64,000 nucleotides of DNA from Caldisericaceae bacterium (GTDB lineage: Bacteria; Caldisericota; Caldisericia; Caldisericales; Caldisericaceae). Each line of letters begins with the position of its first letter. Position 1 is the stretch's first letter. Position numbers and translations under genes: made by a program. The DNA lies in contig JALVXB010000021.1 in the NCBI GenBank assembly GCA_027023025.1, positions 1 to 64,000 on the forward strand, in the 5' to 3' direction. The notes beneath the pieces are model-generated. The model was not told the origin of the DNA, searched no databases, and saw nothing but the letters and a program-made list of their open reading frames with translations. Shown here piece after piece: positions 1-64,000 of the stretch.

Positions 1-11
1 GGAGGTAAGAT

Positions 12-2663
12 ATGGCGAAAAAATGGGTGTATGACTTTGAAGAAGGCAGCAAAGATATGAAAAACCTTCTTGGCGGTAAAGGTGCAGGCCTTGCAGAAAT
101 GACGAGGATAGGTCTTCCCGTTCCTCCTGGATTTACCATTACGACTGAGGCTTGTAAGGAATACTTAAAGCTCGGAAAATTGAGCGAGGAGATTAAAGAG
201 CAAACACTCGAGCACTTAAAAAAGTTAGAAGAGAAGACGGGCAAAAAGTTTGGCGATGTTAATAATCCTTTACTGGTTTCTGTTCGTTCTGGTGCACCGA
301 TATCAATGCCCGGTATGATGGACACGATTTTAAATCTTGGTTTAAATGACGAAACAGTGGAGGGTCTTAAAAATCTTACAAATAACGAGCGTTTTGCTTA
401 TGACAGTTACAGGCGTTTTATTCAAATGTTTGGAAATGTGGTCATGGGTATTCCACACGAAGAGTTTGAGAAAATACTTGATAAATATAAGGAGGAAAAT
501 GGTTTAAAGAGTGATACTGAGCTTACGCCTGAGATGCTAAAAAACATTATTGCAGATTATAAAGAACTCTACAAAAAACATACAGGAAAAGACTTCCCTC
601 AGGATCCTATGGAACAACTCTTTACTGCTATCGAAGCAGTATTTAAGTCCTGGAATAATGAAAGGGCTATTGCATATAGAAAGATAAACAAAATTAGTGA
701 CGACCTTGGGACAGCAGTTAACATCGTTATGATGGTGTTTGGTAATATGGGTGACGATTCTGCAACCGGCGTTGCCTTTACGAGAAACCCATCCACGGGT
801 GAAAAAGGAATATACGGTGAGTACCTCGTAAACGCTCAAGGGGAAGATGTCGTTGCAGGAATTAGGACACCAAAGCCAATACAGGAAATGAAAAACGACA
901 TCCCTTCTGCTTACGAAGAGCTTCTTAAAGTGGCAGATATACTCGAAAAACACTATAGAGACATGCAAGATATGGAATTTACTGTGGAAAAAGGTAAACT
1001 CTACATGTTGCAGACGAGGACTGGTAAGCGTACTGCACAGGCAGCAGTTAAAATAGCTGTAGATATGGTAAAGGAAGGATTGATTACTAAAGAAGAGGCA
1101 GTTCTTAGAGTTACTCCTACGCACATTGACCAGCTATTGCATAAAATGATAGATCCTTCAGTGAAAGTGAAGCCAATTGCAAAAGGATTGCCAGCATCAC
1201 CTGGCGCTGCATCTGGAAAAGTAGTTTTTGATGTGAAAGAAGCAGCTGAAAGAGGGAAAAAAGGTGAAGCAATAATTCTCGTAAGGCCAGAAACTACCCC
1301 TGAAGATATCGAAGGAATGGCACATTCAAAGGGTATTCTTACCTCAAGAGGTGGAATGACGGCACACGCTGCGGTAGTTGCAAGAGGTATGGGCATTCCT
1401 TGTATCGTGGGCGCTGAAGAAATAAAACTCGATCTTGATAAAAAGCAGTTTACTGTCGGAGATGTTACGGTAAAAGAAAACGATGTAATTACTATTGATG
1501 GTTCTAAAGGTATAGTAATTCTCGGGGAAGTTCCAATGGTTGAACCGGGCCTTACTGACGAACTTAAAGAACTTCTTAAGTATGCTGACGAACTTAGGGA
1601 ATTAGGAGTCCGTGCAAATGCGAATACGCCAACTGAGGCAGAAAGAGCAAGGAATTACGGTGCAGAGGGTGTAGGCCTTTGCAGAACTGAAAGAATGTTC
1701 CTGCAGAAAGATAGACTTCCCGTTATGCAGGATATGATTATTGCTGAAACACGAGAGGAGAGGATTAAGTATCTCGAAAAACTCAGAGAACCTCAGCAAA
1801 AAGATTTCTACGAAATTCTTAAAGCAATGGATAATCTGCCTGTTATTATAAGGTTGCTTGACCCGCCTCTTCACGAATTCCTTCCTCAGAGAGAAAGACT
1901 GGAAAAAGAAATTGCAGAACTTAAAGAAAGCGGAAAAGACCCGGAACTTCTTGCAAAGAAAGAGAAACAACTTAAGCGGTCTAAAGAACTTGCTGAGTTT
2001 AACCCAATGATTGGATTTAGGGGTTGCAGAGTTGGCATACTTTATCCCGAAATTTACGAAATGCAGGTTCGCGCAATTATCGAAGCAGCAATAAAACTAA
2101 AGAAAGAGGGTTATCATCCTAAGCCAAAAATAATGCTTCCTCTTATTGGACATGTAAATGAAATGAAGATTTTGCGTGAGAGGATAGAAAAAGTCGTAAA
2201 AGAAGTATTTGACCGCGAAGGTGATACTGTGGAGTATCAGATTGGTACTATGATTGAAGTTCCTCGTGCTGCACTTACCGCTGATCAAATTGCAGAATAC
2301 GCTGACTTCTTCTCGTTTGGTACGAATGACCTCACTCAGACGACATTTGCTTACAGTAGAGACGATGCCGAGGCAACATTCCTTCCGTATTACTTGAAAG
2401 AAAAAATTCTTCCCAAGGAACCATTTATCACTATAGACAGAGATGGTGTTGGTAAACTCGTAAGGATTGGAGTTGTACTTGGTAGGAAAACTAAACGGAG
2501 TCTCGAAATTGGTATTTGTGGTGAACACGGAGGAGATCCAGAGTCCATTGAATTTTTCCACTATGCAGGTCTTGACTATGTAAGCTGCTCTCCTTTCAGA
2601 GTGCCAATTGCACGACTTGCAGCAGCCCAGGTTGCCGTTAAGGAAAAACTGAATAAGAAGTAA
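12..2663 (+). CDS. ppdK: Pyruvate, phosphate dikinase
   Basis: Interconverts pyruvate + ATP + Pi and PEP + AMP + PPi in the cytosol; in anaerobes it serves glycolysis or gluconeogenesis. The 883-residue length matches the family. The N-terminal ATP-grasp part begins with GGKGAGLAEM. The swivelling phosphohistidine domain carries GGMTAHAAVVARG, placing the catalytic His at residue 452. The C-terminal PEP/pyruvate barrel shows the FGTNDLTQ and CGEHGGDP motifs. ATG at 12 follows GGAGGT at positions 1-6, so the gene is complete, but its promoter lies outside the window. The dGTPase-like gene starts one base after its stop, so the two are probably co-transcribed. No PPDK regulatory protein is visible. 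Assignment is very secure. Confidence 0.98.
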   Translation: MAKKWVYDFEEGSKDMKNLLGGKGAGLAEMTRIGLPVPPGFTITTEACKEYLKLGKLSEEIKEQTLEHLKKLEEKTGKKFGDVNNPLLVSVRSGAPISMPGMMDTILNLGLNDETVEGLKNLTNNERFAYDSYRRFIQMFGNVVMGIPHEEFEKILDKYKEENGLKSDTELTPEMLKNIIADYKELYKKHTGKDFPQDPMEQLFTAIEAVFKSWNNERAIAYRKINKISDDLGTAVNIVMMVFGNMGDDSATGVAFTRNPSTGEKGIYGEYLVNAQGEDVVAGIRTPKPIQEMKNDIPSAYEELLKVADILEKHYRDMQDMEFTVEKGKLYMLQTRTGKRTAQAAVKIAVDMVKEGLITKEEAVLRVTPTHIDQLLHKMIDPSVKVKPIAKGLPASPGAASGKVVFDVKEAAERGKKGEAIILVRPETTPEDIEGMAHSKGILTSRGGMTAHAAVVARGMGIPCIVGAEEIKLDLDKKQFTVGDVTVKENDVITIDGSKGIVILGEVPMVEPGLTDELKELLKYADELRELGVRANANTPTEAERARNYGAEGVGLCRTERMFLQKDRLPVMQDMIIAETREERIKYLEKLREPQQKDFYEILKAMDNLPVIIRLLDPPLHEFLPQRERLEKEIAELKESGKDPELLAKKEKQLKRSKELAEFNPMIGFRGCRVGILYPEIYEMQVRAIIEAAIKLKKEGYHPKPKIMLPLIGHVNEMKILRERIEKVVKEVFDREGDTVEYQIGTMIEVPRAALTADQIAEYADFFSFGTNDLTQTTFAYSRDDAEATFLPYYLKEKILPKEPFITIDRDGVGKLVRIGVVLGRKTKRSLEIGICGEHGGDPESIEFFHYAGLDYVSCSPFRVPIARLAAAQVAVKEKLNKK

Positions 2664-2664
2664 A

Positions 2665-3777
2665 TTGTTTAGAGAAGAGTACGAAAAATTAGAAAAAAGT
2701 TTGCTCTCCCCTCGTGCGACTTTAAGCTCTCACTCAAAGGGGAGAGCTTACCCAGAAAGTAAGGACCCTTATAGAACGCCTTTTCAAAGGGATGTAGATA
2801 GGATTCTTTACTCTAAATCTTTTAGAAGATTACAGTATAAAACTCAAGTATTTATTGCACCTCTTGGTGACCACTATAGAAATAGACTTACACATACACT
2901 TGAAGTGATGACTATCAGTAGGGCAATCGCTCGTGCACTTAGATTAAATCCTGACCTTACGGAAGCAATTGCATTGGGCCACGACCTGGGTCATTCCCCA
3001 TTTGGGCATGCAGGCGAGGCCGTGCTAAATGCAAAGTGCAAAGAATACGATTCTTCGCTGCACTTTTTCCACCCAGAGCAAAGCTTGAGAGTGGTTGATG
3101 TTTTGGAACGCAGGATTCGTTCAAATGGTGAAGTCGTTTTTGGGTTAAATCTAACATTTGAAGTTCGGGACGGAATACTGCACCATAGTAAGGGACTTGC
3201 TGATCTTTCTTCTTTAAAGAAAGCAATCCTTCCTGAAACACTTGAAGGTGAGGTTGTAAGAATTTCGGATAGAATCGCATATTTGCATCACGATACTGAC
3301 GATGCGATACGCGCTGGCTTAATAAAAGAAACAGATATTCCTGAGCAGGTGACGAAAGTGCTTGGAAAGTCGAATTCTAAGAGATTGTCGACACTTATTT
3401 TAAGTGTTATTGATTACAGCAAGAGCGAAGAACACATTGGAATGCCTGATCCCATCGTTTCTTCTATGGATTTGTGGAAGAATTTCTTAAAAGAGCGTGT
3501 TTACATAGGTTCTAAGCCAAAAGAGGAAGAGAAAAAAGTCAGAGAACTACTATCCTTCCTGTTTGATTACTTCTACGATAGGCCAGAAAAGATGGAGAAG
3601 TTTTTACAAAATCATCCAATATCGCTTAAAACAGATAATCCCGTGAAGTATTTAAGAGAGAACAAAAAGGAGAGGCTCGTCGTGATTTGTGATTACCTCT
3701 CCTCAATGACAGACCGCTTTGCTGTGGAAATTGCTAAATCTATTTTATTTCCAAATCCATTACCATTAAATTACTAA
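2665..3777 (+). CDS. dgt: dGTPase-like HD-domain triphosphohydrolase
   Basis: Member of the deoxyguanosinetriphosphate triphosphohydrolase-like family, which cleaves dNTPs to deoxynucleoside and tripolyphosphate. The HD metal site is visible: RLTHTLEV supplies the first His, HDLGHSPFGHAGE the central HD, and HHDTDD the downstream ligand. The 370-residue length fits the short bacterial Dgt-like type rather than E. coli Dgt (about 505). The start is TTG at 2665, one base after the ppdK stop and without a strong Shine-Dalgarno, suggesting translational coupling. Its stop codon overlaps that of the convergent SIMPL gene. True substrate preference (dGTP or other dNTPs) cannot be read from sequence. 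Confidence 0.9.
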   Translation: MFREEYEKLEKSLLSPRATLSSHSKGRAYPESKDPYRTPFQRDVDRILYSKSFRRLQYKTQVFIAPLGDHYRNRLTHTLEVMTISRAIARALRLNPDLTEAIALGHDLGHSPFGHAGEAVLNAKCKEYDSSLHFFHPEQSLRVVDVLERRIRSNGEVVFGLNLTFEVRDGILHHSKGLADLSSLKKAILPETLEGEVVRISDRIAYLHHDTDDAIRAGLIKETDIPEQVTKVLGKSNSKRLSTLILSVIDYSKSEEHIGMPDPIVSSMDLWKNFLKERVYIGSKPKEEEKKVRELLSFLFDYFYDRPEKMEKFLQNHPISLKTDNPVKYLRENKKERLVVICDYLSSMTDRFAVEIAKSILFPNPLPLNY

Positions 3778-4514
3778 TCAAAGGTAAATATCACCTGTAC
3801 ATTGGCTTTTATCGTAAGGGACCCTCCTTCTACTGGAACATTTACATTGTTTTCCACTGACTTTCCTGCAAGATCTCTGTAGATTACGGGATAGTAATTG
3901 TGAGACTGAATAGATATAGTTTTTATCCCTGTTATTTTGTAGTTTGTATTCTTTAGCGAAGCTTCTGCTTTTTTCTTTGCGTTTTCCATTGCTTTAGTTA
4001 TTGCTTCGTTCTGTAAAGCGTCCTTCTTTGATACATCGAAAGAAATACCGTAAACTTTATTAGCACCGCTATTTACTGCAAGAGTTAACAAATTTCCTGC
4101 CTTTTTGATGGAGGAATCCACAGTAAAAGATTCAGATGCTTCGTACCCTATAAGGACATTTTTTCTTGAATCTTTATCCCATTGATAAACAGGCCTTAGG
4201 TTTATTGATGTAGTCTTAATGTCCTCTTTTTTTACTCCCGCGTTAGTTAGTGTTGCTATTACATTGGAAGCTTTTTCTGATAGTGTGTCCATTGCTTCAC
4301 TTGCAGTCTTTTTTTGCACACTTATGCCGAAATTTAATTTGGCAATATCTGGCACGACATTTATAGTACCACTACCGCTTACCGTGATAGTGTGATCTAA
4401 ACTAATACTTTCTGCTGCTACTTCACTGTTTTTTGGGAGACTTTTTACACTAAATACTGTAACTCCCAAAACGAGAATAATTGCGATAATTCCTACTAAT
4501 AACTTCTTTTTCAT
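3774..4514 (-). CDS. SIMPL-domain (DUF541) exported protein
   Basis: Secreted or membrane-anchored SIMPL-domain protein of 246 residues. The N-terminus MKKK followed by about 17 hydrophobic residues is a signal peptide or anchor. The rest has family features such as TVSGSGTINVVPD near residue 45, and the segment with QNEAITKAMENAKKKAEA. The family (BP26/OMP28-like) forms oligomeric rings in the few studied cases; its biochemical role is unknown. The ORF track starts 17 codons earlier, but GGAGGTGATAAA immediately precedes ATG at 4514, so I use that start. It is convergent with dgt and the stop codons overlap. Monocistronic as far as can be seen. Confidence 0.82.
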   Translation of the reverse strand: MKKKLLVGIIAIILVLGVTVFSVKSLPKNSEVAAESISLDHTITVSGSGTINVVPDIAKLNFGISVQKKTASEAMDTLSEKASNVIATLTNAGVKKEDIKTTSINLRPVYQWDKDSRKNVLIGYEASESFTVDSSIKKAGNLLTLAVNSGANKVYGISFDVSKKDALQNEAITKAMENAKKKAEASLKNTNYKITGIKTISIQSHNYYPVIYRDLAGKSVENNVNVPVEGGSLTIKANVQVIFTFD

Positions 4515-4639
4515 TTTATCACCTCCATTAATTAGACACTCAATCTTAAAAAAGTTCCATTGCAATTAATTATAAGATTAAAATTTTAAAATACATACTT
4601 TAACGAATACATTTTCCACGCATGTCAAGTATTTATTGT

Positions 4640-4667
4640 TTGCAAAATTTATTTTTTTTCTTACAAT
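4640..4667 (+). promoter_or_regulatory. Putative sigma-70 promoter of rimP-nusA-infB
   Basis: TTGCAA at 4640-4645, 16-bp spacer, TACAAT at 4662-4667; an overlapping TATAAT begins at 4667. It lies about 100 bp upstream of rimP and ahead of the leader terminator. The match is decent, but the region is very AT-rich. Confidence 0.5.
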
Positions 4668-4714
4668 ATAATTATAAAGAGTTATTTAATTAATTTGTTA
4701 TTATTTTGTTTGCG

Positions 4715-4743
4715 AGTGGGATATGTATTTGTGCCCACTTTTT
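4715..4743 (+). terminator. Intrinsic terminator / attenuator in the rimP leader
   Basis: AGTGGG (4715-4720) pairs with CCCACT (4734-4739), and a T-run follows. It sits only about 23 bp before the rimP start and downstream of the predicted promoter, so it can act as a leader attenuator. Leader terminators upstream of rimP are known in Firmicutes, and in B. subtilis termination there depends on NusA, which gives autoregulation. The same control is inferred here. Confidence 0.7.
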
Positions 4744-4765
4744 ATTTTGATGGGAGATGATTTTT

Positions 4766-5212
4766 ATGGACCGAGTGGAAGAAATTGTAGCTCGAAGCGC
4801 AAGAAAATTGGGGCTTGTTTTGGTGGAGTTTGAGATTAAGAAAGGTAATATTGAAGCAGTTGTTTATAGCACAAAACATAATGTTACGATTAACGAACTT
4901 GAACTACTTACCGAGGAGATTCAACATGAATTGGCAGAAGTAGGATTGGATACTGTTTATGGAGTTAATCTTTCTTCTCCTGGTTTGGATAGGATTCTGA
5001 AGACTGATAAAGAACTGGATATCTTTCAGGGTAGGCTCGTAAAGGTTTCGTATTTTGACGAAGATAAAATTGTCGTAAGAAAGGGTATTTTAGAAGGAAA
5101 GAATGGAAGTGATATTTTATTGAATTGCGAAGAAGGTAAGCAAAGTATCCCTTTTAAAAAAGTCACTTCCGTTCAGTTGTGGGATAAAATATTTGAGAAG
5201 AGGAGGCGGTAA
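4766..5212 (+). CDS. rimP: Ribosome maturation factor RimP
   Basis: 30S subunit maturation factor, 148 residues, in its classic place ahead of nusA-infB. Recognisable RimP features are an N-terminal alpha/beta domain (VEEIVARSARKLGLVLVEFEI), the VGLDTVYGVNLSSPGLDRIL stretch around residues 60-80, and a C-terminal SH3-like barrel ending QLWDKIFEKRRR. The ORF track begins at ATG 4757, but GGGAG at 4752-4756 would then abut the start. ATG 4766 gives a normal 9-nt spacing and the family-like start MDRVEEIV. nusA begins 2 nt after the stop. Confidence 0.93.
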   Translation: MDRVEEIVARSARKLGLVLVEFEIKKGNIEAVVYSTKHNVTINELELLTEEIQHELAEVGLDTVYGVNLSSPGLDRILKTDKELDIFQGRLVKVSYFDEDKIVVRKGILEGKNGSDILLNCEEGKQSIPFKKVTSVQLWDKIFEKRRR

Positions 5213-5214
5213 TA

Positions 5215-6264
5215 GTGCTTGATATAGATGTTTTAAGGAATATGGAGAAAGAAGAGCACATTCCTAAAGAATACATTATAGATGTAATTAAAAGTACTTT
5301 GATTGCTGCATATAAGAAAACCTTTGGGGAATCAAATGCTGTGGTAAAGATTAATATGGCCAAAGGTCTGGTAAAGTTGTATGCAGAGAAGTTAGTGGTT
5401 GAAAAGGTGAAAAATAATGTCCTCGAGATTGGTCTGGAGGAGGCAAAAAAGTTTTCCAGTGACGCAAAAATTGGCGATAAGGTGCTTATTGAAATCCCGG
5501 TTAGTTCGCTTTCTTCTTCTGCGATTAGATTAGCCAAGCAGGTATTTAAGCAACGAATAACTGAGAAAAAGAGAGAAATCGCTTTTCAAGAATTTTCTGG
5601 CAAGGTGGGCGATATTATAAGCGGAAAGGTTACGCGAAGAAAATCTCACGGAGAAATAGGTGTAAATATTGACCCTTATAACATAGAAGGCATAATTCCT
5701 CCGGAAGAATCTATACCTAACGAACCTATGAGGCGTGGTAAATTGGTAAAAGCTTACATCAAAGAAACTAAAAAGACGGATAGAGGACCTCTCGTTATTC
5801 TTTCAAGGGCTTGTCCTGAATTTATGATAAAGTTAATGCACCTTGAAATTCCTGAAATTGAGCAAGGGATCGTGGAGATTAAAGGTGCCGTTAGAGAGCC
5901 TGGCGTTAGAGCAAAGGTTGCCGTTGCAACTAAAGATTTGCGCGTGGATCCGGTGGGTGCGTGTATAGGTGCAAAGGGTGTTAGAATTAATTCTGTTTCT
6001 AAAGAAATCAACCGTGAAAGGATAGATGTCATTCGCTATAGTTCAGATCCAGAGCTATACATTGAAAATGCTTTAAGTCCTGCCAAGGTTGATCGAGTGG
6101 AAATTATAGAAGGTACACACGAAGCAAATGTTTATGTAAACAGTAAAAATTATCCTACTGCTCTTGGTAGCAATGGTATAAATGTAATGCTTGCATCAAA
6201 GCTTACCGGATATAAAATTCACCTAATTGAGACATCAGAGGAAGGTGATGTAAATGAGTCATAA
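5215..6264 (+). CDS. nusA: Transcription termination/antitermination factor NusA
   Basis: RNA polymerase-binding elongation factor controlling pausing, termination and antitermination. The 349 residues contain the N-terminal RNAP-binding domain (about 1-115), an S1 domain (about 125-190, with GDIISGKVTRRKSHGEIGV) and two KH domains (about 200-340). The second KH region includes VDPVGACIGAKGVRI. The acidic C-terminal repeats of proteobacterial NusA are absent, as in Gram-positives and Thermotoga. The start is GTG at 5215 after GAGGAGGCGG. The end overlaps infB by 11 bp. The ylxR and L7Ae-like genes often found between nusA and infB are missing. Autoregulation through the upstream leader terminator is plausible. 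Confidence 0.96.
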   Translation: MLDIDVLRNMEKEEHIPKEYIIDVIKSTLIAAYKKTFGESNAVVKINMAKGLVKLYAEKLVVEKVKNNVLEIGLEEAKKFSSDAKIGDKVLIEIPVSSLSSSAIRLAKQVFKQRITEKKREIAFQEFSGKVGDIISGKVTRRKSHGEIGVNIDPYNIEGIIPPEESIPNEPMRRGKLVKAYIKETKKTDRGPLVILSRACPEFMIKLMHLEIPEIEQGIVEIKGAVREPGVRAKVAVATKDLRVDPVGACIGAKGVRINSVSKEINRERIDVIRYSSDPELYIENALSPAKVDRVEIIEGTHEANVYVNSKNYPTALGSNGINVMLASKLTGYKIHLIETSEEGDVNES

Positions 6265-8155
6265 AATAAGAGTTTACCAGCTTGCAAAGAAGCTGGGTAT
6301 AAAGTCTACTAAACTTGTTTCTATCCTTGAAGAGTTAGGGATTAAAAACAAGGGGAATTTATCCATGGTTGACGAGGAAACATCTGCACTTGTAGAAGAG
6401 TACATAAGTGAGATGCAAAAGGAGCGTGTGAAGGAAGAGGAGAAAAATCAGAGAATTCAGGGCGACATCACGCTTGAAGAATTCGCAAAAAGATTTAACA
6501 TCCCGGAAAAGACGGTTCGTGAAAGAATAATGAAGTTAGGTTTACCGTATAAACCAGGCAGGAAGTATTCGAAAGACGAGATTCATTATCTTGCATACGA
6601 AATGGATCTGGATGTTCCAGAGTTTACGAATTCAGAATTTTTAAGTAGGTTTGAAAGTAGGGCGCCAGTAGTTACTGTTATGGGGCATGTAGATCATGGC
6701 AAAACTACCTTACTTGATTACATTAGAAGAACATCTGTTGCGGAACGAGAAAAGGGTAGAATTACTCAGGCAATTGGTGCATCGGTTGTTGAGGTGGACG
6801 GAAAAAAAATAATATTTATAGACACCCCAGGACACGAAGCGTTTACCGAGATGAGACTTCGTGGTTCTATCGTTACAGACATCGTAATTCTCGTAGTTGC
6901 TGCAGACGAAGGAATAAAGGAACAGACTATTGAATCAATTGACCATGCTCGTGCCGCAAATGTTCCTATTATCGTAGCCATTAATAAAATAGATCGACCC
7001 AATGCCGATCCAGAAAGGGTAAAACAACAACTTGCTGATAGAGGTCTGCTCCCAGAAGAATGGGGAGGTTCTACTATCTATGTACTCGTTTCTGCAAAAA
7101 CTGGTGAAGGAGTAAAGGAACTACTGGAAATGATCAACCTACAGGCGGAACTACTGGAGTTAAGGACAGATCCAAATACACTTTGTTCTGGCACCGTTAT
7201 TGAATCTAAGATGGATAAGAATAAAGGCCCTCTAGCTACTGTAATTGTCCAGACCGGGACATTGAAAGTTGGAAACTTTATAAGAGCAGGTGATGTGGTG
7301 GGTAAAATCAGGTTTCTGACTGACACCAACGGGCAGCGCGTAAAAGAGTCAAAAGCCGTTTCTGCAGTAGAAGTTGCAGGTCTCCCGGATGTACCCAAGG
7401 CAGGTGAAATTTTCTATGTAATTGAAAGTAGCAGCGAAGCGAAAGAAATTATAAAACAAATTGAAGAAGAGAAACGGTTGCAGAAAATGAAAGCACAGTC
7501 AGGACCTAAAACTATAGAGGATCTTTTCAGAGAAATGCAGGAAAAAGAAATTAAAAAGTTGTTTGTTATATTAAAGGCTGGCACTCAAGGTGCACTGGAA
7601 GCAGTAAAGCATGCAATAAGTGAAATTAAATCTCCTGTACCTATTGAAATAATTCACGAAGGTATTGGAGGTATCGTAAAGAGTGATGTACTTCTTGCAG
7701 ATGCAGCAAATGCATTAATTATAGGCTTTAATGTAAGGCCTACTACTGAAGCAAAGAAAGAATCCAAAGCCCGTGGAGTAACCATAAAAACTTACGACAT
7801 TATATTCGAACTTACTGATGCACTTGAAGCTATATTAAAGGGCATGGTTAAAGTTGAAAAGCAAGAAGTAGTTATAGGTAGAGCGTTGGTAAAGAAGACT
7901 TTTAAGGTGTCTGGCGTGGGTACGATTGCGGGTTGTCTGGTCACCGAGGGTAAAGTAATAAGAGGCTATAAAGCAAATGTATTGAGAAACAATGTCGTCG
8001 TGTATTCTACAGAAATATCGTCTTTGAAGAGATTTAAGCAGGATGTTAAAGAGGTATCAAAAGGCTACGAGTGTGGCATAGGACTTAAAAACTTTAACGA
8101 CATTAAAGTAGGTGACGAAATTGAGGTCGTAAGCACAGAAGATAAAAAGGAATAA
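6254..8155 (+). CDS. infB: Translation initiation factor IF-2
   Basis: GTPase that delivers initiator fMet-tRNA to the 30S subunit. The protein has 633 residues, shorter than E. coli IF-2 (890) because the N-terminal linker is reduced. Two small IF2_N-type helical modules occupy about residues 1-125. GTPase motifs are G1 GHVDHGKT (144-151), G3 DTPGHEAF, G4 NKID and G5 SAKTGEG. The C-terminal part has domain II, the domain III region around [14 protein letters not shown], and the tRNA-binding beta barrel. ATG 6254 overlaps the end of nusA. The usual downstream rbfA and truB genes are absent; rsmI follows directly. Confidence 0.97.
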
Positions 8156-8156
8156 G

Positions 8157-8834
8157 ATGCCTCTATATGTTTGTCCTACGCCAATTGGCAATTTAAGTGA
8201 CATTACGATACGGGTTATTCGTGTACTGCGCAATGTAGATCTTATTGCAGCTGAGGATACGCGGAAAACCCGTATTCTTTTAAATAAATATGCAATAAAC
8301 ACTAAAACGATTAGTTTTCACAGTTATTCGTCCGATAAAAAATTAAATTATCTAATTGAATTATTGGAACAAGGAAAGCACATTGCTCTCGTTACAGATG
8401 CAGGAACTCCAGGTATATCTGACCCTGGATACAATTTGATAAAGATGTGCATTGATAAAGGCATTCATGTGGAGGCTCTGCCTGGACCGACTTCTTTTGT
8501 CCCAGCGTTACTTCTGTCGGGATTTCCTCCAGCACACTTTCTATTTTATGGATTTTTGCCACGAAAACACGGTAAGCGTATCAAGATTCTGAAAAGCTTT
8601 GAAGAATTTCAGGGGCCAGTAATTTACTTTGAATCGCCGTATCGGATAAAAAACCTCGTTTCTGAAATATTAGAAGCTTTGGGTGATAGAGATATTGCAA
8701 TTGTTAGGGAGTTAACGAAAATACACGAAGAGGTTTTAAGAGGCAAAGCTACCAATCTTTTAGACGAATTAGACCATAGAAATCTCAAAGGAGAAATTAT
8801 TGTTATTATTGGGCCTGTCGAAGGTAAAAGATAA
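8157..8834 (+). CDS. rsmI: 16S rRNA (cytidine-2'-O)-methyltransferase RsmI
   Basis: SAM-dependent tetrapyrrole-methylase-fold enzyme that 2'-O-methylates C1402 of 16S rRNA. Diagnostic motifs are LYVCPTPIGNLSDIT at the N-terminus, AAEDTRKTRILLNKY, TDAGTPGISDPGY and EALPGPTSFVPALLLSG. At 225 residues it is shorter than the usual 270-290; it ends just after the GEIIVIIGP strand, so the C-terminal helical extension is missing. No frameshift is evident, because the stop is followed by a promoter region. Translation starts at ATG 8157, two bases after infB, so it is likely coupled. Confidence 0.94.
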   Translation: MPLYVCPTPIGNLSDITIRVIRVLRNVDLIAAEDTRKTRILLNKYAINTKTISFHSYSSDKKLNYLIELLEQGKHIALVTDAGTPGISDPGYNLIKMCIDKGIHVEALPGPTSFVPALLLSGFPPAHFLFYGFLPRKHGKRIKILKSFEEFQGPVIYFESPYRIKNLVSEILEALGDRDIAIVRELTKIHEEVLRGKATNLLDELDHRNLKGEIIVIIGPVEGKR

Positions 8835-8868
8835 ATTGCTGTTATCCTTTTGAAAACCAGGTCTTTAC

Positions 8869-8897
8869 TTGACACTTTTTTTTATAAATCGTATAAT
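8869..8897 (+). promoter_or_regulatory. Consensus sigma-70 promoter of the purine/molybdenum hydroxylase operon
   Basis: TTGACA at 8869-8874, exactly 17 bp spacer, TATAAT at 8892-8897: both hexamers are perfect. The start codon of preT lies 33 bp downstream, with AAAGGGGTG as ribosome binding site. No operator was recognised. Confidence 0.9.
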
Positions 8898-8929
8898 AGA
8901 AATCAATAAAAATGAGAAAGGGGTGACTT

Positions 8930-10195
8930 ATGGAAGAGATCGAAAAAACTCTTACTAAGGAACAGGCACTAATTGAGGCTGAGCGTTGTTTGTATTGTTA
9001 CGATGCACCGTGCGAGAAAGCATGTCCTGCACATGTTCCTATTCCTGAATTTATCCAATCGATAAGAAGTGGCGACTTAAAGGGTGGTAGAGAAATAATC
9101 GAAGAAGCGCACCCTTTGATTGAATCATGTGGCAGGATTTGCCCAGAGGAAAGCTTCTGTCAAAGTGCTTGTACCAGAGCGCAGATTGATTCTCCAATTA
9201 AAATCCGTGAACTGCACCGCTACATAACAGATCATACTGATCCAGCAGAAAATCTTGACTTACTGCCTGCAGATAAAGGCAAGATTGCTATTATTGGTGG
9301 AGGGCCTGCAGGACTTGCCTGTGCAAGAGAATTGCGCAGAATGGGATATGAACCAGTCGTCTTCGAAAAAAAACAACTTGGAGGAGTTCCTGCACAAGAA
9401 ATTTCTCCTACTCGATTCCCTCGAGAGATTGAGCAAAAAGAAGTAAAATTTCTTCATCAATACTTTATAACTGATGTAAAAGACGGAAAGGTAAAAAGTC
9501 TTTCTGAGATCAAGGGTGATTATAAAGCTATCTTTATTGCAACTGGATTAATAAATGAGCTTGATTTGGACATTCCTGGTACTGACCTTAATGGCGTTCA
9601 TCACGCAAGGGAGATTTTGCGAAAAGTCAAAGCTGGCAATAACTCAGGATTAGGAAAACGCATTGGAGTTATTGGAGGAGGTAATGTTGCAGTAGAAGTT
9701 GCATCCGTTTTAATGCTTGAAGATCCAAAAAGGGATGTAGAGGTTATTTATAGGCGTGGATTGAAAGAATTAAAAGCATTCAAGAAGGAAATTGAAGAGG
9801 CAATTGATGTAGGCGTGACATTTCAGTTCCTTGCAATTCCAAAAGAGATTAAAGGCGAGAATGGTAAGGTAAGTGGAATTGTCGTAACGAGAGCGCATTT
9901 AGGTGAGCCCGATGAATCTGGTAGGAGGCATCCGGAGCCAATCCCAAATTCTGACTTTTTTATTCCTCTTTCCGATGTCGTAATTGCTATTGGGCAAAAG
10001 GCTTCTGATTTCTTCCCTGAAGTAGAAAAAGACAGGAAGGGACTAATAAAAGTTAACGACGATATGATGACTTCTGTAAAAGGCGTATTTGCAGGTGGTG
10101 ACATAGTTAGAGGAGCCAGTACAGTAGTTGAAAGTGTTGCAGATGGTAAAAAAGCCGCAAAGGCAATTGTTAAATTCTTGGAAGGAGGAGAATAA
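8930..10195 (+). CDS. preT: NAD(P)H-dependent dihydropyrimidine dehydrogenase subunit PreT (GltD-like)
   Basis: Flavin/iron-sulfur electron-input subunit of a PreT-PreA type oxidoreductase; 421 residues against about 412 in E. coli. The N-terminal Fe-S domain has CLYCYDAPCEKACP plus CGRICPEESFCQSAC. The FAD Rossmann motif is IIGGGPAGLACARELRRMG near residue 120, the NAD(P) motif VIGGGNVAVEVASVLML near 245, and a terminal GVFAGGDIVRGASTVVESVADGKKAA. It is the first gene of the ten-gene unit and overlaps preA by one base (TAATG). In this setting it may oxidise or supply NAD(P)H for a purine pathway, possibly as a partner of the hydroxylase. The physiological substrate is inference. Confidence 0.88.
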   Translation: MEEIEKTLTKEQALIEAERCLYCYDAPCEKACPAHVPIPEFIQSIRSGDLKGGREIIEEAHPLIESCGRICPEESFCQSACTRAQIDSPIKIRELHRYITDHTDPAENLDLLPADKGKIAIIGGGPAGLACARELRRMGYEPVVFEKKQLGGVPAQEISPTRFPREIEQKEVKFLHQYFITDVKDGKVKSLSEIKGDYKAIFIATGLINELDLDIPGTDLNGVHHAREILRKVKAGNNSGLGKRIGVIGGGNVAVEVASVLMLEDPKRDVEVIYRRGLKELKAFKKEIEEAIDVGVTFQFLAIPKEIKGENGKVSGIVVTRAHLGEPDESGRRHPEPIPNSDFFIPLSDVVIAIGQKASDFFPEVEKDRKGLIKVNDDMMTSVKGVFAGGDIVRGASTVVESVADGKKAAKAIVKFLEGGE

Positions 10196-11430
10196 TGTAT
10201 AAAAAGAAAGACCTTTCAATCGATTTTCTTGGCATCCATCTGGATAGTCCGTTTGTACTTTCTGCTGCACCGCCGACTGACGAGCTCGAAATTGCTTATA
10301 ACGGCTTAAAAGCTGGTTGGGCTGGCGTAATATTAAAAACGACTTCTGTAGATGGAAATCCTGTTAATTTAAAGTATCCAATGATGTCGTCTTTCGGGCC
10401 TATGCATAAGAAGGTAGTAGGGCTTGGAAATATAGACCTAATTTCTGCTTATCACATTGACGAAGTGGAAAGAAGAGTAAAAGCACTTAAAGAGGCCTTT
10501 CCAAATAAAATGATTGCAGCCTCCATTATGGGTGCAACGAAAGAGCAATGGCAAACGCTTGTTTGGAGACTTAAAAAGGCTGGTGCTGACCTTATAGAAT
10601 GCAGTTTTAGCTGCCCGCAGGGAAGTATGGGTGAAGAGCCTGGTAAAATGCTTGCTCAAAGTGTTGAAGCAACTGAAAAAGTAACTCGTTGGGTAAAAGA
10701 AGCAGCAGGTGATACACCTGTTCTTATTAAGATTACTCCACAGGTAACTGACATCGTTGAGGTTGCAAAGGCAGTAAAACGCGGTGGTGCAGACGGCATT
10801 ACGGCAAGTAACACGGTGCCATCGCTTTTAGGAATAGACATTAAAACTTTTGAACCGTATCCAAATGTATTCGGCAAGGGCGCTTATTCGGGATTATCTG
10901 GGCCTGCAATTAAGCCTCTTACTTTAAGGACAATTTCCGAAATTGCCAAAAATGTTGATATAGTAATTTCTGGTAATGGCGGTGCATTTAATTGGCGTGA
11001 TGCCGTTGAATTTATGGCAGTAGGTGCATCAAATGTTCAATTCTGCACTTTACCAATGCACTATGGATTCAGGACAATAAGGGACCTTAAAGACGGACTT
11101 GCCCATTACTTAATGGATATGGGATTTAACTCTCCAATGGACATAGTAGGAAAGGCATTACCTAACATAGAGTCTCAAGAAGAACTTCCTTCTCCAATCA
11201 CGAGGGCTGAGATTAATGAAGATAAGTGTATAGGTTGTGGACTTTGCTATGCAGCTTGCTCTGACGGAGGACACCTTGCAATTGAATGGGACTCAAATAA
11301 ACGAAGGCCACATGTTAACGAAGACAAGTGTGTTGGCTGTGCGATGTGTATGCAGGTCTGTCCTATTGACGCGATACGGATGAAAGAGAAGATTGACGGG
11401 CAATTACACTACTTCGTTGAGGAGAGATAA
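10195..11430 (+). CDS. preA: Dihydropyrimidine dehydrogenase-like subunit PreA
   Basis: FMN-binding TIM-barrel (dihydroorotate/dihydropyrimidine dehydrogenase family) with a C-terminal ferredoxin module, 411 residues as in E. coli PreA. The barrel shows ECSFSCPQGSMGEE (about 135-148), KITPQVTDIVEVAKAVKRGGADGITASNT, and a phosphate-binding ISGNGG. The C-terminus has two 4Fe-4S motifs, CIGCGLCYAAC and CVGCAMCMQVC. It normally reduces uracil or thymine with electrons from PreT. Here the neighbours are a molybdenum hydroxylase and a purine-deaminase-like gene, so the pair may act on a related heterocycle. In selenium-dependent hydroxylase clusters the fused protein YgfK occupies a similar position. 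Confidence 0.87.
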   Translation: MYKKKDLSIDFLGIHLDSPFVLSAAPPTDELEIAYNGLKAGWAGVILKTTSVDGNPVNLKYPMMSSFGPMHKKVVGLGNIDLISAYHIDEVERRVKALKEAFPNKMIAASIMGATKEQWQTLVWRLKKAGADLIECSFSCPQGSMGEEPGKMLAQSVEATEKVTRWVKEAAGDTPVLIKITPQVTDIVEVAKAVKRGGADGITASNTVPSLLGIDIKTFEPYPNVFGKGAYSGLSGPAIKPLTLRTISEIAKNVDIVISGNGGAFNWRDAVEFMAVGASNVQFCTLPMHYGFRTIRDLKDGLAHYLMDMGFNSPMDIVGKALPNIESQEELPSPITRAEINEDKCIGCGLCYAACSDGGHLAIEWDSNKRRPHVNEDKCVGCAMCMQVCPIDAIRMKEKIDGQLHYFVEER

Positions 11431-11432
11431 AT

Positions 11433-11912
11433 ATGAAAGAAATAGAAATCAGCCTCACCGTAAATAATAAGCCTTATAAACTTTCTGTTCCAGCAAACAT
11501 AACTTTGCTTGATGTTTTACGAGAAAAGCTTAAACTCACTGGGACAAAGGAAGGGTGCGGTAAAGGAGAGTGTGGGGCTTGCACCGTAATGTTCAACGGG
11601 CGAAGTGCAAATTCCTGTTTAATACTTGCACCTCAAGCAGACGGTGCTGAGGTTATTACCATCGAGGGGCTTGGAAACTTAGAAAATATGCATCCTATAC
11701 AGGAAGCCTTTGTTGAAGAAGGTGCTATACAGTGCGGTTTCTGCACGCCTGGTATGGAAATGTCCTCTTTTTATTTGTTAACTAAAAATCCAAATCCTAC
11801 TGAAGAGGAAATAAGGGAAGGAATCTCGGGCAACCTATGTAGGTGCACTGGTTACATGAAGATAATAAAGGCGATTGAGAAGGCGAGTCAGAAACTAAAT
11901 GAAAAACATTAA
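11433..11912 (+). CDS. Xanthine dehydrogenase-family molybdenum hydroxylase, 2Fe-2S subunit
   Basis: Small electron-transfer subunit with two 2Fe-2S clusters, 159 residues as expected. The plant-type ferredoxin cluster motif is GCGKGECGACTV, with the further Cys in NSCLILA. The helical C-terminal domain has IQCGFCTPGM and NLCRCTGY. It passes electrons from the Mo site to the FAD subunit. It starts 2 nt after preA and overlaps the MocA-like gene by 14 bp. Separate FeS, FAD and Mo subunits resemble the bacterial xanthine dehydrogenase, nicotinate and 4-hydroxybenzoyl-CoA reductase group; the substrate is not fixed by this subunit. Confidence 0.93.
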   Translation: MKEIEISLTVNNKPYKLSVPANITLLDVLREKLKLTGTKEGCGKGECGACTVMFNGRSANSCLILAPQADGAEVITIEGLGNLENMHPIQEAFVEEGAIQCGFCTPGMEMSSFYLLTKNPNPTEEEIREGISGNLCRCTGYMKIIKAIEKASQKLNEKH

Positions 11913-12513
11913 AGGAGTTTTATTATCTGCGGGGGAGTCCAGGAGAATGGGCTTCCCTAAGGCACTTTTGAAGCTGAATAATGAAACGGTCATTGAGATG
12001 CTGCTCAATGAATATAAGAACTCTAACTTGAACGATACTATCGTCGTATTGGGTGCCTATAGTAATAAGATTGAACCTTTGGTTAAAAAAAAGTTTCCGA
12101 ATGTAGAGATCACTATTAATCAAGACTATAAGAAAGAAATGTTTTCTTCAATCCAGGCTGGCATTTCGATAATTAACGAAGGCGATGCAGTCTTAATTGG
12201 ACTCGTAGATCATCCGTTTATCACAAAAGAAGTTATCAATCAACTAATATACGGATACGAAGACGGTTCTATTGTAATTCCCGCTTATAAGGGAAGAAAA
12301 GGCCATCCTATTATTATCCCTTTATCTCTCCGAGAGGAAATACTTTCCATGAAGGCTGAAGATCATTCGCTTCGAGGTGTGATAAGTAGCCATAAGGATG
12401 TGGTTAAAGTGATTGAGGTTAACACAGACGCAATTTTATTTGACATGGATACACCTGAAAAGTTTGAAGAGGCAAAAGAGATATGGAAAAAATTAAAACA
12501 GAAGATGCAATAG
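11899..12513 (+). CDS. MocA/MobA-like molybdenum cofactor nucleotidyltransferase
   Basis: NTP-transferase-fold protein, 204 residues, starting with the nucleotide-binding signature GVLLSAGESRRMGFPKALL. The mid-region GLVDHPFITKEVINQL matches the metal-binding Asp segment. This is the MocA/NboR class, which attaches CMP (or GMP) to molybdopterin for insertion into xanthine-dehydrogenase-type enzymes. The operon context supports making the MCD form, but CTP versus GTP specificity is inference. It overlaps the FeS-subunit gene by 14 bp and the next gene by 31 bp. No strong Shine-Dalgarno, so coupled translation is likely. Confidence 0.85.
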   Translation: MKNIKGVLLSAGESRRMGFPKALLKLNNETVIEMLLNEYKNSNLNDTIVVLGAYSNKIEPLVKKKFPNVEITINQDYKKEMFSSIQAGISIINEGDAVLIGLVDHPFITKEVINQLIYGYEDGSIVIPAYKGRKGHPIIIPLSLREEILSMKAEDHSLRGVISSHKDVVKVIEVNTDAILFDMDTPEKFEEAKEIWKKLKQKMQ

Positions 12514-13475
12514 GAAAAATACTTGGTTCTGATGTGACTGAAATTGTACCAGGTGTAAAAAAAGGCCCTCTATTTAAGAGGGGGCACATAATAAAAAAGG
12601 AGGATGTAGAGAAGCTCTTATCTATTGGAAAACACTATGTTTGGGTATTCAGTGAAGACGAAGACTTCATACACGAAGATGATGCTGCCTTAACTATTAT
12701 GAAGGCTGTGTCCGGTAAAAACCTTAGGGTTTCAGAACCCAGCGAATCCAAAGTCAAGTTAATTGCGGAAAAAGACGGAGTCTTATTTATTAACGAAGCA
12801 GGTTTGTTGGAAGTAAATAGTCTTAAAGATGCCGTAATAGCGACAAAAAGATCTTATTCTTTTGTGCGTAAAGAGGAGCCTATAGCGATTGGAAAAGTAA
12901 TGCCGGTAGAAGTTCCTATTTCTGAGGTGGACGAAGTAAAAATGGTCGCCCAAAAATTTTATCCAATTATAAATTTAGTGCCTTTGAAAGCCAATAAGAT
13001 AGCAATCTATCCTGTAGGAAACGAATTTGTAGAAGGCAGGAGGAAGGAAGTATTGAGCTTTAGAGTAGCGGATTACTTATCTTCGCTTGGCCAGAGTGTA
13101 GAAAGAAAAGATCCTCTTCCTGACGACGAGAGTAAAATTAAAGAAGCAGGCATAAATGCGCTAAAAAGTGGATTTAACATCGTCATTTATATGGGCGGGC
13201 TTGCAGTTGACCCAGACGATAAAACCGTTAGTGGCATCCGTAAAATTGGGGTAACTGAAGTTACTTACGGCGTACCAATGTGGCCCGGAACGACATTTTT
13301 TATCTCTTATAAAGACGATAATCTGCTTCTTGGAATTCCTTCTGCTGCTGGATTAGCTAAATCTGGTACGAGTTTTCATAGATTGATGCCGATTTTATTA
13401 ACTGGCTTTAAGTTGAGCAGATTGGAACTTATGAAAATGGCGTGTGGAGGATTTATAAGTGCAAAAGGTTTATGA
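12483..13475 (+). CDS. Molybdopterin-binding (MoaB/Mog-like) protein of a hydroxylase operon
   Basis: A 330-residue protein of the molybdopterin-binding family encoded with molybdenum hydroxylases. The N-terminal part (GSDVTEIVPGVKKGPLFKRGH) resembles the conserved start of these accessory proteins. From about residue 175 on there is a MoCF-binding-like alpha/beta domain, with IAIYPVGNEFVEGR, then FNIVIYMGGLAVDPDDKT, and a proline/glycine-rich GVPMWPGTTFF. It probably handles the cofactor between synthesis and insertion, but no biochemical role can be read directly. ATG 12483 lies inside mocA; the 3' end overlaps xdhC by 17 bp. Confidence 0.72.
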   Translation: MEKIKTEDAIGKILGSDVTEIVPGVKKGPLFKRGHIIKKEDVEKLLSIGKHYVWVFSEDEDFIHEDDAALTIMKAVSGKNLRVSEPSESKVKLIAEKDGVLFINEAGLLEVNSLKDAVIATKRSYSFVRKEEPIAIGKVMPVEVPISEVDEVKMVAQKFYPIINLVPLKANKIAIYPVGNEFVEGRRKEVLSFRVADYLSSLGQSVERKDPLPDDESKIKEAGINALKSGFNIVIYMGGLAVDPDDKTVSGIRKIGVTEVTYGVPMWPGTTFFISYKDDNLLLGIPSAAGLAKSGTSFHRLMPILLTGFKLSRLELMKMACGGFISAKGL

Positions 13476-14283
13476 GAAAATTGCTGAATTAATAAATAAC
13501 AAAAAGGAATTTGTTGTAGCTACTGTGGTGAATGCCGAGTCTTCTACATCAGGGAAGATAGGATTTAAGATGATTATATTGCCAGACGGAGAAACAATAG
13601 GGACAGTGGGCGGTGGTACACTAGAACAAGATGTAATTAACGAAGCTAAAAAGATGTTCACCACGCACAAAAATACTTTTAAAACATACATTCTCAAAGA
13701 AGGAGATAAGAGCTCTCTTGGAATGGTATGCGGAGGGATGGTACAGGTTTATATGGAATATGCGGGACAGAAACCTCAATTAGTAATCTTTGGTGCAGGG
13801 CACATCGGGAAAAAACTTCACGACATTTTATCTCTTGACGATACTTTTGAGTTGCTCGTTTGTGACGACAGGAAAGAGTTTGCAAATCGGGAGAATTTTC
13901 CAAATGCATCTGTATTTTCTGAAGAATTTTCCGAGTGTGTTTCCAAAATGCCCCTTAGGAAAGGTGCATACATAGTTATGGTTACTGCGGGGGGTAAAAA
14001 AGACCCCTTCATCCTAAAAGCACTTTACGATAAAAAATTAGAATACTCCTACATAGGAATGATTGGTAGTACAAATAGAAGAAATAAAAGTTTTGCGAAA
14101 GCAAGAGAATTAGGAGTAAGTGAGTCATTTCTAAAAAACATATTTGCCCCTATTGGCTTAGCAATAAACGGAGAAACACCGTTTGAAGTGGCAATAGCCA
14201 TAATAGGGGAAATTATTGCTTATAGGAAGGGCGCTCTTAAAAATGTAAAAACCGAGAAGGAGGTTCACGATGAAAGAGTTTAA
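13459..14283 (+). CDS. xdhC: XdhC/CoxI-family hydroxylase maturation protein
   Basis: XdhC-type protein, 274 residues. Family members bind molybdenum cofactor and help its sulfuration and insertion into xanthine dehydrogenase. The N-terminal CoxI/XdhC domain has the conserved ATVVNAESSTSGKIGFKM and GTVGGGTLEQDV. The C-terminal Rossmann-like domain starts VIFGAGHIGKKLHDIL near residue 113 and ends with FAPIGLAINGETPFEVAIAI. The start is GTG at 13459 with GGAGG about 10 nt upstream. It overlaps the preceding gene by 17 bp and the FAD subunit gene by 14 bp, as expected for co-translated maturation and structural proteins. Confidence 0.9.
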   Translation: MQKVYEKIAELINNKKEFVVATVVNAESSTSGKIGFKMIILPDGETIGTVGGGTLEQDVINEAKKMFTTHKNTFKTYILKEGDKSSLGMVCGGMVQVYMEYAGQKPQLVIFGAGHIGKKLHDILSLDDTFELLVCDDRKEFANRENFPNASVFSEEFSECVSKMPLRKGAYIVMVTAGGKKDPFILKALYDKKLEYSYIGMIGSTNRRNKSFAKARELGVSESFLKNIFAPIGLAINGETPFEVAIAIIGEIIAYRKGALKNVKTEKEVHDERV

Positions 14284-15151
14284 TTACCTGAGGGCTGACA
14301 CTTTATCTGAGGCTCTGGAAATGCTTGAGGAGTTCCAGGGCAATGTAAAGGTTCTGGCTGCAGGGACTGACCTCGTAGTTCGTCTAAAAGGAGATATGGT
14401 TAAAGAGGAGAACATTCTTGACATTTCCCGAATAAAAGAATTGAAAGGAATTTTTACAGAGAACGGAATTATCCACATTCTTCCGTTAACTACGCATACC
14501 GAGATTCTAGAGTATCCAGACATGAAAACTGCTGCGCAAATCTTATACGACGCTTGTAAGTCTGTTGGTTCGCCACAAATAAGGAATAGGGGCACATTAG
14601 GCGGCAATGTTGCGAATGCTTCGCCTGCAGGGGATACTATTCCTGCATTATTTGTTCAGGAAGCAAAGTTAAAGTTGAAAAGTAAAAGCGGGGAACGCGT
14701 AATATCTGTAGAAGACTTTTTTACCGGTCCTGGAAGAACAGTGTTAAAGCCTGACGAACTATTAGTGGATATTTACTTTCCTGCAATGAGTGATGACGAA
14801 GTAGGTTTCTTTAAAAAATTAGGGCAGAGAAATGCATTGGCGATATCTGTTGTAAGTGTTGCTGCGAAACTCAAAAAATCAACTGAGCCGAATAAATTTG
14901 ATAAGGCATTTGTAGCCTTTGGATCTGTCGCGCCTACTGTAATTAGAGGTAACCGTGTGGAAAATGCTTTAATGGACTCGGTGGTGGATTCCCGTGAAAA
15001 AATTCGTTACATTGCGCAACTTGCCTGGAGGGAGGTCTCTCCTATATCTGATGTAAGAGCTTCGTTAAAGTATAGGCAGGATATGAGTATAAATCTTCTG
15101 TACGAAGGCTTACTCGAACTTTATAAAAACGGCTGGAATAGGAGGTCATAA
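14270..15151 (+). CDS. Xanthine dehydrogenase-family molybdenum hydroxylase, FAD subunit
   Basis: Medium subunit, 293 residues, carrying FAD and passing electrons to the final acceptor. FAD-binding motifs are VLAAGTDLVVRLKG (about 31-45) and the diagnostic IRNRGTLGGNVANASPAGDT (about 102-122). A CO-dehydrogenase flavoprotein C-terminal domain follows (FKKLGQRNALAIS, ending DMSINLLYEGL). ATG 14270 follows GGAGG. The stop overlaps the start of the large subunit in a TAATG arrangement. The clear FAD signature suggests an NAD- or ferredoxin-linked dehydrogenase rather than an oxygen-dependent oxidase, in keeping with anaerobic life. Confidence 0.93.
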   Translation: MKEFNYLRADTLSEALEMLEEFQGNVKVLAAGTDLVVRLKGDMVKEENILDISRIKELKGIFTENGIIHILPLTTHTEILEYPDMKTAAQILYDACKSVGSPQIRNRGTLGGNVANASPAGDTIPALFVQEAKLKLKSKSGERVISVEDFFTGPGRTVLKPDELLVDIYFPAMSDDEVGFFKKLGQRNALAISVVSVAAKLKKSTEPNKFDKAFVAFGSVAPTVIRGNRVENALMDSVVDSREKIRYIAQLAWREVSPISDVRASLKYRQDMSINLLYEGLLELYKNGWNRRS

Positions 15152-17427
15152 TGGGAGAGTATAAATACATTGGTAAGTCTGTTCCAAGAGTGGATGCTGC
15201 AGAGAAGGCAACGGGCCACATCAAGTATATGTCCGATCTTTCTTTCCCTAATATGTTATGGGGTAAGATCGTTCGATCCAAGTACCCACATGCAAAAATA
15301 TTGAAGATCGATACATCAAAGGCTGAGGCATTACCTGGAGTAGTTGCGGTAGTTACCTGGAAAGATGTCCCAGGCCTGAACGGTTTTGGTATTGTTGTTC
15401 CTGACCAACCTGTGCTTTGTGAAGATAAAGTGCGTTACATAGGTGACGCCGTTGCGGCAGTTGCTGCTGAGACGAAAGAAATAGCGGAAAAGGCTGCAAA
15501 TCTCGTTGAAGTAGAATACGAACCTTTGCCGTTGGTTGACGATCCGATAAAAGCAATTTCTGAAGATGCGCCAAAAGTTCACGAAGGAGGCAATGTACAC
15601 TTACACACAAAAATCGTTCGTGGAGATGTTGAAAAGGCTTTTGAAGAAGCAGACTTAATTGTTGAGCATACTTATTATACTGGCAGGCAGGAGCATGCAT
15701 TTCTTGAAACTGAGTCAGGAGTTGCTAAACTTGAAGAAGACGGCACACTATCCGTATATGCAGGCTCCCAATATCCGCAAAGGGACCAGATGCAGTTATC
15801 AAGGTGCCTTGCTTTAAATCCGCGAAAAATACATGTAGTGTCTTATCCAGTGGGTGGAGCATTCGGCGGAAAAGACGAACTTACTATTCAGCCTATTCTT
15901 GGCCTTCTTGCGCTTAAAACTAAACGGCCTGTTAAAATTGTATTGTCACGAGAAGAATCGATAATTTCCTACTGGAAAAGACATCCTATGATAATGAAGT
16001 ACAAAACAGGCGTAAAAAAGGACGGAACGCTCGTTGCAAACAAAGTAGAGATTTATGCTGATACGGGTGCTTATGCATCACTTGGCGGTCCTGTCCTGAA
16101 CCTTGCGGTGGAACATGCCTGCGGTCCATACAAACTTGATAATGTATACATTGACGGATATTGTGTATACACCAACAATGGCGTAGCAGGAGCGTTTAGG
16201 GGATTTGGCGTTCCACAGGTAACCTTTGCTATGGAAACACAAATGGACATAATTGCTGAAAAACTCGGGATAGATCCAATAGAACTTCGTAAGAAGAATG
16301 CGCTACGCCGCGGTGATGTTTCACCTATTGGAAATAAACTTACGACGAGTGTAGGCACGGTGGCTGTATTAGAAGGTGTAAAAGAAACAGATTTGTGGAA
16401 AAACAAAGATAAGATAGAAAAAGTTGACAAAGAACGCCCGTGGATTAAACGAGGTTTTGGTTTTGCACTGACTTACCAGGGTACGGGTCTTGGAATTGGC
16501 TTGCCTGACTACGGTGGTGCAGTATTGCGTTTTAGAGAAGATGGAGGGTTTATCGTTGGAGTAGGTATCGTCGACTATGGACAGGGCACGGGGACTTCCT
16601 ATGCTCAAATCGTTGCTGAGGCAATGAAGTGTCCAGTAAATAAGGTTAGCGTAATACTTGGGGATACAGACCTTACGGCGGATTCTGGACCGACGAGTGC
16701 ATCAAGAGGCGTATATACAGGCGGACGCGCAGCTATTATTGCGTCGAAGAGGATGATGAAAATCTTAAAGGAGAAAGCTGCTGAATTGTTAAGTGTTTCG
16801 CCTGAGGATCTGGAAGCAGAAGGTGGATACTTCTATGTAAAGAATCAGCCGGATGTAAGTATTTCTTACGACAAAATTGCTATGGAATTCTTAAAAACGA
16901 GTGGTCACTTACCTCAAACTGAAGGTTACTTTCTCATGCCAATTGCAGACATTAAGATAAAAGATGCTTTTGGTTTACCGCATCACATATTTGCATACTC
17001 TGGCCACCTGGCTCTCGTGGAGGTTAACACGCTTACAGGGCAGACGAAAGTACTTGAAGGTGCTGAGGTTGTGGATGGTGGAATTGTCGTAAATAGGCAG
17101 GGATTTGAAGCGCAGGTTGAAGGTGGCTATGTAATGGGTATGGGATACGGACTCATGGAAGATGTAAAGATAGAAAAGGGAATTTTCAAGACGGTGAATT
17201 TTTCTACTTATATAATTCCTACCGTAAAGGACGCACCAAAAAGAATTCAAACTGTACCTGTACACGATCCTGAGGAAACGGGTCCGTACCAGGCAAAAGG
17301 TATTGCAGAAACGGTTATGGTTGCAACAGCACCTGCAATTACAAATGCAATTCACAGTGCAACTGGTATAAGGATCTTTAAAATTCCAGCAACGAGCGAG
17401 CTTATTTACAATCTTTTAAAGGAGTAA
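15151..17427 (+). CDS. Xanthine dehydrogenase-family molybdenum hydroxylase, Mo-binding subunit
   Basis: Catalytic subunit that hydroxylates a heterocycle or aldehyde carbon at the Mo-pterin site; 758 residues. Visible features are the N-terminal alpha/beta hammerhead (RVDAAEKATGHIKYMSD), PVGGAFGGKDE near residue 235, and AFRGFGVPQ near 350, the form typical of xanthine dehydrogenases. The active-site TGPYQAKGIAE puts the catalytic Glu at 720. No in-frame TGA, so it is not a selenoprotein. GGAGG precedes ATG 15151. The adjacent 8-oxoguanine/guanine-deaminase-like gene suggests a purine such as xanthine or hypoxanthine as substrate, but the family also includes nicotinate and aldehyde enzymes. 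Confidence 0.93.
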   Translation: MGEYKYIGKSVPRVDAAEKATGHIKYMSDLSFPNMLWGKIVRSKYPHAKILKIDTSKAEALPGVVAVVTWKDVPGLNGFGIVVPDQPVLCEDKVRYIGDAVAAVAAETKEIAEKAANLVEVEYEPLPLVDDPIKAISEDAPKVHEGGNVHLHTKIVRGDVEKAFEEADLIVEHTYYTGRQEHAFLETESGVAKLEEDGTLSVYAGSQYPQRDQMQLSRCLALNPRKIHVVSYPVGGAFGGKDELTIQPILGLLALKTKRPVKIVLSREESIISYWKRHPMIMKYKTGVKKDGTLVANKVEIYADTGAYASLGGPVLNLAVEHACGPYKLDNVYIDGYCVYTNNGVAGAFRGFGVPQVTFAMETQMDIIAEKLGIDPIELRKKNALRRGDVSPIGNKLTTSVGTVAVLEGVKETDLWKNKDKIEKVDKERPWIKRGFGFALTYQGTGLGIGLPDYGGAVLRFREDGGFIVGVGIVDYGQGTGTSYAQIVAEAMKCPVNKVSVILGDTDLTADSGPTSASRGVYTGGRAAIIASKRMMKILKEKAAELLSVSPEDLEAEGGYFYVKNQPDVSISYDKIAMEFLKTSGHLPQTEGYFLMPIADIKIKDAFGLPHHIFAYSGHLALVEVNTLTGQTKVLEGAEVVDGGIVVNRQGFEAQVEGGYVMGMGYGLMEDVKIEKGIFKTVNFSTYIIPTVKDAPKRIQTVPVHDPEETGPYQAKGIAETVMVATAPAITNAIHSATGIRIFKIPATSELIYNLLKE

Positions 17428-17434
17428 AAGAAGA

Positions 17435-18793
17435 ATGAAAGTACTAATTAAAAATGCGGATGTAATAGCGACATTTGACTCTAAAAATAGAGAAATTAAA
17501 AACGGATGGATGTATATCGTTGACAACATCATAAAAGACTTAGGAACGGGTGAACCGCCTGACCTTGAGAAGGATCGTGAAATTTCGGGCAAGGGCATGG
17601 TTTTTCTTCCAGGATTTGTTAATGTGCACCATCACTTTTATCAATCTCTGTTTCGCTCGGTTCCTGAAGTTGCGAGTGCTAAACTGTTTGACTGGTTAGT
17701 TTTTTTGTACGAAAAGTGGAAAAATGTCGATGAAGAAGCAATTATGATATCAACTGTCGTAGCTACTATGGAATTAATGAAGAGTGGTGTTACGACTACT
17801 ACCGACCACTTGTACTTATTCCCTAAGGGCCATCCGAATTTAATTGATGCAGAGATGGAAGGTGCTGATATTACGGGTGTTCGTTTCTATGCAACGAGAG
17901 GAAGTATGTCGCTGTCTAAGAAAGATGGTGGCCTTCCGCCTGATTCTGTAGTCCAAACTGAAGACGAAATTATAAAGGATTCAATCAGGGTTGTGGAGAA
18001 GTACCACGATCCTTCTCCATTCTCGATGCGAAAGGTTGCTCTTGCTCCATGTTCACCATTTTCGGTAACAGAAGACTTGATGAAAGAAACTGTAAAAATT
18101 GCTGAACGGTACGACCTGCTGATTCATACTCACCTTGCTGAAACAAAAGACGAAGAGGAATTTTGCCTCGAAAAATTTGGGTTAAGACCTGTAGACTACA
18201 TGGAGAAGTTAGGATGGCTAAATCCCAGGGCATGGTTTGCTCATCTCGTGCATCTTTCCGATAGTGATATCAAAAAACTTTCCGATAGTGATTCCGGAAT
18301 GTCGCATTGCCCTACTTCCAATATGAGGTTAGGTTCGGGTATTGCGAGAGTTACCGAGATGAAAGATACGAATATAAGAATAGGATTAGGGGTTGACGGA
18401 AGTTCCTCAAATGATACGGGCAACTTCCTTATGGAAATCAGGAATGCACTTTTATTACAGCGAGTTAAGTACGGAGCAGATGCATTAACTCCGAGAGAAG
18501 CATTGAAAATGGGTTCCTTTGGCGGGGCTAAGGTGCTAAAAATGGAGAAAGAAATCGGATCTATCGAAAAAGGAAAAGCAGCCGACATAATTGGTTTTAA
18601 AACTGACCGTCTCGAATTTGCAGGTGGTCTCGTTGATCCCATAGGCTCGCTCGTGCTGTGTGATGCAAAACAGGTTGACTTCTCTATGATAAACGGTAAT
18701 GTAGTAATCGAAGATGGACACTTCGTTAACTTAGACGAGGAGGACTTTATTCGTAAACAAAACGATATTTCAAAGAAATTATTGAATTATTAA
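17435..18793 (+). CDS. 8-oxoguanine/guanine deaminase-like amidohydrolase (SsnA/AtzB family)
   Basis: Metal-dependent TIM-barrel aminohydrolase, 452 residues. Metal-site signatures are PGFVNVHHHFYQSL (HxH-type, near residue 65), LLIHTHLAE, and a later Asp in LGVDGSSSNDTGN; AHLVHLSDSD follows the second His motif. The segment ELFDWL-like (KLFDWLVFLYEKW) after HHHFYQ is typical of proteins annotated as 8-oxoguanine deaminase or hydroxyatrazine-type hydrolases. It would release ammonia from an aminopurine and feed an oxopurine to the hydroxylase. It is the last gene of the operon, 7 nt after the Mo subunit, and is followed by a strong terminator. Exact substrate is inference. Confidence 0.82.
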   Translation: MKVLIKNADVIATFDSKNREIKNGWMYIVDNIIKDLGTGEPPDLEKDREISGKGMVFLPGFVNVHHHFYQSLFRSVPEVASAKLFDWLVFLYEKWKNVDEEAIMISTVVATMELMKSGVTTTTDHLYLFPKGHPNLIDAEMEGADITGVRFYATRGSMSLSKKDGGLPPDSVVQTEDEIIKDSIRVVEKYHDPSPFSMRKVALAPCSPFSVTEDLMKETVKIAERYDLLIHTHLAETKDEEEFCLEKFGLRPVDYMEKLGWLNPRAWFAHLVHLSDSDIKKLSDSDSGMSHCPTSNMRLGSGIARVTEMKDTNIRIGLGVDGSSSNDTGNFLMEIRNALLLQRVKYGADALTPREALKMGSFGGAKVLKMEKEIGSIEKGKAADIIGFKTDRLEFAGGLVDPIGSLVLCDAKQVDFSMINGNVVIEDGHFVNLDEEDFIRKQNDISKKLLNY

Positions 18794-18817
18794 GGAAAGA
18801 ATTAGACTTTTATTATA

Positions 18818-18864
18818 ACAATTGGGGGCAAAAGTTACTAAAGTTATGCTCCCAATTGTTTTTT
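18818..18864 (+). terminator. Rho-independent terminator of the hydroxylase operon
   Basis: A 13-bp near-perfect stem, ACAATTGGGGGCA against TGCTCCCAATTGT, around a 16-nt loop and followed by TTTTTT. It begins about 25 bp after the amidohydrolase stop codon and closes the unit that starts at the 8869 promoter. Confidence 0.93.
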
Positions 18865-18865
18865 C

Positions 18866-19835
18866 TTAAAGGATCAAAAAAGAAAAGAAAGCAAAAATCC
18901 AGGAGAGTTATAACTATATTGAGGATTTTCTTCTCATAACATAGTAACTAAAGTTATTGCCGCTATCAGTATGTAGAGTAAACTTACAATTACACCCACA
19001 TGTAGACTGGCCAATCTTTTGAAAAATTTTTTCCTTTTTAACTTTTAGCTAAAATGCATAGGATTTCGGGAAGAAAGAGAAGAAAAAGTTTAATTCGGCT
19101 AAAAATAATAAAAAGAAGCATTTTCTACAAAAACTTATTACACCAAAATCAGCCTAAACAAACCCTGTATTTATCAGGTATCTTTCAAAATCGCTAATTT
19201 AAGGTACCTTAGAGCGCGATCTTGAGAAAAATCGGGTAAATATACCTGCAAAACGCTTAAAACGCCTTATTTTAGAAGGCAACAAAGCCTGTATTTATCA
19301 GTGTTTCTTTGATTCTAGACCAAATTAAATGTGATTTGTCAGGTCATAATTTTCAGAAATCCTTTATTTATATGCATTCTTTAACGACCCAATTTTCCAC
19401 TTTTCGAACAAAAATTCGTTATTTACCGAGTAGTAATTGATAATGATTTTCAATTATAGTGGCAAAGTTTTCCAGACTTGCGGGAGTCTTGTAGTTTTTA
19501 GGTGCACAAATTTACTTTGCCGTACTTTGTATTGTGTTTCGTAAATTTAGACTTTTAAATAGATAAATAAGAATAATAGCTTTATGAGGTGTTGACCGAT
19601 TTTTAACTGGATTCATCATAGGCCTAAATTGGTTGGAATTCCATACTCTTGCTTCAATAATATAACCACAAACCCTAGAAAATAGTGGATATTCTATTTG
19701 TGCTGAATGATTTTTGATTTGTTTGTTACCGTATTTGTGCAGATGAAAACTTGATTTTTGATTTTCCATTTAATGTATACTAAGTATTTAAAAGGTTGAG
19801 TTTTAAGTGGAGTAAATATTAGTTTGTTTTTGAAG
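18866..19835. other. Non-coding gap of about 1 kb with repeats
   Basis: No convincing gene is present. The gap holds a repeat element (19161-19305) with further CCTGTATTTATCAG-like words at 19288 and, more weakly, near 19360. There is also a small palindrome around TAACTAAAGTTA near 18953 and a short AGACT/AGTCT inverted repeat near 19475. An 85-codon minus-strand ORF (19512-19769) and a 26-codon hydrophobic ORF (18934-19014) lack support and are treated as noise. The gap may be decayed mobile or gene DNA. Confidence 0.55.
19161..19305. repeat. Dispersed non-coding repeat, copy 1
   Basis: This stretch aligns by eye to 60777-60922 along most of its length. Shared pieces are CCTGTA-ATTTA-like, TTTCAAA..CGCTAA, TAAGG..C..TAGA.CG, ACGCTTAAAACGCCTTA..TTAG and a closing TATTTATCAG. 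Copy 1 is bounded by two direct words, CCTGTATTTATCAGG at 19164-19178 and CCTGTATTTATCAG at 19288-19301, 124 bp apart. The first word is itself an inverted repeat (CCTG/CAGG). Identity looks like 65-75%. Confidence 0.6.
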
Positions 19836-19911
19836 TGGTGGCGGCGGAAGGATTCGAACCTTCGACACTCCGGGTATGAGCCGGATGCTCTGACCTCTGG
19901 GCTACGCCGCC
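19836..19911 (-). tRNA. tRNA-Met (anticodon CAT)
   Basis: Complete cloverleaf of 76 nt including an encoded CCA (19836-19838). The acceptor stem GGCGGCG pairs with CGCCGCC, the T arm is GAAGG-TTCGAAT-CCTTC, and the anticodon loop CTCATAC sits on a CCGG/CCGG stem. The G1-C72 pair argues against the initiator tRNA, so elongator Met is most likely; a CAU-anticodon tRNA-Ile2 modified by TilS is the alternative. The 5' end lies one base after the stop codon of the S1-domain gene. Confidence 0.93.
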
Positions 19912-19912
19912 G

Positions 19913-20263
19913 TTAAATTCGTTTAATTTTTCTTTTTAATCTTCTTTTATTTGCAGTAAGCGAATCTTGCGAGTCGCGAAGAAATTTTTTAATTTTCAAC
20001 TCAAACTCGTCTTTTCTTTCTTGCTCAATTTCTTCTTTACTTACTCTTCGGACAAAAGTAAGATTAAGCTTACCTTTCTTACCTTTTCCTATTATTCTTA
20101 CGAGGACCTTTTCGCCTACATTAATAAAAGCATGGGCATCTTCAACAAATTTATCGTCAAACTGTGATATGTGAATCAATCCAACGCCGCCTTCTTCTAA
20201 TTTCACGAATGCACCATAAGGCATTATCCTAACCACAGTTCCTAATTTCTCGTCTTTACCCAT
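19913..20263 (-). CDS. S1 RNA-binding domain protein (YabR-like)
   Basis: A 116-residue protein. Residues 1-75 form a single S1 domain: KLGTVVRIMPYGAFVKLEEGGVGLIHISQF, then VGEKVLVRIIGKGKKGKLNLTF. A lysine/arginine-rich tail follows (KRRLKRKIKRI). Small S1 proteins of this type sit beside divIC in many Gram-positive genomes, and the same pairing is seen here 18 bp downstream of the FtsB/DivIC-like gene. They are thought to bind RNA or ribosomes; the precise role is unknown. The stop codon is separated by a single base from a tRNA gene, so the mRNA 3' end is probably made by tRNA processing. Confidence 0.85.
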   Translation of the reverse strand: MGKDEKLGTVVRIMPYGAFVKLEEGGVGLIHISQFDDKFVEDAHAFINVGEKVLVRIIGKGKKGKLNLTFVRRVSKEEIEQERKDEFELKIKKFLRDSQDSLTANKRRLKRKIKRI

Positions 20264-20281
20264 ACACCTATATAATATTAT

Positions 20282-20644
20282 TTATTTTTTAAAAAGATGC
20301 AATACTTTAACGAAAGTTTTTTCTAAAAAACCATTGGTCGTAGGCTTGTTATTGGCAGGTTTATTCGTATTTGCAAAGTTGAAGTAAATTACTGTTTCTC
20401 CTTTTTTTGCAAGCATAAGATTTTCTCTTGCTACTTTCTCGATGAAATCGTCCGTTTTCTCATTTTTAATTTCTACACTTAAGTATTCGTTTTGAACTTT
20501 TAATGAGTTAATTCTTGACTCTAAATTCTGCAGTTTATTCTTGTCCTGAATAAAAGAAACAAAGTAAATCACATTAATGAGCGCTAAATAAAATACGAGA
20601 GAGAATAAAAAAATCTTTATTACTATGTTTCTCTTTTGCTTCAT
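20282..20644 (-). CDS. FtsB/DivIC-family septum formation initiator
   Basis: A 120-residue bitopic cell-division protein. It has a short cytoplasmic KQKR start, one transmembrane helix (about 8-30, IKIFLFSLVFYLALINVIYF) and an external coiled coil (about 33-65, DKNKLQNLESRINSLKVQNEYL). The conserved family motif is DFIEKVARENLMLAKKGETVIYF. In known bacteria FtsB/DivIC pairs with FtsL and FtsQ/DivIB at the septum. ATG 20644 has no Shine-Dalgarno. A TTGACA / TAATAT promoter ends 6 bp before it, so the mRNA may be leaderless. It is first in the unit ftsB-like, S1 protein, tRNA. Confidence 0.87.
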   Translation of the reverse strand: MKQKRNIVIKIFLFSLVFYLALINVIYFVSFIQDKNKLQNLESRINSLKVQNEYLSVEIKNEKTDDFIEKVARENLMLAKKGETVIYFNFANTNKPANNKPTTNGFLEKTFVKVLHLFKK

Positions 20645-20650
20645 ATCAGT

Positions 20651-20678
20651 ATATTAAGTGATAATTTTATTGTGTCAA
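20651..20678 (-). promoter_or_regulatory. Promoter of the FtsB-like/S1/tRNA unit, apparently leaderless
   Basis: On the minus strand: TTGACA (20678-20673), 16-bp spacer, TAATAT (20656-20651), then 6 nt to ATG at 20644. The -35 box is perfect. A start point 6-7 nt after the -10 box would fall at or next to the start codon. Confidence 0.6.
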
Positions 20679-20682
20679 CTGC

Positions 20683-21966
20683 CTATCTGTGAGATATGAA
20701 TGGTAGCATAATCAAATATAGTGATACATATCCTGCTGTTACTGCAGCGAGAGTAAAAGGTATTCCAATTTTTGAAAAATCCCAGAATGATGTTTCGTAA
20801 CCGTGTTTTCTTAATAATCCTGTTGCAGCAATATTTGTAGATGCTCCAATTGGAGTTAAGTTTCCACCGAGAGTGGCTCCTATCAAAAGACCAAACAGAA
20901 ATAATTCCACAGGAGCGTGTAATATTATTGCCATACCTCCTGCTATGGGCAACATAGTTGCGACATACGGCACATTGTCTATAAATGCAGAGAAGATAAC
21001 CGATCCCCAGACGATAATAGTATATCCTAAAAATATACTGCCTTTTGAAAGGCGTGCCAGAAAGTGCGCAAGATCTTTTACTATACCTACATTAATTAAG
21101 GCTTTAACTATAAGGAATAACCCAATTAGTAAAATTATCGTGTTCCAATCTACTTCTGCAAAAACTTTTTTGGTAAGTGTAAACTCTTTTTTGAATAGTT
21201 CGTAAATAATGCCTACTATCATAAATGAAATACAGACGATGCCGTTTATATTTTTGTACGGGAGAAAGGATACCAACACTAATGTGGCTACCATAGAGAG
21301 TGCTAATATTCCGGGAAACCAATCCTTCACTACGGTTTTTTCTTCCAAGTGGATAGGGGTTTTCTCTTTTCTGAATAAGTATAGAAGTACGAGTGCTGCT
21401 GCTATTGCGCCTATTTCAGTAGGAATAGCTATACTTAAGTGATGATTGTACCAGAAGAAGTCGAGGAAATTCATGTGTGCATATCCTGCAAGAAGCATTG
21501 ATGTCGGGTCGCCTACGAGTGTCGCTGCACCCTGAAGATTTGAGGAAACTGCAATTGCTATAATCACAGGTACAGGAGAGATCTTTATTCTTTTACAAAT
21601 TGAAAATGCAACGGGCGCAACGAGTAAAAGCGTTGAAACATTTTCTGCAAATGCAGAAATAACTCCAGTAAAAACGGCTAGTGCAAAAATTGCCATCTGA
21701 ACATTTGGCATCTTATCGATGATTTTATCTCCTAATAGTGCTGGAATTTTAGAATCGATTAGTAGAGTTACTACGCCCATCGTGCCGAACAGTATGCCAA
21801 GGACATTCCAATTAATTGCTGGTATTACATTCTTTATTGGGATTATTCCGACGATTACGAAGATAAGCGCAGAAATTAGTGCTATTAGGTGTCTTACTTT
21901 TGGCTTTAGGACAAGCAAAATATAGGTAATAACGAATATAATTGCCACAAGAATCTTTTTATCCAT
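20683..21966 (-). CDS. ArsB/NhaD-type (IT superfamily) anion or Na+/H+ transporter
   Basis: Integral membrane carrier of the ion-transporter superfamily (ArsB, NhaD, citrate/SLC13-like), 427 residues with about 10-12 hydrophobic helices. Signature stretches are NWNVLGILFGTMGVVTLL, then FAENVSTLLLVAPVAF, and the second-half repeat SAFIDNVPYVATMLPIAGGMA followed by GATLGGNLTPIGASTN. The substrate could be arsenite, Na+/H+ or a carboxylate and cannot be decided here. The track start is TTG at 21972, but GGAG with 7-nt spacing points to ATG 21966. It is last in a minus-strand group with two cation/proton antiporters, which favours an ion-homeostasis role. Confidence 0.85.
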   Translation of the reverse strand: MDKKILVAIIFVITYILLVLKPKVRHLIALISALIFVIVGIIPIKNVIPAINWNVLGILFGTMGVVTLLIDSKIPALLGDKIIDKMPNVQMAIFALAVFTGVISAFAENVSTLLLVAPVAFSICKRIKISPVPVIIAIAVSSNLQGAATLVGDPTSMLLAGYAHMNFLDFFWYNHHLSIAIPTEIGAIAAALVLLYLFRKEKTPIHLEEKTVVKDWFPGILALSMVATLVLVSFLPYKNINGIVCISFMIVGIIYELFKKEFTLTKKVFAEVDWNTIILLIGLFLIVKALINVGIVKDLAHFLARLSKGSIFLGYTIIVWGSVIFSAFIDNVPYVATMLPIAGGMAIILHAPVELFLFGLLIGATLGGNLTPIGASTNIAATGLLRKHGYETSFWDFSKIGIPFTLAAVTAGYVSLYLIMLPFISHR

Positions 21967-21979
21967 AAACAATCTCCTG

Positions 21980-23179
21980 CTAAGTATTTATTATCATCTT
22001 ATTAGTTGAAAATAGAGACTTTAGCAATATTGGTACGACGATTGCGGAAGTTACGACGTAAAGTACGGTGACGGATACCACTTGCTTTCCTACTATGTCA
22101 GGGAATATGTGCATTGAATACGCATAAGTTGCTATTACCAGGGCTACTTCCATCTCGGGCATCATTCCTACTCCAACGCGGATTGCGTCTTTTATCTTAA
22201 TTCGGCTTAAGAGGGAACCGCTGCTACAACCAACGAACTTTCCAATTGCTGCGAGTATTATTAAAAAGAATAATTTTGGGTCAACTGTGGTAAGCATTTT
22301 AAAGTCAAATAGAGAACCAACTTTAATAAAAAAGAATGGAACGAAAACTGCCCGTGCTATGAAATTTATCGGGCCGTCGATTACTTTTTTTTCGTGAGTT
22401 GTGCTTAACAAAAGGCCTGCAAAGTATGCACCTGTAATAGGTGCTAGTCCTACTTCTCTTGCAATTACCGCAAAAAACAAGCCAAAACCAATTGCAATAG
22501 AAACAATTGCATAAGGAGAGTGCATTTTCTCGTGTGCAAATCGCATAATCTTTTTGGTAGGCCCCATAGCGAATACAGCGATAATTGCTATAAAAATAAG
22601 AAATCCTCCTATTAGTCCCCCGATTGTTTGAGTGCCCAGTACAAAGGTAAGAACGAGGATGCCAATAATGTCGTCAATTACAGCAGCGGTAATGATCGTT
22701 GTGCCTGCAATTGAGCGAAGCTGCTTCAAGTCCATAAGAGACCGCACTGTGACACCTACGCTTGTTGCCGTAAATATTGCTCCAAGTACCAGAGATTGTC
22801 TGGTTGCAAAGTGCATTACCTTTAATCCAAAAACTGTACCAAGGATAAATGGCAGTGTGACTCCTAGGCTTGCCGTAGAAATACCTCTTTTCCCGCTCCG
22901 CTTCAAGTCTCCTATGTCTGTTTCTAGGCCTGCAACAAATAGTAGTAAAATAATACCCAGATCTGCGAAAAGGTCGAACGCCTCACCAGTCAGGTGAACT
23001 TTATAGGAGAAGGTGTGACCAAAGTAGTACAAGTGTATTGTGGGCACATAGTTCATTGCAAGGGCAAACAAAACTCCAGTGAAGAGTTCTCCAAGGACTG
23101 CCATTTGCTTAAGCCGAATCATTCCTTCGCCGAATAGTTTTGAAATAATAAGCGCAAGGGAAAGATCCAGTAAGTCCAT
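21980..23179 (-). CDS. CPA2-family cation/proton antiporter (second of pair)
   Basis: Monovalent cation:proton antiporter of 399 residues with about 12 predicted helices. It has family landmarks such as GELFTGVLFALAMNYV, DLGIILLLFVAGLETD in helices 2-4, and FTATSVGVTVRSLMDL with ITAAVIDDIIGILVL, the paired-Asp region of the NhaA/CPA fold. GAYFAGLLLS and VGMMPEMEVALVIA follow. No RCK/TrkA domain is fused. It starts one base after the stop of the CBS-protein gene. Na+ or K+ exchange is expected, specificity unknown. Its pairing with a second CPA2 gene across a CBS protein suggests a regulated or heteromeric system. Confidence 0.88.
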   Translation of the reverse strand: MDLLDLSLALIISKLFGEGMIRLKQMAVLGELFTGVLFALAMNYVPTIHLYYFGHTFSYKVHLTGEAFDLFADLGIILLLFVAGLETDIGDLKRSGKRGISTASLGVTLPFILGTVFGLKVMHFATRQSLVLGAIFTATSVGVTVRSLMDLKQLRSIAGTTIITAAVIDDIIGILVLTFVLGTQTIGGLIGGFLIFIAIIAVFAMGPTKKIMRFAHEKMHSPYAIVSIAIGFGLFFAVIAREVGLAPITGAYFAGLLLSTTHEKKVIDGPINFIARAVFVPFFFIKVGSLFDFKMLTTVDPKLFFLIILAAIGKFVGCSSGSLLSRIKIKDAIRVGVGMMPEMEVALVIATYAYSMHIFPDIVGKQVVSVTVLYVVTSAIVVPILLKSLFSTNKMIINT

Positions 23180-23180
23180 A

Positions 23181-23621
23181 CTACTCCGTGTTTCTCCTGA
23201 TCCAGGCGATGATAATTTCCAGTATGTTTAAGTCACCTATAACATGCATCTCGTCGTCTACTACAGGAAGTTCTTTTAAGCCTTCTCTGTACATCTTTTG
23301 AAAAGCGATGTCAAGGGTATCAGTTTCTTTGACATAGACAGGTGGCAGCATAATGTCTTTTGCAGTTACGAGTTCAAGCGGTTTTACAGCCCTGTAATAA
23401 AGTAAGTCGTCAGGTATGTATTCGTAGAACAGATATTCGGCAAAGTTTGCAACTGGAATTATGCCAAGAAGTTTATTTTCTTTATTCACTACATATACAC
23501 TTCTTGTTTTTGGATCTTTGACGATTTCTTTTGCGATAGTCATTACATCGGCATCTTCTGATACACAGGAGGCTTCTTGCGTAATAAGTTTGTGAACGGA
23601 TCTTACTTCGAGTTTCTTCAT
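23181..23621 (-). CDS. Tandem CBS-domain protein between two antiporters
   Basis: A 146-residue soluble protein made of two CBS motifs (about 5-70 and 85-140). The first is SVHKLITQEASCVSEDADVMTIAKEI...RSVYVVNKENKLLGIIPV and the second contains DIMLPPVYVKETDTLDIAFQKM...LPVVDDEMHVIGDLNILEII. CBS pairs bind adenosine nucleotides or SAM and often gate transporters. It overlaps the upstream antiporter gene by 4 bp (ATGA) and is one base from the next, so equal expression and direct regulation of the antiporters is a reasonable inference. No other domain is present. Confidence 0.88.
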   Translation of the reverse strand: MKKLEVRSVHKLITQEASCVSEDADVMTIAKEIVKDPKTRSVYVVNKENKLLGIIPVANFAEYLFYEYIPDDLLYYRAVKPLELVTAKDIMLPPVYVKETDTLDIAFQKMYREGLKELPVVDDEMHVIGDLNILEIIIAWIRRNTE

Positions 23622-24814
23622 CTCTTTATTGCCTTCCTCGTCTCTGGAATTTCACCTGCAAGTTTAAATGTTAGTTGTGTAATTGGTGGTCCTATTACTT
23701 CTAATACGAGGGTCGTTGCAACTATCACCGTCATGATGTAATTTCCTGCCTGCGGAAAGTATTCCTTTCCTAATATTGCCATACCAAGTGCAACTCCTGC
23801 CTGAGGTACGAGGCCTAAACCTACAAACTTCTTAACTGTTCTTGGTGCTTTGGAGAGTGTTGCTCCCAGTGTTGCACCAAGATACTTTCCGGTAAAGCGC
23901 ATCAATATGTATGTTGCGCCAATTGCACCAATCGTAAGTATTGCATTTAACTTGAATCCTGCACCGACGAGAACAAACAAGACGAGAAGCAATGGCTCTG
24001 CAAAGAATTCGATTCCTTCGAATAATTCTCCTTCTCCTTTTGCGAAGTTTACTGCCACCGTTCCGAGAGCCATGCAGGCAAGTAGCGGTGAATAGTGGAA
24101 GTACATTGCAATTCCAGCCGTTAAACTAATAAAACCGAGAGTGTAAATTAGTCTGTATCCTTTTGAACGCACAAATTTAGCAAAGTACGAGAAAACAATC
24201 CCGATAATTGCACCAATACCAAGCGTATATACGATTTCCATAACTGCGCCAAAAAGCATTTTTGCAGGAGATATGTTTGCACTTGCTCCAGATTTCATCT
24301 GTATTGCAATAATCATTGAAATTACAAAAATGATGAGTCCCCATGCGTCGTCTATTGCTACTGTCCCGAGCAAAACGCTCGTTACTGGCCCTTTTGTCTT
24401 ATATTGCCTTGAGACCATTAGTGTTGACGCAGGATCCGTTGCTGCGGCAAGGGCTCCAAACAATAATGCCTCGTATAGGGGTTTGTGCATAAATAAAAAT
24501 ACTCCCAGTGTAACAAAAAGCCAGGCACCCGTTGCTTCGGAAATTGAAACGAATAAAATGTGTTTGCCTGTTTTTTTAAAAACTGAGTAAGAAAAGTTTC
24601 TTGATATCATAAATGCAACAATGCTGAGCACGAAGTTTGCAATGATGTCGGTATGATTTAAAAAATTTTTAGGTACAAGGTTAAATACAAATGGTCCTAT
24701 AAGTATACCCATTATGATGTAGCCAGTTACATAAGGTAATTTTATCTTTTCGATAAGTATTGCTGCTATCAATCCGAGAATGAGCATTACACCAAGTGAA
24801 AATATTACATTCAT
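23618..24814 (-). CDS. CPA2-family cation/proton antiporter (first of pair)
   Basis: Membrane antiporter, 398 residues and about 12 helices. Landmarks are YVTGYIIMGILIGPFVF near residue 30, then LFGALAAATDPASTLMVSRQ, and VLLGTVAIDDAWGLIIFV in the ion-binding core. LVPQAGVALGMAILGKEYFP lies near the C-terminus. The core has a D-D arrangement rather than N-D. GGGAGG lies 8 nt before ATG 24814. It heads the minus-strand unit CPA2, CBS, CPA2, ArsB/NhaD-like. The gap to the divergent large membrane protein gene is 87 bp and contains TATAAT-like boxes on both strands. Confidence 0.88.
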   Translation of the reverse strand: MNVIFSLGVMLILGLIAAILIEKIKLPYVTGYIIMGILIGPFVFNLVPKNFLNHTDIIANFVLSIVAFMISRNFSYSVFKKTGKHILFVSISEATGAWLFVTLGVFLFMHKPLYEALLFGALAAATDPASTLMVSRQYKTKGPVTSVLLGTVAIDDAWGLIIFVISMIIAIQMKSGASANISPAKMLFGAVMEIVYTLGIGAIIGIVFSYFAKFVRSKGYRLIYTLGFISLTAGIAMYFHYSPLLACMALGTVAVNFAKGEGELFEGIEFFAEPLLLVLFVLVGAGFKLNAILTIGAIGATYILMRFTGKYLGATLGATLSKAPRTVKKFVGLGLVPQAGVALGMAILGKEYFPQAGNYIMTVIVATTLVLEVIGPPITQLTFKLAGEIPETRKAIKR

Positions 24815-24864
24815 AACAATTCGCCTCCCGTAAACTAAAAATCAACGATTATAATATAGGATGT

Positions 24865-24893
24865 TTTGCAAAAAAATAAATACTTTGTATAAT
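24865..24893 (+). promoter_or_regulatory. Promoter of the 868-aa membrane protein, apparently leaderless
   Basis: TTTGCA (24865-24870), 17-bp spacer, perfect TATAAT (24888-24893), then only 8 nt before GTG at 24902. No ribosome binding site lies in between. Confidence 0.6.
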
Positions 24894-24901
24894 ATACTTT
24901 C

Positions 24902-27508
24902 GTGAAAAAGATAAAAAAAATCGTCTCGCTTTTAGCATTTATAACTTTTATAATGACCTTCGTGTTTGTATTCAGCAGACCTGTTTTATCAAAAACTGAT
25001 CGTGCATCAAATAAGTACATTTTGAATGGCCTGATTATTTCCGGGATTCCTTCATCTGACCTTATTTCTAAGACTAACGGGCCTGTTTTTGTTGGCCTTG
25101 AAAAGGTTGATAATGCATACGACTTAAGATATTCCGAGAGCTTTGATAGTTCAAACTCGATACCTTTATTTTCGCAAGTAAACTTATTTTCTACTCAGTT
25201 TATCAGTAAAAATGCACTTACTGTGGAAGCACTTCAAAAAATGTACAAGAACCTTCCCGAAGGTGACGACTTTGATAAGGAAAAAATAATCGCCACTGTA
25301 AACTCTCTTTATGTGGATAGATACGGGAATCCTTTGGTTACATCCAAAAAAGTAGGCTCGGAAGTTCAAATTACATACAAAAAGATTAGTACCGGGAGAG
25401 GTAGCAGTCTTATTCCTATAAGAAATGTCAGAAAAAGCGATAAAGTAAAGACTTTCTTTCTTTTGAATCCTTATGCGACTCCCAGAAATGAAAGACTGAA
25501 CAAATTTGACTTCGAATACGCATACGACATTAATCCTGTTTTTTTCAACACGGTAGCTTTGAGAGAAAAAAGTGAAAGTTCTCGTATAGACTTCTCCGGA
25601 TTTTACATTGACATACCTAACACTACTAACGAAAAATTTACAAAAGTTATGGAGAACTCTCTTAAACGCTTCTATAAATTTGTTCATTCAAAGAAGAAAA
25701 TACTCATCGTTGAGAATTTAACTGAAAATAATTATCAACTTGGACGATATGCAGACATTGTTGGCATTCAGTATGACGGGAACCTGCAGTTTTTAGAAAG
25801 CGTTCGAAGAGAATTTCCTGATAAAGTAATTTTTGCGCTCATCAATAGTGACTTCTCACAATCCAATGTAAAAAATATTTTACAAAATCTATCTCTGTTC
25901 GGAATTTATCCAGAGTTTGGTAAAGATTCAAAAACGGGAGACTTTCTTTATTATGAACCACAGTTTCAGAAAGACTTAAGCATAATAAATTCTTACATTG
26001 AATGGATAACAGCAGAGAACGGATTAACTTTCAAACGATTTTACGCAAAAGACGGCTTTAAAATCTCTGAGTTCTCTAATGACAGAGCCCTTATGTACTT
26101 TGTTAAAGGCAAAGGAATCTGTACTTTGCATCCTGATGTATCTGGTATAACACGATATTCCGACTTAATAAGCGGTAAGCAATTTGTTTTAAAAACTGGA
26201 GAAATAAGTATACCAGTAAGTTCGGGCACTTTTATTATAGGATATAAACCTGATTCACCTATACAATTTCTGGGCGTATTGCCTGAATCTCAAAGTGGCG
26301 TCGTTAACATTTTATTCCAAAATTTCGCTAACAAAAAACAATCTGCAAATATTGCGATAACGACTGATGGCAAGACCGCTCTTAAGGAAAGTGAAAATTA
26401 TTTTCTTCCAGAAGCACAAAGAGTATTAAGTGTTAGATTTAAAAGTGGTGTTCTAAAAATTTTCGTTAACCGTAACGATGTTTTTACGATTAAAGTTAGA
26501 CAAAACTTTAATACTTCTCCTTACTTGTTTTTAACGCTTCTTCTGGCTCTTGCCCTTTTATGGTCGTATTCTGATAAAATTGCAAGATACATTAAAAGGG
26601 GTATTTCTGTCAAATTGTTTTTATTGTTAATCTTTGTTGTAGGTTCTAGTTTAATTATCTTAAATACATATCTTATTCACTATTCCCAGAGGGTGTTTCT
26701 TTTTATGTTGTTTGGAATTTATTTTATTTTTTTGGGACTGTACGACTATGCATTTATAAAGGATTCGTTGCGCTGGTCTGCTGTTTTCTTTGCATTTGGC
26801 TTTGCGGTTAATTTTTTGGAACACAAAACGCTTATGCCAAAGTTCTTTTACGGAATTATGCCATATCAGCGATTTGATTGGGTATTATTTATAGCACCGT
26901 GGGTTCTTCTACTGGCAGCGTTTGCCGTGTACGGAAACAAGCGATTCATAAAGTCGGAAGTTATTCTGATTATTCTTTCCCTTGCTGGCCCTGTGTTTTT
27001 CTTTACCCCGAAGATAAATCCTATGGTTCTAAAGTTAACGCTTGCTAATTCGTATCCGCTCGCCATCGTGGCTATTGGAGGTGGAGTTTTAGCAGTACTT
27101 CACAAAAAGAACTTTGCTCCGTATCTTGCTCTGCTTTTTGTAATAACGGGACTTTACTTTGGTTCGGTGTATGCAAGCAATGCTTTTTATTCTCAGTATG
27201 TATTCTCACACTCATCACTCGTGAAGTCTGTTATTTTAAAGGATTTTTTTATGCTTATATCGCCATTTTACTTTATAGCGTTGCTGCACCACAATATTGC
27301 AAAAACCAGTCCAAGAGTTTCTATAAATAAATTTGTTATAACTTTTCTATTTATCGTTATACTTGCAGCACTTTACTCTATGTGGGGATTTAATGTGCAC
27401 TGCAGCACTACGATAGAGCGTATATTTGCAATGCCTATATACATTTTGATTGAGTTTCTTTTATCAATGATACTAATTCAGCCTTTAAATAAACATACGG
27501 AAGTTTAA
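24902..27508 (+). CDS. Large membrane protein with extracellular domain, function not recognised
   Basis: I do not recognise this 868-residue protein. It has an N-terminal signal or anchor (about 8-30), then about 500 residues predicted outside the membrane, and from about residue 545 ten or so hydrophobic helices to the C-terminus. The external part alternates strand- and helix-like segments (SGFYIDIPN, ILIVENLTEN, ADIVGIQYDG, IFALINSDF, FGIYPEFG), which recalls the TIM barrels of glycoside hydrolases. That is inference; no catalytic pair can be named. DUF5693 was considered but not confirmed. Start GTG 24902 lacks a Shine-Dalgarno and sits 8 nt after a TATAAT. Possible roles are cell-envelope polysaccharide handling or export. 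Confidence 0.75.
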   Translation: MKKIKKIVSLLAFITFIMTFVFVFSRPVLSKTDRASNKYILNGLIISGIPSSDLISKTNGPVFVGLEKVDNAYDLRYSESFDSSNSIPLFSQVNLFSTQFISKNALTVEALQKMYKNLPEGDDFDKEKIIATVNSLYVDRYGNPLVTSKKVGSEVQITYKKISTGRGSSLIPIRNVRKSDKVKTFFLLNPYATPRNERLNKFDFEYAYDINPVFFNTVALREKSESSRIDFSGFYIDIPNTTNEKFTKVMENSLKRFYKFVHSKKKILIVENLTENNYQLGRYADIVGIQYDGNLQFLESVRREFPDKVIFALINSDFSQSNVKNILQNLSLFGIYPEFGKDSKTGDFLYYEPQFQKDLSIINSYIEWITAENGLTFKRFYAKDGFKISEFSNDRALMYFVKGKGICTLHPDVSGITRYSDLISGKQFVLKTGEISIPVSSGTFIIGYKPDSPIQFLGVLPESQSGVVNILFQNFANKKQSANIAITTDGKTALKESENYFLPEAQRVLSVRFKSGVLKIFVNRNDVFTIKVRQNFNTSPYLFLTLLLALALLWSYSDKIARYIKRGISVKLFLLLIFVVGSSLIILNTYLIHYSQRVFLFMLFGIYFIFLGLYDYAFIKDSLRWSAVFFAFGFAVNFLEHKTLMPKFFYGIMPYQRFDWVLFIAPWVLLLAAFAVYGNKRFIKSEVILIILSLAGPVFFFTPKINPMVLKLTLANSYPLAIVAIGGGVLAVLHKKNFAPYLALLFVITGLYFGSVYASNAFYSQYVFSHSSLVKSVILKDFFMLISPFYFIALLHHNIAKTSPRVSINKFVITFLFIVILAALYSMWGFNVHCSTTIERIFAMPIYILIEFLLSMILIQPLNKHTEV

Positions 27509-27557
27509 CGCTTTAGTTTAATACTTTATTTACACTCAAATATATAGAAAAAATATA

Positions 27558-27585
27558 TTGAAAATAAGTGAAAATTTTCTATAAT
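27558..27585 (+). promoter_or_regulatory. Sigma-70 promoter of the ferredoxin-por operon
   Basis: TTGAAA (27558-27563), 16-bp spacer, perfect TATAAT (27580-27585). The ferredoxin start codon follows 19 bp later behind GGAGGTGAAAG. Confidence 0.75.
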
Positions 27586-27604
27586 TTGGATACGGAGGTG
27601 AAAG

Positions 27605-27802
27605 ATGGCGAAATATAAAATTACTCAAGACAGAGATGCATGTATTGGTTGCGGAGTTTGTGCATCCATTTGTCCAGAAAATTGGAAAATGGACGACGAT
27701 GGAAAAGCAAGTCCTATCTCTTTTGAGTCGGATGCGGATTGCAACAAGGATGCCGCAGAGAACTGCCCTGTTCAGTGCATCCATGTAGAGGAAGTAGGAT
27801 AG
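27605..27802 (+). CDS. Small monocluster 4Fe-4S ferredoxin
   Basis: A 65-residue soluble ferredoxin. CIGCGVCASICP near residue 13 supplies three cluster Cys, and the fourth lies in ENCPVQCI near the C-terminus. The remaining Cys could form a disulfide, as in Thermotoga and Pyrococcus type ferredoxins. It sits directly upstream of the pyruvate:ferredoxin oxidoreductase genes and is the obvious electron acceptor. ATG 27605 follows a strong GGAGGTG. A terminator-like hairpin separates it from porG, which would allow more ferredoxin than oxidoreductase mRNA. Confidence 0.92.
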   Translation: MAKYKITQDRDACIGCGVCASICPENWKMDDDGKASPISFESDADCNKDAAENCPVQCIHVEEVG

Positions 27803-27810
27803 TTTGATAA

Positions 27811-27832
27811 GGGCGCGAAAGCGCCCATTTTT
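27811..27832 (+). terminator. Intrinsic terminator between ferredoxin and porG
   Basis: Perfect 6-bp stem GGGCGC/GCGCCC with a GAAA tetraloop and a following ATTTTT. It lies 9 bp after the ferredoxin stop and 28 bp before porG. Only about 27 bp remain for another promoter, so partial read-through is likely. Confidence 0.75.
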
Positions 27833-27859
27833 CAGAAAGAGAGTGGAAAGGAGGTTTTT

Positions 27860-28429
27860 ATGAAAGAAGTTTACGAAGTAAGAATGCATGCGCGTGCAGG
27901 TCAGGGTGCAAAATCTGGTTCCCAGTTGCTTGCAGAAGCAGCATTTAAAGAAGGTAAATGGATTCAGTCATTCCCGGAATACGGTTCGGAAAGGCGTGGT
28001 GCTCCTACTGTATCATATACGCGTATTTCTGATAAGAGGTTAAGAACACACGAGCCCATTGTAAATCCAGATGCAGTGCTTGTTTTCGACCCGGGTCTCG
28101 CAAGGACCATTGATGTAACGAGTGGACTATCGGAGGAAAGTGGCATACTAATTGTTAACACGACTGACTCAGTGGACGAAGTTAAAAAACAAACTGGATT
28201 TAACGGAAAGGTTTATACTCTTGATGCAACAGGCATATCACTTGACTTACTTCACATTGATGCGCCCAATGTACCTATGCTTGGCGCTTTAATCAAAGTT
28301 ACGGGTATTGTTAAACTTGAATCTCTCGAGGAAGTTATAAAGGAACACTTCCTTGAAAAACTAGGAGAAGAAAAAGTTAACAAAAATATTGAAGGGCTCA
28401 AAAGAGCTTACGAGGAGGTATCAAAATGA
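27860..28429 (+). CDS. porG: Pyruvate:ferredoxin oxidoreductase, gamma subunit
   Basis: Gamma subunit of the four-subunit 2-oxoacid:ferredoxin oxidoreductase, 189 residues. Typical motifs are RMHARAGQGAKSGSQLLAEAA at the N-terminus, FPEYGSERRGAPTVSYTRISD, and NVPMLGALIKVTGIVKLES. GGAGG precedes ATG 27860. The order gamma, delta, alpha, beta is the classic archaeal/Thermotoga arrangement, and porD overlaps by 4 bp. The enzyme converts pyruvate and CoA to acetyl-CoA, CO2 and reduced ferredoxin. A related oxoacid specificity (2-oxoisovalerate) cannot be ruled out from this subunit alone. Confidence 0.93.
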   Translation: MKEVYEVRMHARAGQGAKSGSQLLAEAAFKEGKWIQSFPEYGSERRGAPTVSYTRISDKRLRTHEPIVNPDAVLVFDPGLARTIDVTSGLSEESGILIVNTTDSVDEVKKQTGFNGKVYTLDATGISLDLLHIDAPNVPMLGALIKVTGIVKLESLEEVIKEHFLEKLGEEKVNKNIEGLKRAYEEVSK

Positions 28430-28770
28430 GTGAGAAAAAGGGTTGGAAGGAATTGATGCGAGGCTCAGATCTTCCACCTGCATCGTCCCTTGAATATAAA
28501 ACTGGATCGTGGAGGACTCTCAGACCTGTATGGGATCCTGAAAAGTGTACGCATTGCATGTTCTGTGTTGCATATTGCCCTGATATGGCTATCCCGGTAA
28601 AAGTAACAGAAGAAGGCGTAAAGGGCTTTGGCGCAAGAATTTACAAAGGAACTGTTAGATTAGAAACAAATTTTGATTATTGTAAGGGGTGTGGAATTTG
28701 CGCGCAGGAATGCCCTACTCATGCAATCGAAATGATTAGAGAAGAAGAAGCCGTAAAGGGCTCGAAATAG
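28426..28770 (+). CDS. porD: Pyruvate:ferredoxin oxidoreductase, delta (2x4Fe-4S) subunit
   Basis: Ferredoxin-like subunit, 114 residues, with two complete 4Fe-4S motifs: CTHCMFCVAYCP near residue 40 and CKGCGICAQECP near 85. The N-terminal extension WKELMRGSDLPPASS is characteristic of Por delta subunits. It connects the TPP site to external ferredoxin. It overlaps porG by 4 bp (ATGA), and porA begins 10 bp downstream behind GGAGGTG. Confidence 0.94.
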   Translation: MSEKKGWKELMRGSDLPPASSLEYKTGSWRTLRPVWDPEKCTHCMFCVAYCPDMAIPVKVTEEGVKGFGARIYKGTVRLETNFDYCKGCGICAQECPTHAIEMIREEEAVKGSK

Positions 28771-28780
28771 GAGGTGTAGG

Positions 28781-29950
28781 ATGAGTACTTGGAAAGCATT
28801 AACTGGAGCACAGGCTGTTGCTGAGGCGATGAGGCAGGCAAATCCTGATGTGGTAGCAGCATATCCCATTACACCTCAGACGCCAATTGTTGAGCAGTTT
28901 GCATCGTTTGTAGCAAATGGCATTGTAGATACAGAGATGATTCCTGTAGAATCTGAGCATTCTGCAATGTCCTGTACTGTGGGTGCAGCTGCTGCAGGTG
29001 CAAGAGCAATGTGTGCAACCGCGTCTCAGGGGCTCGCCCTTATGTGGGAAGTCGTTGCTGCAGTGCCTGGATTAAGATTACCTATCGTAATGCCTATTGT
29101 AAACAGAGCACTTTCTGCTCCTATTAACATTCATTGCGACCACTCAGACGCAATGGGTGCAACGACAATTGGTTGGATACAAATTTACTCTGAGAATGCT
29201 CAGGAAGCTTACGAAAACACGCTTCTTGCAATAAGGCTTGCAGAGCATAAAGATGTATTATTGCCAGTCATGGTTATGCAGGACGGTTTCATTATAAGTC
29301 ACGGTGTTGAGAATGTTGAAGTTTTTGACGATGAAGCAGTAAAGAACTTCGTTGGAGAAAGGAAACCTGACAGATACCTTCTTGATGTAGACCATCCTTA
29401 TACGATTGGCCCTCTTGCTTTACCTGACTACTACTTTGAAATTAAACGCCAGCAGGAAGCGGCAATGGAAAATGCTCTGAAAGTTTATCTAGAAGTGGGC
29501 AAAGAACTTTCAAAGATTTCAGGCCACGATTATCCATACTTTGAAGAATACAAGACAGAAGACGCGGAAGCCGTTATCGTAATACTTTCTTCTGCTGCAG
29601 GAACTGCCAAGGATGCTGTAGACGAGCTACGCAATGAAGGCAAAAAAGTTGGTCTTGTTAAGCCGAAATTGTTCAGGCCCTTCCCTTACAGAGAAATGCG
29701 AAAGGCTCTAGAAAAATTTAAGGCAATCGGCGTGCTTGACCGGTCAATGGCATTTGGGGCTTATGCACCGCTTTACACAGAAGTGAGAAATGCTTTGTTT
29801 GAATCTGAAAATAGGCCTAAACTCCAGAGTTACATATTTGGACTTGGTGGAAAAGACATCTTTAAGTCAGATATCAAAAAAGTATTTGACGAATTGCTTT
29901 CAGGCAATCTGAATCCTGAAGAGCAGAGATACATAAGGTTAAGGGGGTAA
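28781..29950 (+). CDS. porA: Pyruvate:ferredoxin oxidoreductase, alpha subunit
   Basis: Alpha subunit, 389 residues. Conserved stretches include VAAYPITPQTPIVEQFA near residue 30, then MIPVESEHSAMSCTVGAAAAGARAMCATASQGLALM, and a domain II with AVIVILSSAAGTAKDAVDELR. The C-terminal part has VLDRSMAFGAYAPLYTEV. TPITPQTP-type loops contact TPP pyrimidine and pyruvate in characterised enzymes, and the Thr in PITPQT is present. It lies between porD and porB in one transcript. Length and motifs agree with pyruvate-specific enzymes. Confidence 0.95.
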   Translation: MSTWKALTGAQAVAEAMRQANPDVVAAYPITPQTPIVEQFASFVANGIVDTEMIPVESEHSAMSCTVGAAAAGARAMCATASQGLALMWEVVAAVPGLRLPIVMPIVNRALSAPINIHCDHSDAMGATTIGWIQIYSENAQEAYENTLLAIRLAEHKDVLLPVMVMQDGFIISHGVENVEVFDDEAVKNFVGERKPDRYLLDVDHPYTIGPLALPDYYFEIKRQQEAAMENALKVYLEVGKELSKISGHDYPYFEEYKTEDAEAVIVILSSAAGTAKDAVDELRNEGKKVGLVKPKLFRPFPYREMRKALEKFKAIGVLDRSMAFGAYAPLYTEVRNALFESENRPKLQSYIFGLGGKDIFKSDIKKVFDELLSGNLNPEEQRYIRLRG

Positions 29951-29954
29951 CGAT

Positions 29955-30887
29955 ATGGCTACATTACAAGAGATAATGGCAAAACCGGTTGGCCTTGCAT
30001 CAGGGCACAGAATGTGTGCAGGGTGCGGCATTGGCGCGATTGTAAGGACTGTGCTTGCTGCCTCTGACAAACCGGTGATTGTTGCAAATGCGACGGGTTG
30101 CTTGGAAGTTGTAACGACGATTTATCCTTATTCAGCGTGGAAAGTGCCGTGGATCCATCTTACTTTCGAGAATGCGGCAGCAGTAGCAAGTGGAATTGAA
30201 ACGGCATATAGAGCGCTAAGAAAGAGAGGAAAAATTGATAAGGATGTTAATATTATCGCATTTGGTGGAGATGGTGGAACATATGACATAGGGTTCCAGG
30301 CACTTTCTGGTGCACTTGAACGAGGACACAGGTTTTTATATGTGGTATACGATAACGAAGGTTACATGAACACAGGTAACCAGAGAAGTAGTGCAACTCC
30401 GTTTGGTGCAAGCACTACGACAGTTCCTGCGGGTACTAAGAGTTTTGGTAAGCCTCAGTGGAGGAAAAATATCGTAGAGATTGCAGCTGCACATAGAATC
30501 CCTTACGCTGCAACTGCAGCAAATCACAACATAATTGATCTATACAATAAAGCGAAAAAAGCTCTTTCACAGGATGGGCCTTCTTTCCTTGCCGTTTTAC
30601 AGCCCTGCACGACTAACTGGAAGTACGACCCAGCGCTTACTATGACATACTCAAAACTTGCCGTAGAAACTAACTTCTGGCCTCTTTACGAGTTTGATCA
30701 CGGTAAACTTCACATTAACTATAAACCAAAAAACAGAAAACCAATTGAAGAATTCTTAAAAGGACAGGGTAGGTTTAGACACCTCTTTAAGCCGGAAAAC
30801 AGACCTATTATCGAAAAGATGCAGAAAATGATAGACGAAGAGTGGGAAAGGCTTTTAAAACTTGAAGAATCTGGAGCGGTTTTATAG
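29955..30887 (+). CDS. porB: Pyruvate:ferredoxin oxidoreductase, beta (TPP) subunit
   Basis: Beta subunit with thiamine diphosphate and proximal 4Fe-4S cluster, 310 residues. RMCAGCGIGAIVRT provides the first two cluster Cys near residue 20; further Cys occur in NATGCLEV and QPCTTNW. The TPP/Mg motif runs from FGGDGGTYDIGFQALSG to YDNEGYMNTGNQRS, with GASTTT following as in pyruvate oxidoreductases. GGGGG lies 7 nt before ATG 29955. It is the last gene of the por unit and is followed by a strong terminator. Confidence 0.95.
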   Translation: MATLQEIMAKPVGLASGHRMCAGCGIGAIVRTVLAASDKPVIVANATGCLEVVTTIYPYSAWKVPWIHLTFENAAAVASGIETAYRALRKRGKIDKDVNIIAFGGDGGTYDIGFQALSGALERGHRFLYVVYDNEGYMNTGNQRSSATPFGASTTTVPAGTKSFGKPQWRKNIVEIAAAHRIPYAATAANHNIIDLYNKAKKALSQDGPSFLAVLQPCTTNWKYDPALTMTYSKLAVETNFWPLYEFDHGKLHINYKPKNRKPIEEFLKGQGRFRHLFKPENRPIIEKMQKMIDEEWERLLKLEESGAVL

Positions 30888-30912
30888 GTTATTTTTATTT
30901 CGTCTCGTTTTT

Positions 30913-30945
30913 AGCCCCGCTTAAAAATCGTATGCGGGGCTTTTT
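30913..30945 (+). terminator. Rho-independent terminator after porB
   Basis: Perfect 8-bp stem AGCCCCGC/GCGGGGCT, 13-nt loop, then TTTTT. It starts 25 bp after the porB stop codon. Confidence 0.93.
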
Positions 30946-30971
30946 GATTTCTATTTAGTTTATGCTATTTT
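30944..30971 (+). promoter_or_regulatory. Putative extended -10 promoter of the NifX-like/mtnP unit
   Basis: TTGATT (30944-30949), 16-bp spacer, TGC-TATTTT with the -10 hexamer at 30966-30971. It begins in the T-run of the porB terminator and lies 20 bp before the start codon at 30991. Confidence 0.5.
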
Positions 30972-30990
30972 ATAAGTGGAGGATAAATTT

Positions 30991-31389
30991 ATGAGTAAGA
31001 TCATTGCCGCGTTTGGTTTAAAAAACGATAATGAATTAACGGATAAGCACTTTGGAGACTCTATTTATTTCGATGTATACGAGTTGACGGAAAATAGCAT
31101 AAAGTATATAAAAAGAATTAACAATGTGAAGGTAAAGGAACGGATGCACGGTGATCCTAATAAAGCCGGCATAATTGGAGAGTTACTTAAAGAAGCAGAT
31201 ATTCTCGTCGCATTTAGGATGGGGTCCAATATTCTGCGAATGAAGAAAAGATTTGTTCCCGTAATTATAAATACTAAAGATATTAAAAAGGTTGAGAAAA
31301 CTTTGATATTAAACTTCGACAAAATTTCAAAAGAAGTGAGTAGAATAGGAGATAAAAATTACATAACTTTAAAAATTAAGGAGGATTAA
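30991..31389 (+). CDS. NifX/NifB-like (dinitrogenase Fe-Mo cofactor biosynthesis domain) protein
   Basis: A 132-residue single-domain protein of the NifX fold. The start MSKIIAAFGLKNDNELTDKHFGDSIYFDVYEL matches the conserved strand followed by the His-Phe-Gly substrate loop. ADILVAFRMGSNIL corresponds to the second-half motif. Family members bind metal-sulfur cofactors or act in metal homeostasis; most outside nitrogen fixers are uncharacterised. No nif genes are present, so nitrogen fixation is not implied. The track starts at GTG 30976, but GGAGG with 8-nt spacing selects ATG 30991. The mtnP start follows immediately after its stop. Confidence 0.8.
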   Translation: MSKIIAAFGLKNDNELTDKHFGDSIYFDVYELTENSIKYIKRINNVKVKERMHGDPNKAGIIGELLKEADILVAFRMGSNILRMKKRFVPVIINTKDIKKVEKTLILNFDKISKEVSRIGDKNYITLKIKED

Positions 31390-32196
31390 ATGGAAAAGAA
31401 GGCTGAAATTGGAGTTTTTGGAGGTTCTGGTTTTTACTCATTCCTGGATAATGTAAAGGAAGTAAAAGTAGAAACGCCGTACGGTGCACCTTCGGACCTC
31501 ATTGCAATTGGAGAGTACGCTGGAAGAAAAGTTGCATTCTTGCCAAGACACGGAAAGTTACATCAGTATCCACCCCATAAGATTCCCTACCGTGCAAATC
31601 TGTGGGCTATGAAGTCGTTAGGAGTAACTCGTATTATTGCGCCTACTGCTGTTGGAAGTTTGCAGTCTAACATTAAAGTAGGAGATTTTGTCGTAACAGA
31701 TCAATTTATTGATCGCACATCTGGTCGTGAATGCACATTTTACGACGGCCCAATTACCACGCATGTAAGCCTTGCCTATCCTTATTGTCCTGAGCTAAGA
31801 AGTATTGCAATCGATGTGCTTAGCGAAATGAAGTTGCCTTTTCATCCAAAAGGTACAGTGGTCGTAATACAGGGACCGCGTTTCTCTACAAAAGCAGAAA
31901 GCGAGTGGTTCACTAAAATGGGATGGGATATTATAAATATGACTCAGTACCCGGAAGCAGTACTTGCAAGAGAACTCGAAATGTGCTATGTGAACATTGC
32001 GGTCGTAACGGACTACGATGCGGGTATAGTTGCTGGTGGAGAAGTGGAGCCTGTGACTCAGGAAATGGTAGCACAAAAGTTTGTTGAAAATACAGAAAAA
32101 TTAAAACACATTATTAAACGGATGATTGAAATTATCCCTAAAGAACGGCACTGCAAGTGCGGTGAAGCATTAAAAGAGGCACGGGTTGGAGAGTAA
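31390..32196 (+). CDS. mtnP: S-methyl-5'-thioadenosine phosphorylase
   Basis: Purine nucleoside phosphorylase family enzyme, 268 residues, cleaving methylthioadenosine to adenine and 5-methylthioribose-1-phosphate. Motifs include GVFGGSGFY, PRHGKLHQYPPHKIPYRANLWAMKSLG (phosphate and ribose contacts), DQFIDRTSGRECTFYDG, NMTQYPEAVLARELEMCY, and the base-recognition VVTDYDAG. The Asp in the last motif favours 6-amino purines, so methylthioadenosine rather than methylthioinosine. GGAGG precedes ATG 31390. A C-terminal HCKCGEALKE adds cysteines that could stabilise the fold. It recycles the by-product of polyamine synthesis. Confidence 0.92.
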   Translation: MEKKAEIGVFGGSGFYSFLDNVKEVKVETPYGAPSDLIAIGEYAGRKVAFLPRHGKLHQYPPHKIPYRANLWAMKSLGVTRIIAPTAVGSLQSNIKVGDFVVTDQFIDRTSGRECTFYDGPITTHVSLAYPYCPELRSIAIDVLSEMKLPFHPKGTVVVIQGPRFSTKAESEWFTKMGWDIINMTQYPEAVLARELEMCYVNIAVVTDYDAGIVAGGEVEPVTQEMVAQKFVENTEKLKHIIKRMIEIIPKERHCKCGEALKEARVGE

Positions 32197-32199
32197 GTA

Positions 32200-32901
32200 G
32201 TGTTACCATTAAGAGATACTCAGGAAATAAGCATTTTCCCGGTCGTTACCATTGGTATTATCGTAGTAAATACGCTTGTATTTATTGCAATGTACATACA
32301 TGCCTATTCTTCTCCTAATCCTACTTATGCTTTAAACTTAGTTTATGTGAGATATGGTCTCGTTCCTTACGAAATAACGACCGGGCACCTCATATATCCA
32401 ACTATTAGGCCTGTTTGGGCTACTTTTTTTACATCTATGTTTATACACGGCGGATTTATGCACATTTTAGGAAACATGTGGTTTTTCTGGATCTTTGGGA
32501 ACAATGTAGAAGATTACTTCGGCAGTTTTTTGTTCTTAATTTTTTACCTGCTAGGAGGGATTGTTGCAGCTATTACTCAGATAGTAATTGGTCCCCTCTC
32601 AAAGATTCCTGTAATTGGTGCAAGCGGAGCAATTGCTGCTGCAATGGGCGCTTATTTTTATTTGTTTCCTCGATCAAATATCAGAACACTTATTTTTGTA
32701 GTATACTTTATTACTTTTGTAGATATTCCTGCCTCAATCTTCCTCGTGTTGTGGTTTCTTATGCAGCTTATACCAGGACTTAGTTCTTTTGGTGCTTCTC
32801 AAGGCGTTGCCTTTTGGGCACACATTGGAGGCTTTATATTCGGAATTATATTTGCAGCAGTTGTTAAAAAGATGAAAGAAAGTGGTAGTTACGGATTTTG
32901 A
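32200..32901 (+). CDS. Rhomboid-family intramembrane serine protease
   Basis: Six-helix rhomboid of 233 residues. The catalytic Ser is in GASG (Ser142) and the catalytic His in FWAHIGG (His208). The L1-loop hallmark GGFMHILGNMWFFWIFGNNVED is present, including the HxxxN motif. It cleaves transmembrane proteins within the bilayer; the substrate is unknown. The start is GTG at 32200 behind GGAG. Its 3' end overlaps the next gene by 20 bp, so co-expression with the nuclease-fold protein and DDAH-like protein is likely. Confidence 0.93.
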   Translation: MLPLRDTQEISIFPVVTIGIIVVNTLVFIAMYIHAYSSPNPTYALNLVYVRYGLVPYEITTGHLIYPTIRPVWATFFTSMFIHGGFMHILGNMWFFWIFGNNVEDYFGSFLFLIFYLLGGIVAAITQIVIGPLSKIPVIGASGAIAAAMGAYFYLFPRSNIRTLIFVVYFITFVDIPASIFLVLWFLMQLIPGLSSFGASQGVAFWAHIGGFIFGIIFAAVVKKMKESGSYGF

Positions 32902-33706
32902 TGATATTAAAACAAAGATTGACATATTGGAAAGTAGGATATCCGAAATGGAGCACCTTCTGGATGCTTACTTTCCTTTTTCAATCGAGAAACTTTTGGA
33001 AATTAGAGGGTTGGAAGTTGTTCGTACTGCAGAAAAAAAGTACTTTTACCAAGAGAATTATTTGTTTGAGTTATTCAAAAGCTACTACTTCAGACGCATT
33101 CTTCACGATGTACTGACACTTGAAGTAATTGACGGCAAAGCAATTGAGAAACTTTCTAAAAAATGGGGCGATTCAGTCACTAAGGAACTCGAGTTAATTG
33201 CAGAATTTGGATTTGCTAAGAAAACTAAAGACAGTATTTTTATAAGTAATTATCCAGTTTCTTATCTTGGCGAATTACTGGAGTGGTTTATCGGAAAATT
33301 CTTGGGCGACATTCTACACCTTGAAGTTATGACTGGAGTAAGAATAGGTGGTCTGGACAGCGGAGGAGATGTAGATGTACTTAGCCGTATAGGAACAAAA
33401 CTCATTGCAATTGAGTGTAAAGAAAGCCCGCCAAATAATGTACCCGTTTCAGAAATGCAGGCAATGCTCTTTAGAAAGACTAAAATAAAACCCGACATTT
33501 TTATTTTTTTAATAGATACAACACTTTCTATAAATAGAAATATTCTGGATAATCTCAGGTGGATTACTAGGAGTAAATGTATAAGGGTGCACGAAGGTGT
33601 ATACAAATTTGACGATAATTTGTTTGTCGTGAGCGCAAAACGCAGTTTACTGCACAATTTAGAGATAACAATAAGAGAGGGTATTAATGGGCTATGGCTT
33701 CATTAA
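32882..33706 (+). CDS. Putative PD-(D/E)XK nuclease-fold protein, otherwise unrecognised
   Basis: I do not recognise a named family for this 274-residue protein. Residues 1-30 form a short coiled coil (DDIKTKIDILESRISEMEHLLDAY). A helical middle reads like a winged helix (AIEKLSKKWGDSVTKELELIAEFG). Residues about 155-205 contain VRIGGLDSGGDVDVLSRIGTKLIAIECKES, the D-x(n)-E-x-K order of PD-(D/E)XK nucleases. That suggests DNA cleavage or repair, by pattern only. The start is GTG 32882 inside the rhomboid gene, and it overlaps the following DDAH-like gene by 20 bp. No methylase or other restriction partner is nearby. Confidence 0.65.
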   Translation: MVVTDFDDIKTKIDILESRISEMEHLLDAYFPFSIEKLLEIRGLEVVRTAEKKYFYQENYLFELFKSYYFRRILHDVLTLEVIDGKAIEKLSKKWGDSVTKELELIAEFGFAKKTKDSIFISNYPVSYLGELLEWFIGKFLGDILHLEVMTGVRIGGLDSGGDVDVLSRIGTKLIAIECKESPPNNVPVSEMQAMLFRKTKIKPDIFIFLIDTTLSINRNILDNLRWITRSKCIRVHEGVYKFDDNLFVVSAKRSLLHNLEITIREGINGLWLH

Positions 33707-34490
33707 ATCTGCAGTGATGTGCTTTCCGGAGGAAGAATTCTTCTCTGTGCGAGATTTTACACTTCACAATTTTGCCTCGGTAGTTAATAGAGAAAAAGCA
33801 ATCAAGCAATTCGATAGATTGAAAGAAACTCTGCTTCAGATTGGGGTGGATGTACAGCAAGTAAAGGAGTTAGAAGGTCATCCCAATTCTGTATTTACGC
33901 GAGATACTGCAGTTATCCTAAAGGAAGGATTTATAAAGTTAAGAATGGGTTTACTTTCTCGAAGAGGCGAAGAAAGTTGGATGTCCAACTTTCTACATAG
34001 TCTTGGAATACCGGAAATTGCAGAGGTTAAAGCACCGCTTACCGTTGAAGGTGGAGATGTAATTGTAGGAGATAACTTTGCCTTTATCGGGGTTTCATCC
34101 CGAACGAACAGAAAAGGAGCACAATTTATTTCGTCAATTCTTGGAAAGTTAAACTATCAAACGGAGATTGTTAAGTTTTCTGGTCCTTACTTACACCTTG
34201 GTGGAGCAATGAGCCTTGTTGGTAGAGATTCTGTTTTGTACTGCAAAGGGGCAATTCCGGAAGGTATGATTGGAAAATACGAATTAAACTTAATACCTAT
34301 TGAATGCAATGAATTCATTGGAGGGAATGTAATTGGCGTTGACGAAAAAAATGTTATTGTGTCTGAGAATAACAATGTAGCGGCTGAAGCGCTTGCAATT
34401 CACGGCTTTGCAATTCATCTTATTGATCTCAGCGAATTTGTTAAAGGAAACGGAGGCCCAAGTTGCATGATTCTTCCCGTTAATCATTAA
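33687..34490 (+). CDS. Dimethylargininase (DDAH)-like amidinohydrolase
   Basis: Guanidino-modifying-enzyme superfamily protein of 267 residues. Conserved parts are NSVFTRDTAVI near residue 68, VEGGDVIVGDNFAFIG, GPYLHLGGAMSLV with the catalytic His170, and GNGGPSCMILPV with the nucleophilic Cys260. The size and the S-C-M-x-L-P ending match N,N-dimethylarginine dimethylaminohydrolase; arginine deiminases are longer. It would hydrolyse methylated arginine (or a related guanidine) to citrulline and amine. No arginine-catabolic neighbours are seen, so the physiological substrate is open. Confidence 0.85.
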   Translation: MGYGFIKSAVMCFPEEEFFSVRDFTLHNFASVVNREKAIKQFDRLKETLLQIGVDVQQVKELEGHPNSVFTRDTAVILKEGFIKLRMGLLSRRGEESWMSNFLHSLGIPEIAEVKAPLTVEGGDVIVGDNFAFIGVSSRTNRKGAQFISSILGKLNYQTEIVKFSGPYLHLGGAMSLVGRDSVLYCKGAIPEGMIGKYELNLIPIECNEFIGGNVIGVDEKNVIVSENNNVAAEALAIHGFAIHLIDLSEFVKGNGGPSCMILPVNH

Positions 34491-34534
34491 TTTGCAAAAA
34501 TTTATACAGCAGTTAAAATTGCTTGGAGGAAAAA

Positions 34535-35632
34535 ATGAAAAATATAATTCTTGATTACGACGATTACAAGGTGTTAATACCTAAAAAACCAGATCTCAAG
34601 AAGCTTTATGTGGAGATTACAAATCTGTGTAATTTGAATTGTAAGATGTGTTTCAGGCGGTTCTGGAAAGACAAATTAGGAGAGATGAGTTTTGAGAACT
34701 TTAAAAAAATTTTTGTACAATTGAATGACTTTCCAGATTTGAAAACGATTTATCTTGGCGGCATCGGAGAACCTACGATACATCCAGACTTCCTGAAGAT
34801 TGCAAGCATGGTTAAAAATGCAGGATACAGACTGGAATTTGGGAGTAACGGTACAAAACTTGCAGAAATGGCCGACGACTTAATTAATCTTGGAGTCGAC
34901 AAAGTTATGGTTTCTATCGATGCACCTGATCCTGCAATATATAGAGACATCAGAGGAACTGATTTTATGAGTGTTGAAGAAAATGTTATGCGCTTACAGG
35001 AGCGGAAAAAGGCGTTAGGAAAGTACCTCCCGGAGATAGGCATTGAGGTCGTCATAATGAAGAGCAATGTTCACCTGCTTCACGGTATTCTTCCGCTTGC
35101 ACACAAATTGGGCGTAAATCACATTTTATTTTCAAACTTAATGCCTTTCAGCAAGCAATTGTCAAAAGAAATTATATACGACGGTTCTGTAGATTACGAA
35201 TTGCTCGTAGATTCACTTAATGCAGATATCGGAAAGTATAAAGTAAAACTGCAATTTCCTAAATTTAATTTGCAAACAGATCGCGTGTGCCAGTTTATAG
35301 AAAACAAGTCTGCCGTAATCAGATGGGATGGAGAAGTTGCCCCCTGTTATAGATTTTTGCACAGCTACACCGAGTATATATACGGAAGAGAAAAAGATGT
35401 TAATTCGTATTCGTTTGGAAATGTTTTTGAAAAGAAATTGCTCGACATCTGGACGAGCAGGGAATACGAATCTTTCAGATATAGAGTGAAAAATGCAATT
35501 TACCCATCCTGTACGGATTGCTCTTTGAGAGATTACTGCGACTTCACAAAGAATACAGATCTGGATTGCTGGGGAAATAATCCTTCCTGTGGGGATTGTT
35601 TATGGGCAAGAGACCTTATTCAGTGCCCGTAA
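34535..35632 (+). CDS. Radical SAM/SPASM protein, candidate tungsten-oxidoreductase maturase
   Basis: Radical SAM enzyme of 365 residues. The 4Fe-4S/SAM motif is VEITNLCNLNCKMCFRRFW near residue 30, then the GG-like LGGIGEPTIHPDF. The C-terminal SPASM/twitch part has many Cys, including CYRFLH, then CTDCSLRDYCDF and finally CWGNNPSCGDCLWARDLIQCP. That last ending resembles proteins annotated as tungsten cofactor oxidoreductase radical SAM maturases. The convergent MoaD gene and the MoeA genes beyond it support a W/Mo role, but no aldehyde:ferredoxin oxidoreductase gene is in the window. The track start is TTG 34523; GGAGG selects ATG 34535. Confidence 0.8.
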   Translation: MKNIILDYDDYKVLIPKKPDLKKLYVEITNLCNLNCKMCFRRFWKDKLGEMSFENFKKIFVQLNDFPDLKTIYLGGIGEPTIHPDFLKIASMVKNAGYRLEFGSNGTKLAEMADDLINLGVDKVMVSIDAPDPAIYRDIRGTDFMSVEENVMRLQERKKALGKYLPEIGIEVVIMKSNVHLLHGILPLAHKLGVNHILFSNLMPFSKQLSKEIIYDGSVDYELLVDSLNADIGKYKVKLQFPKFNLQTDRVCQFIENKSAVIRWDGEVAPCYRFLHSYTEYIYGREKDVNSYSFGNVFEKKLLDIWTSREYESFRYRVKNAIYPSCTDCSLRDYCDFTKNTDLDCWGNNPSCGDCLWARDLIQCP

Positions 35633-35642
35633 GTTGAGAAAC

Positions 35643-35918
35643 TTATCCGCCCCCGACTGGTGGAAAAATAGTAAGTTTGTCTCCTTCTTTTAAGGGTGTG
35701 TCTTTCTTTTGCAAAAAAACGATGTTGCGTCCATTTACGAGATATATGTAGTCGTCTTTTAATTCTCCATTCTCTCCGATTATTACATTGGATAATTCAG
35801 GATAAAGTTTTATAAGATTATCTATTGCTTCTTTTACGGTTTTTGCTTCTATGAAAACTGTGTCTTTACCAATTATTTCTTTCAGTGTTGCATACAATTT
35901 TACTTTTACTTTTCCCAT
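35643..35918 (-). CDS. MoaD/ThiS-family sulfur-carrier protein
   Basis: Ubiquitin-fold sulfur carrier, 91 residues, ending FPPVGGG, so the C-terminal Gly-Gly needed for adenylation and thiocarboxylation is present. KVKVKLYATLKEIIGKDTVFIEA and PLKEGDKLTIFPPV are typical MoaD strands. It most likely supplies sulfur for molybdopterin dithiolene formation; a dedicated role for tungsten cofactor is possible given the neighbours. The track starts at GTG 35927, but AGGTGG points to ATG 35918. It is last in the long minus-strand unit, and its stop is 10 bp from the convergent radical SAM stop. Confidence 0.88.
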   Translation of the reverse strand: MGKVKVKLYATLKEIIGKDTVFIEAKTVKEAIDNLIKLYPELSNVIIGENGELKDDYIYLVNGRNIVFLQKKDTPLKEGDKLTIFPPVGGG

Positions 35919-35927
35919 TTTAACCAC

Positions 35928-37070
35928 CTATATCAACATTATAAGGATTCCAGAAAGAAGTGCAATTGCGCCCCCAAAGTAAAATGGTGCACTTGGAGCG
36001 ATATATTGATACAAAACGCCTGCTATTATAGAAGCAGGAAGCGCCATAATCCCTACTCCGAAACTGTAAATTCCATATGCAGTGCCTCTTGAACTTTGCT
36101 CAGGAACAAGGTCTGATACAAAAGCCTTTTGTGCACCTTCGGCAAAAGCATAATAGATTCCATACAGTGGATAAATTACAAAGAGTAAAGAGGGAGATTT
36201 TGTTAAAGCAAATCCTAAGTAACTTAAAGCATAGAGCATATATCCTATAACAATAGTTCTTTTTCTTCCGATTTTATCTGATAATGCCCCGAGGGGTGTA
36301 GAAAGTAGCCCATAAACAATGCTGTGGAGAAACCAGAGGAGAAGGATCGTCGTTGCAAGTAACCCTAATTTACCTGAATACATAGTAATGAATGCATCAG
36401 AACTGTTTCCTATCGTAAAGAGCATTATAATGATAATGTAAAAATAGAATCTCTTTCCAAGGCTAAATTTTGACTTTGCACGCTTCTTCTTTACAAAGCT
36501 CTTAAATTCTTTTTCCTTTACGAGCAGAATCAGAGTAACTGCAATAAATGCTGGAATAAGTGCTGCTTTAAACACGGCATTGTAGTTTGTTTTGCCAAAT
36601 TTGTCCAGTACCCATATACCGAGAAGAGGTCCTACTGCAGCACCCAGAGTATCCAGTGCGCGGTGAAAACCAAAGTATAGCCCTCTATTCTTTTCGTTCG
36701 TATACGAGGAAATAAGAGCATCTCTTGGGGCAGTCCTGATTCCTTTTCCTACTCGCTCGAGCGCGCGTATCCATAGAACTGCAACTGGCGTGCGGACGAA
36801 CGGCAAAAAACACTTCGTAACCGTCGACTCAAAGTAGCCCAGGAAAGCAAACCACTTTCTGCTGCCCATTCTGTCTGAAAAGTACCCAAAGAAAATTTTA
36901 AGAAGAGAAGCTGTACTCTCTGCTATACCTTCTATTACTCCTATAAATGCTCCGCCTGCACCTATGGATTCTAAAAATAGCGGGAGGACTTTAACGATCA
37001 TCTCAGAGGAAACATCGTTAAAGAAACTAACAAACCCAAGAATAATAACATTCCTATTGAGTTTTATCAT
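35928..37070 (-). CDS. MFS transporter in a molybdenum-cofactor gene unit
   Basis: Major facilitator of 380 residues with 11-12 helices. Intracellular loop 2-3 reads YFSDRMGSRKWFAFLGY, and loop 8-9 has the matching GALSDKIGRKRTIVIGY, both diagnostic. RVGKGIRTAPRDALIS is a conserved segment seen in a widespread bacterial MFS subgroup. The substrate is unknown; placement between a moeA fusion and moaD hints at cofactor-related export or uptake, which is speculation. It overlaps the upstream gene by 17 bp and leaves a 9-bp gap to moaD. Confidence 0.85.
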   Translation of the reverse strand: MIKLNRNVIILGFVSFFNDVSSEMIVKVLPLFLESIGAGGAFIGVIEGIAESTASLLKIFFGYFSDRMGSRKWFAFLGYFESTVTKCFLPFVRTPVAVLWIRALERVGKGIRTAPRDALISSYTNEKNRGLYFGFHRALDTLGAAVGPLLGIWVLDKFGKTNYNAVFKAALIPAFIAVTLILLVKEKEFKSFVKKKRAKSKFSLGKRFYFYIIIIMLFTIGNSSDAFITMYSGKLGLLATTILLLWFLHSIVYGLLSTPLGALSDKIGRKRTIVIGYMLYALSYLGFALTKSPSLLFVIYPLYGIYYAFAEGAQKAFVSDLVPEQSSRGTAYGIYSFGVGIMALPASIIAGVLYQYIAPSAPFYFGGAIALLSGILIMLI

Positions 37071-38970
37071 CTACTACCCCTATGTACTTGTATCCTGAAA
37101 ATTCTTTTGCAATTTTAACGAATTCTGGATCTTGCAAGAAGTCTAAAACAAATCTTACTTCCTTTCTTTTTAAATCATTTTTTAAGATAACGAGATCGTA
37201 CTGCTCTTCTTTTACTGGAATAAAGTCAAGGCCGAGAGCATCTGCAACATACTTTATTCCAATCCCACAGTCTGCACCACCTAACTTTACATTGTTTGCT
37301 ACTGCAAGATGGGTAAACTCCTCGTGTTCGTATCCATTTATAGACTCAGGGCTAATACCGTTTTTTGGGAGCAGATAATCCGTAATCACTCTTGTGCCAG
37401 AACCCCTTTGCCTATTTACAAATGTAATGTCTGGACGGGCAATGTCGCAGATTGTGCGAATGTTTTTCGGGTTTCCTTTTTGAACGATAATACCCTGGCT
37501 TCTCAAAGAAAAGTGCACGAGAACAAACTCTTTTTTAAGATACTTATTAAGAAAAGGTATGTTGTACACCTCACTTTTTTCGTCAAATAAGTGTGCTGCT
37601 GTAATACTGCACTCGCTTCGCGACATAGCAAGTAAACCGCCTAGGCTTCCACTGTTAATAATTCCTATGTTGAATGAAGGCACTTTCTTTTTTATAAAGG
37701 AAAAGTATCTGATAAGCAGAGGATCATTGCTGCCTATAAAAAGAATCTGGTTTCTAATGTCTCTGCTATCCTTAAGCATTTCTATGTCTACCCTGCTATT
37801 TGTTTCTATACCCTCGCTGTCGAAAGGGATTTTTAGCAATCCGTCCGCATTTGAAACAGAGGATAAAACACCAGCACCTTTTTTGAGGGGGACGGCCACG
37901 ATTTTATTCTCTACATTGCCTAATTTTACGCGAATAAATTCTGTAACGCCTATCTTAGATGTGATAGGTCTGCGTACAACTGCTTTCATTTTTTTTGTTT
38001 GCGGCACATTTCTGCCCTGCATTTTGTAAAGCGCATATTTTAGAAATATGTGTGAGATAATAAAAGAAGAGACGGGGAAGCCAGGCATTCCAATTGCAGG
38101 CTTTCCGTTAATTGTGCCAAGAATTACAGGTTTTCCTGGTTGAACCGAAATTCCGTGGACGCGAATTTTTCCCATATCTTTTATTACACTTGCCGTTAAG
38201 TCTTTTGTTCCCTTAGCAGAGCCGCCTATAATAATAACGATATCTACATCGTTAATTTTACTTTCAATAAAAGCTTTGATTTTCTGCTCGTCGTTAGGAA
38301 GAATTTCAGAAATAAGTGGGATTGCGTTTGCTTCCTTTACAAATGATGCAATCATATACGAATTCGTATCTACGATGTTTCCTATCTTCAGTGCTTCTCC
38401 AGGTTTTTTAATTTCTTCTCCTGTGGGAACGATAAGCACTTTAAGTTTTCTGTGTACCTTTATTTTTGCGATCCCCCCTGCAAGCAGTACGCCTATGTGT
38501 GCATTTGTGATTACTTCGTTAGGATATATAAGCGGCTCTTTTATGCCGATGTCTTCACCGATAAGGCGGACATTTTTATACGGAGAAATAGACTCAAGAA
38601 TGCGAAATTTGTTATCTTTAATTTCTACATCTTCAATCATAATTACGGCATTAAAACCTTTTGGCATTGGGTCGCCGGTGTTTACGCATATTCCCTCTTT
38701 TCCTAATTCCAGAATTTTTGGCGTGCTCAGTGAAGCACCGTTTGTAATGCGGGCATCTACCGCAATGCCGTCAACTGCAGACGCCGTATAAAATGGGGAG
38801 GATTGTTTAGAATAAACCGTTTCAAAAGCGATTCTGCCGAGTGCGTCCTTAACAGGTATAACTTCTGGTTCAAGATTTAGCGGATAATTAGATTTGTCTA
38901 AAATGTTTTTCCAGATTCGTTTTGCCTGTGTAAGGTTCTTCTTGTTAAGGAATATTTCGCGTTTTACCAT
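37054..38970 (-). CDS. MoeA fused to a periplasmic-binding-protein-like domain
   Basis: A 638-residue fusion. Residues 1 to about 400 are MoeA, the molybdotransferase inserting metal into adenylylated molybdopterin: FYTASAVDGIAVDA, IMIEDVEI, GDPMPKG, VIIIGGSAKGTKDL and PVILGTINGKPAIGMPGFPVS. Residues about 405-630 are a soluble binding-protein-like domain (ILFIGSNDPLLIRYF...SLGGLLAMSRSECSITAAHLFD, FVNRQRGSGTRVITDYLL). This architecture is known in archaea and some anaerobes. The extra domain may sense or hold an oxyanion or cofactor intermediate. It overlaps moeA by 7 bp. Two MoeA proteins side by side may divide Mo and W insertion, which is inference. Confidence 0.9.
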   Translation of the reverse strand: MVKREIFLNKKNLTQAKRIWKNILDKSNYPLNLEPEVIPVKDALGRIAFETVYSKQSSPFYTASAVDGIAVDARITNGASLSTPKILELGKEGICVNTGDPMPKGFNAVIMIEDVEIKDNKFRILESISPYKNVRLIGEDIGIKEPLIYPNEVITNAHIGVLLAGGIAKIKVHRKLKVLIVPTGEEIKKPGEALKIGNIVDTNSYMIASFVKEANAIPLISEILPNDEQKIKAFIESKINDVDIVIIIGGSAKGTKDLTASVIKDMGKIRVHGISVQPGKPVILGTINGKPAIGMPGFPVSSFIISHIFLKYALYKMQGRNVPQTKKMKAVVRRPITSKIGVTEFIRVKLGNVENKIVAVPLKKGAGVLSSVSNADGLLKIPFDSEGIETNSRVDIEMLKDSRDIRNQILFIGSNDPLLIRYFSFIKKKVPSFNIGIINSGSLGGLLAMSRSECSITAAHLFDEKSEVYNIPFLNKYLKKEFVLVHFSLRSQGIIVQKGNPKNIRTICDIARPDITFVNRQRGSGTRVITDYLLPKNGISPESINGYEHEEFTHLAVANNVKLGGADCGIGIKYVADALGLDFIPVKEEQYDLVILKNDLKRKEVRFVLDFLQDPEFVKIAKEFSGYKYIGVVDDKTQ

Positions 38971-40190
38971 AAGATTACCTCCACCTTCCCCCCTTTTGTT
39001 AATCCCTCGCTCATAAGCGGAATCATAATTATTCCTGAACCATCAATAAAAACACTAATAAATGCAGATTCTGAGAAAATAGGCTCTGCAAAAAATTCGT
39101 TATTTCTTTTTATTAACCTTACTACTATAAATTCCTCCCTGCCTTTCCTTGATGGTACATTCGCGTTAAGAGTAGCAAATACAGTGTACTTTTTGAGTTT
39201 TAAGCCAATTTTTTTTGCAATTAAAGGGACAACCACATACTTAAAAACGAGAAAAGAAGCCAGCGGGTTGCCCGACAGCCCCACGATTAACTTTTGATTT
39301 ACTACTCCAAAAACGGTAGGCTTTCCAGGTGAAAGGTGGAGTCCGTGAATGAGCACGCCAGGTTTTCCTGCTTTATTTATTACGCTAACCGTAAAGTCAA
39401 AACTGCCTTTACTCGTTCCTCCGCTCATAATCACGATATCATTTTCTGAAAGGGCTTTGTTCAGGGCTTTCTGGAGTTCGCCTTTGCTGTCTTTTACAAT
39501 ACCGTAGAATTTAGGAGAAAATATTGCAGAGTTGAGTGCTTCTGAAAAGACGGCATATCCATTAATGTCGTATATTTTGCCAGTTTTGAGCGGGCCACTA
39601 TCCACGAGTTCGTCTCCTGTTGAAATAATCCCAATCGATATTTTATTAAAGACTTCTACTTCCGTTAAGCCAAACCCTCTTAAAAGTACTACTTTTTGAG
39701 GCGTTATCCGGTCGCCTTTTTTCAGTATTACTGCGTCTTTTTTGATGTCTTCGCCCACTTCAATGAGATTTTCGTGTGGGGAAACGGAACGGAAAACAAA
39801 AACTTCGTTTTTTTGAACTTGTGTATGTTCGATCATTACGAGGCTGTCAGCGCCATCAGGCACCACTCCTCCGGTTGGAACATACACAGTTTCCCCTCTC
39901 TTTAGCTTCTCTTTGCAGGATTCTCCGATTTTTAGCGTAGAAATCAGGCGTAAAGGAACCGGGTTTGAGGGAGATGCGCCTAAGACATCTTTTGAGTGAA
40001 CCGCAAAACCGTCTACGAGCGATTTTCTAAAAGACGGTATGGAAAAAGCTGCTTTATAATCTATTGCGGAAAATTGATTTACTGCATCCTGAATTGAACA
40101 AGTTTCCTTACCAATATTAACTGAGAATTTATCTAATAGTATTTTTTCTAAGTCAGAGCGCTTTTTTACCTTGAGGTATTTTTTATCCAT
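38964..40190 (-). CDS. moeA: Molybdopterin molybdotransferase MoeA
   Basis: Canonical-length MoeA, 408 residues. Domain order matches the family: an N-terminal region with PSFRKSLVDGFAVHSKDV, an extended beta domain with GETVYVPTGGVVPDGADSLVMIEH, the MoCF-binding domain (IGIISTGDELVD, then NDIVIMSGGTSKGSFDFT), GKPTVFGVVNQKLIVGLSGNPLAS, and a C-terminal beta barrel. It catalyses metal insertion into MPT-AMP. It overlaps etfA by 25 bp and the MoeA fusion by 7 bp. Sequence divergence between the two MoeA copies shows they are not a recent duplication. Confidence 0.93.
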   Translation of the reverse strand: MDKKYLKVKKRSDLEKILLDKFSVNIGKETCSIQDAVNQFSAIDYKAAFSIPSFRKSLVDGFAVHSKDVLGASPSNPVPLRLISTLKIGESCKEKLKRGETVYVPTGGVVPDGADSLVMIEHTQVQKNEVFVFRSVSPHENLIEVGEDIKKDAVILKKGDRITPQKVVLLRGFGLTEVEVFNKISIGIISTGDELVDSGPLKTGKIYDINGYAVFSEALNSAIFSPKFYGIVKDSKGELQKALNKALSENDIVIMSGGTSKGSFDFTVSVINKAGKPGVLIHGLHLSPGKPTVFGVVNQKLIVGLSGNPLASFLVFKYVVVPLIAKKIGLKLKKYTVFATLNANVPSRKGREEFIVVRLIKRNNEFFAEPIFSESAFISVFIDGSGIIMIPLMSEGLTKGGKVEVILW

Positions 40191-41029
40191 TGTTCAATTT
40201 CTGGCAGAGCATCCTCTACTTTTGCGTTTATGGGAAGCGTGCACTTTGCAAAAATCGGAGCTGATGGGTCTGAGTTTACAGCGATCACATACTTTGCATT
40301 TACGCCTGATAGGTGTTGTATTGCCCCAGAAATGCCCAGCGCTATGTAAATTTCCGGGCTGATAGATATGCCAGAATCGCCAATTACTCTATTCAGGGGC
40401 AATAGTCCCGTATCGGCAACAGGTCTCGTGCAGCCAATTTCTGCGTTTAACTCCTTTGCAAGGTGCTCTATTTTTGGTATTTGCGACTTTTTTACGCCCC
40501 TGCCTATGCCGATTACGATGCGCGCATTTTGAAGAGGATTTGTTTCTTTTTCACTTCTTTCAATTAAATGCACATCGTCTGAACGGCAAACTTCTATCAT
40601 TTTGGGTTCGGATTTACTACGATATTCAACGCTTTCATTGCTTTTTAAAATCATAAGTGCTGGCCTGGAAGTTGCGTAAACTTCTGCTTCTAAGTTTTCC
40701 CACCCAGGAACGAGTCCTATGATTTTATCGTCTTTTATGTATATTCTCGTGCTGTGTGAAATAAGGCCGAGTTGCTTTTTGCCTGCAAAGTATGCAGCAG
40801 ATTCTCTAATTAGTGTTTCGTCAGCAAATATTATAAGGTCTGCGTCTACTTCTTTTGATACATCATTTATAAATTTGTAGCCTTCAATTGGTGTCTGTAT
40901 GTCCAGTGACGGAATAAAATTTGCACAGTCTTCGCACTTCGAGAAAGAAGCAGTAACGACATCGTTAGAAATAGATTTTGCACTTTCTATTACGCCGTTA
41001 TTTTTATTAAAGAATACCAATATTTTCAT
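40166..41029 (-). CDS. etfA: Electron transfer flavoprotein, alpha subunit
   Basis: ETF alpha, 287 residues. The C-terminal FAD-binding signature is intact: IGCTRPVADTGLLPLNRVIGDSG, SPEIYIALGISGAIQHLSGV, AVNSDPSAPIFAKC. The N-terminal half is the adenine-nucleotide alpha-hydrolase-like domain. It pairs with EtfB encoded just upstream with a 4-bp overlap. No acyl-CoA dehydrogenase, ETF-quinone oxidoreductase or FixC/X is adjacent; instead the next gene is moeA, which is unusual. Whether this ETF bifurcates electrons cannot be judged by eye. The 25-bp overlap with moeA implies coupled translation. Confidence 0.92.
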   Translation of the reverse strand: MKILVFFNKNNGVIESAKSISNDVVTASFSKCEDCANFIPSLDIQTPIEGYKFINDVSKEVDADLIIFADETLIRESAAYFAGKKQLGLISHSTRIYIKDDKIIGLVPGWENLEAEVYATSRPALMILKSNESVEYRSKSEPKMIEVCRSDDVHLIERSEKETNPLQNARIVIGIGRGVKKSQIPKIEHLAKELNAEIGCTRPVADTGLLPLNRVIGDSGISISPEIYIALGISGAIQHLSGVNAKYVIAVNSDPSAPIFAKCTLPINAKVEDALPEIEQWIKNTSR

Positions 41030-41787
41030 AGCACACCTGCCTTTGAAAGAAGTTCCACAAAGTTCTTTCCTATTTCGGTTGTTACGAGTTTTTCGTTTTG
41101 TTTAATTTCGTTCTGTATTAAGGATAAAACTGCCGTGCGCGCACCTTTCAATCCGCAGAGGCTTTCGTCTAACTGCAATTCAGAATTTGAAAATACTTCG
41201 ACTTTCTTTTGTTCAAAGGTTTTTAACGAGAATAAATTTTCCGAAATCCCGAAGTTTGCAGAGTCACTTATTGAGGCAACAAATTTTCCCTGCATTTTAA
41301 ATGTTTCCTCATTCTGTTCTGTAATTCTTTTTACTTCGTCCTTTCTTATAGAAACAATGTGGCTTAAAAACGGAACGCCAAGGAATGCGGCAATCTCTGC
41401 AGAAGCCTGTCCTGTTGCACCATCCACAGAATAATCGCCAGTAAATACGATGTCGAAGTCTTTTTCGACTTTTTTAATTGCACTTGCAAGAACGAATGCC
41501 GTTGATAGTGTATCTGCCCCTGCAAAAACTTTATCAGAAATAAGGATTACTCTGTCAAACCCAAATTTAAAAAGCGACTTCAAAACAGTTTCTGTGTTTG
41601 GAGGACCCATAGAGATTGCAATAAGATTACTTCCAGGGTTTTCTTCTTTTAGTTTTCTTGCTTCTTCTGCAGCAATTAAATCGGTCGGATTTAGAATGAG
41701 CTTTACATTTGTCCTCTCTATCCTTTTAGTTTCTTTATTGAAAACAATTTTTTCAGGTACAACCTTTACTGTGACGACTAATTTCAT
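41026..41787 (-). CDS. etfB: Electron transfer flavoprotein, beta subunit
   Basis: ETF beta, 253 residues. Recognised by KLVVTVKVVPEK at the start, LNPTDLIAAEEARKLKEE, IAISMGPPNTETVLKSLF, the ligand-binding DIVFTGDYSVDGATGQASAEIAAFLGVPFLS, and the later FKMQGKFVASIS segment. It binds AMP or a second FAD in characterised homologues. It lies between the tandem WecG-like gene (4-bp overlap) and etfA (4-bp overlap). The redox partner is not encoded nearby. Confidence 0.92.
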   Translation of the reverse strand: MKLVVTVKVVPEKIVFNKETKRIERTNVKLILNPTDLIAAEEARKLKEENPGSNLIAISMGPPNTETVLKSLFKFGFDRVILISDKVFAGADTLSTAFVLASAIKKVEKDFDIVFTGDYSVDGATGQASAEIAAFLGVPFLSHIVSIRKDEVKRITEQNEETFKMQGKFVASISDSANFGISENLFSLKTFEQKKVEVFSNSELQLDESLCGLKGARTAVLSLIQNEIKQNEKLVTTEIGKNFVELLSKAGVL

Positions 41788-43235
41788 TTTCCCTCCTCAC
41801 TTTTAAATAACACTTTAAACGCAAACGAAACGATGTGGTGCAGGCGGGCAAAACGCGTTGGCTGGATAATCATCCTGTAGAGCCATTCAAGGCCAATGTT
41901 TTGCACGAACTTCGGAGCGCGTTTTACATGCCCGCTCCAAACATCGAAGGAACCTCCTACTCCAATTGCAACAGGCACATTAAGTTCGTTCTTATGCCTG
42001 GCAATCCATTTTTCCTGTTTTCCTCCGCCCATACCAACGAAAAGTATTTTCGTATGCGTTTCGTTTATTTTATTTATTATTGCAGACTCTTCGCTTTTTT
42101 CAAAATAGCCGCTGTGGCAACCGCTTATCTGTAATTGTGGAAAGCTTTTTTTAATTGTTTCTAATGCTCGTGCCAGAATGCTTTCTTTCGCCCCAAGAAA
42201 GTATACGGGTAGGCTTTTCTTTTCAGCAAGTTTTAACAAGTTCCAGGCAAACTCTATTCCTGGGATTCTGTGTACAATGCGCTTGCCACGCATTTTTGCC
42301 CCCCACACGATTCCAATTCCGTCGGGTATAATGAGGTCTGCGTTTTTCAGTACTGCAAAAAATTCTTTGTCCTGGAATGCTTTTGATGCCATTTCTCCGT
42401 TTAGTGTTACGATGAGGTGCAGTTTACCATCATCCAGAAATTTGTTTACAATTTTAAGATTTTCCTCAAGAGACCTATTAGAAATTCTTACTCCAAATAA
42501 GTCAACCTCTTCTTCAATTTTTTGAGGCATTCGCATCACGAGGAAAATAAATTTAGGAAGGGACATTACACGGGGTAACCTTCTTGGATCTAAAATAAAG
42601 CGGTAGAACCACTCAAGCCCTAATTTTTGGATAACCGAAGGCGCTCTGCTGTATTCGCCTGCAAGCACATTGAAACTGCCACCTACTCCCATTGCAAATT
42701 GCACATTCAAATTTGGAAGATTGTGACAGATAAACTTCTCCTGCTTTGGGCTGCCCATCCCTACAAATAGTAAATCCGCTTTGCTATTTTTTATTTGATT
42801 TACGATTTCTTTTTCGTCTTTAAAATAACCGTTGTGATATCCAGCAATTTTTAGTTTTGGATGGTCCTTTCTAAGGTTTTCAATAGCTTTTTTGAGCGTT
42901 TCTTCTTTTGAGCCAAGTAAAAAAACAGAGTAGCCTTTCCTTTCTGCAATGTTTAACAAATTTAAAAAGAGATCTATTCCCGGTATGCGGCCTTTAAAGC
43001 GTTCTTTATAAAAAATTTTTGACGCCCAGATAACACCTATCCCGTCAACGAAGTTTAAGTCACTTTTTTTGAGTATGGAAAGAAGTTCATCGTCTTTACA
43101 GGCTTTAAGAATTTTTTCGGGGTTAATTGCGACTGCAAAATGAGGTTCATCTTTACTCAGAAATTCTTCGATTCTGTGTAATGCTTCCTCCATAGACAGA
43201 TTGTCTACGGGAATATCTGCAACGAAAATCCTCAT
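41784..43235 (-). CDS. Tandem WecG/TagA/CpsF glycosyltransferase fusion
   Basis: Two complete WecG/TagA (GT26) domains in one 483-residue chain, about residues 1-240 and 243-480. Such enzymes transfer ManNAc or ManNAcA to lipid-linked GlcNAc. Each half has DGIG(V/I)(V/I)W, a HN/HSGYF motif, (L)LFVGMG..KQEK and GVGGSF followed by RAP..(V/I)Q..GLEW.YR. TagA needs a Thr and an Asp. The second half has both (VTLNGE Thr277, PDGIG Asp305). The first half keeps the Asp (Asp64) but has Ala36 where Thr is expected (VAINPEK). The partner UDP-ManNAc dehydrogenase is encoded just upstream with a 4-bp overlap, so the donor is probably UDP-ManNAcA. Confidence 0.9.
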   Translation of the reverse strand: MRIFVADIPVDNLSMEEALHRIEEFLSKDEPHFAVAINPEKILKACKDDELLSILKKSDLNFVDGIGVIWASKIFYKERFKGRIPGIDLFLNLLNIAERKGYSVFLLGSKEETLKKAIENLRKDHPKLKIAGYHNGYFKDEKEIVNQIKNSKADLLFVGMGSPKQEKFICHNLPNLNVQFAMGVGGSFNVLAGEYSRAPSVIQKLGLEWFYRFILDPRRLPRVMSLPKFIFLVMRMPQKIEEEVDLFGVRISNRSLEENLKIVNKFLDDGKLHLIVTLNGEMASKAFQDKEFFAVLKNADLIIPDGIGIVWGAKMRGKRIVHRIPGIEFAWNLLKLAEKKSLPVYFLGAKESILARALETIKKSFPQLQISGCHSGYFEKSEESAIINKINETHTKILFVGMGGGKQEKWIARHKNELNVPVAIGVGGSFDVWSGHVKRAPKFVQNIGLEWLYRMIIQPTRFARLHHIVSFAFKVLFKSEEGK

Positions 43236-44530
43236 ATCGTTAGATAAATCATGCCTTTTGATTCTACATCATCTCTATTTAAGATGCGTCTTGCATCAAA
43301 TACGATACATCCCTTTTTAGCATTATTCGCAATTACTTCTGCGGAAATATTTATATTATCCTGTTTTATAGGAATAATAACGACATCTGCATCTTTTAGC
43401 GCTTCATCAAGGTTGTTCTTTTTTAAAGGAAAATTTCCGCTTACATTGGGATCGAACCACTTAACATTGCCGCCTTTCTGCAGGATGTTGTCTTTCATTT
43501 TTATAGCAGGGCTTTCAGAAATGTCTGAAGAGTTGTCCTTCATCGCAATACCTATTAGTGTAAAAACTGAATTTTCTACTGTTTTCCCAAGATTGTTCAG
43601 CTTACTTTCTATAAGAGAAAGTATTTCTAAAGGCCTGTTGTCGTTAATTTCCCGCGCAGTGTGAAGTAACGGCATAGGTAATTTTATTTCGTCAGATTTA
43701 TCAAATATGTAAAGTGATGAGTAAGGAATACAGTGACCTCCAACGCCCACCCCAGGTGTTAAAAGGTGTACTCTTTTGTGTGTATTTGCGACTTTTATTA
43801 CTTCAAGTACGTCTACATTTAGCCGTTCCGTGAAAGAAGCAAGTTCGTTTGACAGAGCAATGTTTACATCCCTCGAACTGTTTTCAATCAGTTTTGAAAT
43901 TTCCACAACTTCTGGCTCAGACGCTTCGATAATTGGTTCTTTATTGATGATAGATAAAAGACTGACTGCTCGTTTTTTGCTTTTTTCACTTAATGCTCCA
44001 ACTGCAACGGGCATCGTCTGAAACTCCTCGAACGCTCTTCCTTCTGCAATACGCTCTGAAGAATAAGCAAGATAAAAATCTTTGCAGCAAATAAGTCCGC
44101 TTTCCTTCTCAAGAATAGGCTTTACCACATTCCTTGTTGTTCCGGGAGGGACAGTAGAGCGAATTAAAACGAGGTCACCCTTTTTGAGAAATTTTCCAAT
44201 AGAGTGAATTGCATTGCTGAATACTTCTTTTTTTAATGTACCATTCTCTATAGGTATCCCGACTGTTACTATAATGTCACGGGCATTTTTAAGTGCTGTT
44301 TCCGTTTTTGTTGTTGGGACAAACAATCCTTTTTCGATTGAGTCCTTCAATATATCTTCAATAGTTTTTCCTTTATAATTTTCCAATACATGTGTTTTGT
44401 AATGCTTTAAGTTTTCGATGTACTGCTCGTTTATATCTACCCCGTAGACTTTCACGCCGAAAAGTGTATAAGTTAAAGAAAGTGGCAGGCCTACAAATCC
44501 TAAACCAAAAACTGCTATGCTGTTTTCCAT
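43232..44530 (-). CDS. wecC: UDP-N-acetyl-D-mannosamine dehydrogenase
   Basis: UDP-glucose/GDP-mannose dehydrogenase family, 432 residues. The NAD Rossmann motif is AVFGLGFVGLPLSLTYTLFG, and VTVGIPIENGTLKK fits the WecC branch. LIRSTVPPGTTRNVV precedes the active-site Cys in TPGVGVGGHCIP. The C-terminal domain runs from FTLIGIAMKDNSSDISESPAIKM to the end. It oxidises UDP-ManNAc to UDP-ManNAcA for a surface glycan. GGAGG precedes ATG 44530, and a good promoter lies 28-55 bp upstream. It is the first protein gene of the eight-gene minus-strand unit. UDP-GlcNAc or UDP-GalNAc dehydrogenase activity is an alternative. Confidence 0.88.
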   Translation of the reverse strand: MENSIAVFGLGFVGLPLSLTYTLFGVKVYGVDINEQYIENLKHYKTHVLENYKGKTIEDILKDSIEKGLFVPTTKTETALKNARDIIVTVGIPIENGTLKKEVFSNAIHSIGKFLKKGDLVLIRSTVPPGTTRNVVKPILEKESGLICCKDFYLAYSSERIAEGRAFEEFQTMPVAVGALSEKSKKRAVSLLSIINKEPIIEASEPEVVEISKLIENSSRDVNIALSNELASFTERLNVDVLEVIKVANTHKRVHLLTPGVGVGGHCIPYSSLYIFDKSDEIKLPMPLLHTAREINDNRPLEILSLIESKLNNLGKTVENSVFTLIGIAMKDNSSDISESPAIKMKDNILQKGGNVKWFDPNVSGNFPLKKNNLDEALKDADVVIIPIKQDNINISAEVIANNAKKGCIVFDARRILNRDDVESKGMIYLTI

Positions 44531-44557
44531 TTAAACCTCCTGTAAAGACTTTTCCAA

Positions 44558-44585
44558 ATTTTAACATGCGAAAAGAAAAATTCAA
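44558..44585 (-). promoter_or_regulatory. Promoter of the wecC-to-moaD unit
   Basis: Minus strand: TTGAAT (44585-44580), 16-bp spacer, extended -10 TGT-TAAAAT with the hexamer at 44563-44558. It lies between tRNA-Ser and wecC. Read-through from the tRNA promoter is also possible, as no terminator separates them. Confidence 0.65.
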
Positions 44586-44594
44586 AAATAAAAA

Positions 44595-44685
44595 TGGCGG
44601 AGAGAGTGGGATTCGAACCCACGGCAGGCTTTTGACCCGCACACGCTCTCCAGGCGTGCACCTTCAACCGCTCGGTCATCTCTCC
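44595..44685 (-). tRNA. tRNA-Ser (anticodon GGA)
   Basis: Class II tRNA of 91 nt with encoded CCA (44595-44597). The acceptor stem GGAGAGA pairs with TCTCTCC, discriminator G73. The anticodon loop CTGGAGA is on stem CACGC/GCGTG, there is a long variable arm (TGCGGGTC...GCC region), and the T arm is GTGGG-TTCGAAT-CCCAC. Confidence 0.96.
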
Positions 44686-44701
44686 GCTAATTGCCAATGA
44701 A

Positions 44702-44729
44702 ATAATAGCAATTTTTGTAGAAAAATCAA
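44702..44729 (-). promoter_or_regulatory. Promoter of tRNA-Ser
   Basis: Minus strand: TTGATT (44729-44724), 16-bp spacer, TATTAT (44707-44702), 16 bp before the mature tRNA 5' end. Confidence 0.6.
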
Positions 44730-44766
44730 GCATTTACTTGGCAGGACAATTTGTTCTGACGCAGTG

Positions 44767-44795
44767 TTGATGAGAAAACTAAAAAATGATAAACT
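44767..44795 (+). promoter_or_regulatory. Extended -10 promoter of the phosphoesterase gene, apparently leaderless
   Basis: TTGATG (44767-44772), 17-bp spacer, TGA-TAAACT with the -10 at 44790-44795, then 6 nt to ATG at 44802. There is no Shine-Dalgarno between them. Confidence 0.5.
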
Positions 44796-44801
44796 AAGAA
44801 T

Positions 44802-45539
44802 ATGAAATGCGCAATAATATCAGATATACACGGTAATTTAGAAGCATTAGAAACGGCTCTGAAGGAAATTAAAAAAGAAGGTATAAAATATATCTTCAGC
44901 GCTGGCGACATCGTGGGCTACGGGGCAAATCCTGAAGAATGCATTAAACTGATCAGAACAAAAGGAATTTCTTCGGTGATGGGAAATCACGACTACGCAG
45001 TAAACAATGTATCAGAAGAAGAACTTTTTAACAGCTATGCAAGGCTTGCCATTCAATGGACTCGCAATACTCTTTCAGAAAACGCAAAAAGTTTTCTCAG
45101 CAGTTTGCCTTTTAGTATGGTTAACGATGATTTCACTCTGTTTCACGGCACACTGGACGAAGAGAGCCCGTTTAATTACATCTTAATGCCTATAGATTCC
45201 GAACTGAGTTTTCAAAATTTAACAACACGGGTTGGATTTTTTGGACATTCACATATTGCAGGCTGCTTCATAAAGAGTAAAAATGGAATTGTTAGTTATA
45301 GAAGTGGAATTATAGACTGCGAAATTTCTATTGAAGAGGGAAACAAATATTTAATAAATGTAGGAAGCGTAGGCCAACCAAGAGATGGAAATCCAAACGG
45401 TGCTTTTGCAATCTTTGACACTGACAGGCAAATCGTGCGTATCAAGAGATTTGCCTATGACATAGAAAAAGCATCGAAAAAGATAATAGATGCAGGGTTA
45501 CCGCGCTTTCTTGCAGAAAGATTGTTTGAAGGAGTTTAA
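44802..45539 (+). CDS. Calcineurin-like metallophosphoesterase
   Basis: Binuclear metallophosphoesterase, 245 residues. All five blocks are present: DIHGN near residue 8, GDIVGYG, GNHDYA, a central His in LFHGTLD, and GHSHIAG. NVGSVGQPRDGNP is typical of the YfcE/ApaH-like bacterial subgroup. The substrate (cyclic nucleotide, phosphoprotein or general phosphodiester) is unknown. It is a single gene whose stop is only 2 bp from the convergent flippase-like gene. It is one of several genes here without a ribosome binding site and with a -10 box very close to ATG. Confidence 0.9.
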   Translation: MKCAIISDIHGNLEALETALKEIKKEGIKYIFSAGDIVGYGANPEECIKLIRTKGISSVMGNHDYAVNNVSEEELFNSYARLAIQWTRNTLSENAKSFLSSLPFSMVNDDFTLFHGTLDEESPFNYILMPIDSELSFQNLTTRVGFFGHSHIAGCFIKSKNGIVSYRSGIIDCEISIEEGNKYLINVGSVGQPRDGNPNGAFAIFDTDRQIVRIKRFAYDIEKASKKIIDAGLPRFLAERLFEGV

Positions 45540-45541
45540 AC

Positions 45542-46600
45542 TTATTCTTTCTTCTTTTTCTTGCGAAAATCTTTTAATGTGAGTATTCCGCCCAGGATAA
45601 TCAAAGAATAATGCGTGAAAACACGCCACATAATGATAAATACGCCGATCAGCGGCTGTGGAATTAAGCCTGCAAATAGGGCAAGAATCCCTACTTCTGC
45701 AGTGCCGCTTCCACCTGGAGTTGGTATGTATGCCGATGCGATGTAGAAAATTAAAGCAGTTATCACTATTTCTGGCCAGGGTGATTGAATACCCAGCCCC
45801 CTCATCAATAGAACAGGAGTAAATAAAACGAGTCCCCACGAAATAAAACTCAAAAGAAAAGTAAAGGCAACTTCGTCTTTATTTGCAGAAAATATTTTGT
45901 TTCTTGCGTTTTCAAAGTCTACAACTATCTTATGGATTTGCTGAATAGTAGTTTCCAATTTTTCTTTTGGCACAATTCTTCTAAAAAATCTCTTTCTCGT
46001 TATGCTGTCAATCCACTTTTCTACTACAAACGGTTTAAACATTGCAAAGACGAAGATACTAAAGAACAAAAAGGTTAACACGATACCACTGTTTATAAGA
46101 ATGTTTATTCCACGCGACAGGTGCCAGTTTGGTTTTGCAATCGCGAGCCATAAAGGAAGAAGTAAAAAGATCGTAATGCGTGTAAATGTACCAATAAATG
46201 TTTTAATTGCAACGATTGCCGTTGAATCCCCTGGTTTTATTTTACTGTCTCTCGAAAGAAGGTAAATCTGGAAAGGTTCGCCGCCACCGCCTGAAAACGG
46301 AGTAATTCTGGAAAAAAAGCCCCCAATCAGAAATACATTCAAGCATTCTTTAAAAGGAATTTCGTAATCCAACATCTGTGCGATAAGTTTTAATACATAG
46401 GCTTCTATTAGCCAATCGATGAACATTAATATAAATGCGAGAAGTAAAAGTACGGGGTTAAATGCCTTAATTAGCGCAATAAAGTTCCAGTTGTGCGTAA
46501 AGATTGAAACAAAAACAATACCAACAACACCCGCAAGAAGTGCATAAAATGTTTCTTTTGCTAAACTTTTTCCGTCAATCTTTTTGTTATAATTATTCAT
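45542..46600 (-). CDS. Lysylphosphatidylglycerol synthase TM / flippase-like membrane protein
   Basis: UPF0104/LPG_synthase_TM family protein, 352 residues with about 8 helices. Typical motifs are RITPFSGGGGEPFQIYLLSR near residue 95 and YIPTPGGSGTAEVGILALFAGLIP near 290. In MprF this domain flips aminoacylated phospholipids. Stand-alone versions often accompany glycosyltransferases and may flip lipid-linked sugars. No aminoacyl-transferase domain is fused. It has a basic C-terminal tail (DFRKKKKKE). No clear Shine-Dalgarno, single gene. Confidence 0.85.
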   Translation of the reverse strand: MNNYNKKIDGKSLAKETFYALLAGVVGIVFVSIFTHNWNFIALIKAFNPVLLLLAFILMFIDWLIEAYVLKLIAQMLDYEIPFKECLNVFLIGGFFSRITPFSGGGGEPFQIYLLSRDSKIKPGDSTAIVAIKTFIGTFTRITIFLLLPLWLAIAKPNWHLSRGINILINSGIVLTFLFFSIFVFAMFKPFVVEKWIDSITRKRFFRRIVPKEKLETTIQQIHKIVVDFENARNKIFSANKDEVAFTFLLSFISWGLVLFTPVLLMRGLGIQSPWPEIVITALIFYIASAYIPTPGGSGTAEVGILALFAGLIPQPLIGVFIIMWRVFTHYSLIILGGILTLKDFRKKKKKE

Positions 46601-46648
46601 CGCTTACACCAATGAATAATATATCGTAATTTCTTAAAAAGCAAAGTA

Positions 46649-48229
46649 CTAATATTTGAATGAACTTCCTCCGATGAATTCCCGTAAAATAGAAGTAGGC
46701 GGAATTTCCTCCGTAAGTAGAGGTAAAAAGTGCGAAAGGAAATTCAAAAGCCTGAGGGATTCCCCGTATTCTGGTTCTCTATAGTCAATCGCTCGGAGCG
46801 CTACCTCTGCACGAATTCTAAGAACGGCAAGTTCGTATACGAGTGCTGAATTGAACATTATATCGGCGTTTTCCTGATATGGGAATATGTACTTTTCTTC
46901 TCCTCTTATGACCGTAGGCCATCGTCTTATCGTTTCGGCTGCGGAAATGCCACGGAAGTGTTTATCCCTAACAATTCGCCTGATAAGACGCGTATCCCGC
47001 GTGGGAATTCTATTGATTCTGTCAATGTTTAACTGCGTAAGAGCGCTAACATAGACTCTAAATTTTTCTCTTTCCGGAATTTTCTCTGTGAGAGCGGGAT
47101 TCAATCCGTGAATACCCTCAAGTACAATTATTCCGTTCTTTTTTAGTTTAAGTTTTCTTCCTTTTTCACTTTTTCCAGTAAAGAAGTTATATCGGGGAAG
47201 TTGTACTTCCTTTCCGTCGAGTAATTCCAAAAGTTGCTGCTGCAGCAAATCGTGGTTTATTGCATCAAAACAATCGTAATCTGGTTTTCCATCTTCTGAA
47301 AGAGGCGTCTTTTCCCTGTCAACGAAGTAATCGTCAGTTGAAATAACAACGGGTAAGAATCCATTTACGCGAAGCTGTATTCTTAGACGCTTTGCGCTGG
47401 TCGTTTTTCCAGAGGAACTTGGCCCTGCGATAAGTACAATCCTTGCACCTTTTGTTTTGATCATATCAGCAATGTCTGATATTTTCTTTTCGTGAAGGGC
47501 TTCCTGCACTTTAATTACTGTGGAGATGCTTCCATTAGTGATTGCGTCATTTAAGTCTCCTACATGGCTTATCTGTAAACTTTTTACCCACTGCTTCGAT
47601 TCCTGAAAAGTATCAAATAGTTTTCTTCTGTTTGCGATCTTGCTTACTTCGTCGACATTTTCTCTATCAGGAAGCAAGATAAGGAAACCTGGATCGAACG
47701 GTACTACATCAAAAACTTTTAGCATGCCCGTGAAAGGTAGGAGTGGGCCTGCAAAGTATACATAGTAACCGTCTATGAAGTACAGCGGAATTGTGTCTTT
47801 GGAAAGATACTTAAGGAGTTTTATATCGTCTTTCCTGTTTTCGCTTTCCAGTCTTCGCATTGCTTCTTCTTTCGTAAACATGAACTTCTGTATTTGCTTA
47901 TTTTCACGAGTAATTTTTTTAAGGCAGTTAGCGAGCGCGTAAACGATGTCTTTTCCGCTTTTACCTTCTACTTCTCCGTAAAGTGCGTCACCGTACGAAT
48001 GCATAATGTTTACTCTTAGAGCAGGATTAATTTTCCTAATGCAGTACGACGCAATAAATGCAAGCGTGCGCTCGTATGTACGCCTTCCCTCTCCCTCTTT
48101 CACTGTAAGTAGTTTTATTCTCGTAGTTTCTTCGACTTCGTCTAAAAAGCCCATGCGCTGATTATTCACGAGTGCACAGGTATATGGGTAATCAACCTTG
48201 CCTACGATGTCCAAAATTCTTTTTTTCAT
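46649..48229 (-). CDS. Uridine-kinase-like P-loop kinase with ThrRS-like N-terminal region
   Basis: A 526-residue protein. Residues about 265-480 form a uridine kinase/phosphoribulokinase-type P-loop domain: Walker A GPSSSGKTTSAKRL starting at Gly269, STDDYFVDRE, and GIHGLNPALTEKI. The N-terminal 200 residues resemble the threonyl-tRNA synthetase second-additional domain found in this family (RTYERTLAFIASYCI at the start). This fused architecture is common in Thermotogae and clostridia and is usually annotated as nucleoside kinase; the true substrate is not established. GAGGTGATA precedes ATG 48229. Confidence 0.85.
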   Translation of the reverse strand: MKKRILDIVGKVDYPYTCALVNNQRMGFLDEVEETTRIKLLTVKEGEGRRTYERTLAFIASYCIRKINPALRVNIMHSYGDALYGEVEGKSGKDIVYALANCLKKITRENKQIQKFMFTKEEAMRRLESENRKDDIKLLKYLSKDTIPLYFIDGYYVYFAGPLLPFTGMLKVFDVVPFDPGFLILLPDRENVDEVSKIANRRKLFDTFQESKQWVKSLQISHVGDLNDAITNGSISTVIKVQEALHEKKISDIADMIKTKGARIVLIAGPSSSGKTTSAKRLRIQLRVNGFLPVVISTDDYFVDREKTPLSEDGKPDYDCFDAINHDLLQQQLLELLDGKEVQLPRYNFFTGKSEKGRKLKLKKNGIIVLEGIHGLNPALTEKIPEREKFRVYVSALTQLNIDRINRIPTRDTRLIRRIVRDKHFRGISAAETIRRWPTVIRGEEKYIFPYQENADIMFNSALVYELAVLRIRAEVALRAIDYREPEYGESLRLLNFLSHFLPLLTEEIPPTSILREFIGGSSFKY

Positions 48230-48318
48230 GCTCTATCACCTCTTATTCATTATGGGTTAAAATTATATAATCAATTTGGATTATTGCAAATAAAATTACT
48301 TAACGCATTAATAAAGCA

Positions 48319-48349
48319 TTTACCATTTTCCTTCTCTTAATGATATAAT
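48319..48349 (+). promoter_or_regulatory. Putative promoter, -10 box 7 bp before the start codon
   Basis: Perfect TATAAT at 48344-48349, followed by 7 nt and ATG 48357. The best -35 candidate, TTTACC at 48319, has a long 19-bp spacer, so the -10 is the main evidence. No Shine-Dalgarno is present. Confidence 0.42.
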
Positions 48350-48356
48350 AAACTAA

Positions 48357-49955
48357 ATGGAACATAGTGGGGTAGCCGTTGGTAAAGGATTGATAAATAA
48401 AACAGTAGATACAATTTCTTTGGTATACATCGCTTTTTTGATTGTACTTCTTATTATACGCTGGCACATTTTTCCCGTGTTTATAGATATTTACTACCAC
48501 CTTGCCGTTATGCAGGGATATAACCTTGCAGGAGGAATTACGAAAAACGCCTATTGGGAATTTGCCCCATTTGGAAGGCCTCAGCTTTATCCTCCTCTTC
48601 TGCACCTTTTGATGTTAATTTTGTATAAGTTTCGCGTAAGTTTGGTATTTCTTGCCAAGTTCACGAGTTTTATTATGTTTCCCTTAACGCTCCTTACGGA
48701 ATGGTGGGTTGCAAAGAAAGTTTTTAACTCGGAAATTGCATTATTCTCAATAGTTTCATTGGGAAGTATCTATCAGTTTTTCTGGCACTCAAGCGTCCTT
48801 TCTGCAGCAGCACTTACGCAGATTTTAGGGCTTCTTTCATTTTTAGCAATTGAAAAGGATAAAAAATTTGCTTCCCCAGTGCTCATTACGCTTATGCTCT
48901 ACTCTCACATAGCAATTCCGTATTTCTACTTTACTGCATTTCTTTTATATGCACTGCTGCGCAAGGAAAAAAGGAAACTTATTTTAGTTTCCCTTTTCAT
49001 CTCTGCAATTTTATTTTCTCCGTGGCTTATCCACCTTGTAAGTCATCTTTCTTTTATTCGTATAAGAAGTAGTGTAGGAAAAGGCACCCTCCCGTTAACG
49101 ATGCATTTGTACCTATGGATCTGGCTTTTTGGGATAATAGGGATAGTTGCAGCGATAAGGAAAAGAAAGGAATTTTTATTTCCACTTATTCTTTTTGTAG
49201 TGCTTATACCTATTGCATTTACTTACAAGCAAAGATTCTTTGAAATCCACGGGCTTATTCCTCTCTCTATTCTTGCAGGAATCGGAATCTCGTATCTGCT
49301 TCAAATTACTAAGAACAAAAAGATCATTTTGATATTTACAATTTTGCTGGCACTGTTTTTAGGCTTTACATCTCCTGTGGTAAATGTTGCCTATAGAAAT
49401 GTCCGTGCTGGGTGGGACCAGCCGCTTGCACTTGCACTGATTAAGAATATTAATCCAAGGCATAATGGTAACTTGCAACAGAAACCAGCCCAGAAGATTA
49501 ACATAAAGCCGCCAGTACTTTACCCTCGAAAAAGTATAATGACGAAAAGTAACATACAACTTGCACAGTTTCTTAGCAAAAACACTAAAGCGGGAAGTAC
49601 AACTTATGTGCCAGATGGCCCACTTGCAGATTTTATTTTTGCGTTTGGCAAACGCCCCGTAAGTAGCGGAATGCTTGGTGAAGTAAAACCGTATAAAAGG
49701 CCTTTTCCTCAGGATTGTGCGTATTTGCTTATCCCTGGAAATGTTTTGGGTGTGCCACCTCCGATGGATAAGACATTTAACAGAATTACATTTACGAATG
49801 GATTTACTATATTTAAGAACAAAAGGCCCGTAAATAAAGTATTCCCCGAAAAGTCCGTATTTCCAAATTGGCTGAGCTTTATTCTTATCGTTATAAGTGC
49901 TATAATAATAGCACTTGATTTTATGAAGAAACGGAGGGCAAATGGCAATATTTGA
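48357..49955 (+). CDS. Polytopic membrane protein, glycosyltransferase-like (GT-C type)
   Basis: A 532-residue membrane protein. It has about 9-10 helices in residues 15-350, a soluble domain at about 360-495, and a final helix (NWLSFILIVISAIIIALDF). The first external loop contains FIDIYYHLAVMQGY followed by FAPFGRPQLYPPLLHLLM, resembling the acidic loop 1 of GT-C glycosyltransferases and oligosaccharyltransferases. That assignment is by topology and motif only. It might transfer sugars from lipid carriers. The 3' end overlaps sdaAB by 14 bp, linking it oddly to serine catabolism. Confidence 0.7.
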   Translation: MEHSGVAVGKGLINKTVDTISLVYIAFLIVLLIIRWHIFPVFIDIYYHLAVMQGYNLAGGITKNAYWEFAPFGRPQLYPPLLHLLMLILYKFRVSLVFLAKFTSFIMFPLTLLTEWWVAKKVFNSEIALFSIVSLGSIYQFFWHSSVLSAAALTQILGLLSFLAIEKDKKFASPVLITLMLYSHIAIPYFYFTAFLLYALLRKEKRKLILVSLFISAILFSPWLIHLVSHLSFIRIRSSVGKGTLPLTMHLYLWIWLFGIIGIVAAIRKRKEFLFPLILFVVLIPIAFTYKQRFFEIHGLIPLSILAGIGISYLLQITKNKKIILIFTILLALFLGFTSPVVNVAYRNVRAGWDQPLALALIKNINPRHNGNLQQKPAQKINIKPPVLYPRKSIMTKSNIQLAQFLSKNTKAGSTTYVPDGPLADFIFAFGKRPVSSGMLGEVKPYKRPFPQDCAYLLIPGNVLGVPPPMDKTFNRITFTNGFTIFKNKRPVNKVFPEKSVFPNWLSFILIVISAIIIALDFMKKRRANGNI

Positions 49956-50610
49956 CATTATAGGGCCTATAATGATCGGGCCGTCAAGTTCGCATACGGC
50001 AGGTGCTGCACGCATAGGATACTTTGCAAGAGAAATTTTTGGGAACAGTTTTGACTTTGTTGAGGTGGATTTGTTTAATTCTTTTGCAGACACCGGCAAA
50101 GGGCACGGAACAGACATAGCTATTATTGGAGGTTTGCTTGGACTTGAGCCAGACGATCCCCGGATTTTGCATTCATTTGAGATAGCGTCAGAGCAAGGAA
50201 TGAAGTTCCACATAAATTGGAATAAAGAAGAAAACGAAGATTTGCCGCCTAATACTGCAAAGATTACTTTTTATAAAAACTCAATTCCATTTTACATTGT
50301 AGGCAATTCAATCGGAGGGGGAAAAGTTGAGATTATTAATATAAATGGATACGAGGTCAAACTATCAGGAAAGCACTTTGCACTTATTATAAGTGCTCTG
50401 GATGCTTTGGGCATTGCAGCATACATTACGAACATTATTGCAAAATCAGGGATTAACATTGCATCAATGGATATTAAAAGAGACTCATCTATAGGCGAAT
50501 CGCTTTCCGTTATAAAACTGGATAGTGAATTTCCCGATGAAGAGATTGCAGAATTTTATAAAAATCCTAACATTAAAAATGTAATAAAGATAAGGAAGCT
50601 TAGTGAATGA
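49942..50610 (+). CDS. sdaAB: L-serine dehydratase, beta subunit
   Basis: Beta subunit of the iron-sulfur L-serine dehydratase, 222 residues. The start MAIFDIIGPIMIGPSSSHTAGAARIG is diagnostic. The C-terminal ACT-like domain begins about residue 148 (FALIISALDALGIAAYITNIIAKSGINIASM). With the alpha subunit it converts serine to pyruvate and ammonia in anaerobic amino-acid fermentation. It overlaps the preceding membrane protein gene by 14 bp and sdaAA by 4 bp. Confidence 0.94.
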   Translation: MAIFDIIGPIMIGPSSSHTAGAARIGYFAREIFGNSFDFVEVDLFNSFADTGKGHGTDIAIIGGLLGLEPDDPRILHSFEIASEQGMKFHINWNKEENEDLPPNTAKITFYKNSIPFYIVGNSIGGGKVEIININGYEVKLSGKHFALIISALDALGIAAYITNIIAKSGINIASMDIKRDSSIGESLSVIKLDSEFPDEEIAEFYKNPNIKNVIKIRKLSE

Positions 50611-51497
50611 TTAAAAAAGTAAAATTTAAAACATTCAAAGATTTAAAAGCGCAGGTTTTGAGGAGCGGATTAACTCTGCCCGAATTTTTGAAAAACTACG
50701 AGGCGGTGAACCAGGGCATTACTGTAGAAGAAGCAGTAAAAAGAATGAAACTCAGGCTGGATGTAATGAAAAGGAACATAGAAAATGGATTAAAGCATCC
50801 GAATGTATCCCGCACAGGGCTTACAAACGGTGGCGCATATAAGGTAAAAGAATTTTTTAAAAATAGAGGCACACTATTACTTTCCCCGGAATTTACCGAG
50901 ATAATAATGAACACGCTTGCGGTTTCCGAAACGAATGCCTGTATGGGTCGAATTGTTGCAGCACCTACTGCAGGTGCCTGCGGTGTTCTGCCAGGTGCTT
51001 TGCTTACGATTGCAAAATACAAAAATACATCGGACGAAAAGCTCGTTGACGCCCTGTTTGTTTCTGGCGGTATAGGCGAGGTAATTGGAAACATAGCAAG
51101 TTTGTCTGGCGCAAAGCACGGGTGCCAGGCAGAAATAGGCTCTGCAACTTCTATGGCAGCAGGTGCAATCGTTTCTTTATTTACCACCGATATTGATGCA
51201 ATAGAAAGTGCTGCTGCGTTCGCAATGAAAAATCTTTTAGGACTTGTTTGCGATCCGATTGGCGGATATGTAGAAATACCGTGCATAAAAAGAAATGTAA
51301 GCGGTGCGTTTAATGCGATTTCTTCTGCTGAAATGGCACTTGCAGGTATCCGAACTGTTATTCCGTTCGACGAAGTCGTACTTGCGATGAAACGAATTGG
51401 TGAAAAAATGTCACCAACTTTAAAAGAAACAGCAGAAGGAGGGCTTGCTACAACTCCTACCGCGAAGAAACTCGTAAAGCGGATAAAGTCTGGATAA
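50607..51497 (+). CDS. sdaAA: L-serine dehydratase, alpha (4Fe-4S) subunit
   Basis: Alpha subunit, 296 residues, binding a catalytic oxygen-sensitive 4Fe-4S cluster. Conserved regions are RTGLTNGGAYKVKEF, then SETNACMGRIVAAPTAGACGVLPGAL, VSGGIGEVIGNIASLSGAKHGCQAEIGSATSMAAG, and GLVCDPIGGYVEIPCIKRN. The Cys residues in KHGCQAE, GLVCDP and EIPCIKRN are the likely cluster ligands. Product pyruvate would feed the pyruvate:ferredoxin oxidoreductase. The stop is 5 bp from the convergent deoxyribosyltransferase-like gene. Confidence 0.94.
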   Translation: MIKKVKFKTFKDLKAQVLRSGLTLPEFLKNYEAVNQGITVEEAVKRMKLRLDVMKRNIENGLKHPNVSRTGLTNGGAYKVKEFFKNRGTLLLSPEFTEIIMNTLAVSETNACMGRIVAAPTAGACGVLPGALLTIAKYKNTSDEKLVDALFVSGGIGEVIGNIASLSGAKHGCQAEIGSATSMAAGAIVSLFTTDIDAIESAAAFAMKNLLGLVCDPIGGYVEIPCIKRNVSGAFNAISSAEMALAGIRTVIPFDEVVLAMKRIGEKMSPTLKETAEGGLATTPTAKKLVKRIKSG

Positions 51498-51502
51498 TTG
51501 TG

Positions 51503-51922
51503 TTAAATTGCTGCGTACTCCTTTATTTTACTAAATACAGCAGGCAGTTCTTCTACGCTACGCACAATCATAATGAGTGAATTTTTAATCATAGGATTTA
51601 ATAGATCAAGAGTAGGCTTCCTCGTATCGTCTAGAATACCAAATGTGGGTTTGCCAATTGCGTAAGCGTAGCCGAGTTCCCATGCAGTTCCAGCATCTAC
51701 ATCTGTACCATTCAAAATTGCAAAAACTGCATCGCAGAGCTGCAATTTTTTCAGGTCATTCTTAAAGAAGAATTCGCTGCTGTTTTCTCCTCTTTTAAAC
51801 AACCCTGCGTCTCTGTGTGGAAGGAATGTCTCAAATCCTGCACTTTTAAATATAGAATCAATCTTCTCTCCGTACTGTCTTTCACCCTCAGTAAAAAGTG
51901 GCTCTGCAATGTATACGAGCAT
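51503..51922 (-). CDS. Nucleoside 2-deoxyribosyltransferase-family protein
   Basis: A 139-residue Rossmann-like protein of the NDT family. Family features are IAEPLFTEGERQYGEKI at the N-terminus, LPHRDAG, CDAVFAILNGTDVDAGTAWELGYAYAIGKP with the catalytic Glu82 in the WELGYA motif, and a preceding Asp pair. Known members exchange bases on deoxyribonucleosides or hydrolyse deoxynucleotides (DNPH1/RCL type). Which one applies is unclear; the short length fits either. GGAGGTG precedes ATG 51922. Confidence 0.85.
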   Translation of the reverse strand: MLVYIAEPLFTEGERQYGEKIDSIFKSAGFETFLPHRDAGLFKRGENSSEFFFKNDLKKLQLCDAVFAILNGTDVDAGTAWELGYAYAIGKPTFGILDDTRKPTLDLLNPMIKNSLIMIVRSVEELPAVFSKIKEYAAI

Positions 51923-52504
51923 TTTTCACCTCCGTTTATTTACTGATATTGTATAACAAAATCTATTTTCGTAAAACTTTTTTCACGGTTTCCTAAAAGA
52001 TCTCTTCACCTCTCTTATAAAGATGTACACTGCTATTTTGTTTTTATATAGGAGCGCCGTGCAAGTAAATATACAAATCGTACATTGAGACTTTTAAGAG
52101 TAGAAATCGTGTAACCCTTTATTTTTTGAACTCCTTTATCTAATTAACTCTGGTTTTACTGAGTTTCATATCTATACTCTGCAAGAATACCCTTCAGAAA
52201 ATAAACCATATTTATTCCTCTGAGCAGTTTTCTACTTAATGTATTAGGTTGAAAAAATCCACAGAATATTTGGAGATTATATAATACCTATTTTTAAAAA
52301 TAGTTAATCTATATAAAACCAATCACCCAACTTTTGATAGTTTTCTTATCTCTTTGTAAAAGGAGAACAAACCCAATATAGATTATTGGTAAAGCTGGTT
52401 TACAAAGATTTTTCATTAATGTAGAAAATCTTTAAAAAATAATGAAGTGGAGATCGGCTATAAACATGAATAAAATTTCCACTAAAAATATCCTTATCTA
52501 TTAG
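51923..52504. other. AT-rich intergenic gap of about 580 bp
   Basis: No ORF with coding signs. It contains the NDT-like gene's ribosome binding site at the left edge. Around 52404-52433 there is an inverted repeat AAAGATTTT/AAAATCTTT with a 12-nt loop but no T-run on either strand, so it is not a clear terminator. The rest shows no tRNA, repeat copy or recognisable riboswitch. Confidence 0.5.
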
Positions 52505-53227
52505 TTATTTACTCATATAACAAAAGCGTTTTAGTCCTAAAAGATACGCTGTTCCCGCGATTGTCGTTCCATAGAAAATCTTGGGTTTATTAATGTCTAA
52601 GAATTGCTCTATGGTACTATTTATAATAGTAGTTCCTGTAATCCACAGTAAATCAGCCCAGGCTATGTTCCTGCTGGTGCTGCTTTCGCCTTCAACGGGA
52701 ACGCCGTTTACATTTTTACCGATTTGTTCGCTGTCTAAGTCTGTAATCCGAAGCTTAAAATTCTTTGAAAAAAACTCTGCAAAGCGCGGTTGCATGCCGA
52801 CGAGAAAAATCTTTGGCCTTCCATAATGATTTCGCACGAAGTTTACTGCCTCCATAGCACACTCCCGAGGTTCATTGTCTTTGCAGTGAACTGTATTCGA
52901 AATAATTCCCAAATAACTTAAAGTAGCGTTTAATGTTGATATAAAAATTGCTCGCTCGTAGTTCGTTTGTAGCCTAAGGGATAGGACATCTTGCATACTA
53001 CCCTCGAAGTCGCCATACAGATCCGTAAACGCTTGACCTTTATATCCTTTAAATGTAGCCTCCATAAGTCGTTCCCTGCCTTTTACAAGAGGATAGTCCA
53101 AATCGCCTGGATTGCCGATTGCTTCCTCTGGGGTCAATGGATGAGCTTTAATGGAAATTTTCTCGGTTTCGAGTTTGTTTTCCTTTATAATGTTTGCGAA
53201 ATTTTTCTTTAACTCCTCATAAATCAT
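52505..53227 (-). CDS. DUF364-type (putative heavy-metal chelation) protein
   Basis: A 240-residue cytoplasmic protein resembling the DUF364 family. The N-terminal region carries GNPGDLDYPLVKGRERLMEATFKGYKGQAFTDLYGDFEG. A Rossmann-like C-terminal half follows (KIFLVGMQPRFAEFFSKNFKLRITDLD, ADLLWITGTTIINSTIEQFL, KIFYGTTIAGTAYLLGLKRFC). The family is proposed to chelate heavy metal but has no proven function. It is the last gene of an ABC transporter unit and overlaps the ATPase gene by 11 bp, so it probably acts on the imported solute. AAGGAGG precedes ATG 53227. Confidence 0.75.
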   Translation of the reverse strand: MIYEELKKNFANIIKENKLETEKISIKAHPLTPEEAIGNPGDLDYPLVKGRERLMEATFKGYKGQAFTDLYGDFEGSMQDVLSLRLQTNYERAIFISTLNATLSYLGIISNTVHCKDNEPRECAMEAVNFVRNHYGRPKIFLVGMQPRFAEFFSKNFKLRITDLDSEQIGKNVNGVPVEGESSTSRNIAWADLLWITGTTIINSTIEQFLDINKPKIFYGTTIAGTAYLLGLKRFCYMSK

Positions 53228-54227
53228 TTTTTGCCTCCTTAAGATAAATATCTCTATACTTTATAGTAATGAACAATCTCGTACCTTCAATCTCGTCCCA
53301 AATATAAGCTGGGACATCAGCCACCACTTTTTTACCGCGCACATCCAGTGTGATAATCTTGCGCCGGTCTATGTCCTTATAAGAAATGACATTTGCTGAA
53401 ACCGTATTTAAAGTAGGGGTGGGGGGTTTATTACAGGAAATATGGATATCTTCCGCTCCGAATTCAATGTAATAGGAGTCACTATTTTTTTCTGGAGCAG
53501 GAGCAACAAGAGAAAAACCTCCCACATCAACCAATACTGTATTTTCACTAATTCTTTTTAAAGATGTAACGAGAATTCGATTTTTTATTTTCAGGTTTTC
53601 ATCTTTAATTTTTCCATTTTCGATGCGAAAGATCTTATCTCCTACTTCTTCCGCTTCGTAAGGATCGTGCGTTACAAAGAGTGTTGTGATTGAAAAGCTT
53701 TTAATAATTCTCATAAACTCATGTCTTATAAATCGTCTCATCTCAAAGTCTAGGCTTGAAAACGGCTCATCCATTAGAAGCAAACTGGGACTGGTAACGA
53801 GTGCTCTTGCAATTGCAACTCTTTGCTTTTCTCCGCCGCTAATCTTTAGTGGATACTTATATTTAATGTTTTCTATATCTAATTTTCTTAGAAACTTTTC
53901 AACTGTTTCGTTAATGTTTTTTTCTTTCTTAACCTTCAATGGGAAAGCAATGTTCTCAAATACTGTAAGATGCGGAAACAAAGCAAGATTTTGAAAAATA
54001 TAGCTTATATTTCTTTCTTCCGGAGGTAAATTTGTAATGTTTTCCCCGTTTAAAAAAATTTTACCACTTTCAGATTCGTATATTCCGCTAATTGTATTGA
54101 GCAGGGTCGTCTTACCTGCGCCGTTTGGTCCAAGGACTACTCCTATTTCTCCCTTATTCAAAGACATGGAAATATTTTTCAAAATTCTGCAGCTCAAATC
54201 CTCTATTCTAAGTCCTAGTTCTGCCAT
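53217..54227 (-). CDS. ABC transporter ATP-binding protein (oxyanion/taurine type)
   Basis: Import ATPase of 336 residues. Walker A GPNGAGKTT (Lys39), the Q-loop region ISYIFQNLALFPHLT, signature SGGEKQRVAIARAL, Walker B LLLMDEPFSSLD and the H-loop FVTHDPYEA are all present. Beyond residue 220 a C-terminal domain of the TOBE/MOP kind is suggested by alternating short strands, as in molybdate, tungstate, sulfate or iron importers. It overlaps the permease gene by 13 bp and the DUF364 gene by 11 bp. Confidence 0.92.
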   Translation of the reverse strand: MAELGLRIEDLSCRILKNISMSLNKGEIGVVLGPNGAGKTTLLNTISGIYESESGKIFLNGENITNLPPEERNISYIFQNLALFPHLTVFENIAFPLKVKKEKNINETVEKFLRKLDIENIKYKYPLKISGGEKQRVAIARALVTSPSLLLMDEPFSSLDFEMRRFIRHEFMRIIKSFSITTLFVTHDPYEAEEVGDKIFRIENGKIKDENLKIKNRILVTSLKRISENTVLVDVGGFSLVAPAPEKNSDSYYIEFGAEDIHISCNKPPTPTLNTVSANVISYKDIDRRKIITLDVRGKKVVADVPAYIWDEIEGTRLFITIKYRDIYLKEAKNDL

Positions 54228-54958
54228 CTTAGCACTTTCCTTTCAATATACCTTATTACAAAATCAATAATGATTGAAAAAATAGCGATTACAAGTAGTA
54301 CCGAAAACATCAGTGGAACATCTATAAGTGATTCTCCTTTCATGAGCATAAAGCCAAGCCCGGAAGGAATAGCAAGCATCTCGGACACTATACCCGTTCT
54401 AAGAGACATACCACTCTCGAGCTTTAAACCCGTGAAGATGTTTGGCATAGCAAGGGGCAGAATGACTTTTTTTACCAAAACTGCTTTTTTAGCTCCCATT
54501 GTTTTTGCAGCATTAATTATACTATTGTCTATACTTCTTACGCCACGCACCGTATTTAAATAAATAGGGAAAAACGCACAGATTAGTACAGCAATAATAG
54601 GAACAGCATTCGATATGCCGAACCATATCATAAGGACGGGGATCCATCCAATAGCTGGAATTGGGTATATAAGAAATACGAGAGGCGATATTGCTTCATT
54701 GAATTTCTCGCTTATACCAGACAAAATACCAATGGTTATGCCGCTTATAGCGCCTAAAAAGTAGCCTACAGAAACTCTAAAAATTGTAAGTAGGGCGTTT
54801 TTCATAAGACTTCCCCTCAATATTTCAATATAAAGCCTTTTTAAAACAACAGAAAATGGTGGAAATAAATATTCGGGGACTGCGGGTAATCGAGCTATTA
54901 TTTCCCATGCTATAAAAAAAATAAGTATGGGAATAATAAATCTTAATTTTCTTGCCAT
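54215..54958 (-). CDS. ABC transporter permease (SsuC/TauC/NitT type)
   Basis: Inner-membrane permease, 247 residues with 6 helices. The EAA loop reads AAKTMGAKKAVLVKKVILPLAMPNIFTGLK near residue 150. The fold and the N-terminal IIFFIAWEIIARLPAVPEYLFPPFSVVLKRL are typical of nitrate/sulfonate/taurine permeases. It overlaps the binding-protein gene by 16 bp and the ATPase gene by 13 bp. Substrate cannot be derived from this subunit. Confidence 0.92.
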   Translation of the reverse strand: MARKLRFIIPILIFFIAWEIIARLPAVPEYLFPPFSVVLKRLYIEILRGSLMKNALLTIFRVSVGYFLGAISGITIGILSGISEKFNEAISPLVFLIYPIPAIGWIPVLMIWFGISNAVPIIAVLICAFFPIYLNTVRGVRSIDNSIINAAKTMGAKKAVLVKKVILPLAMPNIFTGLKLESGMSLRTGIVSEMLAIPSGLGFMLMKGESLIDVPLMFSVLLVIAIFSIIIDFVIRYIERKVLRWQN

Positions 54959-55845
54959 AAGATTTCGTCTACATTAAACTTTTTGATGTATCCCCACTTA
55001 GCTAATGTATCTATTTCTTTTTGTATGGCTGATTTATTAATTTTTGTGGTGTACAAAAGGTTGTTCATAGAATAGCGGATAGTACTATCGTCGCAATTTA
55101 AATGATTTGCAACAATTTCAACAGCCTTTGATCTATTTGAATTTACGAAGGCTGTTGCTATGTTAGTTACTTTAATAATATTTTTAACTAATTTAGGGTT
55201 TTTGCTAATTATATTATCTTTTACTACTACGCAGCTTCCCGGCATTTGAGGAAATACATCCTGAGACCGCAGCAAGAGTTTAAAACCTTTCGAATGAAGT
55301 ATGGATGCATAATGCTCTGGAACAAATGCGGCTTTAACAGCACCTTTTTCCATAAGCGTAATTTCTTCCATAGGTTTAGTTCTTAAAACTTTAAACTTTA
55401 CACCGTATTTCTCCTCTACTAATCTCATTACAAAGTTTGCTGCACTTCCTGCACCAGGACAGGTAACTTCAGCCCCATTTAAGTCCTCTACATTGGCAAT
55501 ATCCTTTGAGGTAACGAGCTCATAGCCATATTCATGAGTTAAGGATACGATTTTAATGGGTACTCCTCGTGAATATGCAATTATTGCAGGTATCACGCAG
55601 ACATATCCAACATTTATATCGCCTCGAGATAGAGCAGCTGCAAGCTCCATACCTGTTGCATATTGATAAAATGCGCCTACCTTTATTCCATATTTTCCGT
55701 ACAGTTTGTTTGCTTCAGCAACATACGCCGCTGCTGCATGATCGTTCATTTCAACTGCAAAGTTTAGAGAAGTCTTTTTAAAAGACCCACATCCACTGCT
55801 AAATAACACGGAAAGAATAATAAGGATAAAGAATAATTTTTTCAC
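54943..55845 (-). CDS. ABC transporter substrate-binding lipoprotein (NMT1/SsuA-like)
   Basis: Lipoprotein receptor of 300 residues: the signal peptide MKKLFFILIILSVLFSSGC has a lipobox with Cys19. The fold resembles NMT1/NitT binding proteins: LYGKYGIKVGAFYQYATGMELAAALSRGDINVGYVCVIPAIIAYSRGVPIKIV, then ANVEDLNGAEVTCPGAGSAANFVMRLVEEKYG. Ligands of this class range from nitrate and sulfonates to pyrimidine precursors; the DUF364 partner might suggest a metal or metal complex. The start is GTG 55845 with GGGAGG seven bases upstream. It is first in a four-gene unit. Confidence 0.88.
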   Translation of the reverse strand: MKKLFFILIILSVLFSSGCGSFKKTSLNFAVEMNDHAAAAYVAEANKLYGKYGIKVGAFYQYATGMELAAALSRGDINVGYVCVIPAIIAYSRGVPIKIVSLTHEYGYELVTSKDIANVEDLNGAEVTCPGAGSAANFVMRLVEEKYGVKFKVLRTKPMEEITLMEKGAVKAAFVPEHYASILHSKGFKLLLRSQDVFPQMPGSCVVVKDNIISKNPKLVKNIIKVTNIATAFVNSNRSKAVEIVANHLNCDDSTIRYSMNNLLYTTKINKSAIQKEIDTLAKWGYIKKFNVDEILWQEN

Positions 55846-56038
55846 TTTTAGCCTCCCTATTCAGAATTTGATATTTTTACACTTGAGTGTTTTGTTCATA
55901 ACCATATAAGCAGTAATTTCCTATTTAATTATTTTCATAACCCTCATCTCTTAATGCTAAATTGCAGCAGTGTTAAAAAGCATGATAACTGTAATAATTA
56001 AGGCCAAGAGTGCCGTTTTAGTCTTAGATTTAATTATA

Positions 56039-56076
56039 TGCAATTTTATTGGTATTATTATAACCATTAAATTGCA
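56039..56076. promoter_or_regulatory. Imperfect 15-bp inverted repeat in the divergent ABC/DUF2148 region
   Basis: TGCAATTTTATTGGT (56039-56053) and ACCATTAAATTGCA (56063-56076) form a near-palindrome with a 9-nt centre (one gap, one mismatch). It lies between the divergent ABC-transporter operon and the DUF2148-like gene, about 70 bp upstream of the latter's -35 box, so it could be an operator. The region 55846-56208 otherwise holds no ORF or recognised riboswitch. Confidence 0.45.
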
Positions 56077-56145
56077 CAAGTCAATAGTGTAATTTAAATT
56101 CTATGAAGGGATTGGAAACTCCCACGCTTATTGAAGTTAAGTATT

Positions 56146-56173
56146 TTGTTATCTCAGAACAATGTGATAAAAT
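56146..56173 (+). promoter_or_regulatory. Promoter of the DUF2148-like gene
   Basis: TTGTTA (56146-56151), 16-bp spacer, extended -10 TGA-TAAAAT with the hexamer at 56168-56173. The start codon at 56209 has AAGGAGG in between. Confidence 0.6.
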
Positions 56174-56208
56174 GCACTAAAAGCAATTACAAATTTAAGG
56201 AGGTTTGC

Positions 56209-56712
56209 ATGCTGAAATTAAATCCAGAAAGAGAAAAAAATATTTTATTGCAGGCCGCAGAGCAGATGTGCATTGCTGCAAGGACTGCACCCAAAGCAAA
56301 CGGAGAAGACATTATCGTAACGGGAATACTCGACGGAGAAGAACTGAAAAAGGTGCAGGAAGAAATGAGAAGGATAGGTAAGGAAAAAGGATGGCATTAT
56401 ATGGTGCGGGATGCAGAAAACATAGAAAATAAAGTAGTGGTGCTTATTGGTGCAAAGCCTAAAAGTTATCCTTCCGTGTTCTGCAATCCTCACGACGATA
56501 TAATTGGAAAGTGCATTGAGTCTGCTGTGGATATGGGCATTGCAATCGGCTCAGCAGCTTCCACCGCTATACAGTTAAAAGTCGACACTCGCATTATGTT
56601 GAGCATTGGGATTGCAGTGGTAAATCTCGGCCTGCTCGGAGAAGATGTAAGTATGGTGTACGGAATTCCGCTAAGCATTTCTGGTAAAAATCCTTTCTTT
56701 GACAGAAAGTAA
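56209..56712 (+). CDS. DUF2148-like protein with reduced iron-sulfur motif
   Basis: A 167-residue protein of the DUF2148 type (described as containing a ferredoxin domain). AAEQMCIAARTAPKANGEDIIVT at the N-terminus, VDMGIAIGSAASTAIQLKVDTRIMLSIG and the C-terminal IPLSISGKNPFFDRK are all strongly family-like. The segment that in typical members is Cys-rich (C-x2-C) here reads KSYPSVFCNPHDDIIGKCIESA, with only two Cys, so a normal 4Fe-4S cluster is unlikely. Function unknown. The track start is 26 codons upstream, but AAGGAGGT selects ATG 56209. It is transcribed alone. Confidence 0.78.
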   Translation: MLKLNPEREKNILLQAAEQMCIAARTAPKANGEDIIVTGILDGEELKKVQEEMRRIGKEKGWHYMVRDAENIENKVVVLIGAKPKSYPSVFCNPHDDIIGKCIESAVDMGIAIGSAASTAIQLKVDTRIMLSIGIAVVNLGLLGEDVSMVYGIPLSISGKNPFFDRK

Positions 56713-56770
56713 AAAAACAGCAGCAGTAAAATTTTCTTTAATTTGAATTTATAGGTAAGATATAAATTCC

Positions 56771-57637
56771 TTATTTTTCTTCGTTGAGAAATGCCGTTGC
56801 GCCAGATAAGGTGATAAACAGCAATCCTATAATTTGAAACAGAGTGACATGCTGCTTTAAAATAATTGCACTGAGAATTACTGCAAACGCAGGGTCTGCG
56901 TACGCAAGCACCGAAGCAGTAGAGACTTTAATGTAATTAAGGCTGTCGTACCACAGGTACAGAGCAAAGAATGTATGCACGACTCCTGTTATAATCAGAA
57001 ACACAATTATCTTTGCATTCAGAGAAAATCGCACAAGCAGGGCGAATGGCGCAGTGAAGACAAGCGCAATTAGAATCTGATATGCAGTTAGTTTAATTGA
57101 AGAGTGGTGTTTCATACTTATTTTAGAAAACAGGCCGAGCAGTCCGTAAAATATCCCCGAGAGTAAAGCAATAAGCAAACCCAAAAAATTAGTGTGTTGC
57201 GATGCGCTTGCAGAAGGCAGGAATATAGCAAGCATTCCTAAAATGGACAGCAAAACAGAAACAAACAGAAATTTGTTAAATGGCTCTTTTAAAAATATTA
57301 CGGCAAGGACTACGGTAAAGATTGGGCCAAGATAGTAAAGCACTATGGCATTTGCAACGCTCGTATAGTAAAAAGAAAGAAACAAGAATATCCAGTTTAG
57401 CGAAAGCGCTATGCCCGAAGCAATAACAAAGAAAAAATTATCGAAAGAAAATAATTCCTTAGCTCCAAGCTTTTTGTATGCATAGGCAAACACAAAAGGA
57501 GTTGCGAAAAGCACCCTGAAGAACACAAAAACGGCCGAAGGGAGTGCGCACCATATTGCAAATACGGGCACAGACCCCCAGATAAAAGTAGAGGTCAGCA
57601 TCTCTGCAAAGCCGAATTTTATCTTTTTACTTTCCAT
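56771..57637 (-). CDS. EamA/DMT-family transporter
   Basis: Drug/metabolite transporter of 288 residues with two EamA repeats and about 10 helices. FILWGS-like FIWGSVPVFAIWCALPSAVFVFFRVLFATPF opens repeat one. KEPFNKFLFVSVLLSILGMLAIFLP ends it, and repeat two ends ASVLAYADPAFAVILSAIILKQHVTLFQIIGLLFITLSG. Probably a metabolite exporter; the substrate is unknown. The track begins 18 codons earlier, but a TACAAT box with a -35-like TTTTCA lies just before MESKKIKFG, so I choose ATG 57637 as an apparently leaderless start. The upstream start without promoter support is the alternative. Confidence 0.82.
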   Translation of the reverse strand: MESKKIKFGFAEMLTSTFIWGSVPVFAIWCALPSAVFVFFRVLFATPFVFAYAYKKLGAKELFSFDNFFFVIASGIALSLNWIFLFLSFYYTSVANAIVLYYLGPIFTVVLAVIFLKEPFNKFLFVSVLLSILGMLAIFLPSASASQHTNFLGLLIALLSGIFYGLLGLFSKISMKHHSSIKLTAYQILIALVFTAPFALLVRFSLNAKIIVFLIITGVVHTFFALYLWYDSLNYIKVSTASVLAYADPAFAVILSAIILKQHVTLFQIIGLLFITLSGATAFLNEEK

Positions 57638-57644
57638 TTGGGAT

Positions 57645-57673
57645 ATTGTAATAAAAATAGAAGAAAATGAAAA
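57645..57673 (-). promoter_or_regulatory. Promoter of the EamA gene, apparently leaderless
   Basis: Minus strand: TTTTCA (57673-57668), 17-bp spacer, TACAAT (57650-57645), then 7 nt to ATG 57637 with no ribosome binding site. Confidence 0.5.
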
Positions 57674-57898
57674 TTTGAGAAAAAATTTCAAATAAAGGAA
57701 ACAAGCTTTATCTGATTTAGAAGACCCTAAACCTTTGATGTGATGAAAAAACAGTTAAAGTATTTTAATATTCCAAATTTCTTAATAATCAATAACTAAA
57801 AACTACCCTTTCAAGTTACAAGCTACGACCCTAATCTACGACCTTAAAGTTGCATTTTTGATTATATTGCTTGTTTTGAGACTTTATTGCTTAAAGAA

Positions 57899-58837
57899 TT
57901 ATTTCAAAAAACCTGTTACCCTACTCCAGTACATCAAGTAAAATGCAGCATAACCCCTATATTTTCCCCATCTATTTTCGGTTACTTTAAGTGCATCTTC
58001 TTTTGATATTTTCCTGTCGCTGTAGTAATAGTGTGATATAAGCCGTTGCAAGGCTATGTCATCGGCAGGTACGGCATCTAATTTCCGCATTCCCCGCACC
58101 ATTACCATCTCTGCTGTCCATTTTCCCAGCCCTCTAAATTTGCTAAGTTTTTCCACTACTGTTTCTTTAGATTCGTGAACAAGTAATTCAAGGTTAACTT
58201 CCCCAGATGCCACTTTAGAAGCAATATTAATAATGTATTCTCCTTTTCTTCTGCTTAATTGTAGCATTCTAAGCTCTTCTGGTGTAGTTTGCGATAAATT
58301 TTGGGGTGTAGGAAAAGCATAGTAAGTCTCTCCGTTAACATTCATTACTTCACCAAATTTGTTAACTAAGCGACTCTTAATTTTTCCTGCAAAGTTAAAA
58401 GAAATTTGTTGCTCAATCAAAGCATGTATAACGGCTTCAAAAACTGTTGGTGTAGCAGGCGCACGAAGTCCTCTTAACTTTTGTGTAATTTGATACAGCA
58501 CTGGGTCAGATTTTTTCATTTGCTCATAAAACTTTTTTAATTCGTCATTCAGTCCTAACATCCACTTTATTTTCTGGCGTATATAAGTCAAATCTTTTCT
58601 GGTTAATTTTGATTCGGAATAGATCTTCAAGTTTAACAATGGAGAATCTACAGAACCAGATGAGGACGTTATCAATAAAACAGGAAGGTTGTTTTTTAAG
58701 TAAATTACCCTATAATATTTGTCGTCATTTACCACATCTACGAGTTCTTTAAATTTATAACTGGAATACAATCCTATAAAAAGATTGAAGTCGAAAGGCG
58801 GCAGAATTCCCTTTATACGCATGGAAGCAGTAAACAT
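57899..58837 (-). CDS. AlkA-type DNA-3-methyladenine glycosylase (HhH-GPD)
   Basis: DNA base-excision glycosylase, 312 residues. The HhH-GPD core shows AVIHALIEQQISFNFAGKIKSRLVNKFG near residue 140, then LRMLQLSRRKGEYIINIA, the helix-hairpin-helix KFRGLGKWTAEMVMVRG and the catalytic Asp in VPADDIALQRLI. An N-terminal beta domain of about 110 residues matches AlkA/OGG1-like architecture. It removes alkylated purines; no 4Fe-4S Cys cluster is present, unlike EndoIII or MutY. The track start is earlier, but GGAGG with 9-nt spacing gives ATG 58837. It stands alone between AT-rich gaps. Confidence 0.9.
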   Translation of the reverse strand: MFTASMRIKGILPPFDFNLFIGLYSSYKFKELVDVVNDDKYYRVIYLKNNLPVLLITSSSGSVDSPLLNLKIYSESKLTRKDLTYIRQKIKWMLGLNDELKKFYEQMKKSDPVLYQITQKLRGLRAPATPTVFEAVIHALIEQQISFNFAGKIKSRLVNKFGEVMNVNGETYYAFPTPQNLSQTTPEELRMLQLSRRKGEYIINIASKVASGEVNLELLVHESKETVVEKLSKFRGLGKWTAEMVMVRGMRKLDAVPADDIALQRLISHYYYSDRKISKEDALKVTENRWGKYRGYAAFYLMYWSRVTGFLK

Positions 58838-59178
58838 AGTGTATTTCCTCCTTTTTAAAAAGATCAATAACTCTTTTGTGTACGCACAATTACAATCTTA
58901 CCAATTAAAATCATTTTGTCACCACATTGCCCTTAATTTCATTAAAATTATTTTTCTTGTTTTTATTTTAATACTTTCAAAAATATTTACAACTTACCAT
59001 AATTTTGTTAAGAAGTTAGAATTTGTTTGGTTGATAATAAATATTTAGAGGTTCTTTTAATAAACTTTTTTCAATAAACGAGTTTCAATGAATTTTTTTA
59101 TGTGAGACAATATTGTTATTGCAAATTCTCAAAAGTAAGAATCAGTAAATGGATAAATTTACCTTTTTGCGTATGACT
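58838..59178. other. AT-rich intergenic gap of about 340 bp
   Basis: Contains the ribosome binding site of the AlkA-type gene at its left edge and a 10-bp palindrome ACAATATTGT at 59107-59116. No ORF, RNA gene or repeat copy was recognised. The DUF6508-like gene ends at 59179 without an obvious terminator. Confidence 0.5.
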
Positions 59179-59619
59179 TTACTTTTTACACTTTACTTCT
59201 TTTTGAATAGACCTGAGGATTTTTAGAATAAGGCCAGATTCGAAGGCAGCCACAAGAGATCCTTCGCAAAATCTGTCGTTTCTCACGATTGCCGTGATTA
59301 ATTTGCACTTTGTTACAAGATCGACAGAATCAAAATTGAAATCCGGATCGCTTGCTATTTTTCTCCCCTCGTTCCACGAACTCCAGTCAAAAGATATAAT
59401 AATAGGAATAGAATAGACAACTTTCAGAAAGCGTAAAACAATTGGTGCTGGCTCGCAATACGGAATTTGTATAGTGTGTTCATTACTCCCTTGCGTCCTT
59501 TTGCAGAAAGATGTCGTCTTCTCAATCTCGGGAATTAACTTGAATAGAGGTTGCCAATCCTCCTGTGTATATGAATTTATCCTCTCCGCACAGTTTTGCT
59601 CGTTTAATGTATCGTCCAT
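59179..59619 (-). CDS. DUF6508-like hypothetical protein
   Basis: A 146-residue soluble protein. The second half, FDWSSWNEGRKIASDPDF and LVTKCKLITAIVRNDRFCEGSLVAAFESGLILKILRSI, resembles DUF6508 proteins, which have no known function. No catalytic motif can be named. ATG 59619 has no clear ribosome binding site, although TATACT and TATAGA boxes lie close upstream. The GIY-YIG gene is 96 bp upstream on the same strand and may be co-transcribed. This pair sits in the most repeat-rich, loosely packed part of the window and may be acquired DNA. Confidence 0.65.
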   Translation of the reverse strand: MDDTLNEQNCAERINSYTQEDWQPLFKLIPEIEKTTSFCKRTQGSNEHTIQIPYCEPAPIVLRFLKVVYSIPIIISFDWSSWNEGRKIASDPDFNFDSVDLVTKCKLITAIVRNDRFCEGSLVAAFESGLILKILRSIQKEVKCKK

Positions 59620-59715
59620 TTAGCTATTCTCTATACAGTATATCTTTATTTTTGTTTAGTGCTTCCAGCAATACCTTTATCCGCCTTTGTGGAATACTTA
59701 AGCATGAAGATTTTG

Positions 59716-60522
59716 CTAATTTTCATTATACCCAAATTCAATAGACTTTAAGACATCCTTCCAATACGATTCCCTTCTTATTATCTCTTCGTTATCTGTA
59801 ATACTTGACCTAATTTCTAAGATTGAAAATTGAAAATTCGATGCATACTCTAAACCATTTTTATCAATAATTCTTTTCAGTTCTTTGTTTCCACCGTGTC
59901 CATCTTTAGTATAGGAAGCCCATCTACTCCAAAAAGAAGATTCACCATAAGCAGAACCTACATAAATCTTGCCATTACTTTTATCGGTTATAATGTAAAC
60001 TCCTTTTACGGAAGAGAGAGCGGTTTTCCAGGATGGCTCCTCTTTTTCTATAATGGTTTTCAAAAGATCAAAGTCTATAATCACATTTTCGTATCCAGGA
60101 AATTCTTTTACAGAATACGGTTTTCTTTGTATCTCTATAACTTTTAACTGCTCTCCCCACTTTTCCAAGTAGAGATACGACTGCCTACCTGGTCTATGAA
60201 AATTTACGATTGCCCTACCTATTAAATCCTTCCCAATGTTAAGTAGTTCAGTATCATATTCAAAATGATCCCCTAACCATCTTACACCCTTTCTCTTGTA
60301 GATTCCCCCAAACATCCATTCGTCGCGTCCATAATAGATTACTGCAAGAATAAAATCTCGCTCAAAATTTTTCTTACTCTGCCATCCTTGCCAGGGTTCA
60401 AAAGTACCTTTAAACAACTCATAAAGAGGTTCCTTTTTGTTCTTTCTCCCAATCGCTAAATGCAGCTTATACTTAGACAACTCATCTCTTTTTATCTGGA
60501 GAATGTCGAGCAATTTTAGCAC
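59716..60522 (-). CDS. GIY-YIG-domain protein with uncharacterised N-terminal region
   Basis: A 268-residue protein. The C-terminal 95 residues are a GIY-YIG module: KGVYIITDKSNGKIYVGSAYG gives the GVY-YVG pair, WSRW the Arg, and RRESYWKDVL the metal-binding Glu. The N-terminal 170 residues (LYELFKGTFEPWQGWQSKKNFERDFILA, WLGDHFEYDTELLNIGKDLIGRAIV) are conserved-looking but unfamiliar to me; they may recognise nucleic acid. The track starts at ATG 60540, but that ATG lies upstream of GGGAGGTGA; GTG 60522 has correct 8-nt spacing. Possible homing, defence or repair nuclease; undecided. Confidence 0.75.
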   Translation of the reverse strand: MLKLLDILQIKRDELSKYKLHLAIGRKNKKEPLYELFKGTFEPWQGWQSKKNFERDFILAVIYYGRDEWMFGGIYKRKGVRWLGDHFEYDTELLNIGKDLIGRAIVNFHRPGRQSYLYLEKWGEQLKVIEIQRKPYSVKEFPGYENVIIDFDLLKTIIEKEEPSWKTALSSVKGVYIITDKSNGKIYVGSAYGESSFWSRWASYTKDGHGGNKELKRIIDKNGLEYASNFQFSILEIRSSITDNEEIIRRESYWKDVLKSIEFGYNEN

Positions 60523-60596
60523 CTGGTTCACCTCCCGCATGTTTTTTTACTATTTTATTACTTTACTATGGATTTAAAAAGTAGATATATACCTCA

Positions 60597-60616
60597 AAAT
60601 TAACCATAGTTAATTT
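60597..60616. repeat. Perfect 8-bp inverted repeat upstream of the GIY-YIG gene
   Basis: AAATTAAC-CATA-GTTAATTT, 75 bp before the GTG start at 60522. It could be an operator or a small hairpin; the AT-rich sequence limits significance. Confidence 0.45.
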
Positions 60617-60692
60617 ACAGATATGCGGATTTTGAACTTTTAGCAGAAAACAGCGATAAAGCCCATTATACAAAGCACATTTACCATTTTAG

Positions 60693-60724
60693 TAACTAAG
60701 CAATAGATACATATTGCTTAGTTA
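60693..60724. repeat. Perfect 12-bp inverted repeat with 8-bp spacer
   Basis: TAACTAAGCAAT (60693-60704) and ATTGCTTAGTTA (60713-60724) around AGATACAT. No T-run follows on either strand, so it is not a standard terminator. It lies between the MFS stop and the GIY-YIG start, both minus strand. Confidence 0.6.
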
Positions 60725-60776
60725 GAAATCACAGAGTATGCAAAATTGTGGAAAATCGTAAAAATTTGGGTCAAGG

Positions 60777-60922
60777 AAGCCTGTAATAATGCGGCCTATT
60801 TCAAACACGCTAAAATAAGGCCCGTAGACGCAAATCTTGGCCTCTCCACATATAAAAATACCTAAATGACGCTTAAAACGCCTTAAATTAGCTATTTTTT
60901 AACGAGCCATCTATTTATCAGG
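60777..60922. repeat. Dispersed non-coding repeat, copy 2
   Basis: Second copy of the element at 19161-19305, in the same orientation. The first 34 nt match at about 24 positions without gaps, and the block ACGCTTAAAACGCCTTA is identical. The copy ends TATTTATCAGG at 60922, overlapping the last codons of the MFS gene. Confidence 0.6.
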
Positions 60923-62077
60923 ATTTTTAGTGGGTATAATGAGATAAAGCGACATTACAAACGCTACAAAACCAAAAGTTGAGACAATTACCATAGATGT
61001 AAGAAGCCCAATTCTATTTACGAAAGCGCTCAACGCAGAAAGCATTAAACTTGCAACTCCCCAGGAGATGCCCATACCTAAACTTGATGCAGTACCTTTC
61101 TGCTCCGGTAATAGGTCCTGCATATACACGACATTTGCTCCCATCGTAGCAAACAAGAATAAAAACGCAATTAAAAACCAGAGAAGCATAAAGTAGATAT
61201 TTTTTGCAGTAAAGAACAACCCGAGAAACAAAGTGCCAAACAAAAGCGAAAAATTGTTAACTACTTTTGGATCAAACTTATCGGAGAGTATTGCTCCAAA
61301 GTAAGTCCCAAGCATTCCGCTTATTCGCGAGCCTGTAAGGAAGTAGCCACCCCAGATTGGGGCGTATCCTATCTCTACGAGATATAACGGAATGAAAGTC
61401 GACAAACCAATAATGACAAAACTCCTTAAGATATTTACAGAGAGTAGTATTTTCACTCCCCGCTCTGTTAGTGCTTTCAGAAACGCAAAACTATTGGAAA
61501 CCTTTTCTAATTTCGCTTTCTTTTTATTGATATAGAAAAGGGAATATACAATCATTGCAATCGCTATTACTCCAAAAATAGAAAGGTAAGGCATTTTCTT
61601 CATACCAAAGCGTGCAACAAAGTAGAGAATCATTACGGGGGCAAGAGCGGAACCAAATGTTCCGCCTATAGAAAACACAGACATTGCAGTATGCGCTTTA
61701 TCGAAATTTGCATCGTGCACGAGCACTGCTGCATTGGGATGAAAAAGCGAATTGCCCAGCATTCCGATAGAAAGAAACACAATCAGCAAAAATACTGTGC
61801 TTGCTATACCTATAAGAGGAACAAAAATTACCGAAAGTAGGATGCTAACAATTACGAGTAAAGGCTCCCCGAATTTATATCCAAGGTACGCGCCAAACGG
61901 TTGCAAAAATGCCATGGCTACTCCCAAAAGCGAAGGAATGAGTGCAGCACCTCCCTGCGTTAGCGCAAACTCACTCATAAGAATTGGCAGAAGCGGTTTC
62001 AATACTCCTGCGTACCAATCAACCGTAAAGTGAGAAAATAGAAGCGATGCAAGTACGATGTCTTTATTCTTTTTCAT
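60911..62077 (-). CDS. MFS transporter (fosmidomycin-resistance-like)
   Basis: Major facilitator, 388 residues with 12 helices. The N-terminus LLFSHFTVDWYAGVLKPLLPILMSEFALTQGGAALIPSLLG and LGNSLFHPNAAVLVHD are like the Fsr/FsmR subgroup. A long internal loop is rich in Lys (YINKKKAKLEK). Substrate unknown; drug or sugar-phosphate efflux is typical. The start overlaps the CDF-NifX gene by 14 bp, and its stop codon lies inside the edge of a dispersed repeat (NPDK then TAG), so the C-terminus may have been reshaped by it. Confidence 0.85.
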   Translation of the reverse strand: MKKNKDIVLASLLFSHFTVDWYAGVLKPLLPILMSEFALTQGGAALIPSLLGVAMAFLQPFGAYLGYKFGEPLLVIVSILLSVIFVPLIGIASTVFLLIVFLSIGMLGNSLFHPNAAVLVHDANFDKAHTAMSVFSIGGTFGSALAPVMILYFVARFGMKKMPYLSIFGVIAIAMIVYSLFYINKKKAKLEKVSNSFAFLKALTERGVKILLSVNILRSFVIIGLSTFIPLYLVEIGYAPIWGGYFLTGSRISGMLGTYFGAILSDKFDPKVVNNFSLLFGTLFLGLFFTAKNIYFMLLWFLIAFLFLFATMGANVVYMQDLLPEQKGTASSLGMGISWGVASLMLSALSAFVNRIGLLTSMVIVSTFGFVAFVMSLYLIIPTKNPDK

Positions 62078-63260
62078 CGTCGTTCTTTAAGTATTGCAAG
62101 ACTATATCTGAAAAATTGTTTAACGAAACATCTTTATTTACGAGCACTTGAACGCCGTAATCGTCGAATACATACCTGGGGCCTGGAGATTTAATATCTC
62201 TTTTTAAGATCAATAAGTCGATTCCATTTTTTGCAAGGAACTCAGCTGTCTTAATGCCTTTGGCTTTTTCCAGACGGGCAAATGGGTTTTTAATTGTCTC
62301 CGCTTTCACGAGCTTTCCGTCTTCAAAGGTTGCAATGTAAAAGTATTCTGAGCCTCCAAACTCTTCGGATACTTCGTTAAAAGTAGAAAGTGGCAGCGCA
62401 ACAACAAAATCTTTCTTTTCTGCGGGCTCGTAGTGAATCATAACAGAATCCACATGTGGAATTTCTTTTTTAATTGCCTTCTCTATTTCCGAAACGATTT
62501 TGTGCGCTTTTTCAAGATCTCTCGTCTTTAACTCTACCACGACATCTATAAATTTATAGCTACCTGAATTTCTTCCAGAAATATCTTTAACGCTTTTAAC
62601 CATAGGAAAACTCAAGATAATTTGCTTTGCACTGTCTAAAGTACGGTAGTCCAGCGATGCGTCGAGCAACACTCTGATTGCATCCATTGCAACTTCATAA
62701 CCAGCCTTGAAAATAAAGACGGCTACGATTACCGCAGCAACTTTATCTGCGTAGTAAATTTTAAAAAACGAAGCACCAAGTCCTAAAACAATAACAAACG
62801 ACGAAAGCATATCAGAGCGAACATGCTGGGCATCTGCAATAAGCCCAGGAGATTCTTCATATTTTCCTACTTTCATTTCGTATGAAGAAAACAAAAAAGT
62901 GACGAGTATAGCGCAGAGTTCCACTGAAATTGCAACAAAAATGTGCTTTAGGTCGTATGGATTTTTCTCAAACAAAACTTTCCTGAGAATTTCATACCCG
63001 GCAAAGAAAATTGCAAACGATGTAAAAAGTTCGATAAGATTTTCGAGTTTATACATTCCAAAAGGAAACGCTTTTGATTTTTTATTCGATATCTTTACCC
63101 CTATAAGTAGTGCAACAGACGCAACGATGTCACTCGAGGAATGGATTGCGTCTGCAATAAGACCGACGCTGTTACTAAAAAAGCCTGCGGCAAACTTTGC
63201 TACCGCAAGCCCAATGTTCATTAAAAGACCAAGGCTAACTACTCGTTCTTTTCTATTCAT
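62064..63260 (-). CDS. CDF cation efflux protein fused to a NifX-like domain
   Basis: A 398-residue fusion. Residues 1 to about 200 are a cation diffusion facilitator with six helices and two metal-site motifs of the H-x3-D type (DAIHSSSD in helix 2, DAQHVRSD in helix 5). Residues about 205-285 are the cytoplasmic CDF domain (SGSYKFIDVVVELKTRDLEKAHKIVSEIEKAI, VMIHYEP). Residues about 290-395 match a NifX/dinitrogenase-cofactor-like domain: VALPLSTFNEVSEEFGGSEYFYIATFE and KGIKTAEFLAKNGIDLLILK. It probably exports Fe, Mn or Zn with metal sensing by the extra domain. It overlaps the alcohol dehydrogenase gene by 4 bp. Confidence 0.88.
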   Translation of the reverse strand: MNRKERVVSLGLLMNIGLAVAKFAAGFFSNSVGLIADAIHSSSDIVASVALLIGVKISNKKSKAFPFGMYKLENLIELFTSFAIFFAGYEILRKVLFEKNPYDLKHIFVAISVELCAILVTFLFSSYEMKVGKYEESPGLIADAQHVRSDMLSSFVIVLGLGASFFKIYYADKVAAVIVAVFIFKAGYEVAMDAIRVLLDASLDYRTLDSAKQIILSFPMVKSVKDISGRNSGSYKFIDVVVELKTRDLEKAHKIVSEIEKAIKKEIPHVDSVMIHYEPAEKKDFVVALPLSTFNEVSEEFGGSEYFYIATFEDGKLVKAETIKNPFARLEKAKGIKTAEFLAKNGIDLLILKRDIKSPGPRYVFDDYGVQVLVNKDVSLNNFSDIVLQYLKNDDEKE

Positions 63261-64000
63261 GCTCTTCTAAACAACTCCTTGTAGTTGTAGGCCGTTCTGT
63301 AAATCTCCATTATTTTTTCTTTGCTTAACGGCTCTCTTGCCATTATGTACCCGTTTTCCGTGTTTCCATCGTCTTCAATTGCCATATCGGCGAGTTTTTC
63401 TAGATCTTCGTACTTTACACCTAACTCTTTTAATGAAACAAAAGCATTTACTTTTTTCATCCAGTGAACTATCCGCTCAATTGTTTTTGTAGGTGAATTG
63501 GTTGATAAAACATTTTTTCCAAATGTCTTTAGCCTGTCTGCATGTATGTCTTTTGTATGGTAAAGAAATGCTGGCATAAGTGCAGCAAGCCCTCTGCCGT
63601 GTGCAATGCCGTAGACTCCAGAGATCGGGTGTTCAAGACGGTGCATTGGAAAAGGTCCTCGCCTGCCTGCAGACGGAAAACCCGATAGTGCCAGTGTAGA
63701 AATCCAGGAAAGCGATTCCCTTGCCTCAATATTCTTTAGATCGTTAAAAACTACTTCTCCCTGTTTCATTGCTTCTTTTATTAAAGATTCAGAAACTCTA
63801 TCGCTTACAGGTGCACTTGCATGAGAAGAAAGGTAACTTTCAAAGATGTGCGTTATCATATCTATCACGCCGTCAACAGTCTGTTTTTGCGGAACAGAAA
63901 GAGTGAGTAATGGGTCCACAATAGAAGTTTTAGGAAAAAGTGCTTTTCCGAATACTGCTCGCTTGCTTCTCGTTTTTGAATTTGTTATAACTCCTCCGGA
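63257..64000 (-). CDS. Iron-containing alcohol dehydrogenase (truncated at window edge)
   Basis: C-terminal 247 codons of a group III Fe-dependent alcohol dehydrogenase; the 5' part lies beyond position 64000. The frame stays open past the GTG at 63919 used by the ORF track, and the added residues (SGGVITNSKTRSKRAVFGKALFPKTSIVDP) are clearly family-like, so 63919 is not the start. Metal ligands are in VIDMITHIFESYLS and HRLEHPISGVYGIAHGRGLA. It resembles NADPH-dependent butanol dehydrogenases (BdhA/YqhD). It heads the Fe-ADH, CDF-NifX, MFS unit as far as visible. Confidence 0.92.
   Translation of the reverse strand, partial: SGGVITNSKTRSKRAVFGKALFPKTSIVDPLLTLSVPQKQTVDGVIDMITHIFESYLSSHASAPVSDRVSESLIKEAMKQGEVVFNDLKNIEARESLSWISTLALSGFPSAGRRGPFPMHRLEHPISGVYGIAHGRGLAALMPAFLYHTKDIHADRLKTFGKNVLSTNSPTKTIERIVHWMKKVNAFVSLKELGVKYEDLEKLADMAIEDDGNTENGYIMAREPLSKEKIMEIYRTAYNYKELFRRA

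Follow-up and report, generated by a model that had tools for sequence, protein, structure and literature searches.

Bifurcating ETFs are recognised by a set of sequence marks, namely DGDTAQVGP (b-FAD), RXFXG (NAD), and SPT (arm) in EtfB, and R205 in EtfA (PMC9232219). In the A. woodii Ldh-EtfAB, R205 lies in the LctC sequence RPAFGGN and contacts N5 of the b-FAD, and its replacement (R205A) abolishes bifurcation; the ETFs of C. propionicum have been described as non-bifurcating relatives of the bifurcating ETFs (PMC9232219). For the Mo/W cofactors, genes for WorX (ThiS-like) and thiF occur beside tungsten oxidoreductases, with a predicted role in pterin biosynthesis, and the presence of two MoeA copies has been cited as a sign that an organism uses W as well as Mo cofactors (PMC13328260). 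A search for etfB and moeA in one gene cluster found no report among the papers searched.

Such a combination was present in the window (the whole stretch of DNA analysed, 64,000 bp), which is part of a 115,710-bp contig of a 1.66-Mb genome (99.9% complete) from Caldisericaceae, a heat-loving family of the phylum Caldisericota. Eight genes followed one another directly on the minus strand (44530 to 35643), with a tRNA gene upstream and a convergent maturase gene downstream, as follows:

44595..44685, minus strand: tRNA-Ser(GGA), just upstream of wecC (Rfam match)
43232..44530, minus strand: wecC-like nucleotide-sugar (UDP-N-acetylmannosamine-type) dehydrogenase, 432 aa (TIGR03026, 326 bits, above cut-off)
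41784..43235, minus strand: wecGG, tandem WecG/TagA/CpsF (GT26) glycosyltransferase, 483 aa (PF03808, two stretches)
41026..41787, minus strand: etfB, beta subunit of the ETF, 253 aa, its b-FAD and SPT motifs eroded (PF01012, 99 bits)
40166..41029, minus strand: etfA, alpha subunit of the ETF, 287 aa, with an intact FAD domain but no bifurcation arginine (PF00766, 95 bits)
38964..40190, minus strand: moeA, first of two molybdopterin metal insertase paralogues, 408 aa (PF03453, PF00994, and PF03454)
37054..38970, minus strand: moeA-PBP, second paralogue, in which MoeA carries a fused PBP-like domain, 638 aa (NF011068/PRK14498, 670 bits, cut-off 534; PF12727)
35928..37070, minus strand: MFS transporter, 380 aa (PF07690)
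35643..35918, minus strand: moaD, MoaD/ThiS-family sulfur carrier, WorX-like, 91 aa (TIGR01687, 81.5 bits, and SAMP1, 76.6 bits, both above cut-off; PF02597, 59 bits)
34523..35632, plus strand: radical SAM/SPASM maturase of tungsten-cofactor oxidoreductases, convergent (TIGR04317, 460 bits, cut-off 380)

The initial annotation had described this run, and its coordinates, strand, gene order, and names were right according to the open reading frames and domain matches. It had further proposed that the first six joints overlap by 4-25 bp and that a 9-bp gap precedes moaD. The same values were obtained when the joints were recomputed: 4-bp overlaps at wecC/wecGG, wecGG/etfB, and etfB/etfA, overlaps of 25 bp at etfA/moeA, 7 bp at moeA/moeA-PBP, and 17 bp at moeA-PBP/MFS, and a gap of 9 bp at MFS/moaD. 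Another 10 bp separate the end of moaD from the convergent maturase gene. Promoter and terminator scans of the run gave nothing clearly above shuffled sequences, and the Rfam search for a Moco/W riboswitch upstream of the run returned no match besides the tRNA. Judged by gene spacing, all eight genes are probably on a single transcript. The overlaps of the run were repeated in a MAG of the same genus (L034), and the etfB/etfA/moeA joints recur in five other genera, which together argues that the arrangement is more than chance.

MoeA_N, MoCF_biosynth, and MoeA_C domains were present in both moeA paralogues, and the ThiS/MoaD-domain protein MoaD ended in VGGG, with its C-terminal GG. The two moeA genes resemble PRK14498-type MoeA/MoeA-PBP pairs in being adjacent paralogues with full MoeA domains, of which moeA-PBP scored above the model cut-off, but here etfBA precedes and overlaps moeA. 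As in the WorX/TIGR04317 maturase systems (PMC13328260), moaD and the maturase gene stand side by side in the window; unlike those systems, which lie beside tungsten oxidoreductases, the AOR genes of this genome are on other contigs. Orthologues of the convergent maturase adjoin AOR genes in G003, G007, G009, G011, G013, and G014, and in G009 moeB, moaD, the maturase gene, and an AOR gene form one cluster. Since this G009 cluster matches the WorX/thiF neighbourhoods and two MoeA copies are present, the distal half of the run amounts to an ordinary Mo/W cofactor set.

To place the run in its family, 18 Caldisericaceae genomes from nine genera (g1 to g9, the window's own genome included) were compared, with at most 20 kb surrounding the etf genes taken from each relative. 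Contiguous etfB-etfA-moeA was found in g1, g2, g3, g6, g7, and g9. moeA-PBP directly followed moeA in g1, g2, g3, g6, and g9; in g7 it was located away from the etf locus, still paired with the MFS gene. The joints were nearly constant: etfB and etfA overlapped by 4 bp in all loci except that of G008, the etfA/moeA overlap was 25, 22, or 19 bp and was kept wherever the pair was kept, and moeA and moeA-PBP overlapped by 7 bp in every case seen. Outside the genus, EtfB was only about 33-54% identical to the window protein, so the constant joints are not a mere sign of recency. The conserved unit in Caldisericaceae is thus etfB-etfA-moeA, often followed by moeA-PBP-MFS-moaD. The conservation of gene order suggested for checking by the initial annotation was therefore confirmed for the etfB-etfA-moeA core, whose ETF/moeA joint is not random across the family; it did not hold for wecC-wecG, found next to the core only in g1 and g2.

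The genes upstream of the core varied. In g3, g4, g6, g7, and g8, etfB stands behind fmt, at the tail of a rho-tdk-prfA-prmC-tsaC-def-fmt block (fmt-etfBA-moeA is also the order in G007, presumably the cultivable Caldisericum exile), and in g9 (G009, in which the halves of etfB were joined by a 55-bp exact overlap of two contigs) a divergent grpE-dnaK-dnaJ-pyruvate kinase group lies upstream. The genome of the window retains rho-tdk-prfA-prmC-tsaC-def-fmt intact on contig C25, where it is followed not by etf but by a polysaccharide pyruvyl transferase gene. These differences upstream, and the position of the rho-fmt block elsewhere in the window's genome, indicate that the core was relocated in one piece and that the glycan genes were joined to it by rearrangement.

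Operon shuffling with co-expression, and not one pathway, is the best reading of this mixture of eight genes. More specifically, we lean, somewhat beyond an even balance, towards a composite operon made by shuffling, in which an etfB-etfA-moeA core and a cofactor tail are combined, the ETF is non-bifurcating, and its partner is an acyl-CoA dehydrogenase. From the distribution of contexts, the ancestral core would most likely have stood last in a housekeeping operon of translation genes, directly after fmt. In the lineage of the window, it would have been cut free at the etfB boundary and set downstream of wecC-wecGG, and this placement would explain why the surface-glycan genes share the reading direction, and probably the transcript, of the core. 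Molybdopterin, produced with the help of MoaD, would receive Mo or W from MoeA and MoeA-PBP. The finished cofactor would go to the AORs, which the convergent radical SAM maturase would serve as well, and to the one enzyme of the DMSO-reductase family. EtfAB would act as a heterodimeric electron carrier through its alpha-FAD, without bifurcation, its likeliest partner being the lone acryloyl-CoA-reductase/acyl-CoA-dehydrogenase-like enzyme encoded elsewhere. The link between ETF and moeA would then reflect co-expression of anaerobic redox functions and not a direct biochemical step.

A rather unlikely alternative is that the etf-moeA link is just a legacy of descent from one housekeeping operon and has no value for co-regulation. 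In its favour, the module was confined to Caldisericaceae among the families sampled, and a control pair of unrelated genes in the same family behaved similarly: six genera have acyl-CoA dehydrogenase next to deoxynucleoside kinase, although the two share no evident pathway. The core, however, stayed intact after leaving fmt, and did so in two different new contexts. Against the favoured reading of a composite operon, the etfA/moeA joint outlived the upstream changes, and the locus was cut exactly at etfB; the same would also be expected if the ETF and the Mo/W cofactor were tied in function.

In two genera, represented by G004 and G008, moeA was gone from the etf locus and etfBA was kept. Their moeA-type genes elsewhere were 34-36% identical, with a single moeA in G004; those of G008 lay beside moaA and tungstate-transporter-like genes. 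In both genomes etfBA still stood behind fmt and was followed by moaD or MFS-moaD. The persistence of etfBA argues that the ETF does not need an adjacent moeA, and taken together with the conserved control pair it makes adjacency weak evidence of shared function.

Candidate redox partners were sought across the family. An acyl-CoA dehydrogenase was found in 15 of the 18 genomes; the one in the window's genome was apparently split across the ends of contigs C41 and C42. This lone Caldisericaceae enzyme scored best to the acryloyl-CoA reductase AcrC, far below cut-off. G013 and G010, good-quality drafts in which the ETF is present, gave no acyl-CoA dehydrogenase match, a protein query included, which may reflect a draft gap or point to another partner; the two genomes, both drafts, weaken the case for that partner. 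ETF-QO/FixC was absent from the window's genome, and no ETF-QO was detected in any of the family's genomes searched. Neither FAD-oxidase_C/GlcD nor an enoyl-CoA hydratase above cut-off was found in the window's genome, the latter being a point against the favoured reading. AOR genes occurred in 18/18 genomes, three of them in the window's genome (contigs C17, C2, and C29), and a single DMSOR-family gene occurred in 15/18. Pairing of the AOR at C29 with NuoE/F-like subunits was considered and rejected, its neighbours being a ferredoxin-like protein and a GH57 enzyme. The partner of the ETF is unsettled, the lone acyl-CoA dehydrogenase being the likeliest.

These data also bear on the proposal that the ETF is a dedicated carrier of a Mo/W enzyme, passing electrons from an AOR or DMSOR-family enzyme through EtfAB to acyl-CoA dehydrogenase or another acceptor, with moeA co-transcribed. 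Consistent with it are the conserved etfA-moeA overlap, the location of etfBA near moaD or MFS-moaD even where moeA is missing, the universal AOR genes with a W-specific maturase flanking the window locus, and the lack of ETF-QO in the family together with the lack of any detected known ETF partner in G013. We nevertheless consider it doubtful, because no AOR or DMSOR gene was found in any Caldisericaceae etf locus examined, and etfBA persists without local moeA in G004 and G008 and, in G004, without a detected DMSOR-family gene. In addition, a 2026 study that surveyed tungsten oxidoreductases and their gene neighbourhoods makes no mention of ETF, and it describes the Class I enzymes as electron donors to ferredoxin (PMC13328260). 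Of the two suggestions that the initial annotation made for ETF next to moeA, an ETF-linked Mo/W enzyme was neither demonstrated nor refuted, and reductive metal handling found no support.

The ETF itself was compared with characterised systems using an EtfB profile built from ten EtfB sequences and searched against ETFs of known structure. Scores were 148-164 bits for the bifurcating ETFs and 56-79 bits for the remainder, the best matches being 5ol2 (C. difficile Bcd-EtfAB), 7qh2 (A. woodii Ldh-EtfAB), 6fah (CarDE), and 4kpu (A. fermentans). The motif GISGAIQH of the EtfA alpha-FAD domain was kept, in common with these proteins, and the AlphaFold model of EtfA (pLDDT 88.8) had the ETF alpha fold. 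The bifurcation marks, in contrast, were degraded, and these etf genes were linked to moeA, not to a dehydrogenase of their own. The acryloyl-CoA reductase EtfAB (C. propionicum type) was the second-best NCBIfam model for both window subunits, with scores far below the equivalog cut-offs; here, however, dehydrogenase and ETF are in separate operons.

Motifs were tabulated for 11 moeA-locus-type ETFs and eight LDH-type or distant ETFs. The EtfA bifurcation arginine was absent from its alignment column in 11/11 (VPGW-EN in the window), G004 having an Arg one column before it. No EtfB of the 11 had the full DGDTAQVGP, which reads DGATGQASA in the window and DGxT with an altered second half in the others; D122, G123, and T125 of this motif were invariant. 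SPT was replaced by ART in the window and by SKT, SRT, or SLT elsewhere. RXFXG was degraded in part: it was KVFAG in the window and RAFAG only in G010 and G014, began with K, P, L, or M in the remaining sequences, and lacked the final G in g7, while its Phe at the NAD site was retained throughout (11/11). The arginine and SPT were kept both in the LDH-type ETFs of Caldisericaceae (G011 and G002) and in those from other families (G018, G026, G038, G028, G020, and G033); the b-FAD stretch of all these ETFs was DGETGQVGP, DGDTAQTGP, or similar. In a midpoint-rooted tree that included no classical non-bifurcating ETFs, a branch supported at 100/100 separated the 11 moeA-locus-type ETFs from the rest.

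Between G001 and G011, the moeA-linked EtfB was 36% identical and the LDH-type EtfB 75%, a value that lateral transfer could inflate. Within the genus, dN/dS was 0.066 for etfB and 0.145 for etfA, indicating purifying selection on both. The moeA-linked ETF diverges fast yet is selected. With the arginine and the b-FAD and SPT motifs lost, EtfAB should not bifurcate, and the moeA-linked ETF is probably a non-bifurcating carrier that is near the bifurcating ETFs by sequence.

A further possibility, to which we give little credence, is that this clade, present throughout the family and derived from bifurcating ETFs that lost their bifurcation site, was recruited as a dedicated carrier for a W/Mo enzyme or for cofactor assembly, with etfA translationally coupled to moeA. 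Still less probable is a working bifurcating ETF (NADH, ferredoxin, and acyl-CoA dehydrogenase) whose flavin-binding residues are unusual and yet function. Its nearest solved relatives are indeed all bifurcating ETFs, and the invariant b-FAD residues and NAD-site Phe would suit such a function; against this, the arginine at the b-FAD N5 is missing from every EtfA of the group, and SPT and the VGP of DGDTAQVGP are lost although other ETFs of the family retain them.

Of the whole run, this conserved, selected, and apparently bifurcation-deficient ETF branch close to the bifurcating ETFs most deserves attention. It would provide a natural set of ETFs that lost the machinery of bifurcation by decay but whose carrier fold remained under selection, with intact paralogues in the same family, and it suits the question of which residues make bifurcation work. 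With no obvious quinone or lactate partner, the redox partner of the ETF becomes a testable question in Caldisericaceae. The patchwork nature of the run is also a warning for annotation, as adjacency by itself does not justify transferring function among the wec, etf, and moe genes.

Rearrangement made the glycan genes neighbours of the etf core. wecC-wecGG lies beside etfB only in the window's genus (g1) and its sister genus (g2), contrary to the idea that it might always be included. A single pathway joining surface glycan, ETF, and cofactor is highly improbable and was rejected since, despite overlapping or near-touching genes in two genera, wecC-wecGG falls outside the conserved unit, five genera have fmt before etfB instead, and in g6 wecC-wecGG is divergent, about 8 kb upstream of the etf locus. 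A single inversion bringing wecC-wecGG to etfB was also considered. The orientation in g6, where wecC-wecGG is divergent on the far side of the rho block, fits it, but the window's genome now has rho-fmt on a different contig, so inversion alone is too little and at least one further rearrangement is needed.

The single 483-aa wecGG protein contained two complete GT26 copies, the second half matching the TagA structures 7mpk and 5wb4. In TagA, important residues are the PDG Asp and the TPN Thr. When both halves were aligned, both residues were kept in the second half, and the first half had the Asp of PDG and an Ala in place of the TPN Thr.

Convergent with moaD, the MoaD/ThiS sulfur-carrier gene that ends the run, a maturase gene was identified in the window:

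34523-35632, plus strand, TIGR04317 tungsten-oxidoreductase radical SAM maturase

Genes for tungsten-type aldehyde oxidoreductase (AOR) adjoined orthologues of this maturase elsewhere in Caldisericaceae; unlike those orthologues, the maturase in the window was separated from AOR. Another locus (L056) encoded a divergent AOR, whose neighbouring genes code for a ferredoxin-like protein and for one resembling GH57 branching enzymes:

L056:4142-7915, divergent AOR (586 aa) with its neighbours

In the genomes G004 and G008, moeA (34-36% identity) was located elsewhere, away from the etf locus (loci L114, L115). The G008 copy adjoined moaA and tungstate-transporter-like genes; G004 harbored a single moeA, and no DMSO reductase-family gene was detectable in this genome.

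A second electron-transfer flavoprotein (ETF), of the lactate-dehydrogenase type and with largely intact bifurcation motifs, was carried by some Caldisericaceae (G011 and G002, partially G001; loci L050, L051, L053), and was not found in the window's genome.

The glycosyltransferase of the run was a tandem fusion, as in genera g2 and g6:

41784-43235, minus strand, WecG/TagA with two full GT26 domains

Its first half had Ala at the position of the TPN-motif Thr of TagA, which was retained in the second half.

A deoxynucleoside kinase gene adjoined acyl-CoA dehydrogenase in six genera (loci L125, L116, L117, L118, L119, L114), an adjacency kept despite no evident shared pathway, and an ABC-F-type gene was often next to this pair.
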